In this document: one piece after another, positions 1-64,000 of the stretch
Layout: every line of letters starts with the position of its first letter
How positions within the stretch are numbered: position 1 is the first letter of the stretch
Assembly: GCF_001687545.1 (NCBI RefSeq)
Contig: NZ_CP016545.1
Location: 1,101,001-1,165,000 of the forward strand
Origin: Paraurantiacibacter namhicola
GTDB taxonomy: Bacteria > Pseudomonadota > Alphaproteobacteria > Sphingomonadales > Sphingomonadaceae
Direction of reading: 5' to 3'
Length of the DNA: 64,000 bases
Notes under the pieces: generated by a model
What the model was told of the DNA's origin: nothing
The model's database searches: none
Seen by the model: only the letters and a program-made list of their open reading frames with translations
Made by a program: the position numbers and the translations under genes

Positions 1-188
1 ATGGAATAGATCAGGCCTGCACCCAGCACGAACATGATAGCGAACATGAACTTGGCCCATCCGCCCAGCGGGCCGGCCATGGCATCACCCATCTGGCTGA
101 ACAGGCCCCTTCGATCGTCGAGGCTGCGCAGGAAAGCGCGGTCGTCGGCATCCAGTGCTGCTGCAATATTTTCATCTGTCTTGGACAT
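1..188 (-). CDS. DUF6768-like small membrane protein (partial, C-terminus outside window)
   Basis: The first 62 residues of a protein whose remainder lies beyond the left edge. It starts MSKTDENIAAAL, has an acidic, helical N-terminus of about 45 residues and then enters a hydrophobic stretch (AKFMFAIMFVLGAGLIYS) that looks like a first transmembrane helix. Its start codon lies inside the last 17 bases of the sigma-factor gene, so the two are translationally coupled. Short membrane proteins of this type (DUF6768) are commonly encoded directly after ECF sigma genes in sphingomonads. Inference: it may act as the membrane partner or anti-sigma of the upstream factor. The family assignment is from memory of the N-terminal pattern and is moderately sure. 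Confidence 0.65.
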   Translation of the reverse strand, partial: MSKTDENIAAALDADDRAFLRSLDDRRGLFSQMGDAMAGPLGGWAKFMFAIMFVLGAGLIYS

Positions 189-756
189 TGGTCTTCTCCT
201 TTGAATCGGCTTGCGTTGGCAACAGCGCCAGTTTCAGGGCGCGGCGGGCATGAAACAGGCGGGACTTGGCCGTACCGGGCGGGACGTCCTGAACTGCGGC
301 GATCTCGCTGATGGTAAGGCCTTCAATGTAATGCAGGTGGGCGGCCAGGGCCTGTTCGCGCGGCAGGCTTTCCATCGCGCGTGCCAGGTCCAGCTTTCGC
401 AGCTCGTCGCGCTGGTCGGCAGGTACGTCTTCGGGCATTTCGGCACTGCGGGCGCGGGCACGTCCGGCCGTGCGCACGGCATCGGCACACCGTCGTTGCA
501 GAATGCCAAAGGCCCACGGGGCAAAGCGGTCCTGGTCGCGAAGCCGGCCAAGGCCACGCATGATTGCGACCCAGCTGTCCTGCGCTACGTCCTGCGCCAG
601 GTCCGCGCCGATCAAACGGCGTGCCGTGCGAAGCAGCCGGGGGTGCCAGCGAATGGCCAACCGCTCCGCCGCGCGCCCATCGCCGGACTGTGCAAGCACT
701 ACCAGCAGGGCGTCGTACGCCTGCCGTGTCTCTTCATGGCGGATTGGCTTTCCCAT
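172..756 (-). CDS. ECF-type RNA polymerase sigma factor
   Basis: A 194-residue sigma-70 family protein of extracytoplasmic-function size. Region 2 spans roughly residues 25-95, with the helix RLIGADLAQDVAQDSWVAI (core binding) and the RFAPWAFGI segment that follows it (-10 recognition). Region 4 spans about residues 130-185, with the helix-turn-helix GLTISEIAAVQDVPPGTAKS for -35 recognition. There is no N-terminal region 1.1 or long C-terminal extension. It overlaps the start of the DUF6768-like gene by 17 bases, the usual sigma/partner arrangement. It is divergent from the winged-helix gene at 913, with about 155 bases between them. The target regulon cannot be read from the sequence. Confidence 0.9.
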   Translation of the reverse strand: MGKPIRHEETRQAYDALLVVLAQSGDGRAAERLAIRWHPRLLRTARRLIGADLAQDVAQDSWVAIMRGLGRLRDQDRFAPWAFGILQRRCADAVRTAGRARARSAEMPEDVPADQRDELRKLDLARAMESLPREQALAAHLHYIEGLTISEIAAVQDVPPGTAKSRLFHARRALKLALLPTQADSKEKTNVQDR

Positions 757-861
757 CGTGTGGATAGTCGCCCGTGACCGGCAAAAGGTTCAACTGCCGT
801 TACAGTTTTCTCTTCGTTGAGGCCCCGTCGAAACGGAACATTCTTGACCTGACCGCCTTTT

Positions 862-876
862 GTTCTCATCTTGTTC
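862..876 (+). promoter_or_regulatory. LexA-like SOS box GTTC-N7-GTTC
   Basis: A direct repeat GTTC, seven bases, GTTC lies 37 bases before the likely start codon of the winged-helix gene. This is exactly the operator architecture known for LexA in alphaproteobacteria. The pattern fixes only eight bases, so about two chance copies are expected per 64 kb on both strands. Position in a promoter region is the main support. Confidence 0.45.
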
Positions 877-912
877 GCGTGTCGACTCGCAAAATGGGTC
901 AGGGGAGATCAG

Positions 913-1905
913 ATGAGCCAGGCTGACTTTGCATATGCTCCCGCGAACGATTCCGCGGGAATGACTCTCGCCGTCTCGGTTTATGCGGACCGGGATGCTG
1001 TGCGCAGCCAAATCCGCGAGGATGTGACGGCGGCCGGCCTTTCCGTGCGCGAGTGCGGCGGGGTGGCGGGGCTGCTGGAAGGCGATCCGCGCCCGCTGGG
1101 CGAAGTGGTGCTGCTCGATTGCCCGCAGGTCTCCGGCGCGGCGCTGGCCGCCCTGTCCCGGCTAGACGAGCGAGTGGCGCGGTCCGGCGCGCATCTCGTG
1201 ATTTCGACCAGCGTGGACGGGCTGGAGGATGTCTTCGGCTGCTGCGACACGTCGAACCCGCAGATCCTGGTCAATCCGACGCGGGCGGAGCGCGTGATTG
1301 CGCTGGGCCGCGTGCTGGCCCGCGTGCCCAATTTGCGGCTGCGGGAGCTTTCGGACGAGGATCGCCTGTCGCTGCTTCGCCTGACGGAACAGGTCGGGCA
1401 GATTGCGGAAAGGCTGGAAAAGCTGGGTGATCGGGAGGCGCGCAGCGGCGAGTCCGGCGCGTTCCGGTTCGAAAGCCCGGCCCCGAAATACTCCGGGCCG
1501 GAAGAGGAGGGCAAGGGACAGGAAGGGGACCGGCTGGTTCGCGCAACCCGTCCGGCGCTGCCCGATCCGCGTCTGGTGCGCCGCATCATCCGCCAGCGCC
1601 AATTGCGCGCACGGTTTTTCGATGGGGACCTGTTCGCCGATCCGGCTTGGGACATGCTGCTGGACCTGACGGCTGCGCGCGTCGAGCATACGCGCGTGTC
1701 CGTCACCAGCCTGTGCATCGCCAGCGGCGTCCCGCCCACCACGGCGCTGCGCTGGATCAGCCAGATGACCGATGCCGGACTGCTTGAACGGGTGGAGGAT
1801 GAGACCGATCGCCGCCGCGCCTTCATCACTCTGACGGAGAAGTCGGTCGATGCGATGTCACGCTATTTCGCGGAACTGGGCAAGGCCGCCGCGCAGATGG
1901 TCTGA
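913..1905 (+). CDS. Winged-helix (MarR-like) DNA-binding protein with receiver-like N-terminal domain
   Basis: A 330-residue protein. The start at 913 is chosen because AGGGGAGA sits just upstream; an earlier in-frame start at 871 would lie inside the GTTC repeat. Residues about 15-135 show alternating strand/helix segments resembling a response-regulator-like fold (VVLLDCPQVS, HLVISTS, QILVNPT), but no clear phosphoacceptor set. Residues 140-170 are a charged helix, probably coiled coil. The C-terminal 90 residues form a MarR-type winged helix: RVSVTSLCIASGVPPTTALR is the helix-turn-helix and ETDRRRAFITLT the wing. Ligand and targets are unknown. The gene is single, convergent with the asparaginase gene and possibly under LexA control. 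Confidence 0.75.
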   Translation: MSQADFAYAPANDSAGMTLAVSVYADRDAVRSQIREDVTAAGLSVRECGGVAGLLEGDPRPLGEVVLLDCPQVSGAALAALSRLDERVARSGAHLVISTSVDGLEDVFGCCDTSNPQILVNPTRAERVIALGRVLARVPNLRLRELSDEDRLSLLRLTEQVGQIAERLEKLGDREARSGESGAFRFESPAPKYSGPEEEGKGQEGDRLVRATRPALPDPRLVRRIIRQRQLRARFFDGDLFADPAWDMLLDLTAARVEHTRVSVTSLCIASGVPPTTALRWISQMTDAGLLERVEDETDRRRAFITLTEKSVDAMSRYFAELGKAAAQMV

Positions 1906-1917
1906 GGCGGCAGGCGC

Positions 1918-2907
1918 TTACTTCAGCCCGTCGATCACGGACTGGATTTCGCCCGCCTGCGTCACGCCAGACTCTATCAGCACGCAAAGCAGTATGCGCG
2001 CCTTGGCCGGGCCGAGATCGCGTGCGGCGACGAGGCCGAGCGCATCGTCATCCACTTCCACATTCCGCTCCACCAGGCCTTCATCCACCCGGCTGGCACG
2101 CAGCACCGGCATGCCGCGCGCCGCTGCCCCCGCCAGCGCCTGCAGCACCGGCCCGGGGGCGTTGCCCTGTCCCATGCCTGCCAGCACCAAACCCTGCGCC
2201 CCACCTTGCAGCACGGCGTCCACGATGCCTGCATCCATCCCTGCATGGGCGTGGATCACGTCCACGCGCGGCATGGCTTCTGGGAAGGCGAAGCGTGCAT
2301 CCTCACCCGTACGTCCTGCGGGCCCAAACCAATCGACGCCTGACGGGCTGGCATGGCCCACCGGCCCGCGCGGGAAACCGGCAAAGGCGCCCGTGCCCTG
2401 CGTGCGGGCCTTGCGCACGTCGCGCGCGGCGAAGACGTGGTCGCCCATGGCCAGCAGCACGCCGCGCCCGGCCGCCTTGGCGTCGCAGGCGATGGCGAGG
2501 GCATTGGCGAGGTTGCGCATCCCGTCGCTGCCCAGCGCATCGGCGGGCCGCATCGCGCCTGCGAGCACCACCGGCTTCGTGGTCGGAAGGGTGAGATCCA
2601 GCAGGAATGCGGTCTCCTCCGCCGTGTCCGTGCCATGCGTGATGACCACACCGCGCACATCCGCATCGGCCATTGCCGCCAGGCATTCGGCATGCAGCGC
2701 GGCCCATTCGCGTGGGCCGATGTCCTGCGACCCCAGGCTGGCGACCTGCCGCGCCTCGATCGGCCCGGTCACGCCCGCAGCGCGCGCCTCTGCCAGCAAT
2801 TGTTCGATTCCGATCTGCCCGGATCGATAAGCGCGACCGGTGGCAGATTGCCCCCGTCCGGCGATGGTGCCGCCGGTTGCCAAGATGCGGATGGTGCCCT
2901 GTGCCAT
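1918..2907 (-). CDS. L-asparaginase (type I/II family)
   Basis: A 329-residue enzyme that hydrolyses asparagine to aspartate and ammonia. The N-terminal threonine motif TGGTIAG (about residues 11-17) and the second catalytic motif HGTDTAEETA (about 90-99) are both intact. They supply the two nucleophile-side threonines and the Asp of the Thr-Lys-Asp triad. A conserved SDGMRNLANA segment follows near residue 126. No signal peptide is visible, so it is probably cytoplasmic. Length is normal for the family. It is transcribed alone, convergent with the winged-helix gene, with its 5' end 61 bases from tRNA-Val. Substrate preference (Asn versus Gln) cannot be decided. Confidence 0.9.
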   Translation of the reverse strand: MAQGTIRILATGGTIAGRGQSATGRAYRSGQIGIEQLLAEARAAGVTGPIEARQVASLGSQDIGPREWAALHAECLAAMADADVRGVVITHGTDTAEETAFLLDLTLPTTKPVVLAGAMRPADALGSDGMRNLANALAIACDAKAAGRGVLLAMGDHVFAARDVRKARTQGTGAFAGFPRGPVGHASPSGVDWFGPAGRTGEDARFAFPEAMPRVDVIHAHAGMDAGIVDAVLQGGAQGLVLAGMGQGNAPGPVLQALAGAAARGMPVLRASRVDEGLVERNVEVDDDALGLVAARDLGPAKARILLCVLIESGVTQAGEIQSVIDGLK

Positions 2908-2930
2908 GCCGCCCCGCTTAGCGCGGTGGG

Positions 2931-2958
2931 TTGACGTGCGCCATCCTGCATCTAATAG
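2931..2958 (+). promoter_or_regulatory. Probable promoter of tRNA-Val
   Basis: TTGACG at 2931-2936 and TAATAG at 2953-2958 are separated by 16 bases, a good sigma-70 type pair. The predicted start of transcription falls only a few bases before the tRNA 5' end at 2969. Confidence 0.55.
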
Positions 2959-2968
2959 CGCGCTGCAG

Positions 2969-3044
2969 GGGCGGTTAGCTCAGCTGGTAGAGCATCTCGT
3001 TTACACCGAGAGGGTCAGCGGTTCGAACCCGTTACCGCCCACCA
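2969..3044 (+). tRNA. tRNA-Val (anticodon TAC)
   Basis: A complete 76-base cloverleaf. The acceptor stem GGGCGGT pairs with ACCGCCC, the D arm is GCTC..GAGC, and the anticodon stem TCTCG/CGAGA closes the loop TTTACAC, giving anticodon TAC. The T arm carries GGTTCGAACCC. The 3' CCA is encoded. No repeat of its 3' end was found downstream, so nothing suggests an integrated element. Confidence 0.96.
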
Positions 3045-3168
3045 GTTTCGGTCAGACAAGATCATCCGGGGGATGGTCTTGCTCCGAAACTCCCGAGCGA
3101 TATCGCCGTGGACAAGCTACACGGCCGCGCTTCATGCGATCACGCCCGGCGCGTTATGCATGGCCGGG

Positions 3169-4452
3169 ATGAGAAATCTGAACATCGCCATCGCCGGATG
3201 CGGTATTGCCGGGCTCGCCGCCGCGCTGGCGCTGACCCGCCAGGGCCATCGCACGGTTCTGTTCGAGCGCTTCGAGACGCCGCGACCCATCGGCTCCGGC
3301 TTGATGATTCAGCCGACCGGCCTGTCGGTCCTTGCCGCGCTCAGGCTCGCGGAGCAGGCTGTCGCGCATGGCGCGCCGGTCTCGCGCCTCTACGGCCTCA
3401 ACGCGCAGGGCGAAAAGGTGCTGGACGCCCGCTATGCCGACCTGTCGGTCGAACATGCCTTCGGCCTCGGCATCCACCGCGCCAGCCTGTTCGGCATCTT
3501 GTGGAGCGCCGCGCAGAACACGGGCGTTGAGATTGAGGTTGGCCGCTGCATTAACGGGTCGGACCATGATGGCAAGACCGCGCGCCTCAACTTCGACGAC
3601 GGTACGCAAAGTGCAGCTTTCGACCTGATTATCGACGCCAGCGGCACGCGGTCAACGCTCGCGCCCGAATGCGGGCAGGAGCTTCCCTTCGGCGCGCTGT
3701 GGACGACGCTGGACTGGCCGGAGGACGGCCCGTTTGATCCCGCGCTGCTGGAACAGCGCTATCGCATGGCGAGCGAGATGGTCGGCGTCCTGCCAACCGG
3801 GCAAACATTCGGCACGAATCGGCGGCAACTCGCCTTCTTCTGGTCACTGCAGGCCGATCGGCATGCGGCATGGCGGGATGCCGGGTTGGAAGGCTGGAAG
3901 GAAGAAGTGCGCGCCCTGTGGCCGCAGTGTGAGGGTCTGCTCGAGCAGATTACCGACTCCGAACAGATGGTCTTTGCCCGTTACGCCCATCGCTGCGTTC
4001 CGCGTCCAGTCGACGGGCGGCTGGTGCATATCGGCGATGCTTGGCACTCGGCCAGCCCGCAGCTCGGGCAGGGGGCAAACATGGCGCTGCTGGACGCGTG
4101 GGCGCTGTCAAAGGCAATCGGCGAGGGGCCGAATCTATCCGCTGCGCTCGGCCAATTCGTGCAGCTGCGCCAGCGACACGTGAAGCTTTACCAGGCCGTC
4201 ACGGCTTTTTTCACGCCGCTGTATCAGTCAGCCCGCGCCGCTCCCGCGGTCCTGCGCGATTTTCTCTTCGCGCCGCTGTCCCGCGTGCCGCCGGGGCCTG
4301 CCATACAGGCTCGCCTGATGGGCGGGCTTGCGGGTGCGCCGCTAGGGAAGCTGGGCCTGCAGGCTCCGGATTTCGCGGCGCTCCGAAAGGCCGTTCAGGC
4401 GCCCGCATCCTCAAGTACCAGAGCGCGGGCATCCTCGCTCGCCCAGTCGTAG
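3169..4452 (+). CDS. FAD-dependent monooxygenase (aromatic hydroxylase family)
   Basis: A 427-residue flavoprotein of the class A monooxygenase type. The dinucleotide-binding motif GCGIAGLAAALAL is at the very N-terminus (about residues 8-20), followed by the acidic strand end VLFER. The DG-type region LIIDASGTRS lies near residue 155. The GD motif HIGDAWHSASPQLGQGANM (about 286-304) binds the flavin ribityl chain. The start at 3169 places the motif at the usual distance; 3160 is also in frame. The last 58 bases overlap convergently with the tlpA-like gene. It sits directly after tRNA-Val. The substrate is unknown; salicylate- or ubiquinone-type hydroxylases share this fold. Confidence 0.82.
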   Translation: MRNLNIAIAGCGIAGLAAALALTRQGHRTVLFERFETPRPIGSGLMIQPTGLSVLAALRLAEQAVAHGAPVSRLYGLNAQGEKVLDARYADLSVEHAFGLGIHRASLFGILWSAAQNTGVEIEVGRCINGSDHDGKTARLNFDDGTQSAAFDLIIDASGTRSTLAPECGQELPFGALWTTLDWPEDGPFDPALLEQRYRMASEMVGVLPTGQTFGTNRRQLAFFWSLQADRHAAWRDAGLEGWKEEVRALWPQCEGLLEQITDSEQMVFARYAHRCVPRPVDGRLVHIGDAWHSASPQLGQGANMALLDAWALSKAIGEGPNLSAALGQFVQLRQRHVKLYQAVTAFFTPLYQSARAAPAVLRDFLFAPLSRVPPGPAIQARLMGGLAGAPLGKLGLQAPDFAALRKAVQAPASSSTRARASSLAQS

Positions 4453-4985
4453 CCGCCCATTACGCGCCAGACTTCGCGGCCTTGCGCGTCATACAGCACG
4501 GTGAGCGGCAGGCTGGCCCCGCCGCCGAAGGCGAAAGCAAGGTCGTTGCGCTCGTCCATCCACATGGGAAGGTTGGGGAGGTTTCGCTCGGCAAAGAAGG
4601 GCTCGACCGCTTCTGCGCCTTTCATGTCCTCGCTCACGGTTAGGACGCGCACCTGCCCGTCCAGCTCGCCCGCCAGTTCGTCCAGCAGCGGCATTTCGTG
4701 GACGCAGGGCGCGCACCAGGTCGCCCAGAGGTTCAGCAGGACGGGCTGGCCAGCCGTCTCGCGCAGGGCCAGCGTGGTCCCGTCGGGCGCGGTGACGGTC
4801 ACGTCCGGGATCGGGTCGCCCGCAAAATCGCGCGTCAGCGTGCCGTTCAACATGGCAGCATCCTCGCCCTGCTTGTCCGCAGCGGAGTTTTCCTGCGGTT
4901 GCGCGCCATCGGTGCCATCACTATCGCAGGCCCCCAGACACAGTGCGAGGGCCAGGGCCGTTGTGAGCGAGGAAAAGCGGGACAT
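4395..4985 (-). CDS. TlpA-like thioredoxin-fold lipoprotein
   Basis: A 196-residue exported thiol-disulfide protein. The signal sequence ends in the lipobox LGAC, giving a lipidated Cys20, so it is probably anchored to a membrane facing the periplasm. A low-complexity acidic linker follows. The thioredoxin domain (residues about 50-195) carries the redox site WCAPC (Cys91 and Cys94) and the cis-Pro strand SLPLTVLYD. Such proteins reduce or isomerise disulfides, often during cytochrome c or copper-site maturation. It is divergent from argH, and the two start codons share two bases (CATGG at 4983-4987). Its ribosome-binding GGAG lies within the first argH codons. The 3' end overlaps the flavoprotein gene. 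Confidence 0.85.
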
Positions 4986-6375
4986 GGAAGGCTCCAACCA
5001 GATGTGGGGCGGGCGCTTTGCCGAAGGGCCGGGCGCGATCATGCGCGAGATAAATGCCTCCATCCCGTTCGACAAGGCATTGTGGCGGCAGGATATCGCC
5101 GCGTCCAAGGCGCATGTGGCCATGCTGGGCGCTTGCGGCATCGTCAGCGCTGAGGATGCGGTGGCAATCGCCGAGGGGCTGGACCGCGTCGCAGCAGAGT
5201 ATGAGAAGGACGGCGTGCCCGAGGACTGGGACCTCGAGGACATCCACATGACAACCGAAAGCCGCCTTGCCGAGCTGATCGGCCCAGTGGCCGGCCGCCT
5301 GCACACGGCGCGCAGCCGCAATGACCAGGTGGCGACGGACTTCCGGCTTTGGGTGCGTGAGGCGCTGGCCCGCGCCGATGCCGGGCTGGAGGCCCTGCAG
5401 CGCGCGCTGGTGACGCGGGCGGGCGAGCATGCCGATGCCATCATGCCCGGCTTTACCCATTTGCAGACTGCGCAGCCGGTGACGCTGGGCCACCATCTGA
5501 TGGCTTATTACGAGATGGTACGGCGCGACCGGGCGCGGTTCTGCGCCGCCGCCGAGCGGCTGGACGAATGTCCGCTTGGCAGCGCTGCCCTGGCGGGCAC
5601 GGGCTTCTCCATCGACCGCAAGATGACAGCGCAGGCGCTGGGCTTTCGAGAACCGACGCGCAACAGCCTGGATGCCGTCAGCGACAGGGACTTCGCGCTC
5701 GATTACCTGCAGGCCGCCAGCCAGTGCGCCATCCACCTCAGCCGCCTGGCGGAGGAGATGATCATCTGGGCCAGCCAGCCCTTCGGCTTCGTGCGCATGC
5801 CCGACAGCCTCAGCACCGGCAGCTCCATCATGCCGCAGAAGAAGAACCCCGATGCGGCGGAACTGGTGCGCGGCCATGCCGGGCGCATCATCGGCTGCAC
5901 CACCGCGCTGATGGTGACGATGAAGGGCCTGCCGCTCGCCTATTCCAAGGACATGCAGGACGACAAACCGCCCGTGTTCGAGGCGGCAGGCCTGCTCGAC
6001 CTGTGTATCGCCGCGATGACGGGCATGGTCGCGGACGCCACCTTCCGCACCGACCGCATGCGTGAGGCGGCAGAGCTGGGCTATGCCACGGCGACCGACC
6101 TGGCCGACTGGTTGGTGACCGCTGCCGATGTGCCATTTCGCGAGGCGCACCACATCACCGGCGCGGCCGTGAAGCTGGCGGAGGAGCGCGGCTGCGCGCT
6201 GGATGCTCTGCCGCTTGCGGATTTGCAGGACATCGACGCACGGATAGACGAGCGCGTGTTCGAGGCCCTGTCCGTGGAGGCTTCGGTCGCCGCGCGGGCA
6301 AGCTATGGCGGCACTGCGCCGCAGCAGGTGAAGGCGCGCGTGGCCGAGGCTCGCCGCGAATTGGGGATGGACTGA
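4984..6375 (+). CDS. argH: Argininosuccinate lyase
   Basis: A 463-residue enzyme of the fumarase/aspartase superfamily that cleaves argininosuccinate to arginine and fumarate, the last step of arginine synthesis. The N-terminal signature MWGGRF, the block [13 protein letters not shown] and the superfamily signature [13 protein letters not shown] (about residues 280-292, with the catalytic Ser loop) are all present. The C-terminal [11 protein letters not shown] segment is also typical. The start at 4984 gives nine residues before GGRF; ATG at 5002 is an alternative that would remove the overlap with the divergent tlpA-like start. It overlaps the next gene by one base (TGATG), giving the chain argH, small lipoprotein, lysA. 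Confidence 0.96.
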
Positions 6376-6614
6376 TGCGGACACTTGTCCTGCCGATGAT
6401 GCTGCTGGCGCTGGCCGCGTGCGGAAACCAGAAGGGGCTGGAGCGGCCGGAGGATTACCCGCCGCCCAAGGTCCCGTACGGGCGCGAGGAGGCGCTTGAT
6501 GCGGACGAGCTGCTGACGCCTGACCAGATGGCCGTCCCGGCCCGCAGCGTGGAGCCGGAAGCCCGCTCCGGCGAGCGGGAGGACGATCCCTTCGACCTGC
6601 CGCCGGAAGGCTGA
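6375..6614 (+). CDS. Small proline/acid-rich lipoprotein (LptM-like)
   Basis: A 79-residue lipoprotein. A short signal ends in the lipobox LAAC, so Cys16 is probably lipidated; the next residues are GNQKGL. The mature part is rich in Pro, Glu and Asp, and is probably unstructured. It is coupled to argH by the TGATG overlap and lies 3 bases before lysA. In E. coli the tiny lipoprotein LptM (YifL) sits beside dapF and helps mature the LPS translocon LptD. A small lipoprotein at the equivalent lysine-gene position here may be its counterpart. That link is positional inference; sequence similarity is limited to the N-terminus. Confidence 0.75.
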   Translation: MRTLVLPMMLLALAACGNQKGLERPEDYPPPKVPYGREEALDADELLTPDQMAVPARSVEPEARSGEREDDPFDLPPEG

Positions 6615-6617
6615 CCC

Positions 6618-7880
6618 ATGGATCATTTCGCACTTCGCGGCGGCGTCATGCATGCCGAGGATGTCCCGCTGCCGGTGATCGCGCAGGAGGTGGGCACGCC
6701 CGTTTACGTCTATTCGCGCGCCACGCTGGAGCGGCACGCGCGCGTGTTCCGCGATGCGCTGGCGCCGCTGGGCGATGTCCACCTGGCCTTTGCCGTGAAG
6801 AGCAATCCGAACCTGGCCGTACTGAAAGTGATGCAGCGCGAGGGGTACGGGGCGGATGTGGTTTCCGGCGGAGAACTGATGCGCGCGCTGGCGGCGGGCA
6901 TGGCGCCTGCCGATATCGTTTTCTCCGGCGTGGGCAAGACGCGCGCCGAGCTGCTGCTCGGGCTGGAAAAGCGGATCGGCCAGTTCAACATCGAGTCGCG
7001 AGAGGAAGGCCGCGAGCTGGCGGAGCTGGCGGCGGAGATGGGCGTGGAGGCGCAGGCGACCCTGCGGATCAATCCCGATGTGGACGCCGGGACGCATGAG
7101 AAAATTTCCACCGGGCGCGCGGAGAACAAGTTCGGCATCCCGCTGGTCCATGCGCGGGAGGCCTTTGCCGAGCTCGCCGGGCTGGAAGGGCTGAACCTGC
7201 GAGGCGTGGCGGTGCATATCGGCAGCCAGCTGCTGGACCTTTCCCCACTGGAAGCGGCTTTCGAGAAGGTCGGCGCGCTGGTGGCGAACCTGCGCGAGGC
7301 TGGCCACAACGTCACCCATGTCGATCTCGGCGGCGGGCTGGGCGTGCCTTACAAGGCGGGCGAGAACCCGCCGAGCCCGGCGGAATACGGCGCCATGGTG
7401 GCCCGCGTGACGAAGGGTTGGGGCGTGCACCTGACCTTCGAGCCAGGCCGGGTCATTGCCGGCAATGCTGGCGTCTTGCTGACCCGCGTCGTGCGCGTGA
7501 AGCGTGGCGGCAACGGCCCGCCCTTCGTGATCGTGGACGCGGCCATGAACGACCTCGCGCGCCCGGCGCTTTACGGCGCATGGCATGATTTCGAGGCGGT
7601 CGAACCCTCCGGCGAACGCATGACGGCCAATATCGTCGGGCCGATCTGCGAGACGGGCGATACCTTCGCGCGCGACCGCGAATGCGACGCACTGCAATCG
7701 GGCGAGCTGGCCGTGTTCCGCACCGCGGGAGCTTACGGGGCGACGATGGCCAGCAGTTACAACTCGCGCGGTTTCGTGGCCGAGGTCATGGTGGACGGCA
7801 GCCAGTGGGCCGTGGTGGCCGACCGCATTGCGCCGGAAACCATAAGCGACGCAGAGCGCGTTCCCGAATGGCTGGAATAG
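6618..7880 (+). CDS. lysA: Diaminopimelate decarboxylase
   Basis: A 420-residue PLP enzyme of alanine-racemase fold that converts meso-diaminopimelate to lysine. Lys61 in AFAVKSNPN is the Schiff-base lysine. The glycine-rich phosphate-binding segment is DLGGGLGVPY (about residues 236-245). The C-terminal active-site motifs GPICETGDTF and GAYGATMASSYNSR (Cys of the second and Tyr of the third motif) are intact. Length matches the family. It follows the small lipoprotein by three bases and overlaps the siroheme-like gene by 13 bases, so it is internal to an operon running from argH. Confidence 0.97.
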   Translation: MDHFALRGGVMHAEDVPLPVIAQEVGTPVYVYSRATLERHARVFRDALAPLGDVHLAFAVKSNPNLAVLKVMQREGYGADVVSGGELMRALAAGMAPADIVFSGVGKTRAELLLGLEKRIGQFNIESREEGRELAELAAEMGVEAQATLRINPDVDAGTHEKISTGRAENKFGIPLVHAREAFAELAGLEGLNLRGVAVHIGSQLLDLSPLEAAFEKVGALVANLREAGHNVTHVDLGGGLGVPYKAGENPPSPAEYGAMVARVTKGWGVHLTFEPGRVIAGNAGVLLTRVVRVKRGGNGPPFVIVDAAMNDLARPALYGAWHDFEAVEPSGERMTANIVGPICETGDTFARDRECDALQSGELAVFRTAGAYGATMASSYNSRGFVAEVMVDGSQWAVVADRIAPETISDAERVPEWLE

Positions 7881-8662
7881 CCAGCCTACCCCTGTTCCAC
7901 CGGATCGCCGGGCAGCCGGTCATCGTGCTGGGCGACGGGGCGGAAGCGGAGCCCAAGCGGCGCCTGGTGGAGCGGGCCGGCGGCGATGTCATCACCAATG
8001 CGCAGGACGGCATAGACCGGGGCGCAAGGCTGGCCTTCGTCGCGCTGGAGGATCCCGGCGATTGCGAGGCTGCGGCCATCCGCCTGCGCTGTGCCGGACT
8101 GCTGGTGAATGTCGTCGATCGGCCGGAGCTGTGCGACTTCACCACCCCTTCCATCCTGGACCGCGATCCCGTGCTGGTGGCGATCGGCACATCGGGCGCG
8201 TCGGCCGGTCTGGCGAAGCAGCTGCGCCTGCGGCTTGAAGCACTCCTGCCTTCCGGGCTGGGGCGGCTGGCGAATGCGCTGCATGCGTCACGCACGCGGC
8301 TGCGCGCACTGTTTCCCAATACGGGCGAGCGGCGGCAGGCGCTTGACCGCGCACTCGGCGTGGGCGGCGTGCTTGATCCACTGGACCCGGCAGCGCCAGA
8401 CCGTGTGGGTGACTGGCTGGATGGCACGCCCGATGCCGCCTCCGCCGGTGTGATCGAGTTCACGATTACCAGCGACGATCCGGAGGACCTGACTTTCCGG
8501 CAGGCGAGGTTGCTGGGGAGTGCGGACATGGTGCTGCACGATCCTGCCATCGCGCCAGCGGTGCTGGACCGGGCCCGGGCCGACGCGCGGCGCCGCGAAT
8601 TGCCGGCCGATCCGCCCGCCGATGCGGCGCTGGTGGTGGTGCTGAGAAAAGGTTCGGCTTGA
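7868..8662 (+). CDS. Precorrin-2 dehydrogenase / siroheme-synthase-like protein, short
   Basis: A 264-residue protein starting inside the end of lysA. Residues about 1-115 form a Rossmann domain (QPVIVLGDGAEAEPKRRLVE; the CysG phosphate loop is GGxxA-like) with the second strand NVVDRPELCDF. The loop SGASAGLAKQLR (about residues 110-121) corresponds to the catalytic Ser region of CysG. The last 65 residues (TSDDPEDLTFRQARLLGSAD and following) resemble only the first part of the uroporphyrinogen methyltransferase domain, which then stops. So the NAD-dependent dehydrogenase/ferrochelatase half looks whole, and the methyltransferase half is a remnant. The likely role is siroheme synthesis for sulfite reduction. 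Confidence 0.75.
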   Translation: MAGIASLPLFHRIAGQPVIVLGDGAEAEPKRRLVERAGGDVITNAQDGIDRGARLAFVALEDPGDCEAAAIRLRCAGLLVNVVDRPELCDFTTPSILDRDPVLVAIGTSGASAGLAKQLRLRLEALLPSGLGRLANALHASRTRLRALFPNTGERRQALDRALGVGGVLDPLDPAAPDRVGDWLDGTPDAASAGVIEFTITSDDPEDLTFRQARLLGSADMVLHDPAIAPAVLDRARADARRRELPADPPADAALVVVLRKGSA

Positions 8663-8775
8663 TTTTCAAGCTGTTCCATTTGCTAACAATCTTGTAATTT
8701 CAATGACTTGCGGGCGATCCGCATTCTCCTTGGCGTGCGTGGCAACGGGTCGCGCCGCAACCAAGGAGAAACGCC

Positions 8776-8925
8776 ATGAACCTTCCGAAGATCGATCTAT
8801 CCAGCCTGCCGGACCTGCCCGACATGCTGGGCATGTTCGGATCCATGATCGAAGCACCGGGCCATGACGACACCATCGTCGTGCTCGCCGCCTTCCTGTT
8901 CGAAATCATGCCGCCGAGCGGCTGA
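8776..8925 (+). CDS. Unknown 49-residue peptide, first gene of a three-gene cassette
   Basis: A small open frame with an excellent ribosome-binding site (AAGGAGA at 8763-8769, six bases before ATG). The peptide begins MNLPKIDLSSLPDLPDMLG, continues through GMFGSMIEAPGHDD, and has a hydrophobic patch IVVLAAFLFEIM before the end PPSG. There is no signal peptide and no Cys. It lies 18 bases before the 317-residue protein and 113 bases after the siroheme-like gene, so it heads its own transcript. Possible roles: a precursor peptide modified by the downstream proteins, or a small regulatory or antitoxin-like partner. No family was recognised. Confidence 0.7.
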   Translation: MNLPKIDLSSLPDLPDMLGMFGSMIEAPGHDDTIVVLAAFLFEIMPPSG

Positions 8926-8943
8926 GGCGAAGGAGGACCGGCC

Positions 8944-9897
8944 ATGCACATCGCTCCGCAGATTGCCGCCATGAAACGTGACCGCCAGGTCCAGCATCGG
9001 GCGCAGGCACGGATAATGGCCGCGCTGGACGAATGGCGGATGCGCGAAGCCGTGCGGCCGGTCCTCGCCGACCTGAAGGCGTATGGGGAGGGCCGCCCGC
9101 TTGCGGATGGCCCTGCCCTTGCGCGGGTGTTGACCGATCATGGCCACGCCGCCGCGCTGGCAGGCGGATTCACCACGCAATTGGTCCGCGCGCTTCGCGA
9201 CCAGCCGCTGGCACAGGTTCCGCTGCGCCACAGTTGCAGCGAAGGCAGCGCGGTCATCCAGCTCGCCGCATCGGGCCGTGCGCGGCTGTTCCTTGTCGCT
9301 CGGGAGGCTGGCGGAGAGGCCGCAGCGCACGCAAGTTTTCCAGACCGGGAGCGGCACGACCTGGTGCTGTCTGGCGAGGCCACGGCGCGCCTCGTATCGC
9401 GGCGCGGCGCCGAGCTTGCGACGCGGGAGGCATCTCTGTGTACCGGGACGTCGCTTGCACTGGATTGCCACGCGCAGGCGCTGGTCCTGCAGGACGTAAC
9501 GCGCCGCATGATCAGCTTGCGGCTGGAGCGCGATGCCGAGGCGCCGCGCCCGACCACGCTGGTCGATATTGCCAGCGGCGAGGTGCTCCACCGCGCGCAG
9601 GGCAGCAAGTTGGTCTCGCGCAAGGAAATGATGCTGGCGCTGCTGGGCCGGATGGAGCGCGCGGACGCCGCACCGGTCATGGCGCAGCAGGCGCTTGGGG
9701 ATGGCCCGGCAGAGCTTCGCTGGCAGGCGCTGCGCGAACTGCTGGCGTTGGATAGCGGTACCGGATTTGCCGCCCTGACTAGTCTCTCACGCCGGACCGG
9801 CGATTCACTAGCCAAGCATGCCGACAGCCTGCGCACGGCGCTGCTCGCCCGCCATCCGCTGATCGCCGCGAAGGAGGCGCAGGAATGCCCCGCGTAA
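8944..9897 (+). CDS. Hypothetical protein with C-terminal helical repeat domain
   Basis: A 317-residue cytoplasmic protein, not recognised. Residues 1-90 are helical and rich in Arg and Ala (start MHIAPQIAAMKRDRQVQHRA). Residues about 95-215 are strand-rich with small turn residues (LCTGTSLALDCHAQALVLQD), possibly a beta-sandwich or cupin-like barrel. The last 90 residues are helical pairs with the pattern ELRWQALRELLALDSGTGFA, reminiscent of HEAT-type repeats. The next protein has a matching C-terminal region ([18 protein letters not shown]), so the two are probably partly homologous. It overlaps that gene by 13 bases. No catalytic motif or export signal is visible. Confidence 0.75.
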   Translation: MHIAPQIAAMKRDRQVQHRAQARIMAALDEWRMREAVRPVLADLKAYGEGRPLADGPALARVLTDHGHAAALAGGFTTQLVRALRDQPLAQVPLRHSCSEGSAVIQLAASGRARLFLVAREAGGEAAAHASFPDRERHDLVLSGEATARLVSRRGAELATREASLCTGTSLALDCHAQALVLQDVTRRMISLRLERDAEAPRPTTLVDIASGEVLHRAQGSKLVSRKEMMLALLGRMERADAAPVMAQQALGDGPAELRWQALRELLALDSGTGFAALTSLSRRTGDSLAKHADSLRTALLARHPLIAAKEAQECPA

Positions 9898-10781
9898 TCG
9901 AACATCACGACACCGCCAGCTGCGAACTCGGCGATTGTATTGCGGCGCTGGCCGAACACGGCTTCGACCCGCGTGAAGAGGAAAGCCTGCAGCACGCCGC
10001 GCGCTGGCTGAAGCGCCTGGGCAACAATCGCGACTTCCTGGCCCAGCGGATGCTGGCCGAGCTGATGGGCGAAAGGAACGGCGACGAGGGCGGCAATTAC
10101 AGCCCGCAAGTGATCATGCTCTCACCGCCGGGCGGGGATTTCTTCCTGCGCGCCAATATCTGGCCGAGCGAAAACGAGGCGAGCTACCGCGCCAGCGGCG
10201 GCTCCAGCTTCGTCTACGGCCTGCCGCACGATCACGATTTCGATTTCCTGACCGTGGGCTATTTCGGCCCCGGCTATTGGTCCGATTACTATGAGTACGA
10301 TTACGGCGCGGTGGCGGGCGCCATAGGTGAGGCGGCAGGACTGCGTTTCGTGGAACGATCCCGCCTCGAAACCGGCAAGCTGATGCATTACCGCGCCCAC
10401 CGCGACGTCCACGCGCAGCTGCCGCCGGATAGCCTCTCGGTCAGCATCAACGTGATGCACTCGGGCGGCGCGCAGGGCTGGCTGGACCAATATGCCTTCG
10501 ACGTGGAGCAGGACCGGATCGCCAATGTTCTGGGCCGCAGCGCGTCGGAGGCCTTCATCCGCATCGCCGTGGGCCTGGGCGGGGACGACGCGCTGGAACT
10601 GGCGGAGAGTTTCGCGAAGGGCCATCCGTCCGACAGGATGCGCCTGACCGCGCTCGAGGCGCAGGAGGGTATGCTGGATGTAGAGGCGCGCGACGATTTG
10701 TGGCGCAGGGCCGAAGGCTCCGGCAGCCGGCTGATTGCTCTTGAGGCGACCCGGCGGCGGCGAGCCATGGCTGCCGCCTAG
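9885..10781 (+). CDS. Hypothetical cupin-like protein with C-terminal helical repeats
   Basis: A 298-residue protein, third gene of the cassette. Residues about 65-205 look like a cupin barrel. [20 protein letters not shown] (about residues 111-130) holds a His-x-His pair, and [20 protein letters not shown] (about 168-187) holds further His and Asp residues, a plausible metal site. The C-terminal 85 residues are helical repeats resembling the C-terminus of the preceding protein. A non-heme iron oxygenase or ligand-binding cupin is possible; neither is shown. Homologues are sometimes labelled transposase in databases as far as I recall, which nothing here supports. The end overlaps ruvX convergently by four bases. 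Confidence 0.75.
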
Positions 10782-11245
10782 ATCACCCCGCCTGCCATCG
10801 CATCGATCGCGCCTTGCAGGATCACGGCGGCGGCATGGCTGTCGATGCGTTCGGCGCGTTTGGCGCGGCTGAAGTCCTGGGCGATCAGGTCGCGCTCTGC
10901 GCTGGCGGTGGAGAGGCGCTCGTCCCACAGCAGGATCGGCAGGCCCAGCGCATCGAGGTTGCGGGCATAGGCGCGGGCGCTCTGGGCGCGGGGGCCTTCG
11001 CTGCCATCCATGTTGCGGGGCAGGCCAATCACGATGCCCTTCACGCTGCGCGCCGCGCACAGGTCGCGCAGTTTCGCGCAGTCGCGGGTGAACTTGCCGC
11101 GTTCCAATGTCTTGTCAGCCGTGGCGAAGCGCCAGCCTGCATCGCACAGCGCCACGCCAATGGTCTTGGTGCCCAGGTCCAGGCCCAGCAGCACGCCGCC
11201 ATCGGGCAGCGCGCCGGAAAACTCATGCGCGATCTCTGCAATCAT
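10778..11245 (-). CDS. ruvX: Holliday junction resolvase-like RNase YqgF/RuvX
   Basis: A 155-residue RNase H-fold protein. The motif [13 protein letters not shown] (about residues 21-33) carries the first catalytic Asp, [11 protein letters not shown] (about 107-117) the Glu and [12 protein letters not shown] (about 132-143) the second Asp. The signature [13 protein letters not shown] sits between them. YqgF-family enzymes are linked to 16S rRNA 5' end processing as well as junction resolution. The start codon overlaps the stop of the DUF3089 gene by four bases (ATGA), so both are on one transcript. The 3' end meets the cupin-like gene. Confidence 0.94.
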
Positions 11246-12459
11246 GCGCCCGCCGCGGTGCCCGCACTGCCTTCACGCGCGCGCAGGCGGCGCTCCACAT
11301 CCACCTGCAGGTTCCGCCAGAACAGCATGATGTCATAGACGTGGTAATTGTTGCCCGGCAGCACGCCGGGGCCAAGGTCCGGCGGATCGCCGATCAGCAG
11401 GAGGCCGTCCTCATCGCAGCGGGCAGGCACGGCTGCGCGGACGAGGGCGCCATCGGTCAGGCTCTCGTTCGGGACCAGCGTGCCAAGGTTCTCTTCCGCG
11501 CTGGCTGCGCTGCCGCGAATGCCGGTTATCGGATTGACGCACAGGATCGGGCTGTCCCCGCGCGGCTCGCCGGTGAAGCCGGGCGTCGCGGAATAGCGTT
11601 TCATAATCATGCCGGCATCGGCCGGTTCGGCGAAGCTGGACCATGTCAAAATGCAGGCGGGCTGGTCGGGGCGGTCGCAGGCGGGCAGGGGCAGGGCCGG
11701 CAAGTCGTAAGTCACCGAAACCGGCCAGCCGATGGGATAGACCATGGCAATGCGGCTCTCGACCGGCGTGCCGGCCACTTTCTCTCGCAGCAGTTGCAGG
11801 ATGTGCCAGCCACCCTGGCTATGGCCTGCCAGCACGATCGGCAGCGAAGGGTCCGCTTGTTCCAGGAAGATATCGAAGGCCTGCTCCACGTCGCGATAAG
11901 CGGAGTCCAGTGCCATCTGCGCTTCCGGCTCGTCCGTCAGGAAGGCGCCGGCCGTGGCCTGCCGATATTTCGGGGCCCAGATTTCCGCCGCCCGGTTGAA
12001 CGGGCTGGCCATGGCCTTGATGATCAGGCGCGAGCGGCTTTCCGTCGCCTCGTCGCCGAGCGGGGCGTTCCATTTGTCCCGGTCGATGAAGCTGGTGGGG
12101 TGAACGAAGAACACGGCGAAGCGCGGTGCGGCCAGTTCGTCCGAGGCTGGGCCTGCATCAGGTTCCTCGCCCATTGCAGCGCGGCCCTGTGCAGATGAGG
12201 CGGGGTCGCCCTCGCCCTCGCCGGTCTCCTCGAATTGCGGCTGGTAACGCGTGATATCGTCGCCCGCCTTGCCGGGGCGAGCATACCACAGGTCGAAGCC
12301 CTCATAAGCATTCGGCTCCAGCGCGGCCTGCTCCACGAATTCCTCGTCCGGCACAAAGGCCATGCGCGTCAGGTCATCCTGGAACAGGTTCAGCGCAAAC
12401 AGGCCGGCTATCGCGGCGATGATGCAGAATGCGACGAAATAAAGGAACTTACGTGCCAA
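11242..12459 (-). CDS. DUF3089-family alpha/beta-hydrolase, membrane anchored
   Basis: A 405-residue protein. An N-terminal hydrophobic segment ([19 protein letters not shown], residues 5-23) looks like an uncleaved anchor, leaving the body in the periplasm. Residues about 110-390 fit the DUF3089 alpha/beta-hydrolase pattern: [18 protein letters not shown] near the start, the nucleophile elbow GHSQGG (about residues 215-220) and a C-terminal [12 protein letters not shown] carrying the probable catalytic His. The acidic linker at 70-105 is low complexity. Natural substrate unknown; an esterase or lipase-like role is likely. It overlaps the permease gene by 11 bases and ruvX by 4. Confidence 0.85.
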
Positions 12460-13564
12460 CTAGCTGACCTTCTGTTTTGCTTTTCGCGTCTTCCTCGGCC
12501 GTCTCGCTGCGGCGCTCCAGCGCAACTTTCAGCATGGCCATCAGCGGATCGGCCAGGAACAGGCCGAGGATGCCGAACAGGATGCCGAAGATCAGCTGCG
12601 CGCCCAGCACCAGTGCGGGGGCGAGGTCAACCGTCTTCTTGGCGATGAGCGGGATAACGACGTACCCGTCGAACACCTGCACCAGGAAATAGACGAAGAT
12701 GGTGTAGAGCCCCATGTCCGTGCCGCCGGAGAAGCCGACCAACACCATCAGCACGCCCGATATTACCGCGCCGATATTGGGGATGAAGGCCAGCAGGCCG
12801 GTCAGGATTCCCAGCAAGGCCGCCATCGGCACGCCGTACCAGGCCAGCATGGCCCAGGTGAAAATCCCCTCGAACAGCATGCCGACCAGTCGCCCTGCCA
12901 TCAGGCGGCGCATGGTGAAGGCCATCTCGTCCAGCGTGACCAGCAGGTCGCTGCGGTGCTTCTTGGGGACCATCCATTCGACGCCGCGTTCGTACAGGCG
13001 CGGCTCCACGGCGATGTAGATGCCGATGATCATGATCAGGAACAGCGTGGCAAGCCCGCCAAAGATGCCGCCAATCGCCTTGGTCACCGTGCCCACACCG
13101 CTGACCAGCTGGCCGGCGATGGATTCGATATTGTCGGTGCTGATGGCAAAGCCGCGTGCCTGCAGCCACTCGACGGTCGCCCCCAGCTGCTTGTTGACGA
13201 TACTGGGAAATTCGGCCGCCTGCTGCGATATTTGCGAGCCTGCAAACAGGCTGAGCCAGATGAAGAAGGCAGTCGTCAGCGCAAGGACGATGATGATGCG
13301 GATCATGCGCCCCACGGGCAGGACGCGCTCCAGCAGCCGCGCGCCGCCATCGATCATGGCCGCGAAGACCAGCGCACCAAAGATCACCAGCAGCGATTGC
13401 GAGATGTATACCGCCAGCATGGCGATCCCCACCACAGCCACCCAGATCAGCGCCCTTTGCGCCTCGAAGCGCAGTTTCGGGCTTTCGATGTAAGTGGGGG
13501 AGGCGCCCAGCGGCTCTTCGCCGTCGTGGTCATGGTTTTCCTGCGCTTCAGGCTTGTCGGTCAT
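12449..13564 (-). CDS. AI-2E family permease (TqsA/YdiK-like)
   Basis: A 371-residue integral membrane protein with about eight transmembrane helices. The hydrophobic clusters are at residues about 40-85, 95-120, 175-200 and 245-340. The family hallmark near the C-terminus is present: NIGAVISGVLMVLVGFSGG, then VFDGYVVIPLIAKKTVDLAP. The N-terminus is a short acidic, His-rich cytoplasmic tail. Members export autoinducer-2 in E. coli or act as Na+/H+ antiporters in others, so the substrate here is open. The start at 13564 is fixed by the ATGA overlap with the lepB stop. It is co-transcribed with lepB and the DUF3089 gene. Confidence 0.88.
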   Translation of the reverse strand: MTDKPEAQENHDHDGEEPLGASPTYIESPKLRFEAQRALIWVAVVGIAMLAVYISQSLLVIFGALVFAAMIDGGARLLERVLPVGRMIRIIIVLALTTAFFIWLSLFAGSQISQQAAEFPSIVNKQLGATVEWLQARGFAISTDNIESIAGQLVSGVGTVTKAIGGIFGGLATLFLIMIIGIYIAVEPRLYERGVEWMVPKKHRSDLLVTLDEMAFTMRRLMAGRLVGMLFEGIFTWAMLAWYGVPMAALLGILTGLLAFIPNIGAVISGVLMVLVGFSGGTDMGLYTIFVYFLVQVFDGYVVIPLIAKKTVDLAPALVLGAQLIFGILFGILGLFLADPLMAMLKVALERRSETAEEDAKSKTEGQLVGT

Positions 13565-14508
13565 TGCGGTGTTTCCCCCTGCCGCTGCGGATTCAGGATC
13601 GGCGGGCGCAGGCTGCTCCAAGCGCGGCCCGTGCGCAAGCTTGGCCACCATGTCGCCGGGTTCCAGCCAGTGCTGCCGTCGAGCGAAAAGGTGATGATTT
13701 CCGCGCGTCCACCCACATCGGCCAGGTCCACCGGACCGCCAAGGCCGCCGGAAAACTCGCCTGCGGGCACGCGGCTGTCAGCGGAATGGTCGCGGTTGTC
13801 GCCCAGCATGAAGACATGGCCCTCGGGCACGGTCCGCTCCGCGAAATTGTCCGGCGCAATGTCGCGGTGGTCGATGATCCGGTAGCTAGCGCCATTGGGC
13901 AGCGTCTCGCGGTAGGTTGGCGGTTCATATACCTCGGTGCCGTCTTCCAGCGTGACGCGGTAATCGTCGAACATCTCGAGGCAGGGAGAGCCATCGCACA
14001 GATGGTGGTCCACGGGGATGCGGGCCGGTGCTTCCAGCTCGCGCTTCACGGCCTTGCCGTTCAGGATCAGCCGCCCGTCGATCATCGCCACACGGTCACC
14101 CGGCAGGGCGACCACGCGCTTGATGTAATCTTCCTTCCGGTCCGGCGGAACGGCGATCACGATGTCGCCATATTCGGGCGTCGCCGCGCTCAGCCGCCAG
14201 TCCGCGCGCGGCAGCACGTGGAAGCTGGCCGAGACCCAGCTCCAGCCATAGGGATATTTGCTCACCACCAGCCGGTCGCCCACCAGCAGGGTCGGCGTCA
14301 TGCTGGCGCTGGGGATATAGAAGGGCTTGGCCACGAAGGTGTGGAAGGCCAATACGCAGAGCAGCATCAGCGCCAGGCCGCGCAGCTCCACCCACCAGTT
14401 GATCTGCTGCGTCTCGTCCTCCGGCGCAGGCGTGCCATTGCCGTGGGCGCCATCAAGCGATCCGGGCGGTGCGGGTTGCGGCGATTCTGGCTGGCTCTGG
14501 TCGGCCAT
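13561..14508 (-). CDS. lepB: Signal peptidase I
   Basis: A 315-residue type I leader peptidase. A Pro-rich cytoplasmic N-terminus (about 35 residues) precedes one transmembrane helix (residues about 40-60). The box B motif PSASMTPTL carries the nucleophile Ser, and YIKRVVALPGD carries the general-base Lys. The C-terminal box is MLGDNRDHSADSR. The enzyme cleaves Sec and Tat signal peptides on the periplasmic face. The start at 14508 gives MADQSQPESPQ; longer in-frame starts would overlap acpS. It lies between acpS and the permease gene on one minus-strand transcript. Confidence 0.95.
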   Translation of the reverse strand: MADQSQPESPQPAPPGSLDGAHGNGTPAPEDETQQINWWVELRGLALMLLCVLAFHTFVAKPFYIPSASMTPTLLVGDRLVVSKYPYGWSWVSASFHVLPRADWRLSAATPEYGDIVIAVPPDRKEDYIKRVVALPGDRVAMIDGRLILNGKAVKRELEAPARIPVDHHLCDGSPCLEMFDDYRVTLEDGTEVYEPPTYRETLPNGASYRIIDHRDIAPDNFAERTVPEGHVFMLGDNRDHSADSRVPAGEFSGGLGGPVDLADVGGRAEIITFSLDGSTGWNPATWWPSLRTGRAWSSLRPPILNPQRQGETPQ

Positions 14509-14519
14509 GGCGGGCGAAT

Positions 14520-14924
14520 TCACTTTAGGGGATGGGCCTCGATAATCACGAAGGCCTGGGCCCATGGATGATCGTCGGTGAGGGTGAGATGAATGCGCGC
14601 CTCATGCCCATCCGGCACCATTTGCGCAAGCCGCTCTGCCGCCCCTCCGGCAAGGGCGAGGGTGGGCGCGCCGCTGGGGGCGTTGACCACGCCGATATCG
14701 GACATGAAGACGCCGCGCTTGAAACCCGTGCCCACGGCCTTGGAGAAAGCCTCCTTGGCGGCGAAGCGCTTGGCGTAAGTCCCGGCTTTGGTGAACGGGC
14801 GCTTGGCCGCCTTGGCGCGTTCGGTCTCGGTAAAGACGCGCTGCTCGAACCGCTCGCCGAAGCGGTCGAGAGAATTCTGGATTCGCTCGATATTGCACAG
14901 GTCAGAGCCGAGGCCGATGATCAT
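14520..14924 (-). CDS. acpS: Holo-[acyl-carrier-protein] synthase
   Basis: A 134-residue 4'-phosphopantetheinyl transferase that activates acyl carrier protein for fatty-acid synthesis. The metal-binding Asp lies in [13 protein letters not shown] (residues 3-15) and the Glu/Lys pair in [15 protein letters not shown] (about 53-67). The C-terminal strand [18 protein letters not shown] is standard. Length is typical. It precedes lepB by 11 bases. The gap of about 120 bases upstream to pdxJ is filled by a palindromic repeat. The pdxJ-acpS-lepB order is common in alphaproteobacteria. Confidence 0.96.
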
Positions 14925-14940
14925 GGCTGCCCCTCCGGGC

Positions 14941-15027
14941 CGTCACCCCGGACTTGATCCGGGGTCCCGCTTTTTGATCGATCCGCCGCAGAGAAAGCGG
15001 GACCCCGGCTCGGGGGCCGGGGTGACG
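14941..15027. repeat. Interspersed palindromic repeat (long inverted repeat)
   Basis: Two arms face each other: CGTCACCCCGGACTTGATCC continuing with GGGGTCCCGCTTT, and AAAGCGGGACCCCGG continuing to GGGGTGACG. They surround a central spacer of about 20 bases. Elements starting with CACCCCGGACTTGATCCGGGG are widespread in sphingomonad genomes. It lies between acpS and pdxJ and would form a strong RNA hairpin on either strand. No coding potential. Confidence 0.85.
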
Positions 15028-15042
15028 TGAAAGTGGGCGTGT

Positions 15043-15798
15043 TCAACCTCTCGCCTCGTCCATCAGTTCGCGCATCTTCAGCACGGCCGGCTCCAACCCA
15101 TGGAACACCGCCTCGCCGATCAGGTAATGGCCGATATTGAGCTCCGCGAGCTGCGGGATGGCGGCGATGGGCTGGACGTTCTCGTAGGTGAGACCGTGGC
15201 CGGCATGCGGCTCGATGCCATTCTTGGTGGCAAGCGCAGACATGTCCGCGATGCGCTTCAGTTCGGCCGAGATCCGTGTCCTATCGCCGTCGAGATGCGC
15301 GTGGGCATATTCGCCGGTGTGGAATTCCACCACCGGCGCGCCGAGGCGGATCGCGGCGTCCAGCTGGCGCTCGCTCGCCTCGATGAACAGGCTGACGCGG
15401 ATGCCCGCCTCCTTCAGCCGCTCCACGATGGGGACGAGCGTATTGTGCTGCCCCGCCGCGTCCAGCCCGCCCTCGGTCGTGCGCTCCTCGCGCTTTTCCG
15501 GCACGATGCAGGCGGCATGCGGCGCATGGCGCAGCGCGATGCCCAGCATCTCCTCCGTCGCCGCCATTTCCAGGTTGAGCGGCAGGTCCGTCGCATCCTG
15601 GATGCGCTTGAGGTCATCGTCGCGGATATGCCTGCGGTCCTCGCGCAAGTGAGCGGTAATCCCGTCCCCCCCGCACCGCGCCACGATCTGCGCCGCGCGC
15701 ACCGGATCCGGATGATCGCCGCCCCGCGCATTGCGGATGGTCGCGACGTGGTCGATGTTCACGCCGAGGCGCAACGTGCCCTCCCGAGCCTCTCTCAC
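15043..15798 (-). CDS. pdxJ: Pyridoxine 5'-phosphate synthase
   Basis: A 251-residue TIM-barrel enzyme that joins 3-amino-2-oxopropyl phosphate with deoxyxylulose phosphate to make pyridoxine phosphate (vitamin B6). Typical blocks are RLGVNIDHVATIRNARGG (residues about 10-27), GGDGITAHLREDRRHI with the conserved His-Arg pair (about 43-58), LNLEMAAT and the C-terminal ELNIGHYLIGEAVFHGL phosphate-binding segment. Length is normal. The start overlaps the pyrE stop by four bases (ATGA). It is separated from acpS by a palindromic repeat. Confidence 0.97.
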   Translation of the reverse strand: MREAREGTLRLGVNIDHVATIRNARGGDHPDPVRAAQIVARCGGDGITAHLREDRRHIRDDDLKRIQDATDLPLNLEMAATEEMLGIALRHAPHAACIVPEKREERTTEGGLDAAGQHNTLVPIVERLKEAGIRVSLFIEASERQLDAAIRLGAPVVEFHTGEYAHAHLDGDRTRISAELKRIADMSALATKNGIEPHAGHGLTYENVQPIAAIPQLAELNIGHYLIGEAVFHGLEPAVLKMRELMDEARG

Positions 15799-16373
15799 TT
15801 CCGGCTGCCGGGCTTTGTCACAGGGATGGCGGCCAGATCTTCCGGAACCTCGTCATCGGCATAGGTCGGGATGTGCAGCTCGATCAGCGGGTAGAAGGGC
15901 ACGCCGAGGTCCGCCTCGCCGCCGCTGCGGTCCACCAGGGCGACTTCGGCCAGCACTTCGCCGCCTTCGCGCGCCACGGCCTCGATCGCCTCGCGGCTGG
16001 ACAGGCCGGTGGTGACCACGTCTTCCACCATCAGCACCTTGGCGCCTTCTTCCAGACGGAAGCCTCGGCGCAGCTCGAACGTGCCCGTGGGGCGTTCCAG
16101 GAAGATGGCGTCCTTTTCCAGCGTGCGGCCCATTTCATGGCCGATGATAAGGCCGCCCATGGCGGGCGAGACCACGACGTCCACCTGGCTGCGCACCTCG
16201 CGCGGGATTTTCTGGCACAGCGCCCGGGCCAGCAGGCCGGCCCGTTCCGCATTCATCAGCACGCGCGCGCACTGCAGGTAGTGGCTGGAATGGAGTCCGG
16301 AGGAGAGCACGAAATGGCCTTCCAGCAATGCGCCGGCGGTGCGAAACTCCGCCAGAACCTCTTCATCCGTCAC
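15795..16373 (-). CDS. pyrE: Orotate phosphoribosyltransferase
   Basis: A 192-residue type I phosphoribosyltransferase that makes orotidine monophosphate in pyrimidine synthesis. The PRPP-binding signature VLMVEDVVTTGLSSREAI (about residues 111-128) is intact. HFVLSSGLHSSHYLQCARV near the N-terminus and the mobile-loop region around FELRRGFRLEEG are typical. The start is GTG at 16373, preceded by AAGGAA; there is no ATG that keeps the family N-terminus, and longer frames lack homology. It overlaps pdxJ by four bases and is first in the pyrE-pdxJ transcript. Confidence 0.94.
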   Translation of the reverse strand: MTDEEVLAEFRTAGALLEGHFVLSSGLHSSHYLQCARVLMNAERAGLLARALCQKIPREVRSQVDVVVSPAMGGLIIGHEMGRTLEKDAIFLERPTGTFELRRGFRLEEGAKVLMVEDVVTTGLSSREAIEAVAREGGEVLAEVALVDRSGGEADLGVPFYPLIELHIPTYADDEVPEDLAAIPVTKPGSRK

Positions 16374-16548
16374 GCCTGTTCCTTTGTCTTGCCGTGCCCG
16401 CGGCGCAGGGTGCGGCGGGGCGAGGAAAAATCCTCCTAGAACCGCTTGAGACACACGGCAAGCGCGCGTATAGGCCGCAGCCAAGCGCCCTCCCGAGTGG
16501 GATGGCATCACCCGTGTGCGCACTTGCTAGACGGAAAGCGTAAGATCC

Positions 16549-17682
16549 ATGACCCTTGGCGAAATCGCCCGCAAGCACCTGAATTTCCTCGGCATTATGG
16601 CCGCGCTCGGCCTACTGGCCGCGCCGGTTTCCGCCATGGCGGCGAATCCGCAGTCGCTTGAAGGCGTGCCCAATCCGATCGAGATGACGGCAGAGGAAAA
16701 CGCTGCCGATCCGACGATCTCCGCTGTCGAGGCGGCCGAAGGCACGACGGGCGAGACCGTCACCACCGATGCCGCATCGGGCTACACCCCGCTCGGCCCG
16801 GACATGATCAAGGGCCAGCCGGTCTCCGCAGAGGATGACCTGCTGGGCTCCATGACGTTCCAGCCGCAGTTCACGGACATCGGTGATGATGCGCTGTTCA
16901 TGCATGATATCATCCTGATGCCGATCATCACCTTCATCAGCCTGTTCGTGCTTGGCCTGCTGCTGTGGGTGATCGTCAAATATCGCCGCAAGGCAAATCC
17001 GGTCCCCTCCAAGACCAGCCACAACACGCTGATCGAGGTAATCTGGACCATCGTGCCCGTGCTGATCCTGGTGGTCATCGCCGTGCCTTCGATCAGCCTG
17101 CTGGCGAAGCAGTACAAGAGCCCGCCGGAAGACGCGCTGACGATCAAGGTCACCGGCTACCAGTGGTACTGGGGCTATACCTATCCCGACAATGGCGACT
17201 TCGAAGTCATCTCCAACATGATGGATGAAGGCGAAGCGCTGGCAAAGAACCTGCCGCCGCAGCTGGCGGTGGACAATCGCATGGTCGTGCCGGTGGGTGA
17301 GCCGCTGCGCCTGCAGATTTCCGGCGCGGACGTGATCCACTCCTTCGCCATCCCGTCGCTCTGGTTCAAGATGGATGCCGTTCCCGGCCGCCTCAACGAA
17401 AAGACGCTGACGATCAAGGAGCCGGGCATCTATTACGGCCAGTGCATGGAGCTGTGCGGTGCCCGCCACGGTTACATGCCGATCGCCATCGAAGCCGTGC
17501 CGCGCGCGCAGTTCGAGGCGTGGGTGCGCGGCCAGCCGGGTGGCACGGTTGGCGAAGCTGCCGAAGATGCAGCGCCGATCACCGAGACGGAACTGCCGGG
17601 GCTGCAACAGCCCGAAAGCGCGGTGGAAGATGCTCCGGGTGCGGGCCTGCCGCCCACCGAAGACACTTCGCCCACCACCTGA
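16549..17682 (+). CDS. ctaC: Cytochrome c oxidase subunit II
   Basis: A 377-residue periplasm-facing subunit that accepts electrons from cytochrome c. A signal peptide (about residues 1-31, ending AMA) is followed by an unusual acidic, Thr-rich stretch of about 75 residues. Two transmembrane helices then lie at about 120-145 and 160-185. The CuA domain has His264 (DVIHSF) and the site CMELCGARHGYM with Cys299, Glu301, Cys303, His307 and Met310. The aromatic patch YQWYWGY guides electron entry. The C-terminal 55 residues are acidic and low complexity. It is first gene of the oxidase cluster. Confidence 0.97.
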   Translation: MTLGEIARKHLNFLGIMAALGLLAAPVSAMAANPQSLEGVPNPIEMTAEENAADPTISAVEAAEGTTGETVTTDAASGYTPLGPDMIKGQPVSAEDDLLGSMTFQPQFTDIGDDALFMHDIILMPIITFISLFVLGLLLWVIVKYRRKANPVPSKTSHNTLIEVIWTIVPVLILVVIAVPSISLLAKQYKSPPEDALTIKVTGYQWYWGYTYPDNGDFEVISNMMDEGEALAKNLPPQLAVDNRMVVPVGEPLRLQISGADVIHSFAIPSLWFKMDAVPGRLNEKTLTIKEPGIYYGQCMELCGARHGYMPIAIEAVPRAQFEAWVRGQPGGTVGEAAEDAAPITETELPGLQQPESAVEDAPGAGLPPTEDTSPTT

Positions 17683-17722
17683 ACGATACGATTAAGCTCA
17701 AGACGCAAGGTCAGACATAATT

Positions 17723-19441
17723 ATGGCTACCACCGCAGACACCCTCCAGGCCCACGGCGAGGCGCATCACGATCATCATGATGCGGACCACAAGCCGGGC
17801 TTTTTCGCCCGCTGGTTCATGTCCACGAACCACAAGGACATCGGTACGCTGTACCTGATCTTCGCGATTATCGCGGGTATCGTCGGCGGTGCGATTTCCG
17901 GCCTGATGCGCCTTGAACTGGCCGAACCGGGCCTGCAGTGGCTCGGCTCAATGGTGGAATTCATGGGCGGCGAAGGCACCTTCGACGAACAGGGCCACAT
18001 GTGGAACGTGCTGATCACGGCGCACGGCCTGATCATGGTGTTCTTCATGGTCATGCCCGCCATGATCGGCGGCTTCGGCAACTGGTTTGTCCCGCTGATG
18101 ATCGGCGCGCCGGACATGGCGTTCCCGCGCATGAACAACATCTCGTTCTGGCTGACGGTGGCAGGCTTCCTGTCGCTGATCTTCAGCGCCTTCGTGCCGG
18201 GCGGCACGGGCATGGGCGCGGGTACGGGCTGGACGGTCTATGCCCCGCTTTCCACCACCGGCTCCGTCGGGCCGGCGGTCGACTTCGGCATCTTCGCGCT
18301 GCACCTTGCAGGCGCGGCGTCGATCATGGGCGCGATCAACTTCATCACCACCATCTTCAACATGCGTGCCCCGGGCATGACGCTGCACAAGATGCCGCTG
18401 TTCGTGTGGTCGGTGCTGGTCACCGCCTTCCTGCTGCTGCTGGCGCTGCCGGTGCTGGCCGCTGCCATCACCATGCTGCTGACGGATCGTAACTTCCAGA
18501 CGACGTTCTTCAACGCGTCGGGCGGCGGCGATCCGGTGCTTTACCAGCACCTGTTCTGGTTCTTCGGCCACCCTGAGGTGTACATCATGATCCTGCCGGG
18601 CTTCGGCATGATCAGCCAGATCGTGGCGACCTTCAGCCGCAAGCCGGTGTTCGGCTATCTCGGCATGGCATACGCCATGGTCGCGATCGGCGTGGTCGGC
18701 TTCATCGTGTGGGCGCACCACATGTATACCGTGGGCCTGGACGTGAACACGAAGATGTACTTCACGGCCGCCACCATGGTCATCGCGGTGCCGACCGGCG
18801 TGAAGATCTTCAGCTGGATCGCCACCATGTGGGGCGGTTCCATCAGCTTCAAGTCGCCCATGGTCTGGGCGCTGGGCTTCATCTTCCTGTTCACCGTCGG
18901 CGGTGTGACGGGCGTTGTGCTGGCCAATGGCGGCATCGACGACAACCTTCACGACAGTTACTACGTGGTCGCTCACTTCCACTACGTGCTGTCGCTGGGC
19001 GCCGTCACCGCCATCTTCGCGGGCTGGTATTACTGGTTCCCCAAGATGTTCGGCCGCTGGCACTCCGAATTCCTGGCACACCTGCACTTCTGGGTGTTCT
19101 TCATCGGCGTGAACGTGATCTTCTTCCCGATGCACTTCCTGGGCATGCAGGGGATGCCGCGCCGTTATCCGGACTTCACCCCCGCTTACGCCTATTGGAA
19201 CGAGATCGCTTCGTGGGGCTATGTGATCATGGGTGCCAGCATGGTGATCTTCTTTGTGAACGTGTTCTATGGCCTGTTTGCCGGCCGCAAGGCGGAAGGC
19301 AATTACTGGGGCGAAGGTGCGACGACGCTGGAATGGAGCCTTTCCAGCCCGCCGCCGTTCCACCAGTTCGAAACGCTTCCCGTGATCGAGGAACACCACA
19401 CGGCTGACGACCACATCAGCGGCAAGCCGGCCACGGCCTGA
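17723..19441 (+). CDS. ctaD: Cytochrome c oxidase subunit I (aa3 type)
   Basis: A 572-residue catalytic subunit with twelve expected transmembrane helices that reduces oxygen at the heme a3-CuB site and pumps protons. The heme a ligand is in [13 protein letters not shown]. The CuB/tyrosine motif [15 protein letters not shown] keeps His, Glu and Tyr. The heme ligands are in [13 protein letters not shown]-channel residues in [12 protein letters not shown] are present, so it is A1-type. The N-terminal 30 residues are His- and Asp-rich. It follows ctaC by 40 bases and is followed by two hairpins before ctaB. Confidence 0.98.
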
Positions 19442-19458
19442 CATTGACGGGCATGGCC

Positions 19459-19527
19459 GGGCGGACCGCAGGCTCCGCCCGCCGCAAACGGACAAGGGGA
19501 GGGGCGCGCCGGCGACGGCTGCGCCCC
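19459..19527 (+). terminator. Pair of GC-rich hairpins between ctaD and ctaB
   Basis: GGGCGGA (19459-19465) pairs with TCCGCCC (19474-19480), and GGGGCGC (19501-19507) pairs with GCGCCCC (19521-19527). No run of T follows. They are better seen as processing or attenuation structures that could lower ctaB expression relative to ctaD than as a full terminator. Confidence 0.4.
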
Positions 19528-19571
19528 TTCTGACAGGAGAACGCAGCGCAGAGATGCGCACAGGACATGTG

Positions 19572-20501
19572 ATGCAGACCGCACCCGCCGCAACCAATGC
19601 AGCGCCGCTACCGGCAGAATGGCGCGATTTCTTCGCGCTGACGAAGCCGCGCGTGATGAGCCTGGTGGTCTTCACCGGCCTTTGCGGCCTGCTGGCGGCC
19701 CCTGGCAGCATCAATCCCGTCATCGGCTTCACCGCTATCCTGTGCATCGCCATCGGCGCTGGCGGCGCCGCCGCGCTGAACCAGTGGTGGGAAGCGGATA
19801 TCGACGCGGGGATGAAGCGCACAGCCGCGCGGCCCCTGCCTGCCGGACGGATGCAGCGCACCGATGCCCGCGACTTCGGCATCGTCCTGTCCGGCGCATC
19901 GGTGATGGTCATGGGGCTGGCGGTGAATTGGCTGTCCGCCGTGATCCTGCTGCTCTCCATCATCTATTACGCGGTCATCTACACTATTTGGCTGAAGCCG
20001 CGCACGCCGCAGAACATCGTGATCGGCGGCGGGGCGGGGGCCTTCCCCCCGCTGATCGGCTGGGTGGCCGTGACGGGCGAAATCACGGCCATGCCCGTGC
20101 TGCTGTTTGCCATCATCTTCATGTGGACGCCGCCGCATTTCTGGGCGCTCGCCCTGTTTGTGAAGACCGATTACGCCAAGGTCGGCATCCCCATGATGCC
20201 GGTGGTGAAGGGCGATACCTCCACCCGCCGTCAGATCCTGGCCTATTCGGTCCTGTTGCTGCCGCTCAGCGCCACGCCGTGGTTCATCGGCGGCACGGGC
20301 GCGATCTACGGCGTGTCCGCGCTGCTCCTGTCCGGCATCTTCCTGGCGCTTTCGCTGCCGGTGGCGTTCCGCCGCAGCACGGAAAACGACACGATGAAGC
20401 CAGAGAAGCGGTTGTTCGCCTGGTCGGTCTTGTACCTCTTCATCCTGTTCGCCATGTTGGTGGCGGACCGGCTGATCCTCGCCGAAGGAGCCTTGTCATG
20501 A
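19572..20501 (+). CDS. ctaB: Protoheme IX farnesyltransferase (heme o synthase)
   Basis: A 309-residue UbiA-family prenyltransferase that converts heme b to heme o, the precursor of heme a for the oxidase. The start at 19572 has AGGA six bases upstream; ATG at 19554 is in frame but poorly spaced. The first Asp-rich motif is in [20 protein letters not shown] and the second conserved region in [19 protein letters not shown]. About nine hydrophobic helices are visible. The end overlaps the next small gene by four bases (ATGA). The context between ctaD and ctaG fits its role. Confidence 0.96.
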
Positions 20502-20620
20502 CGCCCGATGAAGAAACCCGCCTGAAGGAAGCCCGCAAGGGCCGCAACCTCGCGCTTGCGCTGGTGTTGGCGGGCTTTGTCCTGCTGTTCTATTTCATCA
20601 CCTTTGCCAAGTTCGGGTGA
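20498..20620 (+). CDS. Small oxidase-cluster membrane protein (CoxF-like)
   Basis: A 40-residue protein: a charged N-terminus ([19 protein letters not shown]) and one transmembrane helix ([20 protein letters not shown]). Its ATG overlaps the ctaB stop (ATGA), and it ends four bases before ctaG, so it is clearly an operon member. Alphaproteobacteria often have such a tiny single-helix protein between ctaB and ctaG, usually called CoxF or simply hypothetical. It may support assembly of the oxidase; its function is not established. Confidence 0.8.
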
Positions 20621-20624
20621 CGCG

Positions 20625-21194
20625 ATGGACCAGAACACCAAGACAGGCCTGATCTTCGCCGGTGTGGCGGCCGCGATGCTGGGGTTCGGTTATGCCGCGG
20701 TCCCGCTGTACGACATGTTCTGCCGTGTCACCGGATTTGGCGGCACGACGCAGCGCGCCACGCTGGCCGAGGCAGACCTGGCCGCGCAGATGGGCCGCAG
20801 CGCGGGCGGGCAGACCATGTCCATCCGCTTCGATGCGAACACCGCGCGCGACATGCCGTGGACCTTCAAGCCGCGCCAGGCGACCGACCGGGTGCAGATC
20901 GGCGAACGCGACATCGCCGTCTATACCGCGCGCAACGACAGCGACGTGCCCGTCACCGGCACGGCCAGCTTCAATGTCGAGCCGGAGCAGGCGGGCAAGT
21001 ATTTCAACAAGATCCAGTGCTTCTGTTTCACCGAGCAGACGCTGCAGCCGGGCCAGGAAGTGGCCATGCCGGTGCTGTATTACGTCGACCCGGCCGCGCT
21101 GGACGATCCCAACATGGAAGGGGTGGAGCAGATCACGCTTAGCTACACCTTTCACAAGTCGCTGGAGCAGAAGAACGTAGAAGAGGGTGGCTAA
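20625..21194 (+). CDS. ctaG: Cytochrome c oxidase assembly protein CtaG (Cox11)
   Basis: A 189-residue copper chaperone that inserts CuB into subunit I. A single N-terminal transmembrane helix (residues about 8-28) is followed by the conserved LYDMFCRVTGFGGTTQRA. The periplasmic immunoglobulin-like domain carries the copper motif KIQCFCFTEQTL (about residues 126-137) with its two Cys. The RDMPWTFKP segment and the C-terminal ITLSYTFHK are typical of Cox11. Length is standard. It starts four bases after the CoxF-like gene. Confidence 0.96.
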   Translation: MDQNTKTGLIFAGVAAAMLGFGYAAVPLYDMFCRVTGFGGTTQRATLAEADLAAQMGRSAGGQTMSIRFDANTARDMPWTFKPRQATDRVQIGERDIAVYTARNDSDVPVTGTASFNVEPEQAGKYFNKIQCFCFTEQTLQPGQEVAMPVLYYVDPAALDDPNMEGVEQITLSYTFHKSLEQKNVEEGG

Positions 21195-21272
21195 CCCTCT
21201 GGACCATCGCGCCGCCGCGCTCTAGAGCGGCTCGCAGATTCCAAAGCCAGGCAAGCATCAGGAAGTTCCATC

Positions 21273-22124
21273 ATGGCCGGTGCCAAGACACACGATTATC
21301 ACATCCTTCCGCCCGACATCTGGCCGCTGGTCATGTCGTTCTCGGCGCTGACGTTCACCACCGGCATGGTGTTCTACATGAACAGCACGCCCGCGACAGC
21401 GGAACAGCCTGGGACGTATACGTTCTGGCCTTTGATAGTCGGCCTCGGCATTGCCGGCCTGATCGCCAGCTTCTTCAGCTGGTTCAGCAATATCGTGGCA
21501 GAAGCGCAAGCGGGCGATCACACGCCCGTGGTGCAGTTGCACCTGCGTTACGCGATGATCCTGTTCATCGCATCCGAAGTGATGTTCTTCGTGGGCTGGT
21601 TCTGGGCGTGGTTCGACTTCGCCTTGTTCCCCAGCACGCTGACCGAAGTGGTGGACGGCATCTGGCCGCCCAAGGCGATCGAGGCGGTGATGAATCCCTT
21701 CGACCTGCCGCTGCTCAACACGCTGATCCTGCTGTGCTCCGGCACCACGGTCACCTGGGCGCACCACAGCCTGATCAATGGCGACCGCGAAGGCCTGAAG
21801 AAGGGCCTGTGGCTCACCATCATCCTGGGCGTGGTCTTCTCGGCAGTGCAGGCATACGAATATGCCCACGCACCGTTCGATTTCGGCGGCAACACCTATT
21901 CCAGCGCCTTCTACATGGCGACCGGTTTCCACGGCTTCCACGTGATCGTGGGTACGATCTTCCTGATCGTCTGCCTCGCTCGCACCTACAAGGGCCACTT
22001 CACCCCGCGCCAGCACTTCGGCTTCGAAGCGGCTGCGTGGTACTGGCACTTCGTTGACGTGGTGTGGCTGTTCCTGTTCGTGGTCGTCTACGTCTGGGGC
22101 GGCTGGGGCGCCGAATTCCATTAA
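21273..22124 (+). CDS. ctaE: Cytochrome c oxidase subunit III
   Basis: A 283-residue membrane subunit with seven expected helices that stabilises subunit I and helps proton uptake. Family segments are visible: HDYHILPPDIWPLV at the N-terminus, SEVMFFVGWFWAWF (with the conserved Glu) near the middle, and FYMATGFHGFHVIVGTIFL and FEAAAWYWHFVDVVWLFLFV at the C-terminus. The gap of about 80 bases after ctaG suggests its own ribosome loading, but the same transcript. It is followed by a palindromic repeat and SURF1. Confidence 0.97.
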   Translation: MAGAKTHDYHILPPDIWPLVMSFSALTFTTGMVFYMNSTPATAEQPGTYTFWPLIVGLGIAGLIASFFSWFSNIVAEAQAGDHTPVVQLHLRYAMILFIASEVMFFVGWFWAWFDFALFPSTLTEVVDGIWPPKAIEAVMNPFDLPLLNTLILLCSGTTVTWAHHSLINGDREGLKKGLWLTIILGVVFSAVQAYEYAHAPFDFGGNTYSSAFYMATGFHGFHVIVGTIFLIVCLARTYKGHFTPRQHFGFEAAAWYWHFVDVVWLFLFVVVYVWGGWGAEFH

Positions 22125-22132
22125 TGCCATTT

Positions 22133-22247
22133 GCCCACCCCGCTGCGACTAACCTCGCCTGCGGCTCGGCAAGTCTCGCGAACCCCTCCCGCATGCGGGA
22201 GGGGAAGCGAAGCTTGGCAGCTTGCTGCCTAGCGAAGCGGGGTGGGC
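22133..22247. repeat. Palindromic repeat element between ctaE and surf1
   Basis: Outer arms GCCCACCCCGCT (22133-22144) and its complement ending GGGGTGGGC (to 22247) enclose a perfect palindrome, CCCCTCCCGC followed by ATGCGGGAGGGG, at 22183-22204. Its sequence differs from the element at 14941, so it belongs to a second family. It could fold into a cruciform or a strong hairpin and act as a terminator after ctaE. Confidence 0.75.
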
Positions 22248-22269
22248 ATAGCCCATCGTGCGGAAAAGA

Positions 22270-22878
22270 ATGACCGACCGGACCGGTATTCCCGTCTTCG
22301 CCACCGTGCTGGTCATCGCCGCAATCGCGACGATGCTGGCACTCGGCGTGTGGCAGCTGGGCCGCGCGGAGTGGAAGGCGGATTTGCTGGAACGCTACGC
22401 CGCCGCATCGGGCCTGCCGCCCACGGAGTTTCCAACCACCGAGGAAGCCGTCGAGGACGCGCTTTATCGCCGAGCATTCGTGACGTGCGAGCGGATCGTC
22501 TCGCGCAATGCGGAAGCCGGCACGTCCGCCGAGGGCGTGAAGGGCCTGGCCCAGATCGCCCGCTGCGCGCTGGCGGGCGGGGGCGAGGCGGACATCGTGC
22601 TCGGTTACACCGCCTCCCCGCAAATTGCCGACTGGCCTGAAGGCGATGCGGGCGGGGCGACCGTTGGCGGTATCATCGGTCCCGGCCGCAGCGGCGAGGC
22701 GCGCCTTATCGCCCAGCCACCGCAAGCCGGCCTCGCGCCGATAGCCGCGCCGAACCCGGCGGACCTGCCCAACAATCACACCGCATATGCCTGGCAGTGG
22801 TTCTTCTTCGCGCTGACGGCGGGCATCATCTACGTGCTGGCCGTGCGGCGCCGGCGGCGGGACGCTAGGGGCGCGTAA
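22270..22878 (+). CDS. SURF1-family cytochrome oxidase assembly protein
   Basis: A 202-residue protein with a transmembrane helix at each end (residues about 8-28 and 175-193), the SURF1 layout. Expected segments are LGVWQLGRAEWKADLL after the first helix and NNHTAYAWQWFFFALTAGIIY at the second. Proteins of this family deliver or stabilise heme a during subunit I assembly. It is somewhat shorter than many SURF1 proteins (about 230-250 residues), mainly in the periplasmic loop. The start at 22270 has GGAAAAG just upstream; GTG at 22258 is an alternative. Position after ctaE supports the call. Confidence 0.88.
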   Translation: MTDRTGIPVFATVLVIAAIATMLALGVWQLGRAEWKADLLERYAAASGLPPTEFPTTEEAVEDALYRRAFVTCERIVSRNAEAGTSAEGVKGLAQIARCALAGGGEADIVLGYTASPQIADWPEGDAGGATVGGIIGPGRSGEARLIAQPPQAGLAPIAAPNPADLPNNHTAYAWQWFFFALTAGIIYVLAVRRRRRDARGA

Positions 22879-22929
22879 ACCGCGTCTTTCTTGCCCACAT
22901 GGCCCGCCCTCGCTAACCGCAGCCGTACG

Positions 22930-24330
22930 ATGAAATACGTCTCCACCCGCGGAAGCGCACCGGCGCTCGATTTCGAAGGGGTCACGCTGGCGGGCCTGGC
23001 CAGCGATGGCGGCCTCTATGTGCCGGAGGAATGGCCCCGCTTCAGCGAAGCCGAAATCGCGGCGATGCGCGGGCTGCCCTATGCCGAGCTTGCCGTGCGC
23101 GTCATGCTGCCCTTCGTGGAAGGTTCGCTGACCGAGGACGAGCTGCGCGGCCTGTGCCAGCGCGCCTATGGCCGCTTCGCCCACGCCGCCGTCACGCCGC
23201 TCACCCAGTTCGACCAGCAGCACCATCTGCTGGAGCTGTTCCATGGCCCCACGCTGGCCTTCAAGGATGTCGCCCTGCAATTGCTCGGGCGGCTGTTCGA
23301 GACTTTCCTGGCCCGGCGCGAGGATCACCTGACCATCGTGGGCGCGACCAGCGGCGACACCGGCAGCGCGGCCATCGATGCCGTTGCGGGGCGCGCGGGC
23401 GTGGACATCTTCATGCTGCATCCCGCAGGCCGCATCAGCGACGTGCAGCGGCGCCAGATGACGACGGTGAAGGCCCCCAACGTCTACAATATCGCGCTGG
23501 AAGGCAGCTTCGACGACGCGCAGGCCATGGTGAAGCGTATGTTCTCCGACGGCGCGATGAATGGCCGCTTCCACATCGCGGCGGTCAATTCCATCAACTG
23601 GGCGCGGCTGATGGCGCAAGTGGTCTATTACTTCGCTGCCGCCCTGCAGCTTGGCGGGCCGGATCGGAAGGTGGCGTTCAGCGTGCCGACCGGCAATTTC
23701 GGGGACGTGTTTGCCGGCTATGTCGCAGCGCAGATGGGCCTGCCGATAGAGCGGCTGATCGTCGCCACAAATGTGAATGACATCCTGCACCGCGCGATTT
23801 CCAGTGGCGACTATTCCGCCGGCACGGTGGAGCCGACGGCCGCGCCCAGCATGGATATCCAGGTCAGTTCCAATTTCGAGCGGCTGCTGTTCTGCGAAGG
23901 CGGGCGCGACGGGCCGGCTCTCGCGGCGCAGATGCAGGGCTTCGATGCGGCCCGCGCGATGCAGCTCACCAATGCGCAGCGCGAGGGCGCAGCCGCCCTG
24001 TTCACCAGCGCGCGCGCCGATGCCGCTGCCATGAATGAGTCGATGCGCTGGGCGAGCGAGGCATGCGGCGAAATCATCGATCCGCACACGGCAATCGGCC
24101 TGCACGCCGCGCGCGCTTCCGGCCTTGCGGCGGATATCCCCGTCGTCACCCTTGCCACCGCCCACCCGGCCAAGTTCCGCGACGCGGTGGAGCGCGCCAC
24201 CGGCCAGCGGCCTGCGCTGCCCACGCGCGTGGGCGACCTGTTCGAGCGGGAAGAACGCTACGACACGCTGCCCGGCGATTACGATGCCGTGGCGGCCTAT
24301 GTGGCCGAGCGGGCCACGGCAGTGTCCTGA
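22930..24330 (+). CDS. thrC: Threonine synthase
   Basis: A 466-residue PLP enzyme that converts O-phosphohomoserine to threonine. The N-terminus MKYVSTRGSAPALDFE is typical of the long bacterial form. Lys112 in FHGPTLAFKDVALQ is the Schiff-base lysine. The phosphate-binding GATSGDTGSAA segment follows (about residues 139-149), and SVPTGNFGDVFAGY lies near residue 253. The start at 22930 is preceded by no strong Shine-Dalgarno but gives the family N-terminus. The stop overlaps the methyltransferase start by one base (TGATG). Confidence 0.97.
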   Translation: MKYVSTRGSAPALDFEGVTLAGLASDGGLYVPEEWPRFSEAEIAAMRGLPYAELAVRVMLPFVEGSLTEDELRGLCQRAYGRFAHAAVTPLTQFDQQHHLLELFHGPTLAFKDVALQLLGRLFETFLARREDHLTIVGATSGDTGSAAIDAVAGRAGVDIFMLHPAGRISDVQRRQMTTVKAPNVYNIALEGSFDDAQAMVKRMFSDGAMNGRFHIAAVNSINWARLMAQVVYYFAAALQLGGPDRKVAFSVPTGNFGDVFAGYVAAQMGLPIERLIVATNVNDILHRAISSGDYSAGTVEPTAAPSMDIQVSSNFERLLFCEGGRDGPALAAQMQGFDAARAMQLTNAQREGAAALFTSARADAAAMNESMRWASEACGEIIDPHTAIGLHAARASGLAADIPVVTLATAHPAKFRDAVERATGQRPALPTRVGDLFEREERYDTLPGDYDAVAAYVAERATAVS

Positions 24331-25220
24331 TGGCGCAGCTTTCCCCGGATCCCATTATCATGACCGGCGAGGGCTGGGCCGATTACGGGCTGGTCGACAG
24401 CGGCCATGGACGCAAGCTGGAACGCTACGGCCCGCACCGCTTCATCCGCCCCGAACCGCAGGCCATGTGGGCGCCGCGCCGCGAAGACTGGCAGGCGGAC
24501 GGCGAGTTCATCCCCGGCAGTGACGAGGATGGCGGCGGACGCTGGCATTATAGCGGGCGCGTGCCGGAAAATGGCTGGCCGCTGAGCTGGCGCGAGGTCA
24601 CCTTCAACGCGCAGTGCACGCCCTTCCGCCACCTCGGCTTCTTCCCCGACATGGCGCCGGTGTGGGACTGGATGCGCGGCGCTCTCGGCGGCAAGCCGGA
24701 TGCGCGCACCATGAACCTGTTCGGCTATACCGGCGTGGGCACGCTGGCGCTGAGCGAATGCGGCCCGGTCACGCATGTGGATGCCAGCAAGAAGTCCGTG
24801 GCCCAGGCGCGCGAGAATTCCGCGCTGTCTGGCACGGACGATCGTCCGATCCGCTGGCTGGTCGACGATGCGGCCAAGTTCGCCGCGCGCGAGGTGCGCC
24901 GCGGCAATCGCTATGACGGTATCATCCTCGATCCGCCCAAGTTCGGGCGCGGCCCTAAGGGCGAGACATGGCGACTGGAAGACAGCCTGCCCGGCCTGGT
25001 GGCCGATTGCCGCCAGCTGCTGGACGCTGACAGCCGCTTCCTGTTCCTGACCGTCTATGCCGTGCGCATGAGCGCGGTGGCGCTGGGGACCATGCTGGCA
25101 GACCTGTTCGCGGACCTGCCGGGCCGGATCGAGTTCGGCGACCTTGCGGTGCGTGAGGATGGGGACGACGGACGCCTGCTGCCCACGGCAATCTTCGCAC
25201 GCTGGCACAATCCGGCGTAA
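24330..25220 (+). CDS. Class I SAM-dependent methyltransferase (RlmI-like, probable rRNA methyltransferase)
   Basis: A 296-residue protein. The SAM-binding Rossmann motifs are MNLFGYTGVGTLALSECG (about residues 128-145, motif I), THVDASKKSVAQARENS (motif II) and YDGIILDPPKFGRGPKGE (about 197-214) with the DPPK catalytic loop of RlmI/RlmL-type enzymes. It lacks an N-terminal PUA domain, unlike E. coli RlmI. The target is probably a 23S rRNA cytosine, by family; which one is not decided. It is coupled to thrC by TGATG. Confidence 0.85.
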   Translation: MAQLSPDPIIMTGEGWADYGLVDSGHGRKLERYGPHRFIRPEPQAMWAPRREDWQADGEFIPGSDEDGGGRWHYSGRVPENGWPLSWREVTFNAQCTPFRHLGFFPDMAPVWDWMRGALGGKPDARTMNLFGYTGVGTLALSECGPVTHVDASKKSVAQARENSALSGTDDRPIRWLVDDAAKFAAREVRRGNRYDGIILDPPKFGRGPKGETWRLEDSLPGLVADCRQLLDADSRFLFLTVYAVRMSAVALGTMLADLFADLPGRIEFGDLAVREDGDDGRLLPTAIFARWHNPA

Positions 25221-25230
25221 GGACACGCGC

Positions 25231-25602
25231 ATGGCCGATTCGCTGTATCTCGAAATCGCGGACTTCGATCACGATGTCCTGACGGGCATCTACTCGGAAG
25301 AGACGGGCAAGCCGCAGCCCCTGCGCTTCACCATCCGTGCAAAATTGCGGGTGCTGGACAAGTACACGCCCGACACACCGCTGGCCGCCAGCAAGAATTA
25401 CATGGACCTGAAATTTGCAGCGTCCGAAGCCTTTCCGCCGGGCCTGCATTTCAACCTGATCGAGGCTGTGGCGGACCATGTCTGCGAAACGCTGTTCCTG
25501 CAGGACGAGCGGCTGGAGCAGGTTAGCGTGCAGATCGTGAAGCTGGCATTGTCCGAAGCGAACGAGAGCATCGGCATTACCCTGACGCGGGATCGCCCCT
25601 GA
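25231..25602 (+). CDS. folB: Dihydroneopterin aldolase (FolB family)
   Basis: A 123-residue protein of the tetrahydrobiopterin-fold family, which cleaves dihydroneopterin to the hydroxymethyl pterin used for folate. The N-terminal strand LEIADFDHDVLTGIYSEET carries the Glu of the substrate pocket, the middle segment has KNYMDLKFAASEAF, and the C-terminus is VSVQIVKLALSEANESIGIT. The start at 25231 follows the methyltransferase by 10 bases. The stop overlaps the next gene by one base (TGATG). The related activity of FolX-type epimerase cannot be excluded. Confidence 0.85.
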   Translation: MADSLYLEIADFDHDVLTGIYSEETGKPQPLRFTIRAKLRVLDKYTPDTPLAASKNYMDLKFAASEAFPPGLHFNLIEAVADHVCETLFLQDERLEQVSVQIVKLALSEANESIGITLTRDRP

Positions 25603-25964
25603 TGGCGGGCGGGCAGATCATCCCGGTGCAGGGACTGCCGCAAAACCCGCTAGGCGCAGCCGGAAAATTCCTGCAGGATCACCTGGAAGCGGCCCGCGCC
25701 GCTCTTGCGCAAGGAGAGGACCTGGTGCTGACATTCCCGCCTGCCGGGCACGAGCATGACGAATGGCGCCGCGCGCTGGTGCAGGGCTTGGCGCGTGAAG
25801 CCGCACCGCACCTGCGCGTGAACGGTGTTATCGGCCGCGATGCAGGCGGCGATGGATCGGTTGCACAGATTGCCGGATGGCTGCTGGCCCAGCCGGGCAT
25901 CACCGGGCAGATTGTCGCTGTAGATGGTGCGCAGCCCGTCAATCCGGCGCAGCTGGTACGATGA
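25602..25964 (+). CDS. Shortened SDR-like protein (probably non-catalytic)
   Basis: A 120-residue protein. Its C-terminal half matches the end of short-chain dehydrogenases: LVQGLAREAAPHLRVNGVIG (about residues 60-79) corresponds to the helix after the catalytic Lys, and GITGQIVAVDGAQ is the usual last strand. The N-terminal cofactor motif (GxxxGxG) and the Tyr-x-x-x-Lys pair are missing, so a normal reductase activity is unlikely. It is coupled to folB (TGATG) and moaA (ATGA) and stays in frame with good codon use, so it is probably still made. It may be a relic of a folM-type pteridine reductase. Confidence 0.65.
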   Translation: MAGGQIIPVQGLPQNPLGAAGKFLQDHLEAARAALAQGEDLVLTFPPAGHEHDEWRRALVQGLAREAAPHLRVNGVIGRDAGGDGSVAQIAGWLLAQPGITGQIVAVDGAQPVNPAQLVR

Positions 25965-26977
25965 GCGGCTGCTCGACCATGGCGGACAAGGGGCTGGTGG
26001 ACAGCTTCGGGCGCCGCATCACCTATCTCAGGCTTTCGGTTACCGATCGCTGCGACTTGCGCTGCACCTATTGCATGCCGGAAAAGATGCGCTTCCTGCC
26101 GCGCAGCGAGGTGCTCTCGCTGGAGGAGCTGCACCGGCTGGCGCTGGCCTTCATCGACCGGGGCATCACCCGCATCCGGCTGACCGGCGGGGAGCCGCTG
26201 GTGCGGCGCGACATGCTGGATCTGGTGAAGGCCATCGGTGCGCGGCTGGGGGACGGGCTGGACGAGCTGACGCTGACCACCAACGGCATGCAGCTGGCGG
26301 ACAAGGCGCAGGCGTTGGCCGATGCCGGCGTGCGGCGGATCAACATCTCCCTCGACACGCTGGACCCGGCGCTGTTTGCCCGGCTGACGCGGCGCGACAG
26401 CCTGCCGCAAGTGCTGTCCGGCATTGCCGCCGCGCGCGAGGCTGGCCTGAAGGTCAAGCTCAACACCGTCGCGCTGAAGGGGCTGAACGAGGCGCAAATC
26501 CCGGACCTTGTCGCCTGGGCGCATGGCGAGGGGCACGAGGTCACGCTGATAGAGACCATGCCGCTGGGCGAGGTCGATGGCGATCGTACGGACCATTACC
26601 TGCCGATCCCGGCCGTGGTGGACCAGCTGGAGCGCCGCTTCACCCTGGCAGCCAGCGATCACCGCACCGGCGGCCCGGCGCGCTATTACGACATTGCGGA
26701 AACTGGCGGACGGCTGGGCCTGATCACGCCGCTGACGAACAATTTCTGCGCCACCTGCAACCGCGTGCGCGTGACCGCCACCGGGCAGCTGTTCGCCTGC
26801 CTGGGCGGATCGGAACAGGTGGACCTGCGCGCGGCCCTGCGGTCGGAAGACAGCGACGCTCTGCTCTCCCGCGCCCTCGACACGGCGATGCAGGTGAAGC
26901 CCGAACGCCACCATTTCGCGATTGCCGAGGGAAGCGCCCCCGCGCAGCCGCGCCACATGTCCATGACGGGCGGCTGA
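25961..26977 (+). CDS. moaA: GTP 3',8-cyclase (molybdenum cofactor step 1)
   Basis: A 338-residue radical SAM enzyme. Cys31, Cys35 and Cys38 (CDLRCTYC) bind the SAM iron-sulfur cluster; Cys263, Cys266 and Cys280 bind the second cluster that holds GTP. The TGGEPLVRRD segment and the C-terminal Gly-Gly (MSMTGG) needed for activity are present. The start at 25961 is fixed by an ATGA overlap with the SDR-like gene; ATG at 25979 is possible. It is followed closely by moaD and moaE. No moaC is in the window, so the next enzyme is encoded elsewhere. Confidence 0.96.
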   Translation: MSGCSTMADKGLVDSFGRRITYLRLSVTDRCDLRCTYCMPEKMRFLPRSEVLSLEELHRLALAFIDRGITRIRLTGGEPLVRRDMLDLVKAIGARLGDGLDELTLTTNGMQLADKAQALADAGVRRINISLDTLDPALFARLTRRDSLPQVLSGIAAAREAGLKVKLNTVALKGLNEAQIPDLVAWAHGEGHEVTLIETMPLGEVDGDRTDHYLPIPAVVDQLERRFTLAASDHRTGGPARYYDIAETGGRLGLITPLTNNFCATCNRVRVTATGQLFACLGGSEQVDLRAALRSEDSDALLSRALDTAMQVKPERHHFAIAEGSAPAQPRHMSMTGG

Positions 26978-26978
26978 C

Positions 26979-27221
26979 ATGGCCGTGCGTATTGTCCTGC
27001 TGGGCCGGCTGGCCGACATGGCCGGGACCGGCGAACTGGAAATGCCGGCCCCGCTGGAATGGGCTGGGCTGCTGGCCGCACTGCCGGACGATCTCGCTGC
27101 CGAAGTTTCCGGCGAACGCATCCGGCTGGCACTGGATGGCCAGGTGCTGGCCGCGAAGGAAGACCTGCAGGCGCAGGATGGCTCGGAGGTGGCGCTGCTG
27201 CCCCCGGTAAGCGGCGGCTGA
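26979..27221 (+). CDS. moaD: Molybdopterin synthase small subunit
   Basis: An 80-residue ubiquitin-fold protein ending in Gly-Gly (PPVSGG), the thiocarboxylated tail that donates sulfur to precursor Z. The short strands VRIVLLGRLADMAG and VALLPPVSGG frame the fold. It lies one base after moaA and one base before moaE, so the three are one unit. The tail and context make the call firm even though the middle is divergent. Confidence 0.92.
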   Translation: MAVRIVLLGRLADMAGTGELEMPAPLEWAGLLAALPDDLAAEVSGERIRLALDGQVLAAKEDLQAQDGSEVALLPPVSGG

Positions 27222-27222
27222 C

Positions 27223-27681
27223 GTGGCGCTCGACGTCGCGCTGCTGGAAAAGGGCTTCTCGCCCGGCAAGGCGCTGGGCCTGTTCGCCAAGGCGCATCCG
27301 GAAGCGGGCGCCATCGCAAGTTTCGTCGGCAAGGTGCGCCCCGATGGCGACGTGAAGGCGCTGGAGCTGACGCATTACGCGCCGCTGACCCTGCCGGGCA
27401 TGGAAGCACTTGCCGAGCGGGCCGCCCAGCGCTGGACGCTCGACGGGCTGCTGGTCCGCCACCGCATCGGCATGCTGCGACCCGGCGCGCCCATCGTGCT
27501 GGTCGCCGCCGCCGCGCGCCATCGCCGCGATGCCATCGCAGCGGTCGATTTCACGATGGACCATCTGAAATCCGACGCCTTCTTCTGGAAGCGGGAACGG
27601 CGCGGCACCGGCCGCAGCGGCGCCTGGCACTGGATCGAACCGCGCGAGCAGGACGCCGCAGACCTGGCCCGCTGGAAATAA
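27223..27681 (+). CDS. moaE: Molybdopterin synthase catalytic subunit
   Basis: A 152-residue protein that binds MoaD and inserts sulfur into cyclic pyranopterin monophosphate. Visible family features are GAIASFVGKVRPDG (about residues 26-39), HRIGMLRPGAPIVLVAAAARHR (positions about 80-101, in two parts) and the C-terminal Lys-rich VDFTMDHLKSDAFFWKRE, which includes the catalytic Lys region. The start is GTG at 27223, immediately after the moaD stop; no ATG precedes the conserved fold. Confidence 0.94.
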   Translation: MALDVALLEKGFSPGKALGLFAKAHPEAGAIASFVGKVRPDGDVKALELTHYAPLTLPGMEALAERAAQRWTLDGLLVRHRIGMLRPGAPIVLVAAAARHRRDAIAAVDFTMDHLKSDAFFWKRERRGTGRSGAWHWIEPREQDAADLARWK

Positions 27682-27691
27682 TTCGCGCGAT

Positions 27692-27705
27692 TTGACGTGC
27701 GTCAA
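27692..27705 (+). promoter_or_regulatory. FNR/CRP-type operator TTGAC-N4-GTCAA
   Basis: A perfect 14-base palindrome, TTGACGTGCGTCAA, centred 60 bases before the start of the membrane protein at 27759. FNR-type regulators in alphaproteobacteria bind TTGAT-N4-ATCAA and close variants. An FnrL-type gene lies just beyond the controlled gene, which makes this a credible site. Confidence 0.65.
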
Positions 27706-27720
27706 AGCCTTCTGACGCGG

Positions 27721-27740
27721 CCCAGCCCAAAAGGGCTGGG
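27721..27740 (+). terminator. Hairpin in the leader of the FNR-linked gene
   Basis: CCCAGCCC-AAAA-GGGCTGGG is a perfect 8-bp stem with a four-base loop, with no T run after it. It lies after moaE and before a strong ribosome-binding site (AGGAGGT at 27749-27755). It may reduce read-through from the moa genes or shape the 5' end of the next transcript. Confidence 0.5.
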
Positions 27741-27758
27741 ACACGACAGGAGGTATCC

Positions 27759-28205
27759 ATGGCCGAACAACTCACCCGCCCGCAAATCGCCGAAAAGGCA
27801 CGCATCCACGAACTGCTGCCGCAGGTCCTGCCGCAAGTGGAGCGCGCACCGCACGTCACCGACCGCACTTTCGAGATGCCGCGGGCAATGTATGCGGCCA
27901 CCGTCGGCCTCTACCTCGCCATCATCGCGGTGCTGGGGCTGGGCTTTGCCAATCCCGAAATGGCGATCCCCGTGGCCATCTTCGCGATCTTCATCTTTGC
28001 CGGTTTCGGCGTTCCGGCCCTGTGGACGCGCATCGCGCCGCAGACGGGCAGCAAGGCGCTGACCATGGGCCAGTTCCGCCTGCACGGCATTAACACGCTG
28101 ACGGGCCGCCTCACGGCCACTCAGGCCGGCATCCAGATGCTGATCCTGCCCGTCCTCATCCTGTTCTGGGCGATTGTCACGGTGACCATCGCGGCCCTGG
28201 TCTGA
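27759..28205 (+). CDS. Hypothetical membrane protein in putative FNR regulon
   Basis: A 148-residue protein, not recognised. Residues 1-44 are soluble and mildly charged. Three hydrophobic segments follow: about 45-62 (YAATVGLYLAIIAVLGLG), 66-88 (AIPVAIFAIFIFAGFGVPAL) and 122-147 (MLILPVLILFWAIVTVTIAA). The ribosome-binding site AGGAGGT is very strong, which suggests high expression. It is preceded by a palindromic FNR-type site and lies tail to tail with the fnrL-like gene, six bases apart. By context it is probably made under low oxygen. No ligand-binding motif is visible. Confidence 0.7.
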   Translation: MAEQLTRPQIAEKARIHELLPQVLPQVERAPHVTDRTFEMPRAMYAATVGLYLAIIAVLGLGFANPEMAIPVAIFAIFIFAGFGVPALWTRIAPQTGSKALTMGQFRLHGINTLTGRLTATQAGIQMLILPVLILFWAIVTVTIAALV

Positions 28206-28211
28206 ACCAGC

Positions 28212-28898
28212 CTAGGCAGCGTCCAGAAGGCGCGCGGGGTCCGAGAGGGAAATGCCCCGCGCGCCATTTCGCGTGACCAGCCCGTCACGCTCCAGCGCCG
28301 TCAGTGACCTGCTGACACTTTCGATGGTCGTGCCCAGAAGGCCGGCCATCTCGCCGCGCGTCAGGGGCAGGTCAAACTGCGTTGCCGGGTGGCAAGGGGA
28401 ATGGCTGGCGGTTTCGGCCATGCTGTAAAGGAAAGCTGCGACGCGCGACTTCACGGAGGCCGCAGGATTGCTGATCGCCAGCAGGTGGCGGCTGGCGTGA
28501 AGGTCTTCCTGGCTGCGGCGCAACAGGGCCTTGGCCAGCGCCGGATGCGCATCGATCGCGGCCTCGATATCCCGCGCGGCAAAGATGCACAGCTCACTGG
28601 GCGCCAGTGCGACAACATCGTGGCGGGCGAAGGGCGCGAACATCTCCCCGACAAACCCTGCCGGGTGGACCAGCGCCAGGATCCGTTCCTGACCGGCCTC
28701 GTCGAAGGATGTCACTTTCAGCGCGCCGCTGGTCAGCGTTGCAAAGCCGGCGGCATCGTCGCCGGCGGCAAACAGCGTCTCACCCTTCTGCAAAGTCTGG
28801 CGGCGACCGGCCCGGGCAAGGGCGCCGCGCTCCTCCTCTGTCAGGACGGCGCAGGCGGCGGACTCGCGCACGGGGCAATGGGCGCAGTCCAGCGCCAT
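28212..28898 (-). CDS. fnrL: FnrL-type oxygen-responsive Crp/Fnr regulator
   Basis: A 228-residue transcription factor. Cys5, Cys8, Cys16 and Cys104 have spacings 3, 8 and 88, the spacing I recall for FnrL of Rhodobacter. They would hold an oxygen-sensitive [4Fe-4S] cluster. The effector domain (about residues 20-140) has the cyclic-nucleotide fold. The C-terminal helix-turn-helix TRGEMAGLLGTTIESVSRSL contains the E-x-x-S-R recognition residues that read TTGA half-sites, matching the operator at 27692. The stop of the upstream lipoprotein gene overlaps its ATG by one base. Likely role: switch to microaerobic growth, possibly including oxidase control. Confidence 0.9.
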   Translation of the reverse strand: MALDCAHCPVRESAACAVLTEEERGALARAGRRQTLQKGETLFAAGDDAAGFATLTSGALKVTSFDEAGQERILALVHPAGFVGEMFAPFARHDVVALAPSELCIFAARDIEAAIDAHPALAKALLRRSQEDLHASRHLLAISNPAASVKSRVAAFLYSMAETASHSPCHPATQFDLPLTRGEMAGLLGTTIESVSRSLTALERDGLVTRNGARGISLSDPARLLDAA

Positions 28899-29374
28899 CA
28901 GCGCAGCGCAGCCTCGATCACCGCATCCTCCTGCGCCACGAGCGATTCGGCCTCACCGCGCGCCTGCAGGATGGCGCTGGTATCCATCCCCTCTGCCGCG
29001 GCGGCGACATACAGGCGGTCGAGCTCGGCCAGCGGGATCATCGTGCTGCTGCGCGCGGCCATCAGCTCCGCCAGGGCAACCTCGCGCCGCGGACCGGCAC
29101 CGGAACGGAGCGCAGGCGTGACGCGGCGCGATACGGCCTGGAAATCGGCATGGGCTCGGCGGGCCTGCTGCAGCAGCGAATCGGCTTCCTGCACGGTCTC
29201 GGCTGGCACGGCAGGAAGGGGCGCGGGCGGCGGCGCGGCGATGGAGCCGGTCATGCGTTCCCCGTCGCGCACGGCAAGGCTGGGATAGTCGCCATCCGGA
29301 GTAGTGGCACAAGCGGCCAGCAGGATGGCTGGCAGGAGGGCGGCGCCCACGCGCGGGAAGACTGGAAATCGCAT
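28898..29374 (-). CDS. Hypothetical lipoprotein
   Basis: A 158-residue protein with a lipoprotein signal: a hydrophobic stretch ends in LLAAC, so Cys22 is the probable lipid site, followed by ATTPDGD. Residues about 45-60 are Pro-rich. The rest is mostly helical and Ala/Arg/Glu-rich (ETVQEADSLLQQARRAHADF), probably coiled coil. There is no recognised family. It is upstream of, and coupled to, the fnrL-like gene, but a functional link is not shown. Its start faces the rplU promoter region. Confidence 0.65.
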   Translation of the reverse strand: MRFPVFPRVGAALLPAILLAACATTPDGDYPSLAVRDGERMTGSIAAPPPAPLPAVPAETVQEADSLLQQARRAHADFQAVSRRVTPALRSGAGPRREVALAELMAARSSTMIPLAELDRLYVAAAAEGMDTSAILQARGEAESLVAQEDAVIEAALR

Positions 29375-29446
29375 GGCATGCTTCCTAGCTTGGCGGGGCA
29401 GCGCTTTCCAGCGGCACGATTGGGCGCAAATGTGCCCGTATTGGCG

Positions 29447-29475
29447 TTGACAGCCTGCACGGCTTGGCCTAACGG
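29447..29475 (+). promoter_or_regulatory. Probable rplU-rpmA promoter
   Basis: TTGACA at 29447-29452 and TAACGG at 29470-29475 with 17-base spacing. A perfect -35 and a weak -10 are common in alphaproteobacterial promoters. The leader to the rplU start is about 105 bases and GC-rich. Confidence 0.5.
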
Positions 29476-29585
29476 CAGCGCTCTTTCCGGCGCCCTCGTG
29501 GCGCCTCTTTGTCGTTTGCCCGGTATCGCCCGAAAGGGGGGCGCCAGGTGGGACGACTTAAATTTTGACCTGGATGGACAACACC

Positions 29586-30155
29586 ATGTTCGCAATCGTG
29601 CGCACGGGCGGCAAGCAGTATCGCGTCGCTGAAGGAGACAAGATCGCAGTGGAGAAGCTGGCGGGCGACGCCGGTGACACTGTTGAGCTGGGCGATATCC
29701 TGCTCGCCGGCGAAGGCGATTCGATTGCCGATGCCAGCAAGGTGAAGGTCTCCGCCGAAATCATCGCGCAGGCGAAGAGCGAGAAGGTGATCGTCTTCAA
29801 GAAGCGTCGCCGTCACAACTATCGCCGCAAGAACGGCCACCGCCAGCAGATGACGCTGCTGCGCATCCTGTCCGTTGGCGATAGCAAGAAGGCCGCGCCG
29901 AAGAAGGCCTCCGAGAAGACGGAATCCAAGAAGGCTGACGACACCAAGGCTGCGCCGAAGAAGGAAGCTGCCAAGAAGGCACCCGCCAAGAAGGCTGCGC
30001 CCAAGAAGGACGCTTCGGAAACGAAGGCTGCGCCCAAGGCAAAGAAGGCTGCACCCAAGAAGGCTGCCGCCACCAGCAAGGCTGCGGACAAGAAGCCCGC
30101 CGCCAAGAAGGCTCCCGCCAAGAAGGCGGCTGCCAAGAAGACCGACAAGAAGTAA
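29586..30155 (+). CDS. rplU: Large ribosomal subunit protein L21 with Lys/Ala/Pro-rich tail
   Basis: A 189-residue protein. Residues 1-103 are a normal L21: [20 protein letters not shown] at the start and [18 protein letters not shown] near residue 78, the 23S rRNA-binding loop. Residues about 104-189 are a repetitive basic tail built from KKAAPKK- and AKKAPAKK-type units, like histone H1 or AlgP tails. L21 is usually about 100 residues; such tails are known in alphaproteobacteria. The start at 29586 is the usual MFAIV. It is the first gene of the rplU-rpmA pair, with 26 bases to rpmA. Confidence 0.96.
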
Positions 30156-30181
30156 GCCGGACAGGCACGGAGTAATTCGAG

Positions 30182-30451
30182 ATGGCACATAAAAAAGCAG
30201 GTGGTTCGTCCCGCAACGGTCGCGATTCGGCCGGCCGTCGCCTTGGCGTGAAGAAGTTCGGCAGCCAGGAAGTGATTCCAGGCAACATCATCGTGCGTCA
30301 GCGCGGCACCAAGTTCTATCCGGGCAGCAATGTCGGCATGGGCAAGGACCACACGCTGTTCGCACTGGAAGCCGGCCGCGTCCGCTTCCACGATGGCAAG
30401 CTGGGCCGCAAATACGTCTCTGTCGACGCGATGGCGGAAGCTGCCGAATAA
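30182..30451 (+). CDS. rpmA: Large ribosomal subunit protein L27
   Basis: An 89-residue ribosomal protein. The N-terminus [16 protein letters not shown] reaches toward the peptidyl-transferase centre and is nearly invariant. [20 protein letters not shown] and the [16 protein letters not shown] segment follow as expected. Length is typical. It is co-transcribed with rplU and ends before a strong intrinsic terminator. Confidence 0.98.
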
Positions 30452-30516
30452 CGGACGTGCCGATAACGGGCCGTCCACCGGGATGGCCCCAGCCGGAGGA
30501 ACAATCCGGCTAAACC

Positions 30517-30552
30517 AAGGGAGACGGGGCCGACCCGTCTCCCTTGTTTTTT
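30517..30552 (+). terminator. Intrinsic terminator after rpmA
   Basis: AAGGGAGACGGG (30517-30528) pairs perfectly with CCCGTCTCCCTT (30534-30545) around a five-base loop, followed by GTTTTTTG. This is a textbook rho-independent terminator for the rplU-rpmA transcript. Confidence 0.9.
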
Positions 30553-30632
30553 GTCTCCCTTGCAACAGAGCCGTAACCCGGTGCTGCCATGGCGCGGCAC
30601 AGGGAAAGCGGCCCCCAGAGGGAAGGCGTACC

Positions 30633-31193
30633 ATGTTCCACCGTAGTGAAAGATTGTTCCTCAGGCCCCCCTGGCCCGAGGATGCCGCGCAGCTGACGCG
30701 TGCCATCGCGCACGAGCCGGTCGCCCGCATGCTCGCGCGCCTGCCGTGGCCCTATACCCAGGCGGATGCGGAAATCTGGATCGCGCTGGACCGCGATCCC
30801 ATGCTGCCCGGCCTCCTGCTGACCGTACCGGAAGAGGGCGGGCGTATCGTGGGCGGCGTAGGCCTGCAGCCCGGCCCGGCGGATGCACCCGAAGTCGGCT
30901 ACTGGATCGCGCCCGATTGCTGGGGGCGCGGCTACGCAACCGAGGCGCTGCGCGCGCTGCTCGGCATGGCGCAGCGGCTTGGCCACAGGCGGCTCTACGG
31001 ACGCCACGCGATGGACAATCCCGCATCGGGCCGCGTGCTGGTGAAGGCAGGTTTCCGCCCGACCGGGAAGATCGGCCGATTCCGCAGCCTGGGGCGGGGC
31101 GAGAGCGTGCCCGCGCCGGAATACGCGCTGGAGCTGGGAGACGACCAAAGCGGGCCGAAAGGCGGCGATGCAGAATACCGCGTCGCCGCCTGA
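30633..31193 (+). CDS. GNAT family N-acetyltransferase (RimJ/RimL type)
   Basis: A 186-residue acetyltransferase. The N-terminus SERLFLRPPWPEDAAQLTRA is typical of the RimJ/RimL group. The acetyl-CoA loop is in IAPDCWGRGYATEALRALL (about residues 91-109), and the C-terminal NPASGRVLVKAGFRPTGKIG is also standard. The acceptor could be a ribosomal protein N-terminus, an amino acid or an antibiotic; the sequence does not tell. It stands alone after the rpmA terminator, with its start at 30633 chosen by GGAAGG just upstream. Confidence 0.85.
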   Translation: MFHRSERLFLRPPWPEDAAQLTRAIAHEPVARMLARLPWPYTQADAEIWIALDRDPMLPGLLLTVPEEGGRIVGGVGLQPGPADAPEVGYWIAPDCWGRGYATEALRALLGMAQRLGHRRLYGRHAMDNPASGRVLVKAGFRPTGKIGRFRSLGRGESVPAPEYALELGDDQSGPKGGDAEYRVAA

Positions 31194-31260
31194 CAAGTCG
31201 TAAGCTAACAATAGTTTACTTGGATGCGCCCCTGCGCCAGTATCATGCGCTGGGGGACGC

Positions 31261-32496
31261 ATGCAGGGACTTCGCGCATTGCTGACACGCGAGCTGCTCG
31301 CTGGGCTGGTGGGCGGCCTCGTGGCGGCTGTCCTTGTGACCCTGGTGTTCCTGTTCCTGCTCGGGCAGGCCGGTGGCTTTCCCGGCGACAGTGACCAGGA
31401 GCAGGCGGACATAACTGACGGCTTTCCCGGGCGCGCCGCCATGGAACGGATCAGCTGCGGTCAGGGCGAGACCCGGCTCGTGGTCATGCACGGGATGGAG
31501 GACAACTTCTCCCCCGCTGGCGAGGAGCGCGCCGTCATGCGGCCCGAAGTGGCGCGGGTCCCGATTTTCCGGAGCCGCGCAGGGCTCGAGAACAGGCCCC
31601 GGCAGCTGCGCGATTACGACCAGCCGGGCGCGGACCTCCACCTGATCGATTCCTTCGACCTGCCGCGCGGCGTCCTGTCCGGCGCAGTGGTGTTTGCAGG
31701 GCGGGACCAGTCCAAGCTGGCGTGGAACGACCAGATCCAGATCGGCGATCTCGACCTGGCGAAATGGCCCGAATCGCTGCGACCGGGGATCATGTACTAT
31801 GGCCCCGGCCAGCACGATCCCGACGATCCGGACAGCGAGAACCCGATCAGCGGATTGCGGATCATCCGGCTGGAGGAATTCCTGGTTGGTGCCGGGGAAG
31901 ATGCGCCGCCCGACCTGCTCCGATACCTCAACAAGATCGACCGGCCGGACATGGTGGATGTGCGGATCGAGGACGACACGATGATCGATTATCTCGCTTT
32001 CGTCCTGTGCCTCGAACCCGAGGAGCCGCGCGGCACGACCTTTCGCGAACATCGCCTGAAACCATACGGGGAGGACTATTCCTTCTTCAATTGCTCGAGC
32101 GACATGATGCAGCCCGAATGCAATGCCGACAGCGGGGACCACCTCTGCGAAATACCTTCGCCGGTCTTCTGCTATCGCGACGGCAACCGGGTGGAAGGCG
32201 CCGCAATCGAGCGTTTCCGCAGCGACGGAAACTGGGGCGCGGATTACCTGGTGGGCGGGGAAGTGCGCGTGTCGGCCCCCGTCGTGCCGGCCAGCTTCGG
32301 GACGATCGACCGCGCCAATGCCTTCTGCGCGGCAGAGTTCGGACAGGGCTGGCGCGTCCTGTCATTCCACGAAGCGGGAGGCTTCGGCGTATTGAGCCGC
32401 TCCGACATCGCGCCGCTCACACGCGGCCTCGTGCAGGCGGCGGATTCGCCCTACGGCAATTGCTGGGACCGGCCGGAGAGCGTGATTGGCCGATAA
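31261..32496 (+). CDS. Hypothetical membrane-anchored extracytoplasmic protein
   Basis: A 411-residue protein, not recognised. One N-terminal transmembrane helix (LLAGLVGGLVAAVLVTLVFL, about residues 13-32) has no clear cleavage site, so the body is probably a periplasmic domain on an anchor. The rest is acidic, with about ten Cys concentrated after residue 240, suggesting disulfides. The last 75 residues (FGTIDRANAFCAAEFGQGWR and following) recall lectin-like or fibrinogen-like modules, a weak resemblance. It overlaps the response-regulator gene by 11 bases, which makes a link with that two-component system plausible. Confidence 0.65.
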   Translation: MQGLRALLTRELLAGLVGGLVAAVLVTLVFLFLLGQAGGFPGDSDQEQADITDGFPGRAAMERISCGQGETRLVVMHGMEDNFSPAGEERAVMRPEVARVPIFRSRAGLENRPRQLRDYDQPGADLHLIDSFDLPRGVLSGAVVFAGRDQSKLAWNDQIQIGDLDLAKWPESLRPGIMYYGPGQHDPDDPDSENPISGLRIIRLEEFLVGAGEDAPPDLLRYLNKIDRPDMVDVRIEDDTMIDYLAFVLCLEPEEPRGTTFREHRLKPYGEDYSFFNCSSDMMQPECNADSGDHLCEIPSPVFCYRDGNRVEGAAIERFRSDGNWGADYLVGGEVRVSAPVVPASFGTIDRANAFCAAEFGQGWRVLSFHEAGGFGVLSRSDIAPLTRGLVQAADSPYGNCWDRPESVIGR

Positions 32497-33157
32497 TCCC
32501 GTCAGCATCGGTATCCTGGAAGATGATGCGGACATGCGCGGCTACCTCTCGGGTTTGCTGGGGGATGAGGCGGGCATGGCCATCGCTTTCTCCTGCGGCA
32601 CGCTGGCCGAGGCCCGCGCTGCGGTGGCCGAAGGCTGGCCGGATTTGTGCCTGGTGGACATCCGCCTGCCCGACGGTTCGGGGCTGGATTTCCTGCAGGA
32701 CCTGAAGGATGCAAACGAAGCGGGCGCCCAGGGCCACGCCTTGATCCTGACTGTGCTTGGGGACAGGGCGAGCGTGCTGCTGGCTTTCGAGATGGGCGCA
32801 AATGGCTATCTGATGAAGGACACGCCGCCGCAGCAGATCCTGCGGGACGTGCGCGCTGTGCTGGCGGGGGGCAACCCCATCAGCCCGCAAGCCGCGAGCC
32901 ATCTGCTGAGCCTGATGCGCTCCAGGCCAGCCGCTGCGGACGCCCCGCAGGCCGAGGCCGATGTGCTGACCTCGCGCGAGCTGGACGTGCTGCAGATGTT
33001 CAGCCGGGGCCTGTCCTACCGCGAGGCGGCGGAGACATTGGGCATCTCGGTCCACACCGTGTCCGACCATGTGAAGGCTATCTATGCCAAGATGGCCGTC
33101 CATTCGAAGAACGAAGCTGTCTACGAGGCAGTGCGCAACGGCTGGCTGGAGATGTAG
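32486..33157 (+). CDS. NarL/FixJ-family response regulator
   Basis: A 223-residue regulator. The receiver domain (residues 5-130) has the acidic pair LEDDAD (about 11-16), the phosphoacceptor Asp58 in LVDIRLPDGSG, Thr89 and Lys108. The LuxR-type helix-turn-helix at the C-terminus is LSYREAAETLGISVHTVSDH (about 173-192). The start is TTG at 32486, because an in-frame stop (TGA 32483-32485) lies immediately upstream and later Met codons would cut the receiver. It overlaps the anchored protein and faces the histidine kinase gene tail to tail, six bases apart. Confidence 0.9.
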   Translation: MADNPVSIGILEDDADMRGYLSGLLGDEAGMAIAFSCGTLAEARAAVAEGWPDLCLVDIRLPDGSGLDFLQDLKDANEAGAQGHALILTVLGDRASVLLAFEMGANGYLMKDTPPQQILRDVRAVLAGGNPISPQAASHLLSLMRSRPAAADAPQAEADVLTSRELDVLQMFSRGLSYREAAETLGISVHTVSDHVKAIYAKMAVHSKNEAVYEAVRNGWLEM

Positions 33158-33163
33158 TGCGCG

Positions 33164-34864
33164 TCACTCGCCTGCCGGTGGGAAAAACAATGTCACTTTC
33201 GTGCCGCCACCCGGCTGTGTCTCGATGCTGAGTTTGCCGCCCATCCGGCGCGCGCGTTCTTCCATATTCGCCAGCCCGCGACCGCGCGCATTGGCCCGCG
33301 GATCGAAGCCCCTGCCATCGTCGGCAATCGTGATCGCGCCGCCATCGCTTGTCGCCGACGAGCGGACATGCACGGTGGCCGTCGCTGCGCCGGAATGGCG
33401 GATGATATTGGCTGTGGCCTCCTGCATCAGGCGATAAATGCCCAAGATGCGGCGCGTGTCGCTGGCTTCGTAATCGGGCTGGCCTGCCTCGTGCCATTCC
33501 AGCGCGATGCCGGCGGCGGACAGCTGCTGGCGTGCGCGCACCTCGAACATGGACAGCGCCTCTTCCAGCGTGGCGCCGGTCCGGTCGAGCGCATCGACCA
33601 CCAGCCGCAGGTCGTTGAGGCCGCTTTCCACCTCGCTCTCCACCTCGTCCAGGTCGATCCGGCGCGCGCGAAGGCGTGCGAGCAGCGACAGCAATTGCCC
33701 GCCAACACCGTCATGCATGTCGCGCACGAAGCGCTGGCGCTCCTCCATCACCGCATTGGCGCGCAGCTGGGCATGCAGCTTCTCGTCCTGTTCGGCGATG
33801 ATGGCGCTGGCCCGGTCTGCCTCGTCGGCCAGCAGGCCCAGCTCCGTGACCAGCTGGCGCATGCCGGCAAAGGCCAGGATCGGCGCAACCAGTAGCAACA
33901 GCGGCGCCACGCCGAGGCTGGCCAGCGTTGCCATGCGAAACCAGTCGAAGGGAATGGCTCCGGGCGCGAGGCAGAAAAGCCCCGTTGCAACGGCGCCAAT
34001 GACGGCCAGCGCAAGCGCGGCGCGGGCCAGCACATGCAGCCATGGGCCAAGCTTCCCGGCCTGCCGCCAGGCAAGCGCGGCGCCGCCGATGGCCGCGGCC
34101 GCCGCAAGCAACAGCGGTGTATCGTCCCAGCCCAGCACGTCCCCGCGCAGAAGCGGGACGATTGCGAGTGGCAGGCACGTAGCCACTCCCACGCCAAGCA
34201 TCCGATAGCGGCGCATGGGAAGGAGAATCAGCAGCGAAAAACCGCCCGTCGCCGCCGCAGCCAGCAGGATTGTGCGGAGGAGCTGGCCCCATGCCGGAAG
34301 CTGCGTCGCAATCGCAGGCGCTGTTCGTGCCGGAGCAGTGAACACGGGCCTACCGGACAGGCGCACCGGTCCCGTTGCCTCTTTCTCGATTATGACATCG
34401 ACCCAGTTGCTGGCGTTCAGCCCGCCGCGGCGATCCTGCCAGGCGACGAGGTATTGCCGCGCAAACCCGGCCCCGCCGAATGCGTGGTGTGCGCCCGTGC
34501 CGCGCGTGGTGCCGTTGTAGAACAGGGTTGGATCGCCATCGACGGCGGGCAGCACGAAGGCGATCCCCTCCAGCGCTTCACGGTCGAAGCCGGCACCGAG
34601 GTGGAGCTGCAGATTGCCGCCGAAATATCTATCCTGATAGTCGCTGAGCGGGATCTTCTCATCCACCGCCTCCGCGCGGTTAGGCAGGTAGTATGGGTAG
34701 CCGGGGCTGATCACCTCCCCCGCGCGCGGATCGATGCGTTGCAGCCCGAGCCCCTGTTCGCTGGGTGACAGCGCGAAAACCAGCCCAAGGAAGGCCAGCG
34801 CCACCGCAATTGCCGAGAGCGTCCGTCCCCAGCGGCTCGCTGTCAGGGTCTGGCTGGAGGCCAT
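33164..34864 (-). CDS. Sensor histidine kinase (HisKA_3 type, NarX-like)
   Basis: A 566-residue kinase. The N-terminal membrane helix (about residues 13-32) is followed by an extracytoplasmic domain of about 160 residues, then about six transmembrane helices (residues 198-335). The phosphoacceptor His is in RFVRDMHDGVGGQLLSLL (about 373-390), the HisKA_3 signature. The C-terminal ATPase domain has N-box LMQEATANIIRHS, G1 box ITIADDGRGFD and G2 GRGLANMEERA. This class partners with NarL/FixJ regulators such as the one at 32486. The signal is unknown. It is divergent from the giant surface protein gene. Confidence 0.92.
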   Translation of the reverse strand: MASSQTLTASRWGRTLSAIAVALAFLGLVFALSPSEQGLGLQRIDPRAGEVISPGYPYYLPNRAEAVDEKIPLSDYQDRYFGGNLQLHLGAGFDREALEGIAFVLPAVDGDPTLFYNGTTRGTGAHHAFGGAGFARQYLVAWQDRRGGLNASNWVDVIIEKEATGPVRLSGRPVFTAPARTAPAIATQLPAWGQLLRTILLAAAATGGFSLLILLPMRRYRMLGVGVATCLPLAIVPLLRGDVLGWDDTPLLLAAAAAIGGAALAWRQAGKLGPWLHVLARAALALAVIGAVATGLFCLAPGAIPFDWFRMATLASLGVAPLLLLVAPILAFAGMRQLVTELGLLADEADRASAIIAEQDEKLHAQLRANAVMEERQRFVRDMHDGVGGQLLSLLARLRARRIDLDEVESEVESGLNDLRLVVDALDRTGATLEEALSMFEVRARQQLSAAGIALEWHEAGQPDYEASDTRRILGIYRLMQEATANIIRHSGAATATVHVRSSATSDGGAITIADDGRGFDPRANARGRGLANMEERARRMGGKLSIETQPGGGTKVTLFFPPAGE

Positions 34865-35021
34865 GCCGGATCAGTCCAGTCCCGGCGGGTCTATCTGCTC
34901 GCGCATCTGCATCGCGGTATCCCACGCCAGAGTATGGGGGATGTCCACCCCCCAATTTGCGGGATGGGCCTTGCGTTCGTGCGCTGCCATCACGCAGTCT
35001 GGACGACTTGGGGGGAATGGA

Positions 35022-38000
35022 ATGGCAATCCGGATTGCATGTTTGGGGGCGTCGATGCGCCGGATTGCCATTTTCCTCGCTCTTTCCGTCCTGTTTGCGG
35101 CAGGCCTGCCGGGCGGCACCGCGCAGGCGCAGTCGCTTGCCAACAAGCAGCTGTGCGAAGGCAGCGGATCGCAGGCATCCTGCGACACCGCATCCAATCC
35201 GCAAATCGGCGATGTGCTGCATTATCGCTTCGAACTTGCGAACGGGCCCGCCGCCAACACGCTGTTGCTGACGGAGGATTATCCCGCCGCGTTCACGCCT
35301 GCCAATGCCACTTCGCCGGTCTCGTGCCGCGACACTTCCGGCACACCGCTGACCGTAACCGTTGTCGCTGGCGGACCTCCGCTGCAGTTCAGCGTCGCCA
35401 TGCCCGCAAACGGCGACGCAATCTGCGTGATGGATGGCAGCTTCACGCAGGCGGGCGGTGTGGCCAAGAATACGGTCACGCTGGACGGGCAGACCTTCAG
35501 CCCCAGCGTGAACACGGTCATCTCGCCCGATACCGAACTCGACCTGGACCTTGAAATTACCAAGACCATCGCGCCGCCCACACTGGTGCCGATGAACATT
35601 TCGGGCGGGCCGCAGACCGCGCGTTACCGGATCGAGATCACGACAGACAAGCCGGTCTATCTCGGCGAATTCCTTCAGGTGTTCGACCAGCTGGCGCTGT
35701 TCCCCAATGGCGTGGGCGTGGACGCCGCGCTCATCCCTACCAGCGTGGAGTGTGAGCTGGAGCAGGGCGGCACCATCGTGGGCGTCGCGGGCTGCGGGCT
35801 TGCCAGCAACCTGAATGCGCCGGTGTCTTCACCTGCATGGCAGGATTTCGCCTCTTTCGGCCTGGCTCCCGGTACGCTCGTTCTGCTGGAGCCCGGCGGC
35901 AAGCTGGTGATCGAATATGAGGTCACCTATTCCGTGCCGGTCGACGCCAGCTGCGTGCGCCAGGCGGACAGCGAAGGCGTGCGCAACCGGGCCTTCCTTG
36001 GGCTGGCGGGCTCAACCCAGGCCCTGCGCGACGATAATGATGACAACAACGACACTGTCGGCAACAGTGCATCCGACCTGCCGCTGATAACCGGCATCGA
36101 ATATGTGGACCCCGATTGCGGCGGCGGTGGCGGGGGCGGCGGACCTTCTTCGCCGCTGTTGATCGAGAAGACGCTGACCAAGATCAACGGCCAGCCCGTG
36201 GGCAGCAACCCTGTCATCCAGTGGGGCGACACGGCGACATTCAAAATCCGCCTGACCAATCCGGGTGCACCGGCCATCAATGTCGAGAGCATGCAGATCC
36301 GCGACGAGCTGCAGAACCGACCGGGTACGCCCAATTTCGAGGCGCAGGTCACGGCCATGCGGGTCATCACCTGTAACAATCCGGCAGCATGTGCCCGCTC
36401 CCACCCGGGCTATTTCGGCGGCGGTCCGGTGGTCCCTTTCACCTCCTATTACGACCAGCATTTCATGGCCGGTTACATCGCGGGCAATCTGACCAATCCG
36501 CATCTCGAATTCGAGGTCGACCTGAAGCTCGACAACCCGACCTGCGATTATTCGCCGTCGATCGGGCCCAAGACGGTGCGCAACTGGGTGCGCGTGAAAC
36601 ACAAGACGCGGCGCGATGACGGCAGTGGCGGCCTGCTGATCACAGACCATGTCAGCGCGTCATATGTCGACGTCGAAATGGCTGCGCCGCCGGCCTGCGC
36701 GGTCTCGGTGCGCAAGGAGAGCCTGCCCGGCTCCTCCAGCACCGAAGTGACCGACCCGGCGCATGTCGATTTCAACAAGTGGAAGAAATACCGCATCACC
36801 TTCAGCACGCCGCCCAGCGGCGGCCCCGGCCAGCCGGGCGTCTACAAGATCGGAACGCTGGTGGATGCCGTGCGCCTGGTCCAGCCGACTTACGCCGCTG
36901 GCCTGAAGGTCGATTACAGCTGGAGCTGCGTGGACCCTAGCGGGACGCGGGTGCGCAATTTCGTCCCCTCTGCCACCGGCAGCGCGACCACCAGCTATGT
37001 CGGCGGGCCGCACCAGGGTGTGCGGATCATGGACCATCCGGGATTCGTGGAATTCGATGCGAATGCCCAGCTCGTCTGCGACGTCGCCGTCCTCGTCCAC
37101 CCGCCTGCGCCGACGGACCCCTATTGCTTCAGCGACGGCACGCCGCAGCTGGAAAACTTCGCGCTGATGGACGGCTCGCTGTATTTCAACGCCAACAACC
37201 CTTGGCCGACGTCTCCGCAGGGCAACACGTGGGATGCGGTAAGGGCGGAGCTTCCGCGCTGCATCAATATCGTGATCAACAAGACGGCATCCCCGTCGGT
37301 CGTGCCGCCCACGGGCGGGCCGATTACCTATACGATCGACATCATCAACCCCAATCGCCCCGGTACGGACGGCGACATAAACTTCCCGGTCGGGACGTTC
37401 CCATCCAATTTCGGCTCCAGCGGGCCGGGCAATTTCACCGGCGTCATCCTGGAGGACGATTTCGTGACCGGCCCGCCCGGCGCGGCAATGCCCCTCGGAT
37501 CCTTGAGTGTTCCGCCATCCAATCCCTGCCTGCCGCAGGGCCAGGCGCCGTGCGACACCACGCTGGGCTCGCAGGGCGAACGGCTGATCGGTGTGACCAC
37601 GCTGCCTGCGGGCAGCTCCATCAGCTATACATACCAGCTCAGCGGCCCCTTCGCGCCGGACCAGCTCTGCAACCATGTTGAGGCAGGTTTCTTCATCGAC
37701 GGGCGCGAGCAGATGAACCGCTGGTATCCGAAGAACCCGTCGACATGGGAAGCCACGACCTGCACGCCCATCCGCTCTACGCTGGAAGTGCGCAAGAGCT
37801 TCGTCACGCCGCCATGGGTCACGCTGCCGGGCAACACGCAATTCGTCATCGACGTCGAATGCGATGTGCCCAGCGGCTTCAACGATGTGAACATGAACCT
37901 GCTCGTGACGCCGGCCAATTCCGTCTCCGCGATCGGCCGCCTGCCCATCGGCAGCGAATGCAAGATCGAAGAGACGAACCTGCCCGATCCCGACCAGTTC

Positions 38001-40706
38001 GGCGATTGCAGCTGGGACAGCGTGCAATACCCGCTGGGCGACGAAATCCTGATCGACGGCAGCGTGGAGCCCCATTTCCTGGAAGTGGTGAACACGCTGC
38101 AGTGCGCGCCGCAGCAGGGCGGTACGCCCGATCTCGAAATCGCGAAGGAGCTGGTGTCGGATGCGGACTGCATGTTCACGACACGGCTGTGCACCTTCCG
38201 TATCACGGTCACCAATTCGGGCGACGGCTGGTTCAGCGGCCCGGTGTCGCTGACGGACACCTTTACCAACCCCAACAACAGCAGCGGCGCGTTTTACGAC
38301 CTTGGACAGGTCGATCCCTTCACCTGGGACTGGGCCTGCCAGCAAGGCGCGATGAGTACGCCCATCACCTGCACGGAGCCGCAGCTTGACCTCGCTCCGT
38401 CCGGGGGCAGCAGCTATTTCGAAATCACGCTCGACATGTTCGAAGAGGGCGTGAACTGCGTGGTGCTGGACGATCCGCTCTACAGCCCGCCGAAGGAGGC
38501 GTGCGTGCCGGTCGGCGGCTATGTCGAGCAAGCGGACACCAGCACGCTGGAGATGGAAAAGGCGCTGAAGCCCGGCGCATGTCCCGGCAAGGCCGTGGGT
38601 TCGGGCCTGTGCACCTTTATCATCACCATCAGCAACACCGGTTCTGCCGATGTCTCCGGCCTTGTCAGCTTCCAGGACGTTATCACTGGCGGCGCAGCGG
38701 GCGCGGGCGGTATCCTGAGCGCGTCGGCGATCCCGGCGGACTGGATATGCACGGCGAGCGGCGCGGTGACCGAATGCAGCAATCCCAACGCCTTCATCGG
38801 GGCGAACCAGAGCATCACCATCGAACTGACCTTGGATTTCGGCTTTGCAGCGCCGGTGGGCGAGAACTGCCTCGCCTGGACCGAGGCCGATGCGGCGGCC
38901 ATGGCGTGGGAAGACTGCGTGCCGCTCTTCAGCCAAGACCAGCCCGCGCTGGAGCTGGTGAAGACGAAAATTACGCCCTCGCCATGCCAGCTCGGCGTGA
39001 GCGAATGCATTTTCCGCTTCACCATCACCAACACCGGCACCGGGGCGCATAACGGCCCGCTGACCTTCCAGGACCAGTTCTTTGCGCTGGGCGGCACTGT
39101 CCAGCCGGGCATCCTGGCCATCACGGTCAACGGTCAGGCCTCAACCGGCTGGACCTGCACTTACGATGCCACAAGCGGCACCTTCACCTGCACCAATCCG
39201 TTGGTGAATATCCCGGCGGGCCAGACCTATATCGTGGATATCCGCTTCGATTACGGTCCCGGATTCTCCGCCCGCTGGAACTGTGCGCGGCTGGTGGGGG
39301 CAAACGGCAACGGGCCGGACAGCTGTGTTCCCAGCACGGGTGTAGAGGTGACCAAGCGGGTCATCAGTTGCGACTTTTCCCAGATCAACGGCCCGTGCCT
39401 GTTCCGCATCCTGGTCACCAGCACCGGAATGATGAATTACACCGGCCCGATCACGGTCACCGACGATTTCCGCTTCCTGAATTCTACCACGCCGCCCAAC
39501 CTGATCAGTGCTGGCGGGAATGGCTGGGTGTGCTCGGGAAGTGGCGGGCAGGTGACCTGTACGCATCCCGGCCCGGTCTTCACCAGCGGCAACACCAGCA
39601 GCTTCGACGTGGTGCTGGGGTCGAATGCGGCGATCGGCGCGATCGAGAACTGCGCGGAGGTGACGGCTACGCCCAATCTGGTGAGCAACACATCCTGCGT
39701 GCAGACCTCCTACGGTCCGCCTCCGCCCGCGCCGACGCTGTCGATAACGAAGGAGCTGGTCGATCCGGAGAACTGCAGCGCAGCGATGCAGAGCTGCCGA
39801 TTCCGCATCACGGTCACGCATACCGGCGGCGGTGGTTACAACGGCCCGCTCACCGTGGACGATATCTCGCAATTCCTGACTGCAGGGCAAGCGACGTTCA
39901 TCATCAGCGCAGGGGGCAATGGCTGGACCTGCACACCGGGCAGCAGTGGCGCGACCTCTTGCACGCACCCCGGGCCCGTGTTCGCCAATGGCAACACCAG
40001 CAGCTTCGATGTCGTGCTGGAAAGCATCCCGCCCATCGGTGATATGGAAAACTGCGCCAGCATCACGTCGCCCGCCGGCTTGGCAGCAGGGCCGTCCTGC
40101 GCGCAGACCGACGGCTCGCAGCCGGTGGTCAACCAGCCGCCGGGCATGCAGCTGAGCATCCTGAAGGAGAACCTCTCCGACCCGGTGGTCTGCAATTATC
40201 TCGGCCCAAAGCAGTGCAAGTTCCGCATCACGGTGACGAACACCGGGACCACGCCTTACACCGGGCCGCTGTCGCTGGACGATGTGTATTCCAGCACCCA
40301 GAACGGTGCGGTGTTCCCCACCACGGTGGCGGTGCAGGCCAGCAATGGGTGGAGCTGCGGCACGGCCACGGGCTCTGTGGCCGGGCAGGCGTGCAGCATT
40401 CCGGTGGTCACGCTCAACCCCGGGGACGTGCACTGGTTCGAGGTGACACTGGGGCTTGCCGGAACGCCGGGCGTCTACACCCAGAACTGCGCAAAGCTGA
40501 CCAATCCGGCGCAGGCCACACTGCCTGAAAGCTGCGTGGAACTGGGCCAGCAGACCGGCCAGCCCCAGCAGCCGGAGCAGAAGAAGAAGCCGGGCTTCCG
40601 CATCCGCATCGGGGTGGGCGGCATCCTTGGCGGCGGCAAGAAAGGCCGGCGCGAGCAGCCACGCGGCGGCGATCGTCCGCAAGGCGAACAGCGCGGCGAC
40701 CGCTAA
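35022..40706 (+). CDS. Giant secreted repeat protein with DUF11-like domains
   Basis: An exported protein of 1,894 residues (start 35022, with GGGGGA upstream; 35055 is an alternative start). The signal peptide ends near residue 37 (GTAQAQ). About eleven immunoglobulin-like modules follow. The last six, of about 133 residues each, are clearly homologous: each opens with a strand such as LEIAKEL, has paired Cys, then FRITVTNTG and GPLTVDD. These are DUF11/conserved-repeat features found in bacterial surface proteins. The C-terminal 45 residues are very basic (KKKPGFRIRIGVGGILGGGK) with no known sorting signal. The barrel protein gene begins 29 bases later. Probable role: adhesion or a surface layer. 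Confidence 0.82.
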   Translation: MAIRIACLGASMRRIAIFLALSVLFAAGLPGGTAQAQSLANKQLCEGSGSQASCDTASNPQIGDVLHYRFELANGPAANTLLLTEDYPAAFTPANATSPVSCRDTSGTPLTVTVVAGGPPLQFSVAMPANGDAICVMDGSFTQAGGVAKNTVTLDGQTFSPSVNTVISPDTELDLDLEITKTIAPPTLVPMNISGGPQTARYRIEITTDKPVYLGEFLQVFDQLALFPNGVGVDAALIPTSVECELEQGGTIVGVAGCGLASNLNAPVSSPAWQDFASFGLAPGTLVLLEPGGKLVIEYEVTYSVPVDASCVRQADSEGVRNRAFLGLAGSTQALRDDNDDNNDTVGNSASDLPLITGIEYVDPDCGGGGGGGGPSSPLLIEKTLTKINGQPVGSNPVIQWGDTATFKIRLTNPGAPAINVESMQIRDELQNRPGTPNFEAQVTAMRVITCNNPAACARSHPGYFGGGPVVPFTSYYDQHFMAGYIAGNLTNPHLEFEVDLKLDNPTCDYSPSIGPKTVRNWVRVKHKTRRDDGSGGLLITDHVSASYVDVEMAAPPACAVSVRKESLPGSSSTEVTDPAHVDFNKWKKYRITFSTPPSGGPGQPGVYKIGTLVDAVRLVQPTYAAGLKVDYSWSCVDPSGTRVRNFVPSATGSATTSYVGGPHQGVRIMDHPGFVEFDANAQLVCDVAVLVHPPAPTDPYCFSDGTPQLENFALMDGSLYFNANNPWPTSPQGNTWDAVRAELPRCINIVINKTASPSVVPPTGGPITYTIDIINPNRPGTDGDINFPVGTFPSNFGSSGPGNFTGVILEDDFVTGPPGAAMPLGSLSVPPSNPCLPQGQAPCDTTLGSQGERLIGVTTLPAGSSISYTYQLSGPFAPDQLCNHVEAGFFIDGREQMNRWYPKNPSTWEATTCTPIRSTLEVRKSFVTPPWVTLPGNTQFVIDVECDVPSGFNDVNMNLLVTPANSVSAIGRLPIGSECKIEETNLPDPDQFGDCSWDSVQYPLGDEILIDGSVEPHFLEVVNTLQCAPQQGGTPDLEIAKELVSDADCMFTTRLCTFRITVTNSGDGWFSGPVSLTDTFTNPNNSSGAFYDLGQVDPFTWDWACQQGAMSTPITCTEPQLDLAPSGGSSYFEITLDMFEEGVNCVVLDDPLYSPPKEACVPVGGYVEQADTSTLEMEKALKPGACPGKAVGSGLCTFIITISNTGSADVSGLVSFQDVITGGAAGAGGILSASAIPADWICTASGAVTECSNPNAFIGANQSITIELTLDFGFAAPVGENCLAWTEADAAAMAWEDCVPLFSQDQPALELVKTKITPSPCQLGVSECIFRFTITNTGTGAHNGPLTFQDQFFALGGTVQPGILAITVNGQASTGWTCTYDATSGTFTCTNPLVNIPAGQTYIVDIRFDYGPGFSARWNCARLVGANGNGPDSCVPSTGVEVTKRVISCDFSQINGPCLFRILVTSTGMMNYTGPITVTDDFRFLNSTTPPNLISAGGNGWVCSGSGGQVTCTHPGPVFTSGNTSSFDVVLGSNAAIGAIENCAEVTATPNLVSNTSCVQTSYGPPPPAPTLSITKELVDPENCSAAMQSCRFRITVTHTGGGGYNGPLTVDDISQFLTAGQATFIISAGGNGWTCTPGSSGATSCTHPGPVFANGNTSSFDVVLESIPPIGDMENCASITSPAGLAAGPSCAQTDGSQPVVNQPPGMQLSILKENLSDPVVCNYLGPKQCKFRITVTNTGTTPYTGPLSLDDVYSSTQNGAVFPTTVAVQASNGWSCGTATGSVAGQACSIPVVTLNPGDVHWFEVTLGLAGTPGVYTQNCAKLTNPAQATLPESCVELGQQTGQPQQPEQKKKPGFRIRIGVGGILGGGKKGRREQPRGGDRPQGEQRGDR
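38126..40560 (+). repeat. Six in-frame repeats of about 400 bp within the giant gene
   Basis: Units begin near 38126, 38546, 38941, 39340, 39728 and 40145. Protein conservation is strong throughout, and the fourth and fifth units are also very alike in DNA near their 3' ends (for example GGCAACACCAGCAGCTTCGA at 39588 and 39990). This points to recent internal duplication. Confidence 0.75.
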
Positions 40707-40735
40707 AACCAAGCAAGAACAGGGATTGATCGAAT

Positions 40736-42499
40736 ATGCGAAAGTCACTCCTCCTGGCCTCGGCGATCGGTGTGGGGGCATGCCTGCTGCCCGGCACCCC
40801 GGCGCGCGCGGCCGTCATAACGGACACGAGCCCCACCCTGATCGTCTCCGATCCGGGCTCCTTCTCGCCCGTCTGCGAAGTGTTCAGCGCCAGCCCTGCG
40901 ATCCTGGCCACCGACCCTGACCTGCTTTCGTCGCTCGACGTAATTTACATGGGTGTGACCGACGCGTCGGGCACGGTCGGCCTGAACAACATCGGCCAGC
41001 CAAATCCGCAGCAGATCCGCAGCATTTCCGTGGGTCAATCGCTTGGATACGTGGGTTTCATCGATCGGACCGCGACATACTCGCCCAAATATTTGACCGT
41101 CTGGGAAGGGGTCCCCGTCAGCGGCAGCCCCGGCACGTTCCAGCCCGGCGCCGTACTGATCCGGATACTGATCCCGGACAGCCTGATCCCGGCGAGCTGC
41201 AAGCCGCCGACCAACCAGGCGCCGACAGCCGATGCGGGCGCGGACGTTGCGAATGTCGTCCCCGGATCGACGGTCACGCTGGATGGCAGTGCTTCCACCG
41301 ATCCCGACAACGATGCGCTGACCTATAGCTGGGTGCAGGTCTCCGGGCCCGCGGTGACCCTGACCAATGCGAACAGCGCCACGCCCAGCTTCACCGCGCC
41401 GGGCGGTGCGGGGGGCACGCCCATCGTCTTCCAGCTTGTTGTGAATGACGGGACGGTGAGTTCCGTGGCCGATACCGTCACCATCAGCATCCAGGACAAT
41501 ATCGCCACGGCATCTGCGCAGATCGGCGGCTTCCTGGCGCAGCGCAATACTGTGCTGCTGAGCCACCAGCCGGACCTGCAACGCCGGATAGACCGGTTGG
41601 AGGGGCGTAGCCGCAGCGGCGGGCTGGCAGTCGGCGGGGTGATGCTGCCGGGATCGGACAAGCTGCCCCTGTCGGGCACGATCGGCGCAGGCGCGCTGGC
41701 CGTCTCTGCGGGCATGACGGCTGCGGGGGCGACACGGCAGGACGGCGTCAGCGGCAGCTGGGATATCTGGGGGGAACTTTACGCCTCGACCTTCGATTTC
41801 TCCGGCGCCGGGGGCAATGCCACGGTGATTTACGGCGGGGTGGACTATGCGGTCTCGCCCGGCCTGCTGGTCGGCGTGATGGGCCAGTATGACGATATCG
41901 GCATGGACAAGGCGGTCACCACGGGCGTGCTGGGCGGGGAGGGCTGGATGGCCGGGCCCTACATCACCGCCCGCCTTGCGCCCGACCTGTTCTTGGACGC
42001 GCGGGCGGCATGGGGCCAGTCGGCGAACACGATCAGCCCCTTCGGGACTTATACCGACACATTCGACACGGACCGGCTGCTGCTGGCGGGGACCCTGACC
42101 GGCAATTACGACCTCGCGACCGGGCTGGTCCTGCGGCCGGAGGCGGCGGTGCACTGGCTGCAGGAAGATGCGAAGTCCTATACCGACAGCCTTGGCAGCA
42201 CGATCCCGGGTCTGAAGTCCGATCTTGGCCAGCTGAGCTTCGCCCCGCGCCTGATGTACCGCCTGCCGGTGGATGATCGCACGGACGCGCGCCCGTGGGT
42301 GGAGGCACGCGGCATCTACGCCTGGGGGGACCAGCCCACAGCTTTCGGCGGCGACGATCTGCGGCTGCGGCTGGAAGGCGGCGTCGACCTGCTGACCGAA
42401 GGCGGCATCCGCGCCAGCCTATCCGGCTTCCACGATGGGATCGGCATATCAGGCTACAGCGCCAGCGGCGTGCACCTGCGCTTGGGCGTCACATTCTGA
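40736..42499 (+). CDS. Outer-membrane autotransporter-type barrel protein with PKD domain
   Basis: A 587-residue exported protein. The signal peptide ends at about residue 25 (GTPARA). Residues 26-155 are unique, with two Cys (SPVCEVF, PASCKPP). Residues about 160-255 are a PKD/Ig-like domain (DAGADVANVVPGSTVTLDGS, then DPDNDALTYSWVQVSGP). A helical linker is followed by a C-terminal beta-barrel (about residues 310-587) with alternating hydrophobic strands and a terminal Phe (LRLGVTF), the outer-membrane signature. The start at 40736 lies 29 bases after the giant gene, so the two are probably co-expressed. It may anchor or present the giant protein; this is inference. Confidence 0.82.
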   Translation: MRKSLLLASAIGVGACLLPGTPARAAVITDTSPTLIVSDPGSFSPVCEVFSASPAILATDPDLLSSLDVIYMGVTDASGTVGLNNIGQPNPQQIRSISVGQSLGYVGFIDRTATYSPKYLTVWEGVPVSGSPGTFQPGAVLIRILIPDSLIPASCKPPTNQAPTADAGADVANVVPGSTVTLDGSASTDPDNDALTYSWVQVSGPAVTLTNANSATPSFTAPGGAGGTPIVFQLVVNDGTVSSVADTVTISIQDNIATASAQIGGFLAQRNTVLLSHQPDLQRRIDRLEGRSRSGGLAVGGVMLPGSDKLPLSGTIGAGALAVSAGMTAAGATRQDGVSGSWDIWGELYASTFDFSGAGGNATVIYGGVDYAVSPGLLVGVMGQYDDIGMDKAVTTGVLGGEGWMAGPYITARLAPDLFLDARAAWGQSANTISPFGTYTDTFDTDRLLLAGTLTGNYDLATGLVLRPEAAVHWLQEDAKSYTDSLGSTIPGLKSDLGQLSFAPRLMYRLPVDDRTDARPWVEARGIYAWGDQPTAFGGDDLRLRLEGGVDLLTEGGIRASLSGFHDGIGISGYSASGVHLRLGVTF

Positions 42500-42559
42500 C
42501 GGCTGCGGATTTGCCGGAGATTTGAGAATTTCCGGCCCGCTGAACCCTGAAAGGGGCAG

Positions 42560-42634
42560 TGGTGCCCGGGGGCGGAGTCGAACCACCGACACGACGATTT
42601 TCAGTCGTCTGCTCTACCACTGAGCTACCCAGGC
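42560..42634 (-). tRNA. tRNA-Phe (anticodon GAA)
   Basis: A 75-base cloverleaf on the minus strand. Acceptor GCCTGGG pairs with CCCGGGC (one G-T), the D arm is GCTC..GAGC, and the anticodon stem GACGA/TCGTC encloses CTGAAAA, giving GAA. The T arm has GGTTCGACTCC, and the 3' CCA is encoded. It lies 60 bases after the barrel gene on the other strand. Confidence 0.96.
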
Positions 42635-42765
42635 ATCGCTGCGGCGACGGCCCAAAAAGGACCGGCGAGCGGTTTGGAGCGCCGCCTATGGCGAAGCGCG
42701 GGAAGCTTGGCAAGTGGATTCGGGGTGAATTTGTGAAGGATTCCGTCGCGGCGTTGCGGCAGGCG

Positions 42766-42951
42766 CTATTCGCCGTCCTCACCGGGGGCGACAAGGTCCT
42801 CCGGACGCGCGGCGGGGCCGGGTACGGCATAGCCATCGCCGAACCATTTCGCGAGGTCGAGATCGCGGCAGCGGCTGGAGCAGAAAGGCGCGAATTCTTC
42901 CGTGCGCGGCTTCTTGCAGATCGGGCAGGGCTTGGTCTTGGCGGTCGTCAT
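42766..42951 (-). CDS. yacG: DNA gyrase inhibitor YacG (zinc finger)
   Basis: A 61-residue zinc protein. Cys9, Cys12, Cys24 and Cys28 (CPIC ... FCSSRC) form the single zinc site, and RCRDLDLAKWFGDGYAVPG is the family signature. In E. coli YacG binds GyrB and blocks DNA binding. The short acidic tail after residue 45 is typical. The start at 42951 gives MTTAKTKPCP and overlaps the RNase gene stop by four bases (ATGA), so it is the last gene of the infA/maf/RNase/yacG run. Confidence 0.93.
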   Translation of the reverse strand: MTTAKTKPCPICKKPRTEEFAPFCSSRCRDLDLAKWFGDGYAVPGPAARPEDLVAPGEDGE

Positions 42952-43922
42952 CGCGGCACAAGCTGGGCATGTCCGGCGTCCAGCGCAAGGGTGGGGGCAG
43001 CCTCTATCCGCACTTCGCGGCCCGTGCGTCGGGCAAGCTCCTCCAGCCACTCCGGCTTGAGGCGTGATTTCACTGCCGGATGGCAGGACAGCTGCACGGC
43101 GCCCGCACCCTGCAGCCCTTCCGCCTGCCGCAGCAGGAACCGCGCGGCTGCAGAGGGGCGCGAATGGGCAATGCGGGCCATGAGCCCAGCGCGCTGCTTG
43201 CGTGCCACGAGCTGCACGAAGCCGAAGCCGTTCATGGCGGTGCGTTCATGCGGCCAGCCTTCCAGCGCCCGGCCCAGCGCCGCATCCACCTCGCGCCGCT
43301 GCGCCTTCTGCTCCAGCGTGGGAAAATCCACGCCGATGGAGCCGCCAAGGTCGAAGCGGCGGATTGCGCGGGCAAGCGGAGGGACGGCGGCCATGGCGAG
43401 CTGTGCGGGCAGCAGATCGCCGTCCACATCCACCAGCGTCATCGCAGGCGTATCGAAGAATGCGAGCGAGCCGCCGGCAAAGGCGATCTCGCCGGACCAC
43501 GCCTCGCCCCACAATTCCTCCCACTCACGGCCGGGGAAGCGCTGTACGATGCGCGCCTGCTGACCTTCTGCCAGAAGGCTTTCCAGCAGGCTGGGTGCGA
43601 GGCGGGGCGGGGCGTCGGTCGGGCGCGCCTGGGCGAGCTTGTGGCGTCCGCGTTCCGCCATGGCCGGGCGCAGGATTTCCGCGCGCAGCTGCGACCCTTC
43701 GCTGGCATCACGAGGCAGGCTGCTGACCAGCGCCTCCTCACCCGATGCAAAGCGCAGCGTCCCGCGCGCCGAGCCGGACTGGCGGGACAGGAGCAGCGCG
43801 TCCTCGACCTGCCCGGCGGCAAGCGAGCCGGGCCATTGCAGGCGCGCAGCTAGGATTTCGTCGCCATCGAACAGGGCGGCGCGGTGCTCGCCGATCCCTT
43901 CCTCGACCAGCCACTCAGCCAA
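42948..43922 (-). CDS. Reduced ribonuclease E/G-like protein
   Basis: A 324-residue member of the RNase E/G family, much shorter than RNase G (about 490). The DNase I-like catalytic core is recognisable: LVDVDGD matches the strand bearing the first catalytic Asp (AIDINSA in RNase E), and FDLGGSIGVDFPTLEQKAQR matches GGLIVIDFIDM with the second Asp. The Cys-x-x-Cys zinc link needed for dimer-of-dimer assembly is absent, and no clear S1 domain is seen. It may still cleave RNA; that is not certain. It overlaps maf by eight bases. Small RNases of this kind are usual at this locus in sphingomonads, as I recall. Confidence 0.78.
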   Translation of the reverse strand: MAEWLVEEGIGEHRAALFDGDEILAARLQWPGSLAAGQVEDALLLSRQSGSARGTLRFASGEEALVSSLPRDASEGSQLRAEILRPAMAERGRHKLAQARPTDAPPRLAPSLLESLLAEGQQARIVQRFPGREWEELWGEAWSGEIAFAGGSLAFFDTPAMTLVDVDGDLLPAQLAMAAVPPLARAIRRFDLGGSIGVDFPTLEQKAQRREVDAALGRALEGWPHERTAMNGFGFVQLVARKQRAGLMARIAHSRPSAAARFLLRQAEGLQGAGAVQLSCHPAVKSRLKPEWLEELARRTGREVRIEAAPTLALDAGHAQLVPR

Positions 43923-44496
43923 TGAGAAAACCCGCCGATTTCAGCAGTGTGCGCGTCTCGTACAGCGGCAGGCCGACCACGCCCGAATGGCTGCCCTGGA
44001 TCCAGCTGATCAGGCCCTCGGCCCGGCCTTGGATGGCATATCCGCCCGCCTTGCCGTGCCATTCGCCGCTGGCGACGTAGGCGTCCATTTCCGCATCGGA
44101 GAGCCGCTTGAACTTCACCGCTGTCTCGTTGAGGCGGTGGCGAAGCGTGCCATCGGGCGAGAGCAGCGCGATGGCCGAAAGCACCGTGTGGCGGCGGCCG
44201 GACAGCAGCGCCAGGCATCGCCGCGCTGTCGCCTCGTCCTCCGCCTTGGGCAGGATACGCCGCCCGGCGGCCACGACCGTGTCGCCAGCCAGCACATGCG
44301 CGCCATCTGCGGGGACCGCGCGCGCCTTCTCGCACGCCATGCGCAGCGCATAGTCGCGCGGGCGCTCTGCAGGCGCTGGTGTTTCGTCGATGTCCGCGGG
44401 CAGCACGCGATCCGGCGTGATGCCGATGCGCGCCAGCAGGTCCAGCCTGCGCGGGCTGGCCGATGCCAGCAGCAGTTCAGGGGACGGAGCGCCCAA
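43915..44496 (-). CDS. maf: Maf-like nucleotide pyrophosphatase
   Basis: A 193-residue protein that hydrolyses non-canonical or modified nucleoside triphosphates. The N-terminal signature LLLASASPRRLDLLARIG (about residues 8-25), the Glu of EKARAV and HVLAGDTVVAAGRRILPK (about 68-85), and GYAIQGRAEGLISWIQGSHS near the C-terminus are all present. The start is probably TTG at 44496 with AAGGG about ten bases upstream; longer frames run into infA. It lies 11 bases after infA. Exact substrate (dTTP/UTP or m7GTP type) not decided. Confidence 0.9.
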   Translation of the reverse strand: MGAPSPELLLASASPRRLDLLARIGITPDRVLPADIDETPAPAERPRDYALRMACEKARAVPADGAHVLAGDTVVAAGRRILPKAEDEATARRCLALLSGRRHTVLSAIALLSPDGTLRHRLNETAVKFKRLSDAEMDAYVASGEWHGKAGGYAIQGRAEGLISWIQGSHSGVVGLPLYETRTLLKSAGFLIG

Positions 44497-44507
44497 GCGC
44501 CCGGCCC

Positions 44508-44765
44508 TTATGGCTGGGAGGATTGCGGGCCGGGGCCACCGCGGCCCGGCATGAAGCGATAGGTGATGCGCGCCTTGGTCAGGTCGTACGGCGTCAGCTC
44601 GCACAGCACCTCGTCACCCGTCAGCACACGGATGCGGTTCTTGCGCATCTTGCCTGCGGTGTGGCCGATCACGACATGACCATTTTCGAGCTCCACACGG
44701 AACATGGCGTTGGGCAGCAGTTCCACCACCTTGCCACGCATTTCGAGGAGTTCTTCTTTTGCCAT
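44508..44765 (-). CDS. infA: Translation initiation factor IF-1
   Basis: An 85-residue S1-like OB-fold protein that binds the ribosomal A site during initiation. [20 protein letters not shown], then [20 protein letters not shown] and the [20 protein letters not shown] segment are near-invariant. The core ends at about residue 72; the last 13 residues are a Gly/Pro-rich extension ([12 protein letters not shown]). It is first gene of the infA-maf-RNase-yacG run, a frequent alphaproteobacterial order. Confidence 0.97.
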
Positions 44766-44976
44766 GTAATCGGGTATCCAGTTCTATTGCTTGAAGCTGC
44801 GCGGCCTTTAGCGGCGCGGCGGGGAAAAGGGAAGTGGCGGCAACCTTCGGCGGCTGCTGGCTGCGCTTCGTCGATTGCTGCGCGACATTTGGTTACGAAT
44901 GGCGGCTTGCACAAGGGTAACGGGGGCGCGACACGCGGCGTTGCGGGGGAAGCGTCTGTACCGGAAAGGGTCCTTT

Positions 44977-47877
44977 TTGTTCCGTCTCGATACCAGCAGC
45001 CTTCTCGCCATCGCATTGGCGATGCCAGTTCCCGCTTATGCGCAGGATGCGCAGCCCGATCCCGAAGCCCCGTCCGACCCTGCACAGGACCCCGCCCCCG
45101 AGCCTTCCGGGCCAATAGACGGCGATATCCCCTATGGCGGCGAAATCTATGTGATCGCGGACCTGGCGCGCGGCCTGGACGTGCCGGAGGAACCGATCAT
45201 CTCGCTCGATAGCGAGGATATCGCGGCTTACGGCGTCGGCTCCCTGGGCGAATTGCTGGAGGTGCTGGGCCCGCAGGTGACAAGTTCCCGTGGGCGCGGC
45301 GGCGGCGGGCAGCCCGTGTTCCTGGTGAATGGCGTGCGCGTGTCCAGCTTCCGCGAGCTGCGATCCTATCCGCCCGAGGCGATCAAGACGTTCGAAGTGC
45401 TGACCGAAGAGGTGGCGCAGCGTTACGGCTTCTCTCCCAACCAGCGGGTCGTGAACATCATCCTGGTGGACGGCTATTCCAGCATCGCGGTCGAAATGGA
45501 TTACAAACAGCCGTGGGATGGCGGCTTCGTGCGTACCGATCCGGAACTGACGTATCTGCGGATCGACGGTACGAACCGGCTCAACCTTAACCTCGATACC
45601 GCATTCCGCAGCCGGCTGACGGAGGCAGAGCGGGACATCGTGCAGGCGCCGGGCAGCGTCGCAGCATTCGCCAGCGATCCGGACCAGGCCGATTTCCGCA
45701 CGTTGATCGGCGAATTCCGCTCCGCCGAGTTTACCGCCAACTGGTCCACGCAGCTTGGCGAAAGCGGCTCCAGCCTGTCGCTCAATGGCACCTTCGGTCG
45801 CACAGACACGCGCAGCCTGCTGGGGCTCGATAGCGTCCTGCTTTCCGATGGCAGCGGCAACACCGCATTGCGAACTTTCAATGTGGATGATCCACTGACG
45901 TCGCGCACGGTGGCCGATTCCTACGCTTTCGGTGCGGCACTGAACGTCCCGATCGACGGCTGGCAGGCGACTGCGACGCTTAACGCACAGCGTACCGACA
46001 CTCGTAGTGAGATCGCGCGGCGCGTCGATACGACCGGGCTGCAGGCGCAGGCACAGGCGGGGACCTTTGGCCTGTCCGATCCCATTCCCGCGTTTGCCGA
46101 TGCAGGTTTCGACGTTGCCGAGTCCACGACTGATACCGTGACCAGCCTGCTGACCGTGCAGGGTACGCCCGCCTACCTGCCGGCAGGCGAGCTGAGCGTC
46201 ACTTTCGATGCAGGCCTGTCATTCCAGCGGATCGAGAGCGAGGACACGCGCAATCCGGGCCTGCTGACCGAGCTGGAGCGGACGGACCTGTCTGCCGGGG
46301 TTAACATCGGCGTGCCGATCGCCAGCGTGCGGGAAGATCACTGGGACGCGCTTGGCGATATCTCGCTCAGTTTTTCGGCCGGGATCAACGAGCTGTCGGA
46401 CTTCGGCACGCTGACCGACTGGTCTGCCGGCGTGGTGTGGAAACCGCACGAGCGGCTGACGCTTACGGCCACGCGCTTCGGCGCCGATGCCGCGCCCGGC
46501 CTCTCGCAGCTGGGCGCGCCGACGATCGTAACGCCGAATGTCGCGGTCTATGATTTCACCAATGGCACCACCGTGCTGGTGGATGCGACCACCGGCGGCA
46601 ACGCGCTGCTGCCCGCGCAGACGCAGCGCGACTGGAAGTTCGGCCTGAGCTGGGACATGGATCTGGGAGAGAGCATCGACCGCTCCGTGCTCAGCATGGA
46701 GTATGTCGACAACACGTCCTTCGGCACATCCGGCAATTTGCCCCTGCTGACGCCTGACATCGAGGCCGCTTTTCCGGGCAGGGTCACGCGCGATGGCACC
46801 GGCGCGCTGACAGCGGTCGACTTTCGCCCCGTCAGTTTTGCGAGGCAGGATACGCGCCGTATCCAGTCCAACCTGATCCTGTCTGGCCCCTTCGGCAAGG
46901 CTTACCCGCAGCCGGAAGGCGAGGCTGGCGCAGCGTCCGGCAGGCCGGGCGGGCCTCCGGGTGCCGGGCGCGGCAGGCCGGGCGGCAGTGGTGGCGGCGG
47001 CGAAGGCCGCCCTGCCGGAGCTGGCGGACGCGGCGGTGGCGGCGGCTTCACCGCCAATCCGCAGGGGCGCGAAAACTTCATGAAATTCCGCGAGAAACTG
47101 TGCGCGGACGACGGCATGGAATATTTGCAGCAGGTGATCGCCGCTGCCGAAGGCGGGCAGATGCCGGAAGGCATGGAAGCGCCGCCGGAACAGGTCGCGG
47201 CGATCCTCGACCGCTTCCGCGGGCCGGATGGCACGATAGACATGGACCGGCTGACCCAGTTCCGCGAGCGCGTGTGCAGCATGGACATGGCCGGTGGCCC
47301 TCCGGGTGCGGCGGCTGGCGGTCGTGGCGGTCCGGGTGGTGGCGGCGGAGCGCGGCGTGGCGGTCGCGGTGGCGGCATGTTCGGCGGCGGAGACGGGCGC
47401 GGCCGTTGGTTCGCCAATCTCTCCCACGGGTGGGAGCTTTCGCGGACCGTAGAGATTGCACCCGGCGTGCCGGAGCTGGACCTGCTGAACGGCGATGCGC
47501 TGGGCAGCCCCACACCGCGCCACACCCTGCAACTGCGCGGCGGTATATTCTACCGCGGCTTCGGCATTCGGCTGGATGGCAATTACATAGGATCTTCGCG
47601 GATCGACGGTACGGGGCTGCCGGCCAGCAACGACCTGTTCTTCGGCGATTACGCCACCTTCGACGTGCGCCTGTTTGTCGATCTCAGCCAGCAGGAAGGC
47701 CTGATGAAATCCGCGCCCTTCCTCGACAAGACGCGCGTCAGCGTGCGGATGGACAACATATTCGATGCGCGCCAGACGGTGACGGACGGGACTGGCGCAG
47801 TGCCGATCACGTATCAACCTTTCCGGGTGGACCCGGTGGGCCGCTATGTCGGGATCGAGTTCCGCAAGCTGTTCTGA
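44977..47877 (+). CDS. TonB-dependent-receptor-like outer membrane protein with Gly/Arg-rich insertion
   Basis: A 966-residue protein (start TTG at 44977 with GGAAAGGG upstream and a signal ending AYAQ). The plug-like domain spans about residues 65-165 (PIISLDSEDIAAYGVGSLGE, then PVFLVNGVRVSSF). The barrel follows, with many aromatic-ended strands and the terminal sequence GIEFRKLF. An insert at about residues 647-809 interrupts it: Gly/Arg/Pro-rich linkers flank a small helical domain with two Cys (REKLCADDGM and RERVCSMDM). A TonB box is not obvious. The substrate is unknown. Alternative starts lie at 44875 and 44899. The 3' end is followed by an inverted repeat. Confidence 0.8.
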   Translation: MFRLDTSSLLAIALAMPVPAYAQDAQPDPEAPSDPAQDPAPEPSGPIDGDIPYGGEIYVIADLARGLDVPEEPIISLDSEDIAAYGVGSLGELLEVLGPQVTSSRGRGGGGQPVFLVNGVRVSSFRELRSYPPEAIKTFEVLTEEVAQRYGFSPNQRVVNIILVDGYSSIAVEMDYKQPWDGGFVRTDPELTYLRIDGTNRLNLNLDTAFRSRLTEAERDIVQAPGSVAAFASDPDQADFRTLIGEFRSAEFTANWSTQLGESGSSLSLNGTFGRTDTRSLLGLDSVLLSDGSGNTALRTFNVDDPLTSRTVADSYAFGAALNVPIDGWQATATLNAQRTDTRSEIARRVDTTGLQAQAQAGTFGLSDPIPAFADAGFDVAESTTDTVTSLLTVQGTPAYLPAGELSVTFDAGLSFQRIESEDTRNPGLLTELERTDLSAGVNIGVPIASVREDHWDALGDISLSFSAGINELSDFGTLTDWSAGVVWKPHERLTLTATRFGADAAPGLSQLGAPTIVTPNVAVYDFTNGTTVLVDATTGGNALLPAQTQRDWKFGLSWDMDLGESIDRSVLSMEYVDNTSFGTSGNLPLLTPDIEAAFPGRVTRDGTGALTAVDFRPVSFARQDTRRIQSNLILSGPFGKAYPQPEGEAGAASGRPGGPPGAGRGRPGGSGGGGEGRPAGAGGRGGGGGFTANPQGRENFMKFREKLCADDGMEYLQQVIAAAEGGQMPEGMEAPPEQVAAILDRFRGPDGTIDMDRLTQFRERVCSMDMAGGPPGAAAGGRGGPGGGGGARRGGRGGGMFGGGDGRGRWFANLSHGWELSRTVEIAPGVPELDLLNGDALGSPTPRHTLQLRGGIFYRGFGIRLDGNYIGSSRIDGTGLPASNDLFFGDYATFDVRLFVDLSQQEGLMKSAPFLDKTRVSVRMDNIFDARQTVTDGTGAVPITYQPFRVDPVGRYVGIEFRKLF

Positions 47878-47886
47878 GCCTACATC

Positions 47887-47986
47887 CGCTCTTCCTGAGC
47901 CTGTCGAAGGACGCTTGCGCAGCGCGTGCCGCTTGGACCCTTCGGAAGCGAAGCTGTCGCGCAGCGACACCAGCTCAGGGTGAGCG
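47887..47986. repeat. Imperfect inverted repeat between convergent genes
   Basis: CGCTCTTCCTGAGCCTGTCG near 47887 faces a matching complement ending CAGCTCAGGGTGAGCG near 47986. Elements containing CCTGAGC-TGTCGAAGG are common between genes in this group. Placed between two converging genes, it may serve as a two-way terminator. Confidence 0.6.
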
Positions 47987-47997
47987 GGCTCCGGGGA

Positions 47998-49188
47998 TTA
48001 CAACGCCTCGCCCGCCGCCACGCCGCTGGCCCAGGCCCACTGGAAGTTATAGCCGCCCAGCCAGCCGGTGACGTCCACAGCCTCGCCGATCGCATAAAGG
48101 CCCGGCACGCGCTTGGCCTTCATTGTGCGGCTGGACAGTTCGGCGGTGGAAATGCCGCCTGCCGTCACCTCGGCCTTTGCATAGCCCTCGGTGCCGTTGG
48201 GGTGGAAGCGCCAGTTGGCCAGCTTCTCCTCCGCCGCGCGCAGCGCCTTGTCGGGTGCGTTGCCCAGGTCACCATGGACACCCAGCTGCTCGGTCAGGAC
48301 ATCGGCCAGCCGCTGGGGCATGGCCTCGCGCAGCAGGCCGCGCAGCGTGGCGCGGGGGGTCTCGCGCTTGGCCTCCAGCAGCCAGCCTGCGGGCCGGTCG
48401 GGCAGGAACGTCACGGAGATGGGCTCGCCCGCCTGCCAGTAGCTGCTGGCCTGCAGGATGGCAGGGCCGGACAGGCCGCGATGGGTGAACAGGCTAGCCT
48501 CGCGGAAGCTGCCCTTGCCTGCCGTGGTGACGGTTTCGGTGGCGACGCCGGACAGCTCGCGGAACAGCACTTCGTCCCCGCCCAGCGTCAGGGGGACGAG
48601 CGCAGGGCGCGGCTCCACGATCTTGAGTCCGAACTGCCGCGCGATGCGATAGGCAAAATCGCTCGCGCCCATCTTGGGAATGCTCGGGCCGCCGGTGGCG
48701 ATGACCAGCGCGGGCGCGGTAAAGGCGCTGTCCTGCGTGGTTACGGTGAAAGTGCCATCCTCGCCGCGCGACACGGCGCGCACTTCCTGCTCGCAGCGTA
48801 CGCTGACATCTCCGCCGGAATCCACCGCGGCATCGCATTCCGCCAGCAGCATCTCCACGATCTGCCGCGCGCTGCCGTTACAGAACAGCTGGCCCAGCGT
48901 CTTTTCGTGCCAGGCGATGCCGTGCTTCTCGACCAGGTCCAGGAAATCGCGTGCAGTGTAGCGGGCCAGCGCGCTCTTGGCGAAATGCGGATTGGCGGAG
49001 AGGTAATTCTCCGGCCCCGCGCCGATATTGGTGAAGTTGCATCGTCCGCCGCCGGAAATCAGGATCTTCTTGCCGGGCTTCTCCGCCTTTTCCAGCAGAA
49101 GCACGCGCCGACCGCGCTGGCCGGCAATGGCGGCGCACATCAGGCCGGCGGCCCCGCCACCCAGGATGATCGCATCGAAATCGGACAT
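47998..49188 (-). CDS. HI0933-family NAD(P)/FAD-dependent oxidoreductase
   Basis: A 396-residue flavoprotein. The FAD motif DAIILGGGAAGLMCAAIAG (residues 5-23) is followed by the family signature GKKILISGGGRCNFTN (about 39-54). The middle insertion domain and the C-terminal GEAVDVTGWLGGYNFQWAWA segment (about 366-385) are typical of the HI0933/YhiN group. Related enzymes reduce unsaturated steroids or act in unknown redox steps; the substrate is not known here. It is divergent from uvrC with 46 bases between them. Confidence 0.88.
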   Translation of the reverse strand: MSDFDAIILGGGAAGLMCAAIAGQRGRRVLLLEKAEKPGKKILISGGGRCNFTNIGAGPENYLSANPHFAKSALARYTARDFLDLVEKHGIAWHEKTLGQLFCNGSARQIVEMLLAECDAAVDSGGDVSVRCEQEVRAVSRGEDGTFTVTTQDSAFTAPALVIATGGPSIPKMGASDFAYRIARQFGLKIVEPRPALVPLTLGGDEVLFRELSGVATETVTTAGKGSFREASLFTHRGLSGPAILQASSYWQAGEPISVTFLPDRPAGWLLEAKRETPRATLRGLLREAMPQRLADVLTEQLGVHGDLGNAPDKALRAAEEKLANWRFHPNGTEGYAKAEVTAGGISTAELSSRTMKAKRVPGLYAIGEAVDVTGWLGGYNFQWAWASGVAAGEAL

Positions 49189-49234
49189 CAGCGCCCCCTA
49201 GCCATAAGCGGCGCGGAATCCTATCTCGCAAGGC

Positions 49235-51208
49235 ATGTCGCGTTCTCCTGCAGGTTCTCCCCCGACGCCGACCGGTTCGGACCGCTTCAACGAGGATCGC
49301 GCGACCTATACGGTGAAGGGCGGCGGCCCCAAGGGCGCTCAGCCGGACCTGGAGGCGGGCGTGGCTGCCATTCGTGGCACGGTGAAGACGCTGAAGCCCC
49401 GCCCCGGCGTCTATCGCATGCTCGATGCGCGGGGCGATGTGCTTTATGTAGGCAAGGCCCGCAGCCTGAAGGCGCGCGTCGCCAATTACACGCAGATCAA
49501 CAATCTCACCAATCGCCTGCAGCGCATGGTCAGCCAGACGCGCAGCATGGAAATCGTGGTGACGGGCAGCGAGGCGGAGGCGCTGCTGCTGGAAGCGCAG
49601 CTGATCAAGCGCTTCCGCCCGCCCTACAATGTGCTGCTGCGCGACGACAAAAGCTTCCCCTTCATCCTGCTGCGCGCCGGGCACAATTTCCCGCGCATCC
49701 AGAAGCATCGCGGGGCGCGCAAGGCGAAGGGCGACTATTACGGCCCCTTCGCCAGCGCGGGCAGCGTGAACACCACCATCAACGCGCTTCAGAAGCTGTT
49801 CCTGCTGCGCAGCTGCACCGATAGCTTCTTCAGCCGCCGCGACCGGCCCTGCCTGCTTTACCAGATCAAGCGCTGCTCTGCCCCATGCGTGGGCCGCATC
49901 GACGAGGCGGGTTACGAGGAACTGGTCCAGCAGGCGAAGGACTTCCTGGGCGGCAAGTCCGGCGCGGTGCAAAAGACCATCGAAACGCAGATGGCCAAGG
50001 CGGCGGAGGACCTCGATTTCGAGACCGCCGCCATCCTGCGCGACCGGCTGCGCGCGGCCACCTTCATCCAGGGCACGCAGGCCATCAATGCGGGCAGCAT
50101 GGGCGATGCCGATGTCTTCGCCCTGGCAGCCAAAGGCGGGCAGCTGGGCATTCAGGGCTTCTTCGTGCGCGGCGGGCAGAACTGGGGCCACCGCACCTTC
50201 TGGCCCAGCCACATCAAGGACGTGAGCGAGGAGGAGGTGCTGAGCCGCGTTCTGGCGCAGTTCTACGAGGAAGTGCCGCCCCCACGCACCATCCTGGTGG
50301 ACCGCGACCTGCCGGATCGCGAGCTGCTGGAGCAGGCCTTCTGCGAGCTGGCGGACCGGAAGGTTGAAATCAGCGTGCCCCAGCGCGGCGACCGTCGGCG
50401 CCTGATGAAGCAGGCGCAGCGCAATGCGGTGGAGGCGCTGGAGCGGCGGCTGGCCGAAAGCGGCACGCAGGCGAAGATCATGCGCGAGATGGCCGAATTC
50501 CTGGAGCTGCCGGAAATCCCCCAGCGCATCGAGATTTACGACAACAGCCATATCCAGGGCGCCAAGGCCGTGGGCGCAATGGTGGTCGCGGGGCCGGAAG
50601 GCTACCTCAAGAACCAGTATCGCAAGTTCAATATCAAGACCGCGCAGTCGAATGACGATTTCGCCATGATGCGCGAAGTGATGCAGCGCCGCTTCCGCAA
50701 TTTGTCGGAAAACCCGGATGGCGAGACGGGGCGCAAGGACAGCCACGAGACCGTCTGGCCGGACCTCGTCCTGATCGACGGCGGCAAGGGGCAGATGTCC
50801 TCCGTGCGCGACACGCTGGAGGAGATGGGCATCGAGGACGTGCCGCTGATCGCCATCGCAAAGGGCCCGCATCACGGGCGCGAGGGGCGCGAGGTGTTCC
50901 ACTTCCCCGACGGGCGCGAGAAAACGCTGCCGACGAACTCGCCCGTGCTGTTCTACCTCCAGCGCCTGCGCGACGAGGTGCACCGCTACGTCATCGGCGC
51001 CCACCGCGCCAAGCGCAGCCGCGCCATCACCGCCTCACCGCTGGACGAAATCCCCGGCATCGGCCCGGCCCGCAAACGCGCCCTGCTGCTGCACTTCGGC
51101 ACGGCCAGCAAGGTCCGCGCAGCCGGCCTGGAAGACCTGCAACGCGCACCCGGCGTCAGCGCCGCAGTTGCGCAGACGGTGTACGATTTTTACCACGCTG
51201 GCGGGTGA
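49235..51208 (+). CDS. uvrC: Excinuclease ABC subunit C
   Basis: A 657-residue nuclease that makes both incisions in nucleotide excision repair. Domains in order: GIY-YIG nuclease (PGVYRMLDARGDVLYVGKAR, about residues 60-79), the Cys-rich region (CLLYQIKRCSAPCVGR), UVR motif (FETAAILRDRL, with UvrB), RNase H-like second nuclease (IEIYDNSHIQGAKAVGAMVV, then PDLVLIDGGKGQ) and a tandem helix-hairpin-helix (DEIPGIGPARKRALLLHFG). The first 45 residues are an unusual extension. The GIY-YIG start agrees with ATG at 49235. The stop overlaps nothing; the CDGSH gene converges one base later. Confidence 0.97.
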   Translation: MSRSPAGSPPTPTGSDRFNEDRATYTVKGGGPKGAQPDLEAGVAAIRGTVKTLKPRPGVYRMLDARGDVLYVGKARSLKARVANYTQINNLTNRLQRMVSQTRSMEIVVTGSEAEALLLEAQLIKRFRPPYNVLLRDDKSFPFILLRAGHNFPRIQKHRGARKAKGDYYGPFASAGSVNTTINALQKLFLLRSCTDSFFSRRDRPCLLYQIKRCSAPCVGRIDEAGYEELVQQAKDFLGGKSGAVQKTIETQMAKAAEDLDFETAAILRDRLRAATFIQGTQAINAGSMGDADVFALAAKGGQLGIQGFFVRGGQNWGHRTFWPSHIKDVSEEEVLSRVLAQFYEEVPPPRTILVDRDLPDRELLEQAFCELADRKVEISVPQRGDRRRLMKQAQRNAVEALERRLAESGTQAKIMREMAEFLELPEIPQRIEIYDNSHIQGAKAVGAMVVAGPEGYLKNQYRKFNIKTAQSNDDFAMMREVMQRRFRNLSENPDGETGRKDSHETVWPDLVLIDGGKGQMSSVRDTLEEMGIEDVPLIAIAKGPHHGREGREVFHFPDGREKTLPTNSPVLFYLQRLRDEVHRYVIGAHRAKRSRAITASPLDEIPGIGPARKRALLLHFGTASKVRAAGLEDLQRAPGVSAAVAQTVYDFYHAGG

Positions 51209-51892
51209 CTAGGCTTTGTCCGACCACCCGGCCTTTACATGACTGCCATCGCAGAACGGCTTGTTCCCGCTCTTGCCGCAGCGGCATAGGGCCATGCGGC
51301 TGCGCTTTTCGTATTCCTCGCCATCGGCGGAGACGACGCGGATCCCGCCTTCGACATAGAGCGGTCCGGAGACGCCTTCGGCCGGGTCCTGCGTGGTGCT
51401 GAGGCGCATGTCCCGCGGGGGCAGGACGGGTTCGCCGGTCTGCGTGTCGATGGCGACGAGGCGGCCGGAAACGCAGTCGCTGATCTGGTCGAGGAAGATG
51501 GCGGCGACTTCAGGATCGTCTGTCTTCTCGACCTCGTCCCACACCGTTTGGTGCGTGTCGCAGAAGCGGGCGAGGGCGCAGAGGTCCTCCTGGTCCATCA
51601 GCTTGAAGCGCGGGCCGTCCAGCACCTTGGCCTGCTCGGCAAAGGGGCGGCGATCCGCCACTTCGGTGCCGTCGAAGCCATCGGTGTGGGAGCCGTCGCA
51701 GAAGGGTTTGCTGCCGCTCTTGCCGCAGCGGCACAGCTGCATGGTCTCTTTCGCCTCGAACTCGCCAGTCTGAGCCCATTCGATGGATTCGCCCGCTTCG
51801 TTGACGGCGATGCTCTGCTCGATGAAGGGCACGCGGCCCTTCACCTGATAGGGGCCGTCCTTGATGATCTTGATCGTGGGTTGGTCTGCCAT
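51209..51892 (-). CDS. Tandem CDGSH iron-sulfur protein
   Basis: A 227-residue protein with two full CDGSH iron-sulfur motifs: CRCGKSGSKPFCDGSHTDGF (about residues 54-73) and CRCGKSGNKPFCDGSHVKAG (about 205-224). Each has three Cys and one His to hold a labile [2Fe-2S] cluster. Between them is a helical region (DLCALARFCDTHQTVWDEVE) and a strand-rich part. The first 45 residues resemble a small beta domain. MitoNEET-type proteins function in iron-sulfur or redox regulation. No membrane anchor is visible. The start at 51892 (MADQPTIK) is preferred; 51931 is possible. Confidence 0.88.
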   Translation of the reverse strand: MADQPTIKIIKDGPYQVKGRVPFIEQSIAVNEAGESIEWAQTGEFEAKETMQLCRCGKSGSKPFCDGSHTDGFDGTEVADRRPFAEQAKVLDGPRFKLMDQEDLCALARFCDTHQTVWDEVEKTDDPEVAAIFLDQISDCVSGRLVAIDTQTGEPVLPPRDMRLSTTQDPAEGVSGPLYVEGGIRVVSADGEEYEKRSRMALCRCGKSGNKPFCDGSHVKAGWSDKA

Positions 51893-52026
51893 GGTGAAGT
51901 AACCGAGGAAGTGCTTGGCCGGTTCCGGCATGTTGATGAGCCTTGGCCCCTCCGGTTTGGATCGGCATGGAGTTGACGGCGTGCGGAATTTGGTGATTGT
52001 GCCGTGGGGATGGGGAGAGAAAGTCG

Positions 52027-52818
52027 ATGAAATTGCTGAAATTTTCGCCGATCGCTTTGCTGCTGGCAGCCATCTGCGCGCCCCAGGCAGTTGCACAGGA
52101 TGATGAGCGAGATCCTCGAAAGCTGCTCTACGTCCCGTATGAGGAACTGCAGGCAGACAAGCGCCCGCCGGTCGAATGCGTCAACGAAGAGGGCGCGGCC
52201 GCGCAGGAAGCCCGGCCGTGCAACCAGCGGATCTGGACCATGCGGCTGATCGAGAACTACCCGGTCGATGCGCTGCGCAATTCATTGACGGGTACCGTCG
52301 AATTCGCTGTCGCGATCGGCCCGGACGGGCGCCCCTTCCGGTGCGATGTGACGCAGAGCAGCGGACATGCCATCCTTGATGAAAGCGCCTGTGCCAGCGT
52401 GATGCGGCATGCGATGTTCTACCCTGCACTGGACGAAAAGGGTGAACCCACCGAAGGGCGGTGGGCGAGTACGCTGGTTTACTCGCTTGGGAATGCAGAA
52501 CCCAGCCCGGAGCCGAAAGGCCTATCGCGAGATCCCAGGCCTCGCGATGTGAAAAGCTGGTTCAAGCCGGTATATTCGACATATCCCAAGCGCGCCGCAA
52601 GGCATCGCTTGTTCGGCCGCGTCGGGATGGAACTGACGATAGATGCGCGTGGCAAGGTGTCCGACTGCGTGGTTACGCAAAGCAGCGGGCACGAAATTCT
52701 CGACGAGGCGGCGTGCGAGGGGTTCAGGAAATTCTCCCGCTTCGATCCGGCGCTGGACGCGCAAGGCGAACCGACGACCGGCAAGTTCGATGCAGAAGTC
52801 AACTATTCCAAGCCGTAG
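52027..52818 (+). CDS. Secreted protein with two TonB-C-like domains
   Basis: A 263-residue exported protein; the signal peptide ends around residue 24 (QAVAQ). Two similar domains of about 85 residues follow. Each ends in the same pattern: VTQSSGHAILDESACASVM near residue 109 and VTQSSGHEILDEAACEGFRK near 219, with FDPALD- or YPALDEKGEP-type loops. This is the TonB C-terminal fold. There is no transmembrane helix after the signal and no Pro-rich linker, so it is not an ordinary TonB. A periplasmic binding or decoy role is possible. It is divergent from the CDGSH gene. Confidence 0.78.
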   Translation: MKLLKFSPIALLLAAICAPQAVAQDDERDPRKLLYVPYEELQADKRPPVECVNEEGAAAQEARPCNQRIWTMRLIENYPVDALRNSLTGTVEFAVAIGPDGRPFRCDVTQSSGHAILDESACASVMRHAMFYPALDEKGEPTEGRWASTLVYSLGNAEPSPEPKGLSRDPRPRDVKSWFKPVYSTYPKRAARHRLFGRVGMELTIDARGKVSDCVVTQSSGHEILDEAACEGFRKFSRFDPALDAQGEPTTGKFDAEVNYSKP

Positions 52819-52839
52819 GGCCGTCGGTGGCAACGCCGC

Positions 52840-53751
52840 CTAACCGCGCTTGCGTTCGCGGAACATGCCTTCCTGGGCGGTGCTGGCGACGAGGCGGCCT
52901 TCGCGGGTGAAAAGCTGGCCGTGGTTCAGGCAGCGGGCGTTGCCGCTGATCGGGCTGGTCATCGCGTAAAGCAGCCAGTCGTCGACCTTGGGCGCCGGGT
53001 CGTGGAACCAGATCTGGTGATCGAGGCTGGCGGCGACCATCCCGCCCTGCAGGAATGAGAAATCGTGCGGCATCGTGCCCGTGCTCATCAGGCGGTAATC
53101 GGTGTAATAGGCCAGCACGGCGCGGTGGATGGCCGGATCGTCGGGCAATGCGGCGCGGGTGCGGGCCCAGACGTTCTGTTTCGGCTCGCTGGCCTGCGTG
53201 CTGATGAAGGCGGACAGGTTTTCGGAGCGTTGTTCGATCGGGCGCGGGTTCAGGAAGGCGGCGGGTATTTTGTCTGCGAGCTGTTCGCGCATCCGTTCGA
53301 TCAGGACGTGCTCTGCCATCAGATCTTCCGGCGGCGGCACGTCCGGCATGTCCGCGGCCTGGTGGCTGGGCGCCTCCTCGTGCCGCTGGAAGCTGATATT
53401 GGCCGTCAGGATCGTGCCGCCCGGCTGCGTGGCGGTCACCCGGCGATGGCTGAAGCTGCGCCCTTCCAGCAGGCGTTCCACGCGGTAATCGACCGGATGG
53501 TCCTCGTCCCCGCCGCGCAGGAAGCTGGCGTGCAGGCTGTGCGGCGCGCGGCCATCGGGCACGGTATGCTCGGCCGCGACCAGCGCCTGCGCCACCACCT
53601 GGCCGCCGAAGATACGGCCCACGCCATCGGGCTTCTGCGGGCCGAGAAAGCTGTCTTCGCCTATACGCTCCAGCGTCAGCAGGCGTAGCAGGTCGGCGAC
53701 CAGTTGCTCTCCGGTCGGGGCAGATTCGGCGGTGGGGGTATCCTTGCTCAT
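52840..53751 (-). CDS. tesB: Acyl-CoA thioesterase II (TesB)
   Basis: A 303-residue double-hotdog thioesterase that releases free fatty acids from acyl-CoA. Catalytic residues are recognisable: Asp in MVAASLDHQIWFHDP (about residues 236-250), the Thr/Ser strand AMTSPISGNARCL and the Gln in STAQEGM near the C-terminus. RIFGGQVVAQALVAAEHTV marks the N-terminal hotdog. Length is typical. It converges with the TonB-C-like gene. Metabolic role: beta-oxidation or acyl-CoA balancing. Confidence 0.92.
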   Translation of the reverse strand: MSKDTPTAESAPTGEQLVADLLRLLTLERIGEDSFLGPQKPDGVGRIFGGQVVAQALVAAEHTVPDGRAPHSLHASFLRGGDEDHPVDYRVERLLEGRSFSHRRVTATQPGGTILTANISFQRHEEAPSHQAADMPDVPPPEDLMAEHVLIERMREQLADKIPAAFLNPRPIEQRSENLSAFISTQASEPKQNVWARTRAALPDDPAIHRAVLAYYTDYRLMSTGTMPHDFSFLQGGMVAASLDHQIWFHDPAPKVDDWLLYAMTSPISGNARCLNHGQLFTREGRLVASTAQEGMFRERKRG

Positions 53752-53778
53752 CTTCCCATTAGGGAAGGCAATTGCCGC

Positions 53779-54657
53779 TTATGTCAAGCCAGCGCGTCGC
53801 AGCAGGCGTGTCGCATAGGCCTTTGCGCGGTTCTGGGCCGGCCAGCGGCCCGGCGCGCGCGGCGAAAGTCCCATGGCCCGCAGGCGCTGGTTGAAGCTGC
53901 GCGCATCCGCCTCGGCATAGCTCCATTCGCTGCGCCAGGTGATGGACAGCGATATGGACGGCGCGGGGCCATTCTTCACGAAATGCGGCGCCATCACCGG
54001 CACGAACACCGCCTGCCCGGGCGCGAGGGCAATGGGCGTGCCGCCAGCCATCAGCTCGTCCCGCCAGCTGAGCTCGCGCGGGCCGCCGGTGTGATAGCCT
54101 TCGTGCGTTTCGTCGGGCGCATAGGTGGCATCGCCGGCGGGGAAGACGGTCATCACCTTGCTGCCGCGCACCTGCAGCAGGATGTTGTGCTCCGGATCGA
54201 AGTGATAGGGCGTGACCGCGTCGGGGCTGGAGACGAAGATGAAGCCCTGCGTCTTCAGCATCTCGCCGGTCTTCGCGGTGATCTCGCTCTCGATCTCGCC
54301 CAGCAGGCTTTCCAGCAGCGCGGCATAGGCGGGCTGCTGTTCGATATTCTTGAGCACCGCCCAGCTGTTGCTGGTGTCCACGCGGCGGATGGTCTCGCCG
54401 ATGGAAAGGCCGGTGGCAATCGGCTTGCCATCAACGCCGATGGGCAGGTCGCCGCGATTATACTCCACGCTCGCCCCTGGCAGCGCTTCGCCCAGCTGGG
54501 CCAGCGCCTCGATCGACAGCAGCGGGTGGTCCCGCAGCGCGTGGTCAAGCCGATGCGGCACCTCCGGATAGCTTGCGGCGAAACGCGCGCGCGTTTCGGG
54601 CGGGAAGACCTGCAGCGCGCTTGCGTGCAGCGTGTCGGGATGGGTGGCTTCGGTCAT
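53779..54657 (-). CDS. Cupin/JmjC-like protein
   Basis: A 292-residue protein with a cupin barrel in its C-terminal half. The metal motif His-x-Asp is in TPYHFDPEHNILLQVRG (about residues 166-182) and the distal His in VPVMAPHFVKNGPAPS (about 240-255), so a non-heme iron/2-oxoglutarate site of the JmjC/Cupin_8 type is plausible. The N-terminal part is helical. The start at 54657 overlaps the GNAT-like gene stop by four bases (ATGA), linking the two in an operon. Substrate not known; related proteins hydroxylate proteins or small molecules. Confidence 0.78.
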   Translation of the reverse strand: MTEATHPDTLHASALQVFPPETRARFAASYPEVPHRLDHALRDHPLLSIEALAQLGEALPGASVEYNRGDLPIGVDGKPIATGLSIGETIRRVDTSNSWAVLKNIEQQPAYAALLESLLGEIESEITAKTGEMLKTQGFIFVSSPDAVTPYHFDPEHNILLQVRGSKVMTVFPAGDATYAPDETHEGYHTGGPRELSWRDELMAGGTPIALAPGQAVFVPVMAPHFVKNGPAPSISLSITWRSEWSYAEADARSFNQRLRAMGLSPRAPGRWPAQNRAKAYATRLLRRAGLT

Positions 54658-55880
54658 GATCCGTAATCCGCTGGCTGGCCCGTTTCCACGCGGGCGAAAA
54701 GCTGGAACAGGCTGCGCCGTACGGCGCCGCCGATGGCGATGTTGATGCGGCCGATGCGGCGCCGCTCGCGCCAGAAATGGTCGATCATCGGGTGATCGGC
54801 GCTGGCACAGCTGTCGCACCAGTCGACATCGCCGCGCGTCAGCAGGGAGAGGTTTTCGCGTTGCAGCACCACGCCGGGCGACAGGCGTGAGAGGCTTTCG
54901 TCGAAGGCCGTCTTGAAGCCGAAGGCGCCGCGCGCGGTGATGAAGGTGGCCAGCATGGCGACAGGCTTGCCGTCCAGCACCAGGCTGAGCCGCTGGAGCT
55001 TGCGCAGCCGGGCTGCACCTTCCAGCGCTGCGCAAAACATCCTCTCCGTTTCCGGCGCGCAGGCGAGGGCGGAGCCAGCCTTCCCCTTCCAGCCGGCCAT
55101 TTCCAGGGAGAGGAATTGCTGTGCCCAGCGATCCACGCCCTCTGCGTCGTCGCGGCTTTCCACCACCAGCTCGCCAAGGTCCTGCAGGCGGCGCATCTTG
55201 CGATTGAGTTCCTTCACACGCTTTTTCTTCAGCGCGCTTTCGAGATATTCGTCCGGCGTCAGGTCGGATTGCAGCAGGGCGCGCTCCTCCTCCTCGGCCA
55301 GGGAGGCTGGCCGTGCCTGCACGGCCAGCGCAGTGCGCAGCGCGTCCGCCAGCACACCGTCCAGCGGCAGGCCGGCGAGGTGCAGGAAAGCGGCAGAACC
55401 GCAATGCATATCGGCCCAGTCGAACAGGTGCTGCCAGAACTCACGCTCCAGCCCGGTGGCGACCAGCGGCGCGCCGAGGAACATGTTGGCATGGGCCCAG
55501 CCGGTGAGGTGCGGCACGGGACGGGTGTAATAATCGAGCGCGCTGACCAGCGGCATCAGCCCGGCGAGCTCGCCATCCACCTCGAACACCAGTATCTGCG
55601 CCTTGCCGCGGGGATCGAAGCCGCGCAGCGAGGGAAGGAGGTACCAGCTTTCGAAGAAAGGGTTCGGCTCGCTGGCGTGGTCGGCCAGCGCATCCCAGCG
55701 GGCGATATCGGTGGAATTGTCGAAGGCGTACCAGGACACGGCGCGCAGCCGCATCTGCGGCAGGCCAGATGCGCCATCCGCAGCCGCATTCGCAGCCCCA
55801 TCCGCAGCCGCCTCCGGAGCTGCCGAAGCATGCCCGCCTTGCGGTGTTTTGCGTTCGCCCTGAAATGCCCTGCTCGCCAA
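54654..55880 (-). CDS. FemAB/CelD-like GNAT acyltransferase
   Basis: A 408-residue protein with the double-GNAT layout of the Acetyltransf_6 (CelD/BcsL, FemAB-related) group. The N-terminal 40 residues are Ala/Gly-rich and disordered. The first half has LIxAxxE-type contacts around NPFFESWYLLPSLRGFDP, and the second has LKKKRVKELNRKMRRLQDLG and the substrate-side AMLATFITARGAFGFKTAFD. Such enzymes transfer acyl or amino-acyl groups to surface polysaccharide or peptidoglycan precursors. Coupling to the cupin-like gene suggests a shared modification step. A palindromic terminator for hppA lies upstream. Confidence 0.8.
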   Translation of the reverse strand: MASRAFQGERKTPQGGHASAAPEAAADGAANAAADGASGLPQMRLRAVSWYAFDNSTDIARWDALADHASEPNPFFESWYLLPSLRGFDPRGKAQILVFEVDGELAGLMPLVSALDYYTRPVPHLTGWAHANMFLGAPLVATGLEREFWQHLFDWADMHCGSAAFLHLAGLPLDGVLADALRTALAVQARPASLAEEEERALLQSDLTPDEYLESALKKKRVKELNRKMRRLQDLGELVVESRDDAEGVDRWAQQFLSLEMAGWKGKAGSALACAPETERMFCAALEGAARLRKLQRLSLVLDGKPVAMLATFITARGAFGFKTAFDESLSRLSPGVVLQRENLSLLTRGDVDWCDSCASADHPMIDHFWRERRRIGRINIAIGGAVRRSLFQLFARVETGQPADYGS

Positions 55881-56011
55881 GCGTGCCCCCGCGCCGTGAT
55901 CCGGGTGTGTCCGGTCATGCCGGGATTAGCGCAGGAGGGCTGCGAAATGCTTAATGGCGCGGCAAGGAATCTGCGCCTTCTCAGCGTGTCATTTCAGTGT
56001 GCGATTGTACG

Positions 56012-56051
56012 AGGCAAAACAAAACCCCGCCGGAATCGCTTCCGGCGGGGC
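56012..56051 (-). terminator. Intrinsic terminator of hppA
   Basis: On the minus strand a stem of 11 bp (56025-56035 with 56040-56050, GCCGGAA-type arms) with a four-base loop is followed by TTTTGTTTTG. It lies 28 bases beyond the hppA stop and is a good rho-independent terminator. Confidence 0.85.
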
Positions 56052-56078
56052 TTCGCTATCCCCGAATAGGGGTTCTCT

Positions 56079-58238
56079 TTAGGCTGCGCCGCCCGCCAGG
56101 GCAGCCAGCAGCAACAGGGCCACGATGTTCGTGATCTTGATCATCGGGTTCACGGCCGGACCGGCGGTATCCTTGTAAGGATCGCCAACCGTATCGCCCG
56201 TCACGGCAGCCTTGTGGGCTTCGGAGCCCTTACCGCCGTGATTGCCGTCTTCGATGTACTTCTTGGCGTTATCCCACGCGCCGCCCCCGGCGGTCATGGA
56301 AAGCGCCACGAACAGGCCACCCACGATCACGCCCAGCAGCAGGGCGCCCAGCGCGGCAAAGCCGTTCTGCTGGCCTGCGATGGCTGTGATCACGAAGTAG
56401 AGGACGATGGGTGCGAGCACCGGCAGCAAGGACGGCACGATCATTTCCTTGATCGCGGCCTTGGTCACCAGGTCCACAGTCCGGGCGTAGTCGGGCTTCT
56501 CGGAGTAATCCATGATGCCCGGCTTTTCCTTGAACTGCGCACGCACGTCCTTCACCACGTCGCCCGCTGCGCGGCCCACGGCCGTCATGCCCATCGCCCC
56601 GAAGAGGTAAGGCAGCAGCGCACCGAGCAGCAGCCCGACGATCACGTACGGATTCTCCAGGGAGAAATCGACGTCGACGTCCGGGAAGAACTCGGCAAGG
56701 TCGGCCGTGTAGGCAGCGAACAGCACCAGCGCGGCAAGGCCGGCGGAACCGATGGCATAGCCCTTGGTCACGGCCTTGGTGGTGTTGCCCACAGCGTCCA
56801 GCATGTCCGTCTTCTCGCGCACGCTGTCGTCTAGGCCCGCCATTTCGGCGATCCCGCCCGCATTGTCGGTAACCGGACCGTAAGCGTCCAGCGCAACGAC
56901 CATGCCAGCCAGTGCCAGCATGCTGGTGGCTGCATAGGCGATGCCCATCAGGCCAGCGAACTGGTACGCGCCGATGATGCCGGCCACGATGGCCAGCGTC
57001 GGCAGAGCGGTGGATTCCAAGCTGATGGCCAGGCCCTGGATCACATTGGTGCCGTGGCCCGTTTCCGAAGCCTTGGCGATCGAGCGGACCGGACGGAAAC
57101 CCGTGCCGGTGTAATACTCGGTGATCCAGATGATGACGCCGGTCAGCACCAGGCCGATGACGGAGCTGTAGAACAGGTCCCAGCCGGTGAACGGCGCGAT
57201 CGAGGACGTGCCTTCTTCCGCCAGCGGCGCGCCAGCATCGACAGCGCCGAGGTTGGAGCCGCCGATTTCGGCCGACATGTCGCCCAGTGCCAGCTGCATC
57301 ACGAACCAGATCAGCGGCACGGACAGCACGGCCGTGAGGCCGAAGCCCTTGTACATCGCGCCCATGACATTGGTTTTGCCCTTGGAGAGCTTCACCGCAT
57401 AGGTCCCGATGATGCTGGTGACGATGCAGGCACCGCCGATCAGCAGCGGCAGCGCCATCATCGGCAGCAGCAATTCGCCAAGGCCGGACAGCAGCAGCGC
57501 GGTCAGCACCATGGTGGCGCCAACGGTCACGACATAGGTCTCGAACAGGTCGGCAGCCATGCCGGCGCAGTCGCCCACATTGTCACCCACATTGTCCGCG
57601 ATAACGGCCGGGTTGCGGGGATCGTCTTCCGGGATGCCCGCCTCGACCTTGCCGACCAGGTCGGCGCCGACGTCGGCAGCCTTGGTGAAGATACCACCGC
57701 CCAGACGGGCGAAGATGGAGATGAGCGAAGCACCGAAGGCCAGCGCCACCAGCGCATCGATCACTTCGCGGCTGTTCGGCTCATGCGCCAGCGGGTTGAT
57801 CAGAACCCAGAAGAACACGGCGATGGCCAGCAGGGCGAGGCCTGCAACCAACATGCCGGTGATGGCACCTGCGCGGAAGGCCAGCGTAAGGCCCTGCTGC
57901 AGCCCGCTCTGCGCAGCGGCAGCCGTGCGAACATTGGCCTTCACCGAGATGTTCATCCCGATGTAGCCTGCCACGCCGGACAGCACCGCGCCGATCACGA
58001 AGCCGATGGCCGACAGCCAGCCGAGGAAAACCCCGACCAGAACGGCCACGACCACGCCCACGATACCGATCGTGGTGTACTGGCGATTGAGATAAGCCTT
58101 GGCGCCTTCCTGGATGGCACCTGCGATTTCCTGCATCTTCTCGTTGCCGGCTCCGGCTCCGAGTACCTGGCGGCTGGTGAAAATACCGTACACGACGGCC
58201 AGCAGCCCCAGGATAATCGCGATCATGACAAGATCCAC
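56079..58238 (-). CDS. hppA: Membrane-bound proton-translocating pyrophosphatase (K+-independent type)
   Basis: A 719-residue integral membrane pump with about 15-16 helices that couples pyrophosphate hydrolysis to proton export. The catalytic loop [20 protein letters not shown] and the second site [19 protein letters not shown] are intact, as is the third in the C-terminus ([16 protein letters not shown]). Lys488 in GNTTKA is the residue that marks K+-independent enzymes (Ala in K+-dependent ones). The start is GTG at 58238 with GAGGGGGAG five bases upstream; ATG at 58226 is an alternative. A terminator-like hairpin lies in its leader. Confidence 0.96.
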
Positions 58239-58270
58239 GACAACTCCCCCTCTATAATCTGTTTTTGCGT

Positions 58271-58300
58271 TCCCAAAACAAAGGCCCCGTGAACCGGGGC
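58271..58300 (-). terminator. Terminator-like hairpin in the hppA leader
   Basis: GCCCCG (58284-58289) pairs with CGGGGC (58295-58300); on the minus strand CTTTGTTTT follows. It lies about 45 bases upstream of the hppA start codon. It could be an attenuator or the end of a small minus-strand RNA. Confidence 0.5.
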
Positions 58301-58504
58301 TCTGTGTGGCAGCATGGCTATAGTTCCCTTGCCGCCTTCGCAAGCCTTTCCGCCATTTCTCCCCCGCACCGCCGCGCCCGTTCCGTTTCGGGCCATGCAA
58401 ATATCGAAAATGCGCGGAATCTTGCGCGATTGGATGGTATATGGGAGATTAAGCATGAGCCGCGTAGAGGCGCGGCAAATATCGGCAAGCGGGGCGCATC
58501 GCAG

Positions 58505-59482
58505 GTGAGCGAACAGGACACACAAGATCTGGCAGGCATGCAGGGCAGCGAGGCGCTGCGGCGCGCGCGCTCCGGCGATGCGCCCGCCATTTCGCTGCGC
58601 GCGCCATCGGACCTCGACGAATATACCCGCAAGGACCTGCGCAAGCAGGAAATTGCCATCGCCAAGCAATACCATGGCGGGCGCATGTGGCCTTACGTGG
58701 TCGCGGCATGGGGCGGCTTCGCGCTGTGGGTTGCGCTATTCCCGCTGACGATGCTGGATATCGTGCCGCTGTGGATCGCCTTCCCCATTGCATGTTTCCT
58801 GGCGACGGGCGGCTATGTGACCAGTCACGAGGCGATGCATTCCAACATCGCGCAGGCCGGCACGAAGAACCGCTGGATCAACGAATGGGTGGGGCAGGTT
58901 TCCACCATCCCCATCGTCTTTCCCTTCTCCATGGCGCGGCTGATGCACCTTGAGCATCATTATCATTGCAACGACCCGGAGAAGGACCCGGATTACACGG
59001 ACGAGGCGCCCAATGCGCCGATGGCCTGGTACAAGACCTGGTGGAACCGCCAGCCCGGCGTCGATGGCTCCATCCACCATTACAAGCGCATCCTGGCCGA
59101 AATGGGCACGCCCGAAGCGGAGCGGTCGCTGAAGGAAACCATGGTGCTGCAGCTGGTCTTCATGGCGGTGCTGTTCGGCATGGCGTGGAGCGGATATGCG
59201 CTGGAGGCGGCGCTGGTCTGGTGGCTGCCGCGCCATGTGGGCCTCAGCTATATCCGTTTCTATCTCAGCTGGGCGCCGCACCACCCGCGCGAGGGGAATA
59301 CGGAGCGGTACCAGCAGGCGTTTATCTTCAAGAGCCGGCTGGGCCATTTCCTGTCCATGGGGATGCAGACGCACCTCATCCACCACCTCTATCCCAACAT
59401 CCCGAACCACCGCACGAAGGCCGCGTATTATGCGCTGAAGCCGATCCTGGCGCAGCGCGGCGTGGATACGAGCAAGCTGTGA
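58505..59482 (+). CDS. Fatty acid desaturase family protein
   Basis: A 325-residue membrane di-iron enzyme (GTG start at 58505; ATG at 58541 is the alternative). The three His boxes are clear: TSHEAMHS (about residues 112-119), HLEHHYH (about 149-155) and THLIHHLYP near the C-terminus. Hydrophobic spans lie at residues about 60-105 and 215-245. Such enzymes insert double bonds into lipids or hydroxylate carotenoids; the sequence alone does not decide. Its GTGA stop overlaps the next small gene. It is divergent from hppA. Confidence 0.85.
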   Translation: MSEQDTQDLAGMQGSEALRRARSGDAPAISLRAPSDLDEYTRKDLRKQEIAIAKQYHGGRMWPYVVAAWGGFALWVALFPLTMLDIVPLWIAFPIACFLATGGYVTSHEAMHSNIAQAGTKNRWINEWVGQVSTIPIVFPFSMARLMHLEHHYHCNDPEKDPDYTDEAPNAPMAWYKTWWNRQPGVDGSIHHYKRILAEMGTPEAERSLKETMVLQLVFMAVLFGMAWSGYALEAALVWWLPRHVGLSYIRFYLSWAPHHPREGNTERYQQAFIFKSRLGHFLSMGMQTHLIHHLYPNIPNHRTKAAYYALKPILAQRGVDTSKL

Positions 59483-59721
59483 GCGCCGGGGCGACACGGG
59501 CCTCCGCCGTAACGCCGGAGACGAAGGGTCAGACCTTCTTTCGCTGGCTGTTCTACTGGATGCCGTTCCTGTTCGGCGTGGGCTTCATCGCGCCGCTGAT
59601 CGCGCAGGCGATGGCGTATTGGGACGTGGATGCACCCTTCGGCCTTAGCCGGATCGTCTTCGGTTTGCTGATCGGCGCGCCCTGGGGCCTGCTGACCGTG
59701 TGGCGCGGGCGCTGGTTCTAG
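59479..59721 (+). CDS. Small membrane protein coupled to the desaturase
   Basis: An 80-residue protein starting with GTG at 59479, in the GTGA overlap with the desaturase stop. The first 22 residues are polar. Two transmembrane helices follow (WLFYWMPFLFGVGFIAPLIA and FGLSRIVFGLLIGAPWGLLT). The last residues are WRGRWF, and the stop overlaps thiL tail to tail by four bases. No family was recognised. By position it may be a partner or assembly factor of the desaturase. Confidence 0.7.
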   Translation: MSAGATRASAVTPETKGQTFFRWLFYWMPFLFGVGFIAPLIAQAMAYWDVDAPFGLSRIVFGLLIGAPWGLLTVWRGRWF

Positions 59722-60620
59722 CTTTCGTGCTGCCAGCCGAGGCCGTCGGCGTTGACCACCGGCTGCCCATCCAGGAATAAAGGCGCGAAGCCTTGCGGCT
59801 CCACGCTGCCGATCCGGGTTGCGGGCACGGGCGGCGCCGCGCCTGCGGGCATTGTGAATAGCAGCTCGTAATCCTCGCCCCAGCGCAGGGCGTCATCGCG
59901 CCGCTCCTCCGCCACGGCCAGCGGCGGCGCGGCACGGTCGATGGCCAGCGACACCTCGCTCGCCTCCGCCATGCGGAAGGCATCGAGCAGCAGCCCGTCT
60001 GAGACATCCATTATCGCCGTGACGAGCGGGGCCAGCGCCAGGCCTTCGGGCAGGCGCGCCATCGGCCTGCGATAGGCCGTGCTGTCGGCATCGGTCCCGT
60101 CCCGCAGCGCTTCGAAGCCCGCCATCGCCGCGCCGAGTTCGCCCGTCAGCCACAGGGCATCGCCTGCCTGCGCGCCGGAGCGGCAGGGGACGGGCCGATA
60201 CACCGCGCGGCCGATGGCCGTCATGCCCCAGCTGCGCGGCGGTCCGCCGGACACGGTATCGCCGCCCAGCAGCGGCATGCGGTAATGCTCCAGCGCCTCG
60301 GACAGTCCGCGCGCAAAATCCTCGTCCCCGTCGCCCAGCATGTGGCCGAGCAGCGCGCCCAATGGCTCCGCGCCCTTGGCTGCGAGGTCGGAAACATTGG
60401 TGGCCACAAGTTTCCATGCCACGTCTGCCATATCGCTGCCCGGCAGCACATGGACGCCCTCGACCAGCATGTCGTGGGTCAGGACCAGCGCGTCCTCGCC
60501 CAGTTCCAGCACGGCGGCATCGTCCATCAGCCCGCGCGCTTCAGGCCCGCTGGCGAGCGCGCGCATGGCGGCGATGAATGTCTTTTCGGCAGACGTCCGA
60601 TTTTCCATCGCGTCTTTCAT
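59718..60620 (-). CDS. thiL: Thiamine-monophosphate kinase
   Basis: A 300-residue AIR-synthase-superfamily kinase that makes thiamine pyrophosphate. ATP/metal motifs are DDAAVLELGEDALVLTHDML (about residues 33-52) with its following VEGVHV, the GGDTVSGGP region (about 131-139) and MDVSDGLLLDAFRMAEAS (about 213-230). The start at 60620 has GAGG five bases upstream; 60608 is possible. It is divergent from the nuclease gene. In many alphaproteobacteria thiL follows nusB, and here the nuclease is inserted between them. Confidence 0.94.
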   Translation of the reverse strand: MKDAMENRTSAEKTFIAAMRALASGPEARGLMDDAAVLELGEDALVLTHDMLVEGVHVLPGSDMADVAWKLVATNVSDLAAKGAEPLGALLGHMLGDGDEDFARGLSEALEHYRMPLLGGDTVSGGPPRSWGMTAIGRAVYRPVPCRSGAQAGDALWLTGELGAAMAGFEALRDGTDADSTAYRRPMARLPEGLALAPLVTAIMDVSDGLLLDAFRMAEASEVSLAIDRAAPPLAVAEERRDDALRWGEDYELLFTMPAGAAPPVPATRIGSVEPQGFAPLFLDGQPVVNADGLGWQHES

Positions 60621-60677
60621 CGCAGCCTCATCTGGCGCATGGCAGTGCGCAGGAAACACGAATTCGGAAAGCTGCCC

Positions 60678-61514
60678 ATGAAACGCCCCCTTCGAGCATT
60701 TGCCCTGTCCGCCGCAGCCATCGCAATGGCCATTAACGCCGCCCCCGCCGCAGCCTGGGGCCCCATCGGCCACCGTGTGACAGGCGCGCTGGCGGAGCGC
60801 AACATCGACGGGCACACCCGCGCGCAGATCACGCAGATCATCGGCAACGAGAGCCTTGCAGAAGCCAGCACCTGGCCGGACGAGCAGCGATCCAATCCCG
60901 CGCAGTTCTGGCAGGAAACCGCCAGCCCCTGGCATTACGTGACGCTGCCCGATGGTCGCACCATCGACATGCTGGAACACCCGGCAGAAGGCGATGCCGC
61001 CACCGCGCTGGAAATGTTCGCGGCCACGCTGCGCGATCCCGAGGCCAGCCAGGCGGACAAGGCGCGCGCGCTGCGCTTCGTTGTGCACCTGGTGGGCGAC
61101 CTTCACATGCCGCTGCATGTCGGCAATGGCACGGACCGGGGCGGCAATGATTTTGTCGTGCTGTGGTTCGACCAGATGACCAACCTTCACTGGGTGTGGG
61201 ACGAGGGGATGATCGTGCGCCAGCAGCTGAGCTACAGCGAATATGCCGACCGGCTGGCGCGGCGCACCACGCCTGCCAACGTCATTTCATGGTGGGATGC
61301 TCGCCCCGAAACCTGGATGCAGGAAAGCGCGGACCTGCGCATGCGCATCTACCCCTCGACCGGCGAGTTCGAGGGGATGGGCACCGCCGAGGCGCCGCGG
61401 GTCCTGAAATACCAGTACAATTACGACTGGACGCCAACGATGGAGATGCGCCTGCAGCAGGCAGGCGTGCGCATCGCGGCCTATCTCGACTGGGTGTTTG
61501 CCCCGCAGTGCTGA
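60678..61514 (+). CDS. S1/P1-type zinc nuclease, secreted
   Basis: A 278-residue exported single-strand nuclease/3'-nucleotidase. After a signal peptide the mature N-terminus would be WGPIGHRVTG; in this family the N-terminal Trp itself binds zinc, with His nearby. Other zinc ligands are in RFVVHLVGDLHMPLHVGNGT (about residues 133-152) and GGNDFVV, NLHWVWDEGM further on. All three zinc sites appear intact. It has GGAAAG six bases before ATG. It sits between thiL and nusB on the opposite strand. Role: nucleic-acid degradation and phosphate/nucleotide scavenging in the periplasm. Confidence 0.9.
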   Translation: MKRPLRAFALSAAAIAMAINAAPAAAWGPIGHRVTGALAERNIDGHTRAQITQIIGNESLAEASTWPDEQRSNPAQFWQETASPWHYVTLPDGRTIDMLEHPAEGDAATALEMFAATLRDPEASQADKARALRFVVHLVGDLHMPLHVGNGTDRGGNDFVVLWFDQMTNLHWVWDEGMIVRQQLSYSEYADRLARRTTPANVISWWDARPETWMQESADLRMRIYPSTGEFEGMGTAEAPRVLKYQYNYDWTPTMEMRLQQAGVRIAAYLDWVFAPQC

Positions 61515-61517
61515 CGT

Positions 61518-61976
61518 TCAGCCGCGCGCTTCGCGGGCCACGGCGTCCAGCACGCCATTGACGAATTTCGCCTCTCGGTCGTCGAAGAAGGCCTTGGCGA
61601 CATCGACATATTCGCTGATCGCGGCGGCCTTGGGCACATCCGCGCGGGCGAGCAGTTCGTAAGCGCCTGCGCGCAGGATCTGCAGCATGGTTTTGTCCAG
61701 CCGGGCCGTGGTCCAGCCCTGGGCAAGCTTGCTGCCCACCAGCGTGTCGATTTCCTCCAGCCGGGCGTCCACACCGCGCACGAGGTCGTCGAAGAAGGCG
61801 ACCTCGGCATCGGCATATTGCGCATCCTCGATCTCGCGGCCGAGGCGGTGCTGGTGAAACTCGTCCAGCAGCTTGGGCAGGGCGGTGCCTTCCATGTGCC
61901 GCTGGTACAGCGCCTGCACGGCGGCGAGGCGGGCGGCGGAGCGGGCGGTGCTGCGTGGGTTGGGTTTATTGCTCAT
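61518..61976 (-). CDS. nusB: Transcription antitermination factor NusB
   Basis: A 152-residue all-helical protein that binds the boxA of rRNA transcripts together with NusE. The N-terminal SAARLAAVQALYQRHM helix and the C-terminal block ELLARADVPKAAAISEYVDV, then FVNGVLDAVARE match the family well. The start at 61976 overlaps the hisD stop by four bases (ATGA), so it is read from the hisG-hisD transcript. The 3' end converges with the nuclease gene. Confidence 0.95.
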   Translation of the reverse strand: MSNKPNPRSTARSAARLAAVQALYQRHMEGTALPKLLDEFHQHRLGREIEDAQYADAEVAFFDDLVRGVDARLEEIDTLVGSKLAQGWTTARLDKTMLQILRAGAYELLARADVPKAAAISEYVDVAKAFFDDREAKFVNGVLDAVAREARG

Positions 61977-63262
61977 TTCAGGCGTAGCTCCACGGATTTG
62001 GCGTGGGCCGGCAGCCCTTCGAGATGCGCCAGCGTGACGGCGGCGGGGCCGATGCTGGCAAGCGATTTTTCGTCCAGCGCGATGAAGCTGGTGCGTTTCA
62101 TGAAGTCCAGCACCGAAAGCCCGCTGGCAAAGCGTGCGCGGCGGCCGGTGGGCAGGACGTGGTTCGGCCCGGCGACGTAATCGCCCACGGCTTCGGGCGT
62201 GTGACGGCCCAGGAAGACACTGCCCGCATGGCGCAGGCCCTTCATCAGCGCTTCGGGATCGGCCACGGCCAGCTCGACATGCTCGGCAGCGAGGCGATTG
62301 GCCAGCGGCAGCGCGTCTTCCAGCGCCTCGACCACGATCAGCGCGCCATTCGCATCCCAGCTTTCGCGCGCGGTGCGATTGGTGGACAGCATGGCGCATT
62401 GCACATCCACGCGATCTTCCACCTGCTCGGCGAAATTCGCATCATCGGTGATGAGGATGGACTGGCTGGTGGGGTCATGCTCCGCCTGGCTCAGCAGGTC
62501 GGCGGCGATCCAGTCCGGATCGTTCTCGCCATCGGCGATGACCAGGATTTCGCTGGGGCCTGCCACCATGTCGATGCCGACGACGCCGTAAAGCTGGCGC
62601 TTGGCTTCGGCCACCCAGGCATTGCCGGGGCCGACCACCACGTCGACCGGCGCGATCCGTTCCGTGCCATAGGCCAGCGCGGCCACGGCCTGTGCCCCGC
62701 CGACGCGCCAGATCTCGTCCACGCCGGCAATATGCGCGGCGGCCAGCACCAGGTCGTTCACTTCGCCCTTCGGTGTGGGCGTGGTCACCACCAGCCGCTC
62801 GACGCCCGCCACCTTCGCCGGGATCGCGTTCATCAGCATGCTGGAGGGATAGGCCGCGCGGCCGCCCGGAACATACAGGCCCGCCGCGTCCACGCCGCGC
62901 CATGTCGCGCCCAGCCGCACGCCGACATCATCCGTGTAATCGCGGTTCGCGGGCAATTGCGCCTCGTGATAGGCGCGAATGCGATCCGCCGCGAGCTGCA
63001 GCGCATCGCGCACGTCGCCGTCAAGCGCCTTGTAGGCAGCCTCGCAGGTGGCGGCGGAAATCTGCCAGTCGTCCTCGCTCGCCGGGGCGAACTTGTCGTA
63101 GCGGATCGTGTATTCGGCCAGGGCGGTATCGCCATGCGCGCGCACGCGGGCAATGATGTCGGCCACGGTGCGGCTTACATCCTCGTCGCTTTCGCGGCGG
63201 CCATCGACCAGCCGGGCGAAGCGCGTCTCGAAATCGGGGTCGGAGTGCTTCAGGCGTTGCAT
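61973..63262 (-). CDS. hisD: Histidinol dehydrogenase
   Basis: A 429-residue zinc enzyme that oxidises histidinol to histidine in two steps. The zinc-ligand region SQAEHDPTSQSILIT (about residues 251-265), the GPNHVLPTG block (about 358-366) and HLEGLPAHAKSVELR at the C-terminus (His ligand) are all present. GGAQAVAALAYGTERI and VVGPGNAWVAEAKRQLYG also match. The start overlaps the hisG stop by one base (TGATG). Context: hisG-hisD-nusB on one transcript. Confidence 0.97.
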   Translation of the reverse strand: MQRLKHSDPDFETRFARLVDGRRESDEDVSRTVADIIARVRAHGDTALAEYTIRYDKFAPASEDDWQISAATCEAAYKALDGDVRDALQLAADRIRAYHEAQLPANRDYTDDVGVRLGATWRGVDAAGLYVPGGRAAYPSSMLMNAIPAKVAGVERLVVTTPTPKGEVNDLVLAAAHIAGVDEIWRVGGAQAVAALAYGTERIAPVDVVVGPGNAWVAEAKRQLYGVVGIDMVAGPSEILVIADGENDPDWIAADLLSQAEHDPTSQSILITDDANFAEQVEDRVDVQCAMLSTNRTARESWDANGALIVVEALEDALPLANRLAAEHVELAVADPEALMKGLRHAGSVFLGRHTPEAVGDYVAGPNHVLPTGRRARFASGLSVLDFMKRTSFIALDEKSLASIGPAAVTLAHLEGLPAHAKSVELRLK

Positions 63263-63930
63263 CAGGCGGCTTCCCCGCGGGCGGCATCGTCGGCGACACG
63301 GCGGAAGGCATCGACCAGCTCCGCCACGCGGGCATCGGTCTTCAGGGCAGCGCGATTGACGATCAGCCGGGCGGAAATGTCCATGATATGCCCGGTTTCC
63401 ACCAGTCCGTTCTGCTTCAGCGTGGTGCCGGTGGAAACGAGGTCCACGATACGGCCCGCAAGGCCCAGCGAGGGCGCAAGCTCCATCGCGCCGTTCAGCT
63501 TCACGCATTCGGCCTGGATGCCCTGCCGCTCGAACCAGCGGCTGGTGATGTTGGGATACTTCGTCGCCACGCGGTAATGGCTGGCATTGCCGGGCGTTGC
63601 AGGCGCGCCGCCGGCAGGTTCTGCCACGGCGAGGTGGCAGTGGCCGATGTCGAGGTCCACCGGGGCGTAAAGCTCCGAATAGGCAAACTCCTCGATCACG
63701 TCGCTACCTACGATACCCGCCTGCGCCGCGCCGAAGGCGACGAAGGTGGCGACATCGAAGGCGCGCACGCGGATCAGGCGCATGTCATCGCGCGTGGTGT
63801 CGAAGCTGAGCGAGCGGTTGGCCTTGTCGTGGAAGCCGTCCTCCGGCACGACGCCGGCACGCGCCATCACGGGCAGCGCCTCGTCCAGGATACGGCCCTT
63901 GGGCACAGCGAAGGTCAGTTCTTGTGGCAT
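63262..63930 (-). CDS. hisG: ATP phosphoribosyltransferase, short form
   Basis: A 222-residue enzyme for the first step of histidine synthesis. The start [20 protein letters not shown], the [20 protein letters not shown] segment and the PRPP loop [16 protein letters not shown] (about residues 170-185) are typical. It lacks the C-terminal ACT-like regulatory domain of long HisG (about 300 residues), so it is the short type that normally needs HisZ as regulatory partner. No hisZ is in the window. The start at 63930 has no clear ribosome-binding site; TTG at 63960 is possible. Confidence 0.94.
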
Positions 63931-63973
63931 TGCGCGCGCATGTAGGTTGCAGCAGGGCAAAGGGCAAATACCA

Positions 63974-64000
63974 ATGGCGGGAAAGAGTGCCGGCAGCGGC
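63974..64000 (+). CDS. Possible start of a further gene (cut by the window edge)
   Basis: ATG at 63974 begins MAGKSAGSG and runs off the end; AAAGGG lies about eight bases upstream. Only nine codons are visible, so neither reality nor function can be judged. If real, it would be divergent from hisG. Confidence 0.3.

Follow-up and report, generated by a model that had tools for sequence, protein, structure and literature searches.

What does a gene for a 49-residue peptide do directly in front of two genes for proteins that match no family in Pfam or NCBIfam? Three such genes lie in Paraurantiacibacter namhicola within a stretch of 64,000 nucleotides, which is referred to here as the window. 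The first-pass annotation, made from the letters of this stretch, recognised in them the layout of a modified-peptide or peptide-regulated system. With modest confidence we favour reading the cassette as a minimal system for the maturation of a ribosomal peptide, in which the third protein (C) would oxidise or hydroxylate the peptide and the second (B) would act as its partner.

The cassette is a tight operon at a site that is fixed in the window's clade

Upon re-reading of the sequence, the previously given coordinates and frames proved right, as did the 18-base gap between the stop of the peptide gene and the start of B and the 13-base overlap of B with C (9885-9897). The three genes follow each other on the same strand as a tight operon of about 2 kb (Table 1). 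A very strong ribosome-binding site had been singled out for the peptide gene; its AAGGAG is confirmed, but AAGGAG or AAGGAGG is found 7 bases 5' of the start codon in all three genes, and the feature is therefore operon-wide and not peptide-specific. The 13-base overlap of B and C recurs in 58 of 72 loci (71 loci and the window), with a 1-base overlap in 8 and other spacings in 4, while in the remaining 2 B is absent by this test. A promoter scan of the cassette found none, a terminator scan returned 5 terminator-like hits where 1.3 were expected, and Rfam gave no match at the cassette.

Table 1. Features of the three-gene cassette, in positions of the window.
Feature	Positions	Strand	Basis
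Shine-Dalgarno AAGGAG, peptide gene	8763..8768	+	sequence; 7 bases before ATG
49-residue peptide, proposed precursor	8776..8925	+	homologues upstream of B, co-occurrence, dN/dS
Shine-Dalgarno AAGGAGG, gene B	8930..8936	+	sequence
Protein B, 317 aa, proposed partner/pseudoenzyme	8944..9897	+	model, fold matches, HEAT_2, paralogy with C, His columns
Shine-Dalgarno AAGGAGG, gene C, within the 3' end of B	9871..9877	+	sequence
Protein C, 298 aa, proposed catalytic oxygenase	9885..10781	+	model, fold match, invariant residues
H115-D116-H117, H115 and H117 proposed metal ligands	10227..10235	+	invariant 41/41 and 30/30
H176, third proposed metal ligand	10410..10412	+	invariant; role inferred

The cassette is flanked upstream by a sirohaem-synthase-like gene (7868-8662, matching PF13241) and downstream by ruvX on the minus strand (10778-11245, PF03652). 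Homologues of both neighbours are present at 27 of the 111 loci that we compared, many of which are short, and if lysA is counted as well, 56 loci have one or more of the three genes and 55 have none. Across the window's clade the chromosomal position of the cassette is fixed, and in this respect it is more like a housekeeping locus than a typical natural-product cluster. A recent mobile origin of the window copy was considered and is ruled out by the same neighbours across the clade. The window is part of a single contig of 2.59 Mb, in which C was matched once and the peptide search gave one full match and one match at chance level (E 0.48). By eye, no exporter or protease was recognised among the neighbours of the cassette; the genes beyond ruvX (11242-14565, minus strand) were named by the same means as a hydrolase-like gene, an AI-2E/PerM-type permease-like membrane protein and a signal-peptidase-I-like gene.

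The peptide is conserved in its first half and divergent in its second

The first-pass annotation had made its proposal depend on a peptide frame that is conserved beside homologues of the two proteins and coding in its third-position pattern, and the proposal survived both tests. The GC content of the frame by codon position is 0.61/0.37/0.84, and the homologous peptides show a median dN/dS of 0.34 (crude NG86; 314 usable of 351 pairs from 27 sequences), with 78% of the pairs below 0.5 and dS high in many of them. The peptide sequence is therefore coding and under selection. Using a profile started from the window peptide, we found a homologue (E<1e-3) just upstream of B at 98 of the 111 loci, among which two pairs represent the same locus fetched twice. 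As the profile is iterative and was built from the same candidate pool, its E-values are flattered, a bias addressed by a control in which it was run against 28,642 ORF starts elsewhere in the loci. This control gave 4 hits, all of them from one position in the related loci L042 and L043; the two ORFs concerned proved to be additional peptide genes belonging to a larger cluster. The 13 loci lacking a peptide at this threshold comprise three at contig ends (L026, L065, L114), four with weaker matches (L072, L096, L098, L099), three with plausible but dissimilar peptides (L067, L094, L100), one whose peptide turned up in the search of the family's genomes (L116) and two with no nameable peptide upstream of B (L095, L097).

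On our division of the window peptide, residues 1-30 would be leader-like (IDLSSLPDLPDMLGMFGS) and residues 31-49 would form a hydrophobic tail; the peptide contains no Cys, Tyr or Trp. Sphingomonad peptides have in common an N-terminal half of the approximate form IDxxxLPxLxTxVGxxGS, whereas their second halves are different. Sorted by their tails, 67 of 102 peptides are of the type DD...hydrophobic...YE/D, 18 carry VGG-C and 17 neither, the window peptide itself having DD...FE. Only one column of the peptide alignment, G22, is invariant, and no core residue is common to all. At more distant loci short peptides with V/I-rich tails occur, and those of loci L167 and L168 contain LTLEDAEFVSGGG, which we take to be a double-glycine leader. 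Searches of Pfam and NCBIfam with ten peptides from relatives gave no match. As far as layout goes, the genes with their conserved N-terminal half and divergent tail fit what is expected of a RiPP precursor with its enzyme. Cysteine oxidation is excluded for the window peptide, which has no Cys; although suggested by the fold of C, it is also in general not the reaction, since the window peptide lacks both Cys and Tyr and Cys is present in only 22 of the 102 peptides.

Protein C has the predicted fold of thiol dioxygenases and protein B is probably its degenerate paralogue

B and C had been called unrecognised, and indeed Pfam and NCBIfam hold no match for any of the three window proteins, nor NCBIfam for the 41 C proteins aligned here. 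A sequence search of the PDB gave best E-values of 0.14 and 0.55 (Tse1, XaxB and others), which were taken as chance. The structures of B and C were predicted, as the first-pass annotation had recommended. The model of C (pLDDT 92.1, from the 41-sequence alignment) presents a thiol dioxygenase fold over residues 9-217, followed by a helical tail in which HEAT repeats are matched in 5 of the 41 homologues at E<=0.1. Foldseek places mercaptosuccinate dioxygenase first (E 7e-8), a second aligner superimposes C on 4tlf_C (Z 13.5, rmsd 3.4, 160 residues aligned), and the 50 structure entries in its list all belong to the thiol dioxygenases, if the term is used broadly. The predicted fold of C, earlier described as cupin-like, is more precisely like that of cysteine dioxygenase (CDO).

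The His-x-His motif noted in C before is borne out by the alignment, in which all 41 proteins have H115, H117 and H176. In a set of 30 C-like proteins from 26 loci (26 of the 30 lying outside alignment A1, with several close pairs), R89, H115, H117, Y131, D174, H176, Q178 and N189 are invariant throughout. Motif spacing and fold suggest that the three histidines serve as metal ligands, and the fold that the metal would be iron. At the level of sequence C is remote from the known enzymes: the CDO family profile PF05995 matches none of the 41 C proteins at E<=0.1, and the C profile hardly matches five CDO relatives in hhalign (E 0.06). Thiol dioxygenases possess an outer-sphere Ser-His-Tyr triad; in C, on a weak alignment, the corresponding position is Ser-Asn-Met/Leu, namely S187, N189 and residue 191 (M 23, L 13, V 3, I 2 of 41). 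At two loci (L157, L161) a shorter C-like protein was seen downstream of a gene that by eye is hslU-like, with the histidines kept and the YYEYD stretch absent.

Protein B is likewise modelled with high pLDDT (94.6) and displays a cupin fold with C-terminal HEAT-like helices, HEAT_2 being matched in 28 of 41 B homologues at E<=0.1. Its top Foldseek matches are CapF and other cupins (sugar-phosphate isomerases), and the second aligner puts the cysteine dioxygenase 6u4l first (Z 11.2, rmsd 3.7, 159 residues), a score that exceeds that of unrelated cupins (10.2) by only about 1. Because these scores lie so close, the likeness of B to CDO rests on its paralogy with C. This paralogy is visible in hhalign, where the profiles of B and C match with probability 90 and E 1.6e-6 along 141 columns that begin in the final part of the barrel and continue through the tail, while the B profile hardly matches the five CDO relatives (E 0.26). 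B has no conserved histidine, the best column holding H in 17 of 41 sequences (in the tail) and the next in 15 of 41. Most simply, B and C would be a duplicated pair of which B has lost the metal site, and we now read B as a degenerate paralogue of C. The two genes keep their order elsewhere, with B preceding C at 38 of 40 further loci; of the two misses, one is due to a contig end and the other is L097, where a 239-aa ORF takes the place of B.

Peptide and C co-occur in the window's family, and C is sporadic beyond it

The first-pass annotation had asked whether the peptide and the proteins co-occur across sphingomonads, which they do. Among 199 genomes of the window's family, 67 contain both the peptide and C, 1 the peptide only, 7 C only and 124 neither, which gives C in 74 and the peptide in 68 genomes; each count was made on 199 genomes, and the listed handles agree. 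The Fisher p value calculated for this table ignores shared ancestry. Of 69 peptide places, 66 lie on the same strand as C and 905-1171 bases upstream of it. One genome (G413) has a weak peptide match and no C, in another (G544) C has an internal stop and the peptide is 40 kb away, and in a third (G573) C is matched as a fragment near the peptide. The cassette is mostly present in one copy per genome.

Outside the window's family C is sporadic. Its relatives at the 71 loci from the genome collection stem nearly all from sphingomonads or proteobacterial bins, the exceptions being one Alteromonas and one Lysobacter. C was found in 15 of 398 genomes of the phylum, 13 of the 15 belonging to the window's family, with the window's own genome included; in 10 of 198 genomes of the family of the Lysobacter locus and 9 of 196 of that of the Alteromonas locus, centre genomes included; and in 2 of 369 genomes of the class to which G302 belongs, a genome from the same family as the Lysobacter locus. 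Plasmid records gave 2 matches in 72,556. At L098-L100, B and C have a GC3 of 0.28-0.49 and their neighbours mostly one above 0.6, a sign of recent horizontal transfer; at L098 the cassette lies between yidC and a GTPase gene.

Expanded and exporter-linked clusters occur in relatives

In some relatives the unit is embedded in larger clusters. The locus of Sphingomonas sp. S2M10 (L069/L180) begins with an ECF sigma factor, followed by peptide 1, B1, C1 and a MarR-like protein that scores below the Pfam cut-off, and continues with peptides 2-4, B2, C2, an ABC exporter, an unidentified gene, an ABC ATPase and two MacB/FtsX permeases, which amounts to four peptides and two B-C pairs. Clusters of this type are a better place than the window to seek a secreted product. 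Two further loci (L042, L043) are expanded in a similar manner: here, too, two C genes and a MarR-like gene are accompanied by three or four different peptides. In L042, L043 and L069, B2 is preceded by a row of two or three different peptide genes. L042 and L043 come from genomes that contain another C at a separate place; one such copy, L183, follows a peptide of the DD/YE type, and no exporter was recognised by eye in its ORF list. As these genomes hold a further C of this kind, the expanded form and the one without a recognised exporter seem to coexist in one genome.

Exporter-type genes were found beside the unit at L069/L180 and at the gammaproteobacterial loci L067, L071, L154, L160, L163, L164 and the plasmid L184, where it adjoins at least one of ABC ATPases, ABC-2 permeases, HlyD and MacB/FtsX genes. 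These Pfam-scanned loci are cases and do not give a rate, as the scan of neighbours covered loci other than L094-L097, L099, L100, L155-L159, L161, L162, L165, L166, L168 and the minimal ones. Pfam gave no match for the HlyD-like gene of L180 or the permease-like genes of L154 and L160, and the permease of L163 scores below the cut-off. In the plasmid record of L184, 'hypothetical protein' is the annotation of C, of the preceding gene and of the ABC genes that follow. Another plasmid, Vibrio p1-ED002 (L185), was seen to carry a weak relative of C and a preceding hypothetical gene between recombinase/Tn3 transposase and restriction-modification genes. L164 has three B-C pairs within about 15 kb, together with ABC, HlyD and MacB genes.

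Proposed working of the cassette and alternative explanations

In the working that we propose, the 49-residue peptide would be the precursor, its conserved N-terminal half serving as recognition leader and its hydrophobic C-terminal half being acted on. B and C would probably form one heteromeric enzyme, in which C may hold a mononuclear iron in the three-histidine CDO-like site and oxidise or hydroxylate the peptide tail, while B, having no metal site, may bind the leader or stabilise C through its HEAT-like tail. The product of the larger clusters would probably be exported; in the window's organism it may stay inside the cell or leave it through an exporter encoded elsewhere. That no exporter was recognised next to the cassette and that the window's genome has no C39 domain (which 8 of 14 control genomes do have) suggests that the usual double-glycine route is unlikely for the window product.

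This proposal draws on gene order, conservation, co-occurrence, the predicted folds, the invariant residues, the paralogy of B and C and the exporter linkage in some other genomes, all of which are shown or strongly supported. The modified-peptide layout put forward in the first-pass annotation is partly supported, namely by the co-occurrence, by the division into a leader-like half and a divergent tail, by the three-histidine site of C within a CDO fold and by the exporters in some genomes, while the modification itself we still infer. More tentatively, the cassette could stand for a new class of peptide maturation by a heteromeric CDO-fold oxygenase in Alpha- and Gammaproteobacteria, the window cassette being an example of a pared-down form kept for a role inside the cell.

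The exporter genes, the double-glycine-type leader and the ECF/MarR-like regulators beside the unit in some other genomes would also suit an unmodified bacteriocin-like or signalling peptide, with B and C acting in immunity, sensing or regulation, and the lack of a universal core residue for modification agrees with this. We nevertheless regard it as unlikely, as the three histidines and five more residues of C are invariant across distant homologues, which points to catalysis, and as neither C nor B matches a named immunity family. Somewhat less probable again is a peptide that is a permanent subunit or regulator of a small-molecule enzyme formed by B and C, its hydrophobic tail docking on their HEAT-like tails. 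The tight cassette, its fixed site in one clade and the lack of a recognised exporter in the window accord with such a subunit, as does the fact that many solved CDO-fold enzymes use small thiols; against it stand the strong divergence of the tails, the several different peptides beside the B-C pairs of L042, L043 and L069 and the exporter genes in other genomes.

We give little credence to a toxin-antitoxin or anti-phage unit: a small hydrophobic peptide with a partner would fit, and two relatives of C are plasmid-borne, the weaker of which is flanked by recombinase and restriction genes, but PADLOC, with its anti-phage models, gave no match for the three window proteins, the cassette is mostly single-copy and at a fixed site in the window's clade, and C retains its proposed catalytic residues. 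Hardly credible, finally, is a peptide without function of its own whose translation controls B and C by attenuation, for which the short ORF 18 bases upstream of B, the strong ribosome-binding sites and the position of the extra peptides of L042, L043 and L069 likewise upstream of a B gene could be cited, but which is at odds with the purifying selection on the amino-acid sequence (as a sole role it is rejected on this ground), with the row of two or three different peptide genes before B2 and with the lack of an Rfam match.

Relation to known systems

The closest structural relatives of C are the thiol dioxygenases (cysteine, 3-mercaptopropionate and mercaptosuccinate dioxygenase and PCO/ADO; PDB 4tlf, 8vni, 6u4l), enzymes whose CDO fold oxidises small thiols and N-terminal cysteines. 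They have in common with C the fold of its residues ~10-217 and the HxH...H three-histidine pattern. C differs from them in having no CDO Pfam match, an extra helical tail and, as companions, a histidine-less paralogue and a peptide. The window peptide offers no thiol; a small thiol may still be a substrate of C. If the maturation reading is true, the CDO fold has come to serve in peptide maturation together with a pseudoenzyme partner, in a small, self-contained cassette (~2 kb) whose window proteins have no Pfam or NCBIfam profile and which is annotated 'hypothetical protein' in the two plasmid records. This raises the question of why a version with no recognised exporter has been retained in the window's organism.

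In layout the cassette resembles another group of enzymes, the MNIO (DUF692) systems. The MNIO fold differs from the CDO-like fold, and Pfam gave no DUF692 match in B or C. MNIO RiPP systems consist of a precursor gene, an iron oxygenase and a partner protein (PMC12257519), an arrangement mirrored here by a proposed precursor, an oxygenase-like protein and its proposed partner. By this analogy the cassette would work like RiPP systems which pair an iron oxygenase with a partner, but by means of another fold. A second likeness is to PbsQ, a cupin-like, JmjC-related hydroxylase that acts on ornithine in a biphenomycin-like RiPP pathway including several other metalloenzymes, and thus a cupin-like protein which hydroxylates a residue of a ribosomal precursor; it differs from C in its relation to JmjC, and the passages describing it mention no HEAT tail or degenerate twin (PMC12257519). 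Among the matches listed in full-text searches of open-licence papers there was no CDO-fold or HEAT/cupin peptide system, which is no proof of absence.

Double-glycine leader peptides are exported by C39 ABC transporters. The window peptide has GHDD in place of the double glycine, and its genome is without the C39 domain. A likeness to such peptides is found in the motif of L167 and L168 and in the 18 of 102 relatives with VGG-C. At L167/L168 the B-C pair and the double-glycine peptide lie a few kb away from a gene for NRPS-kind adenylation and carrier-protein domains (Pfam, L167 only).
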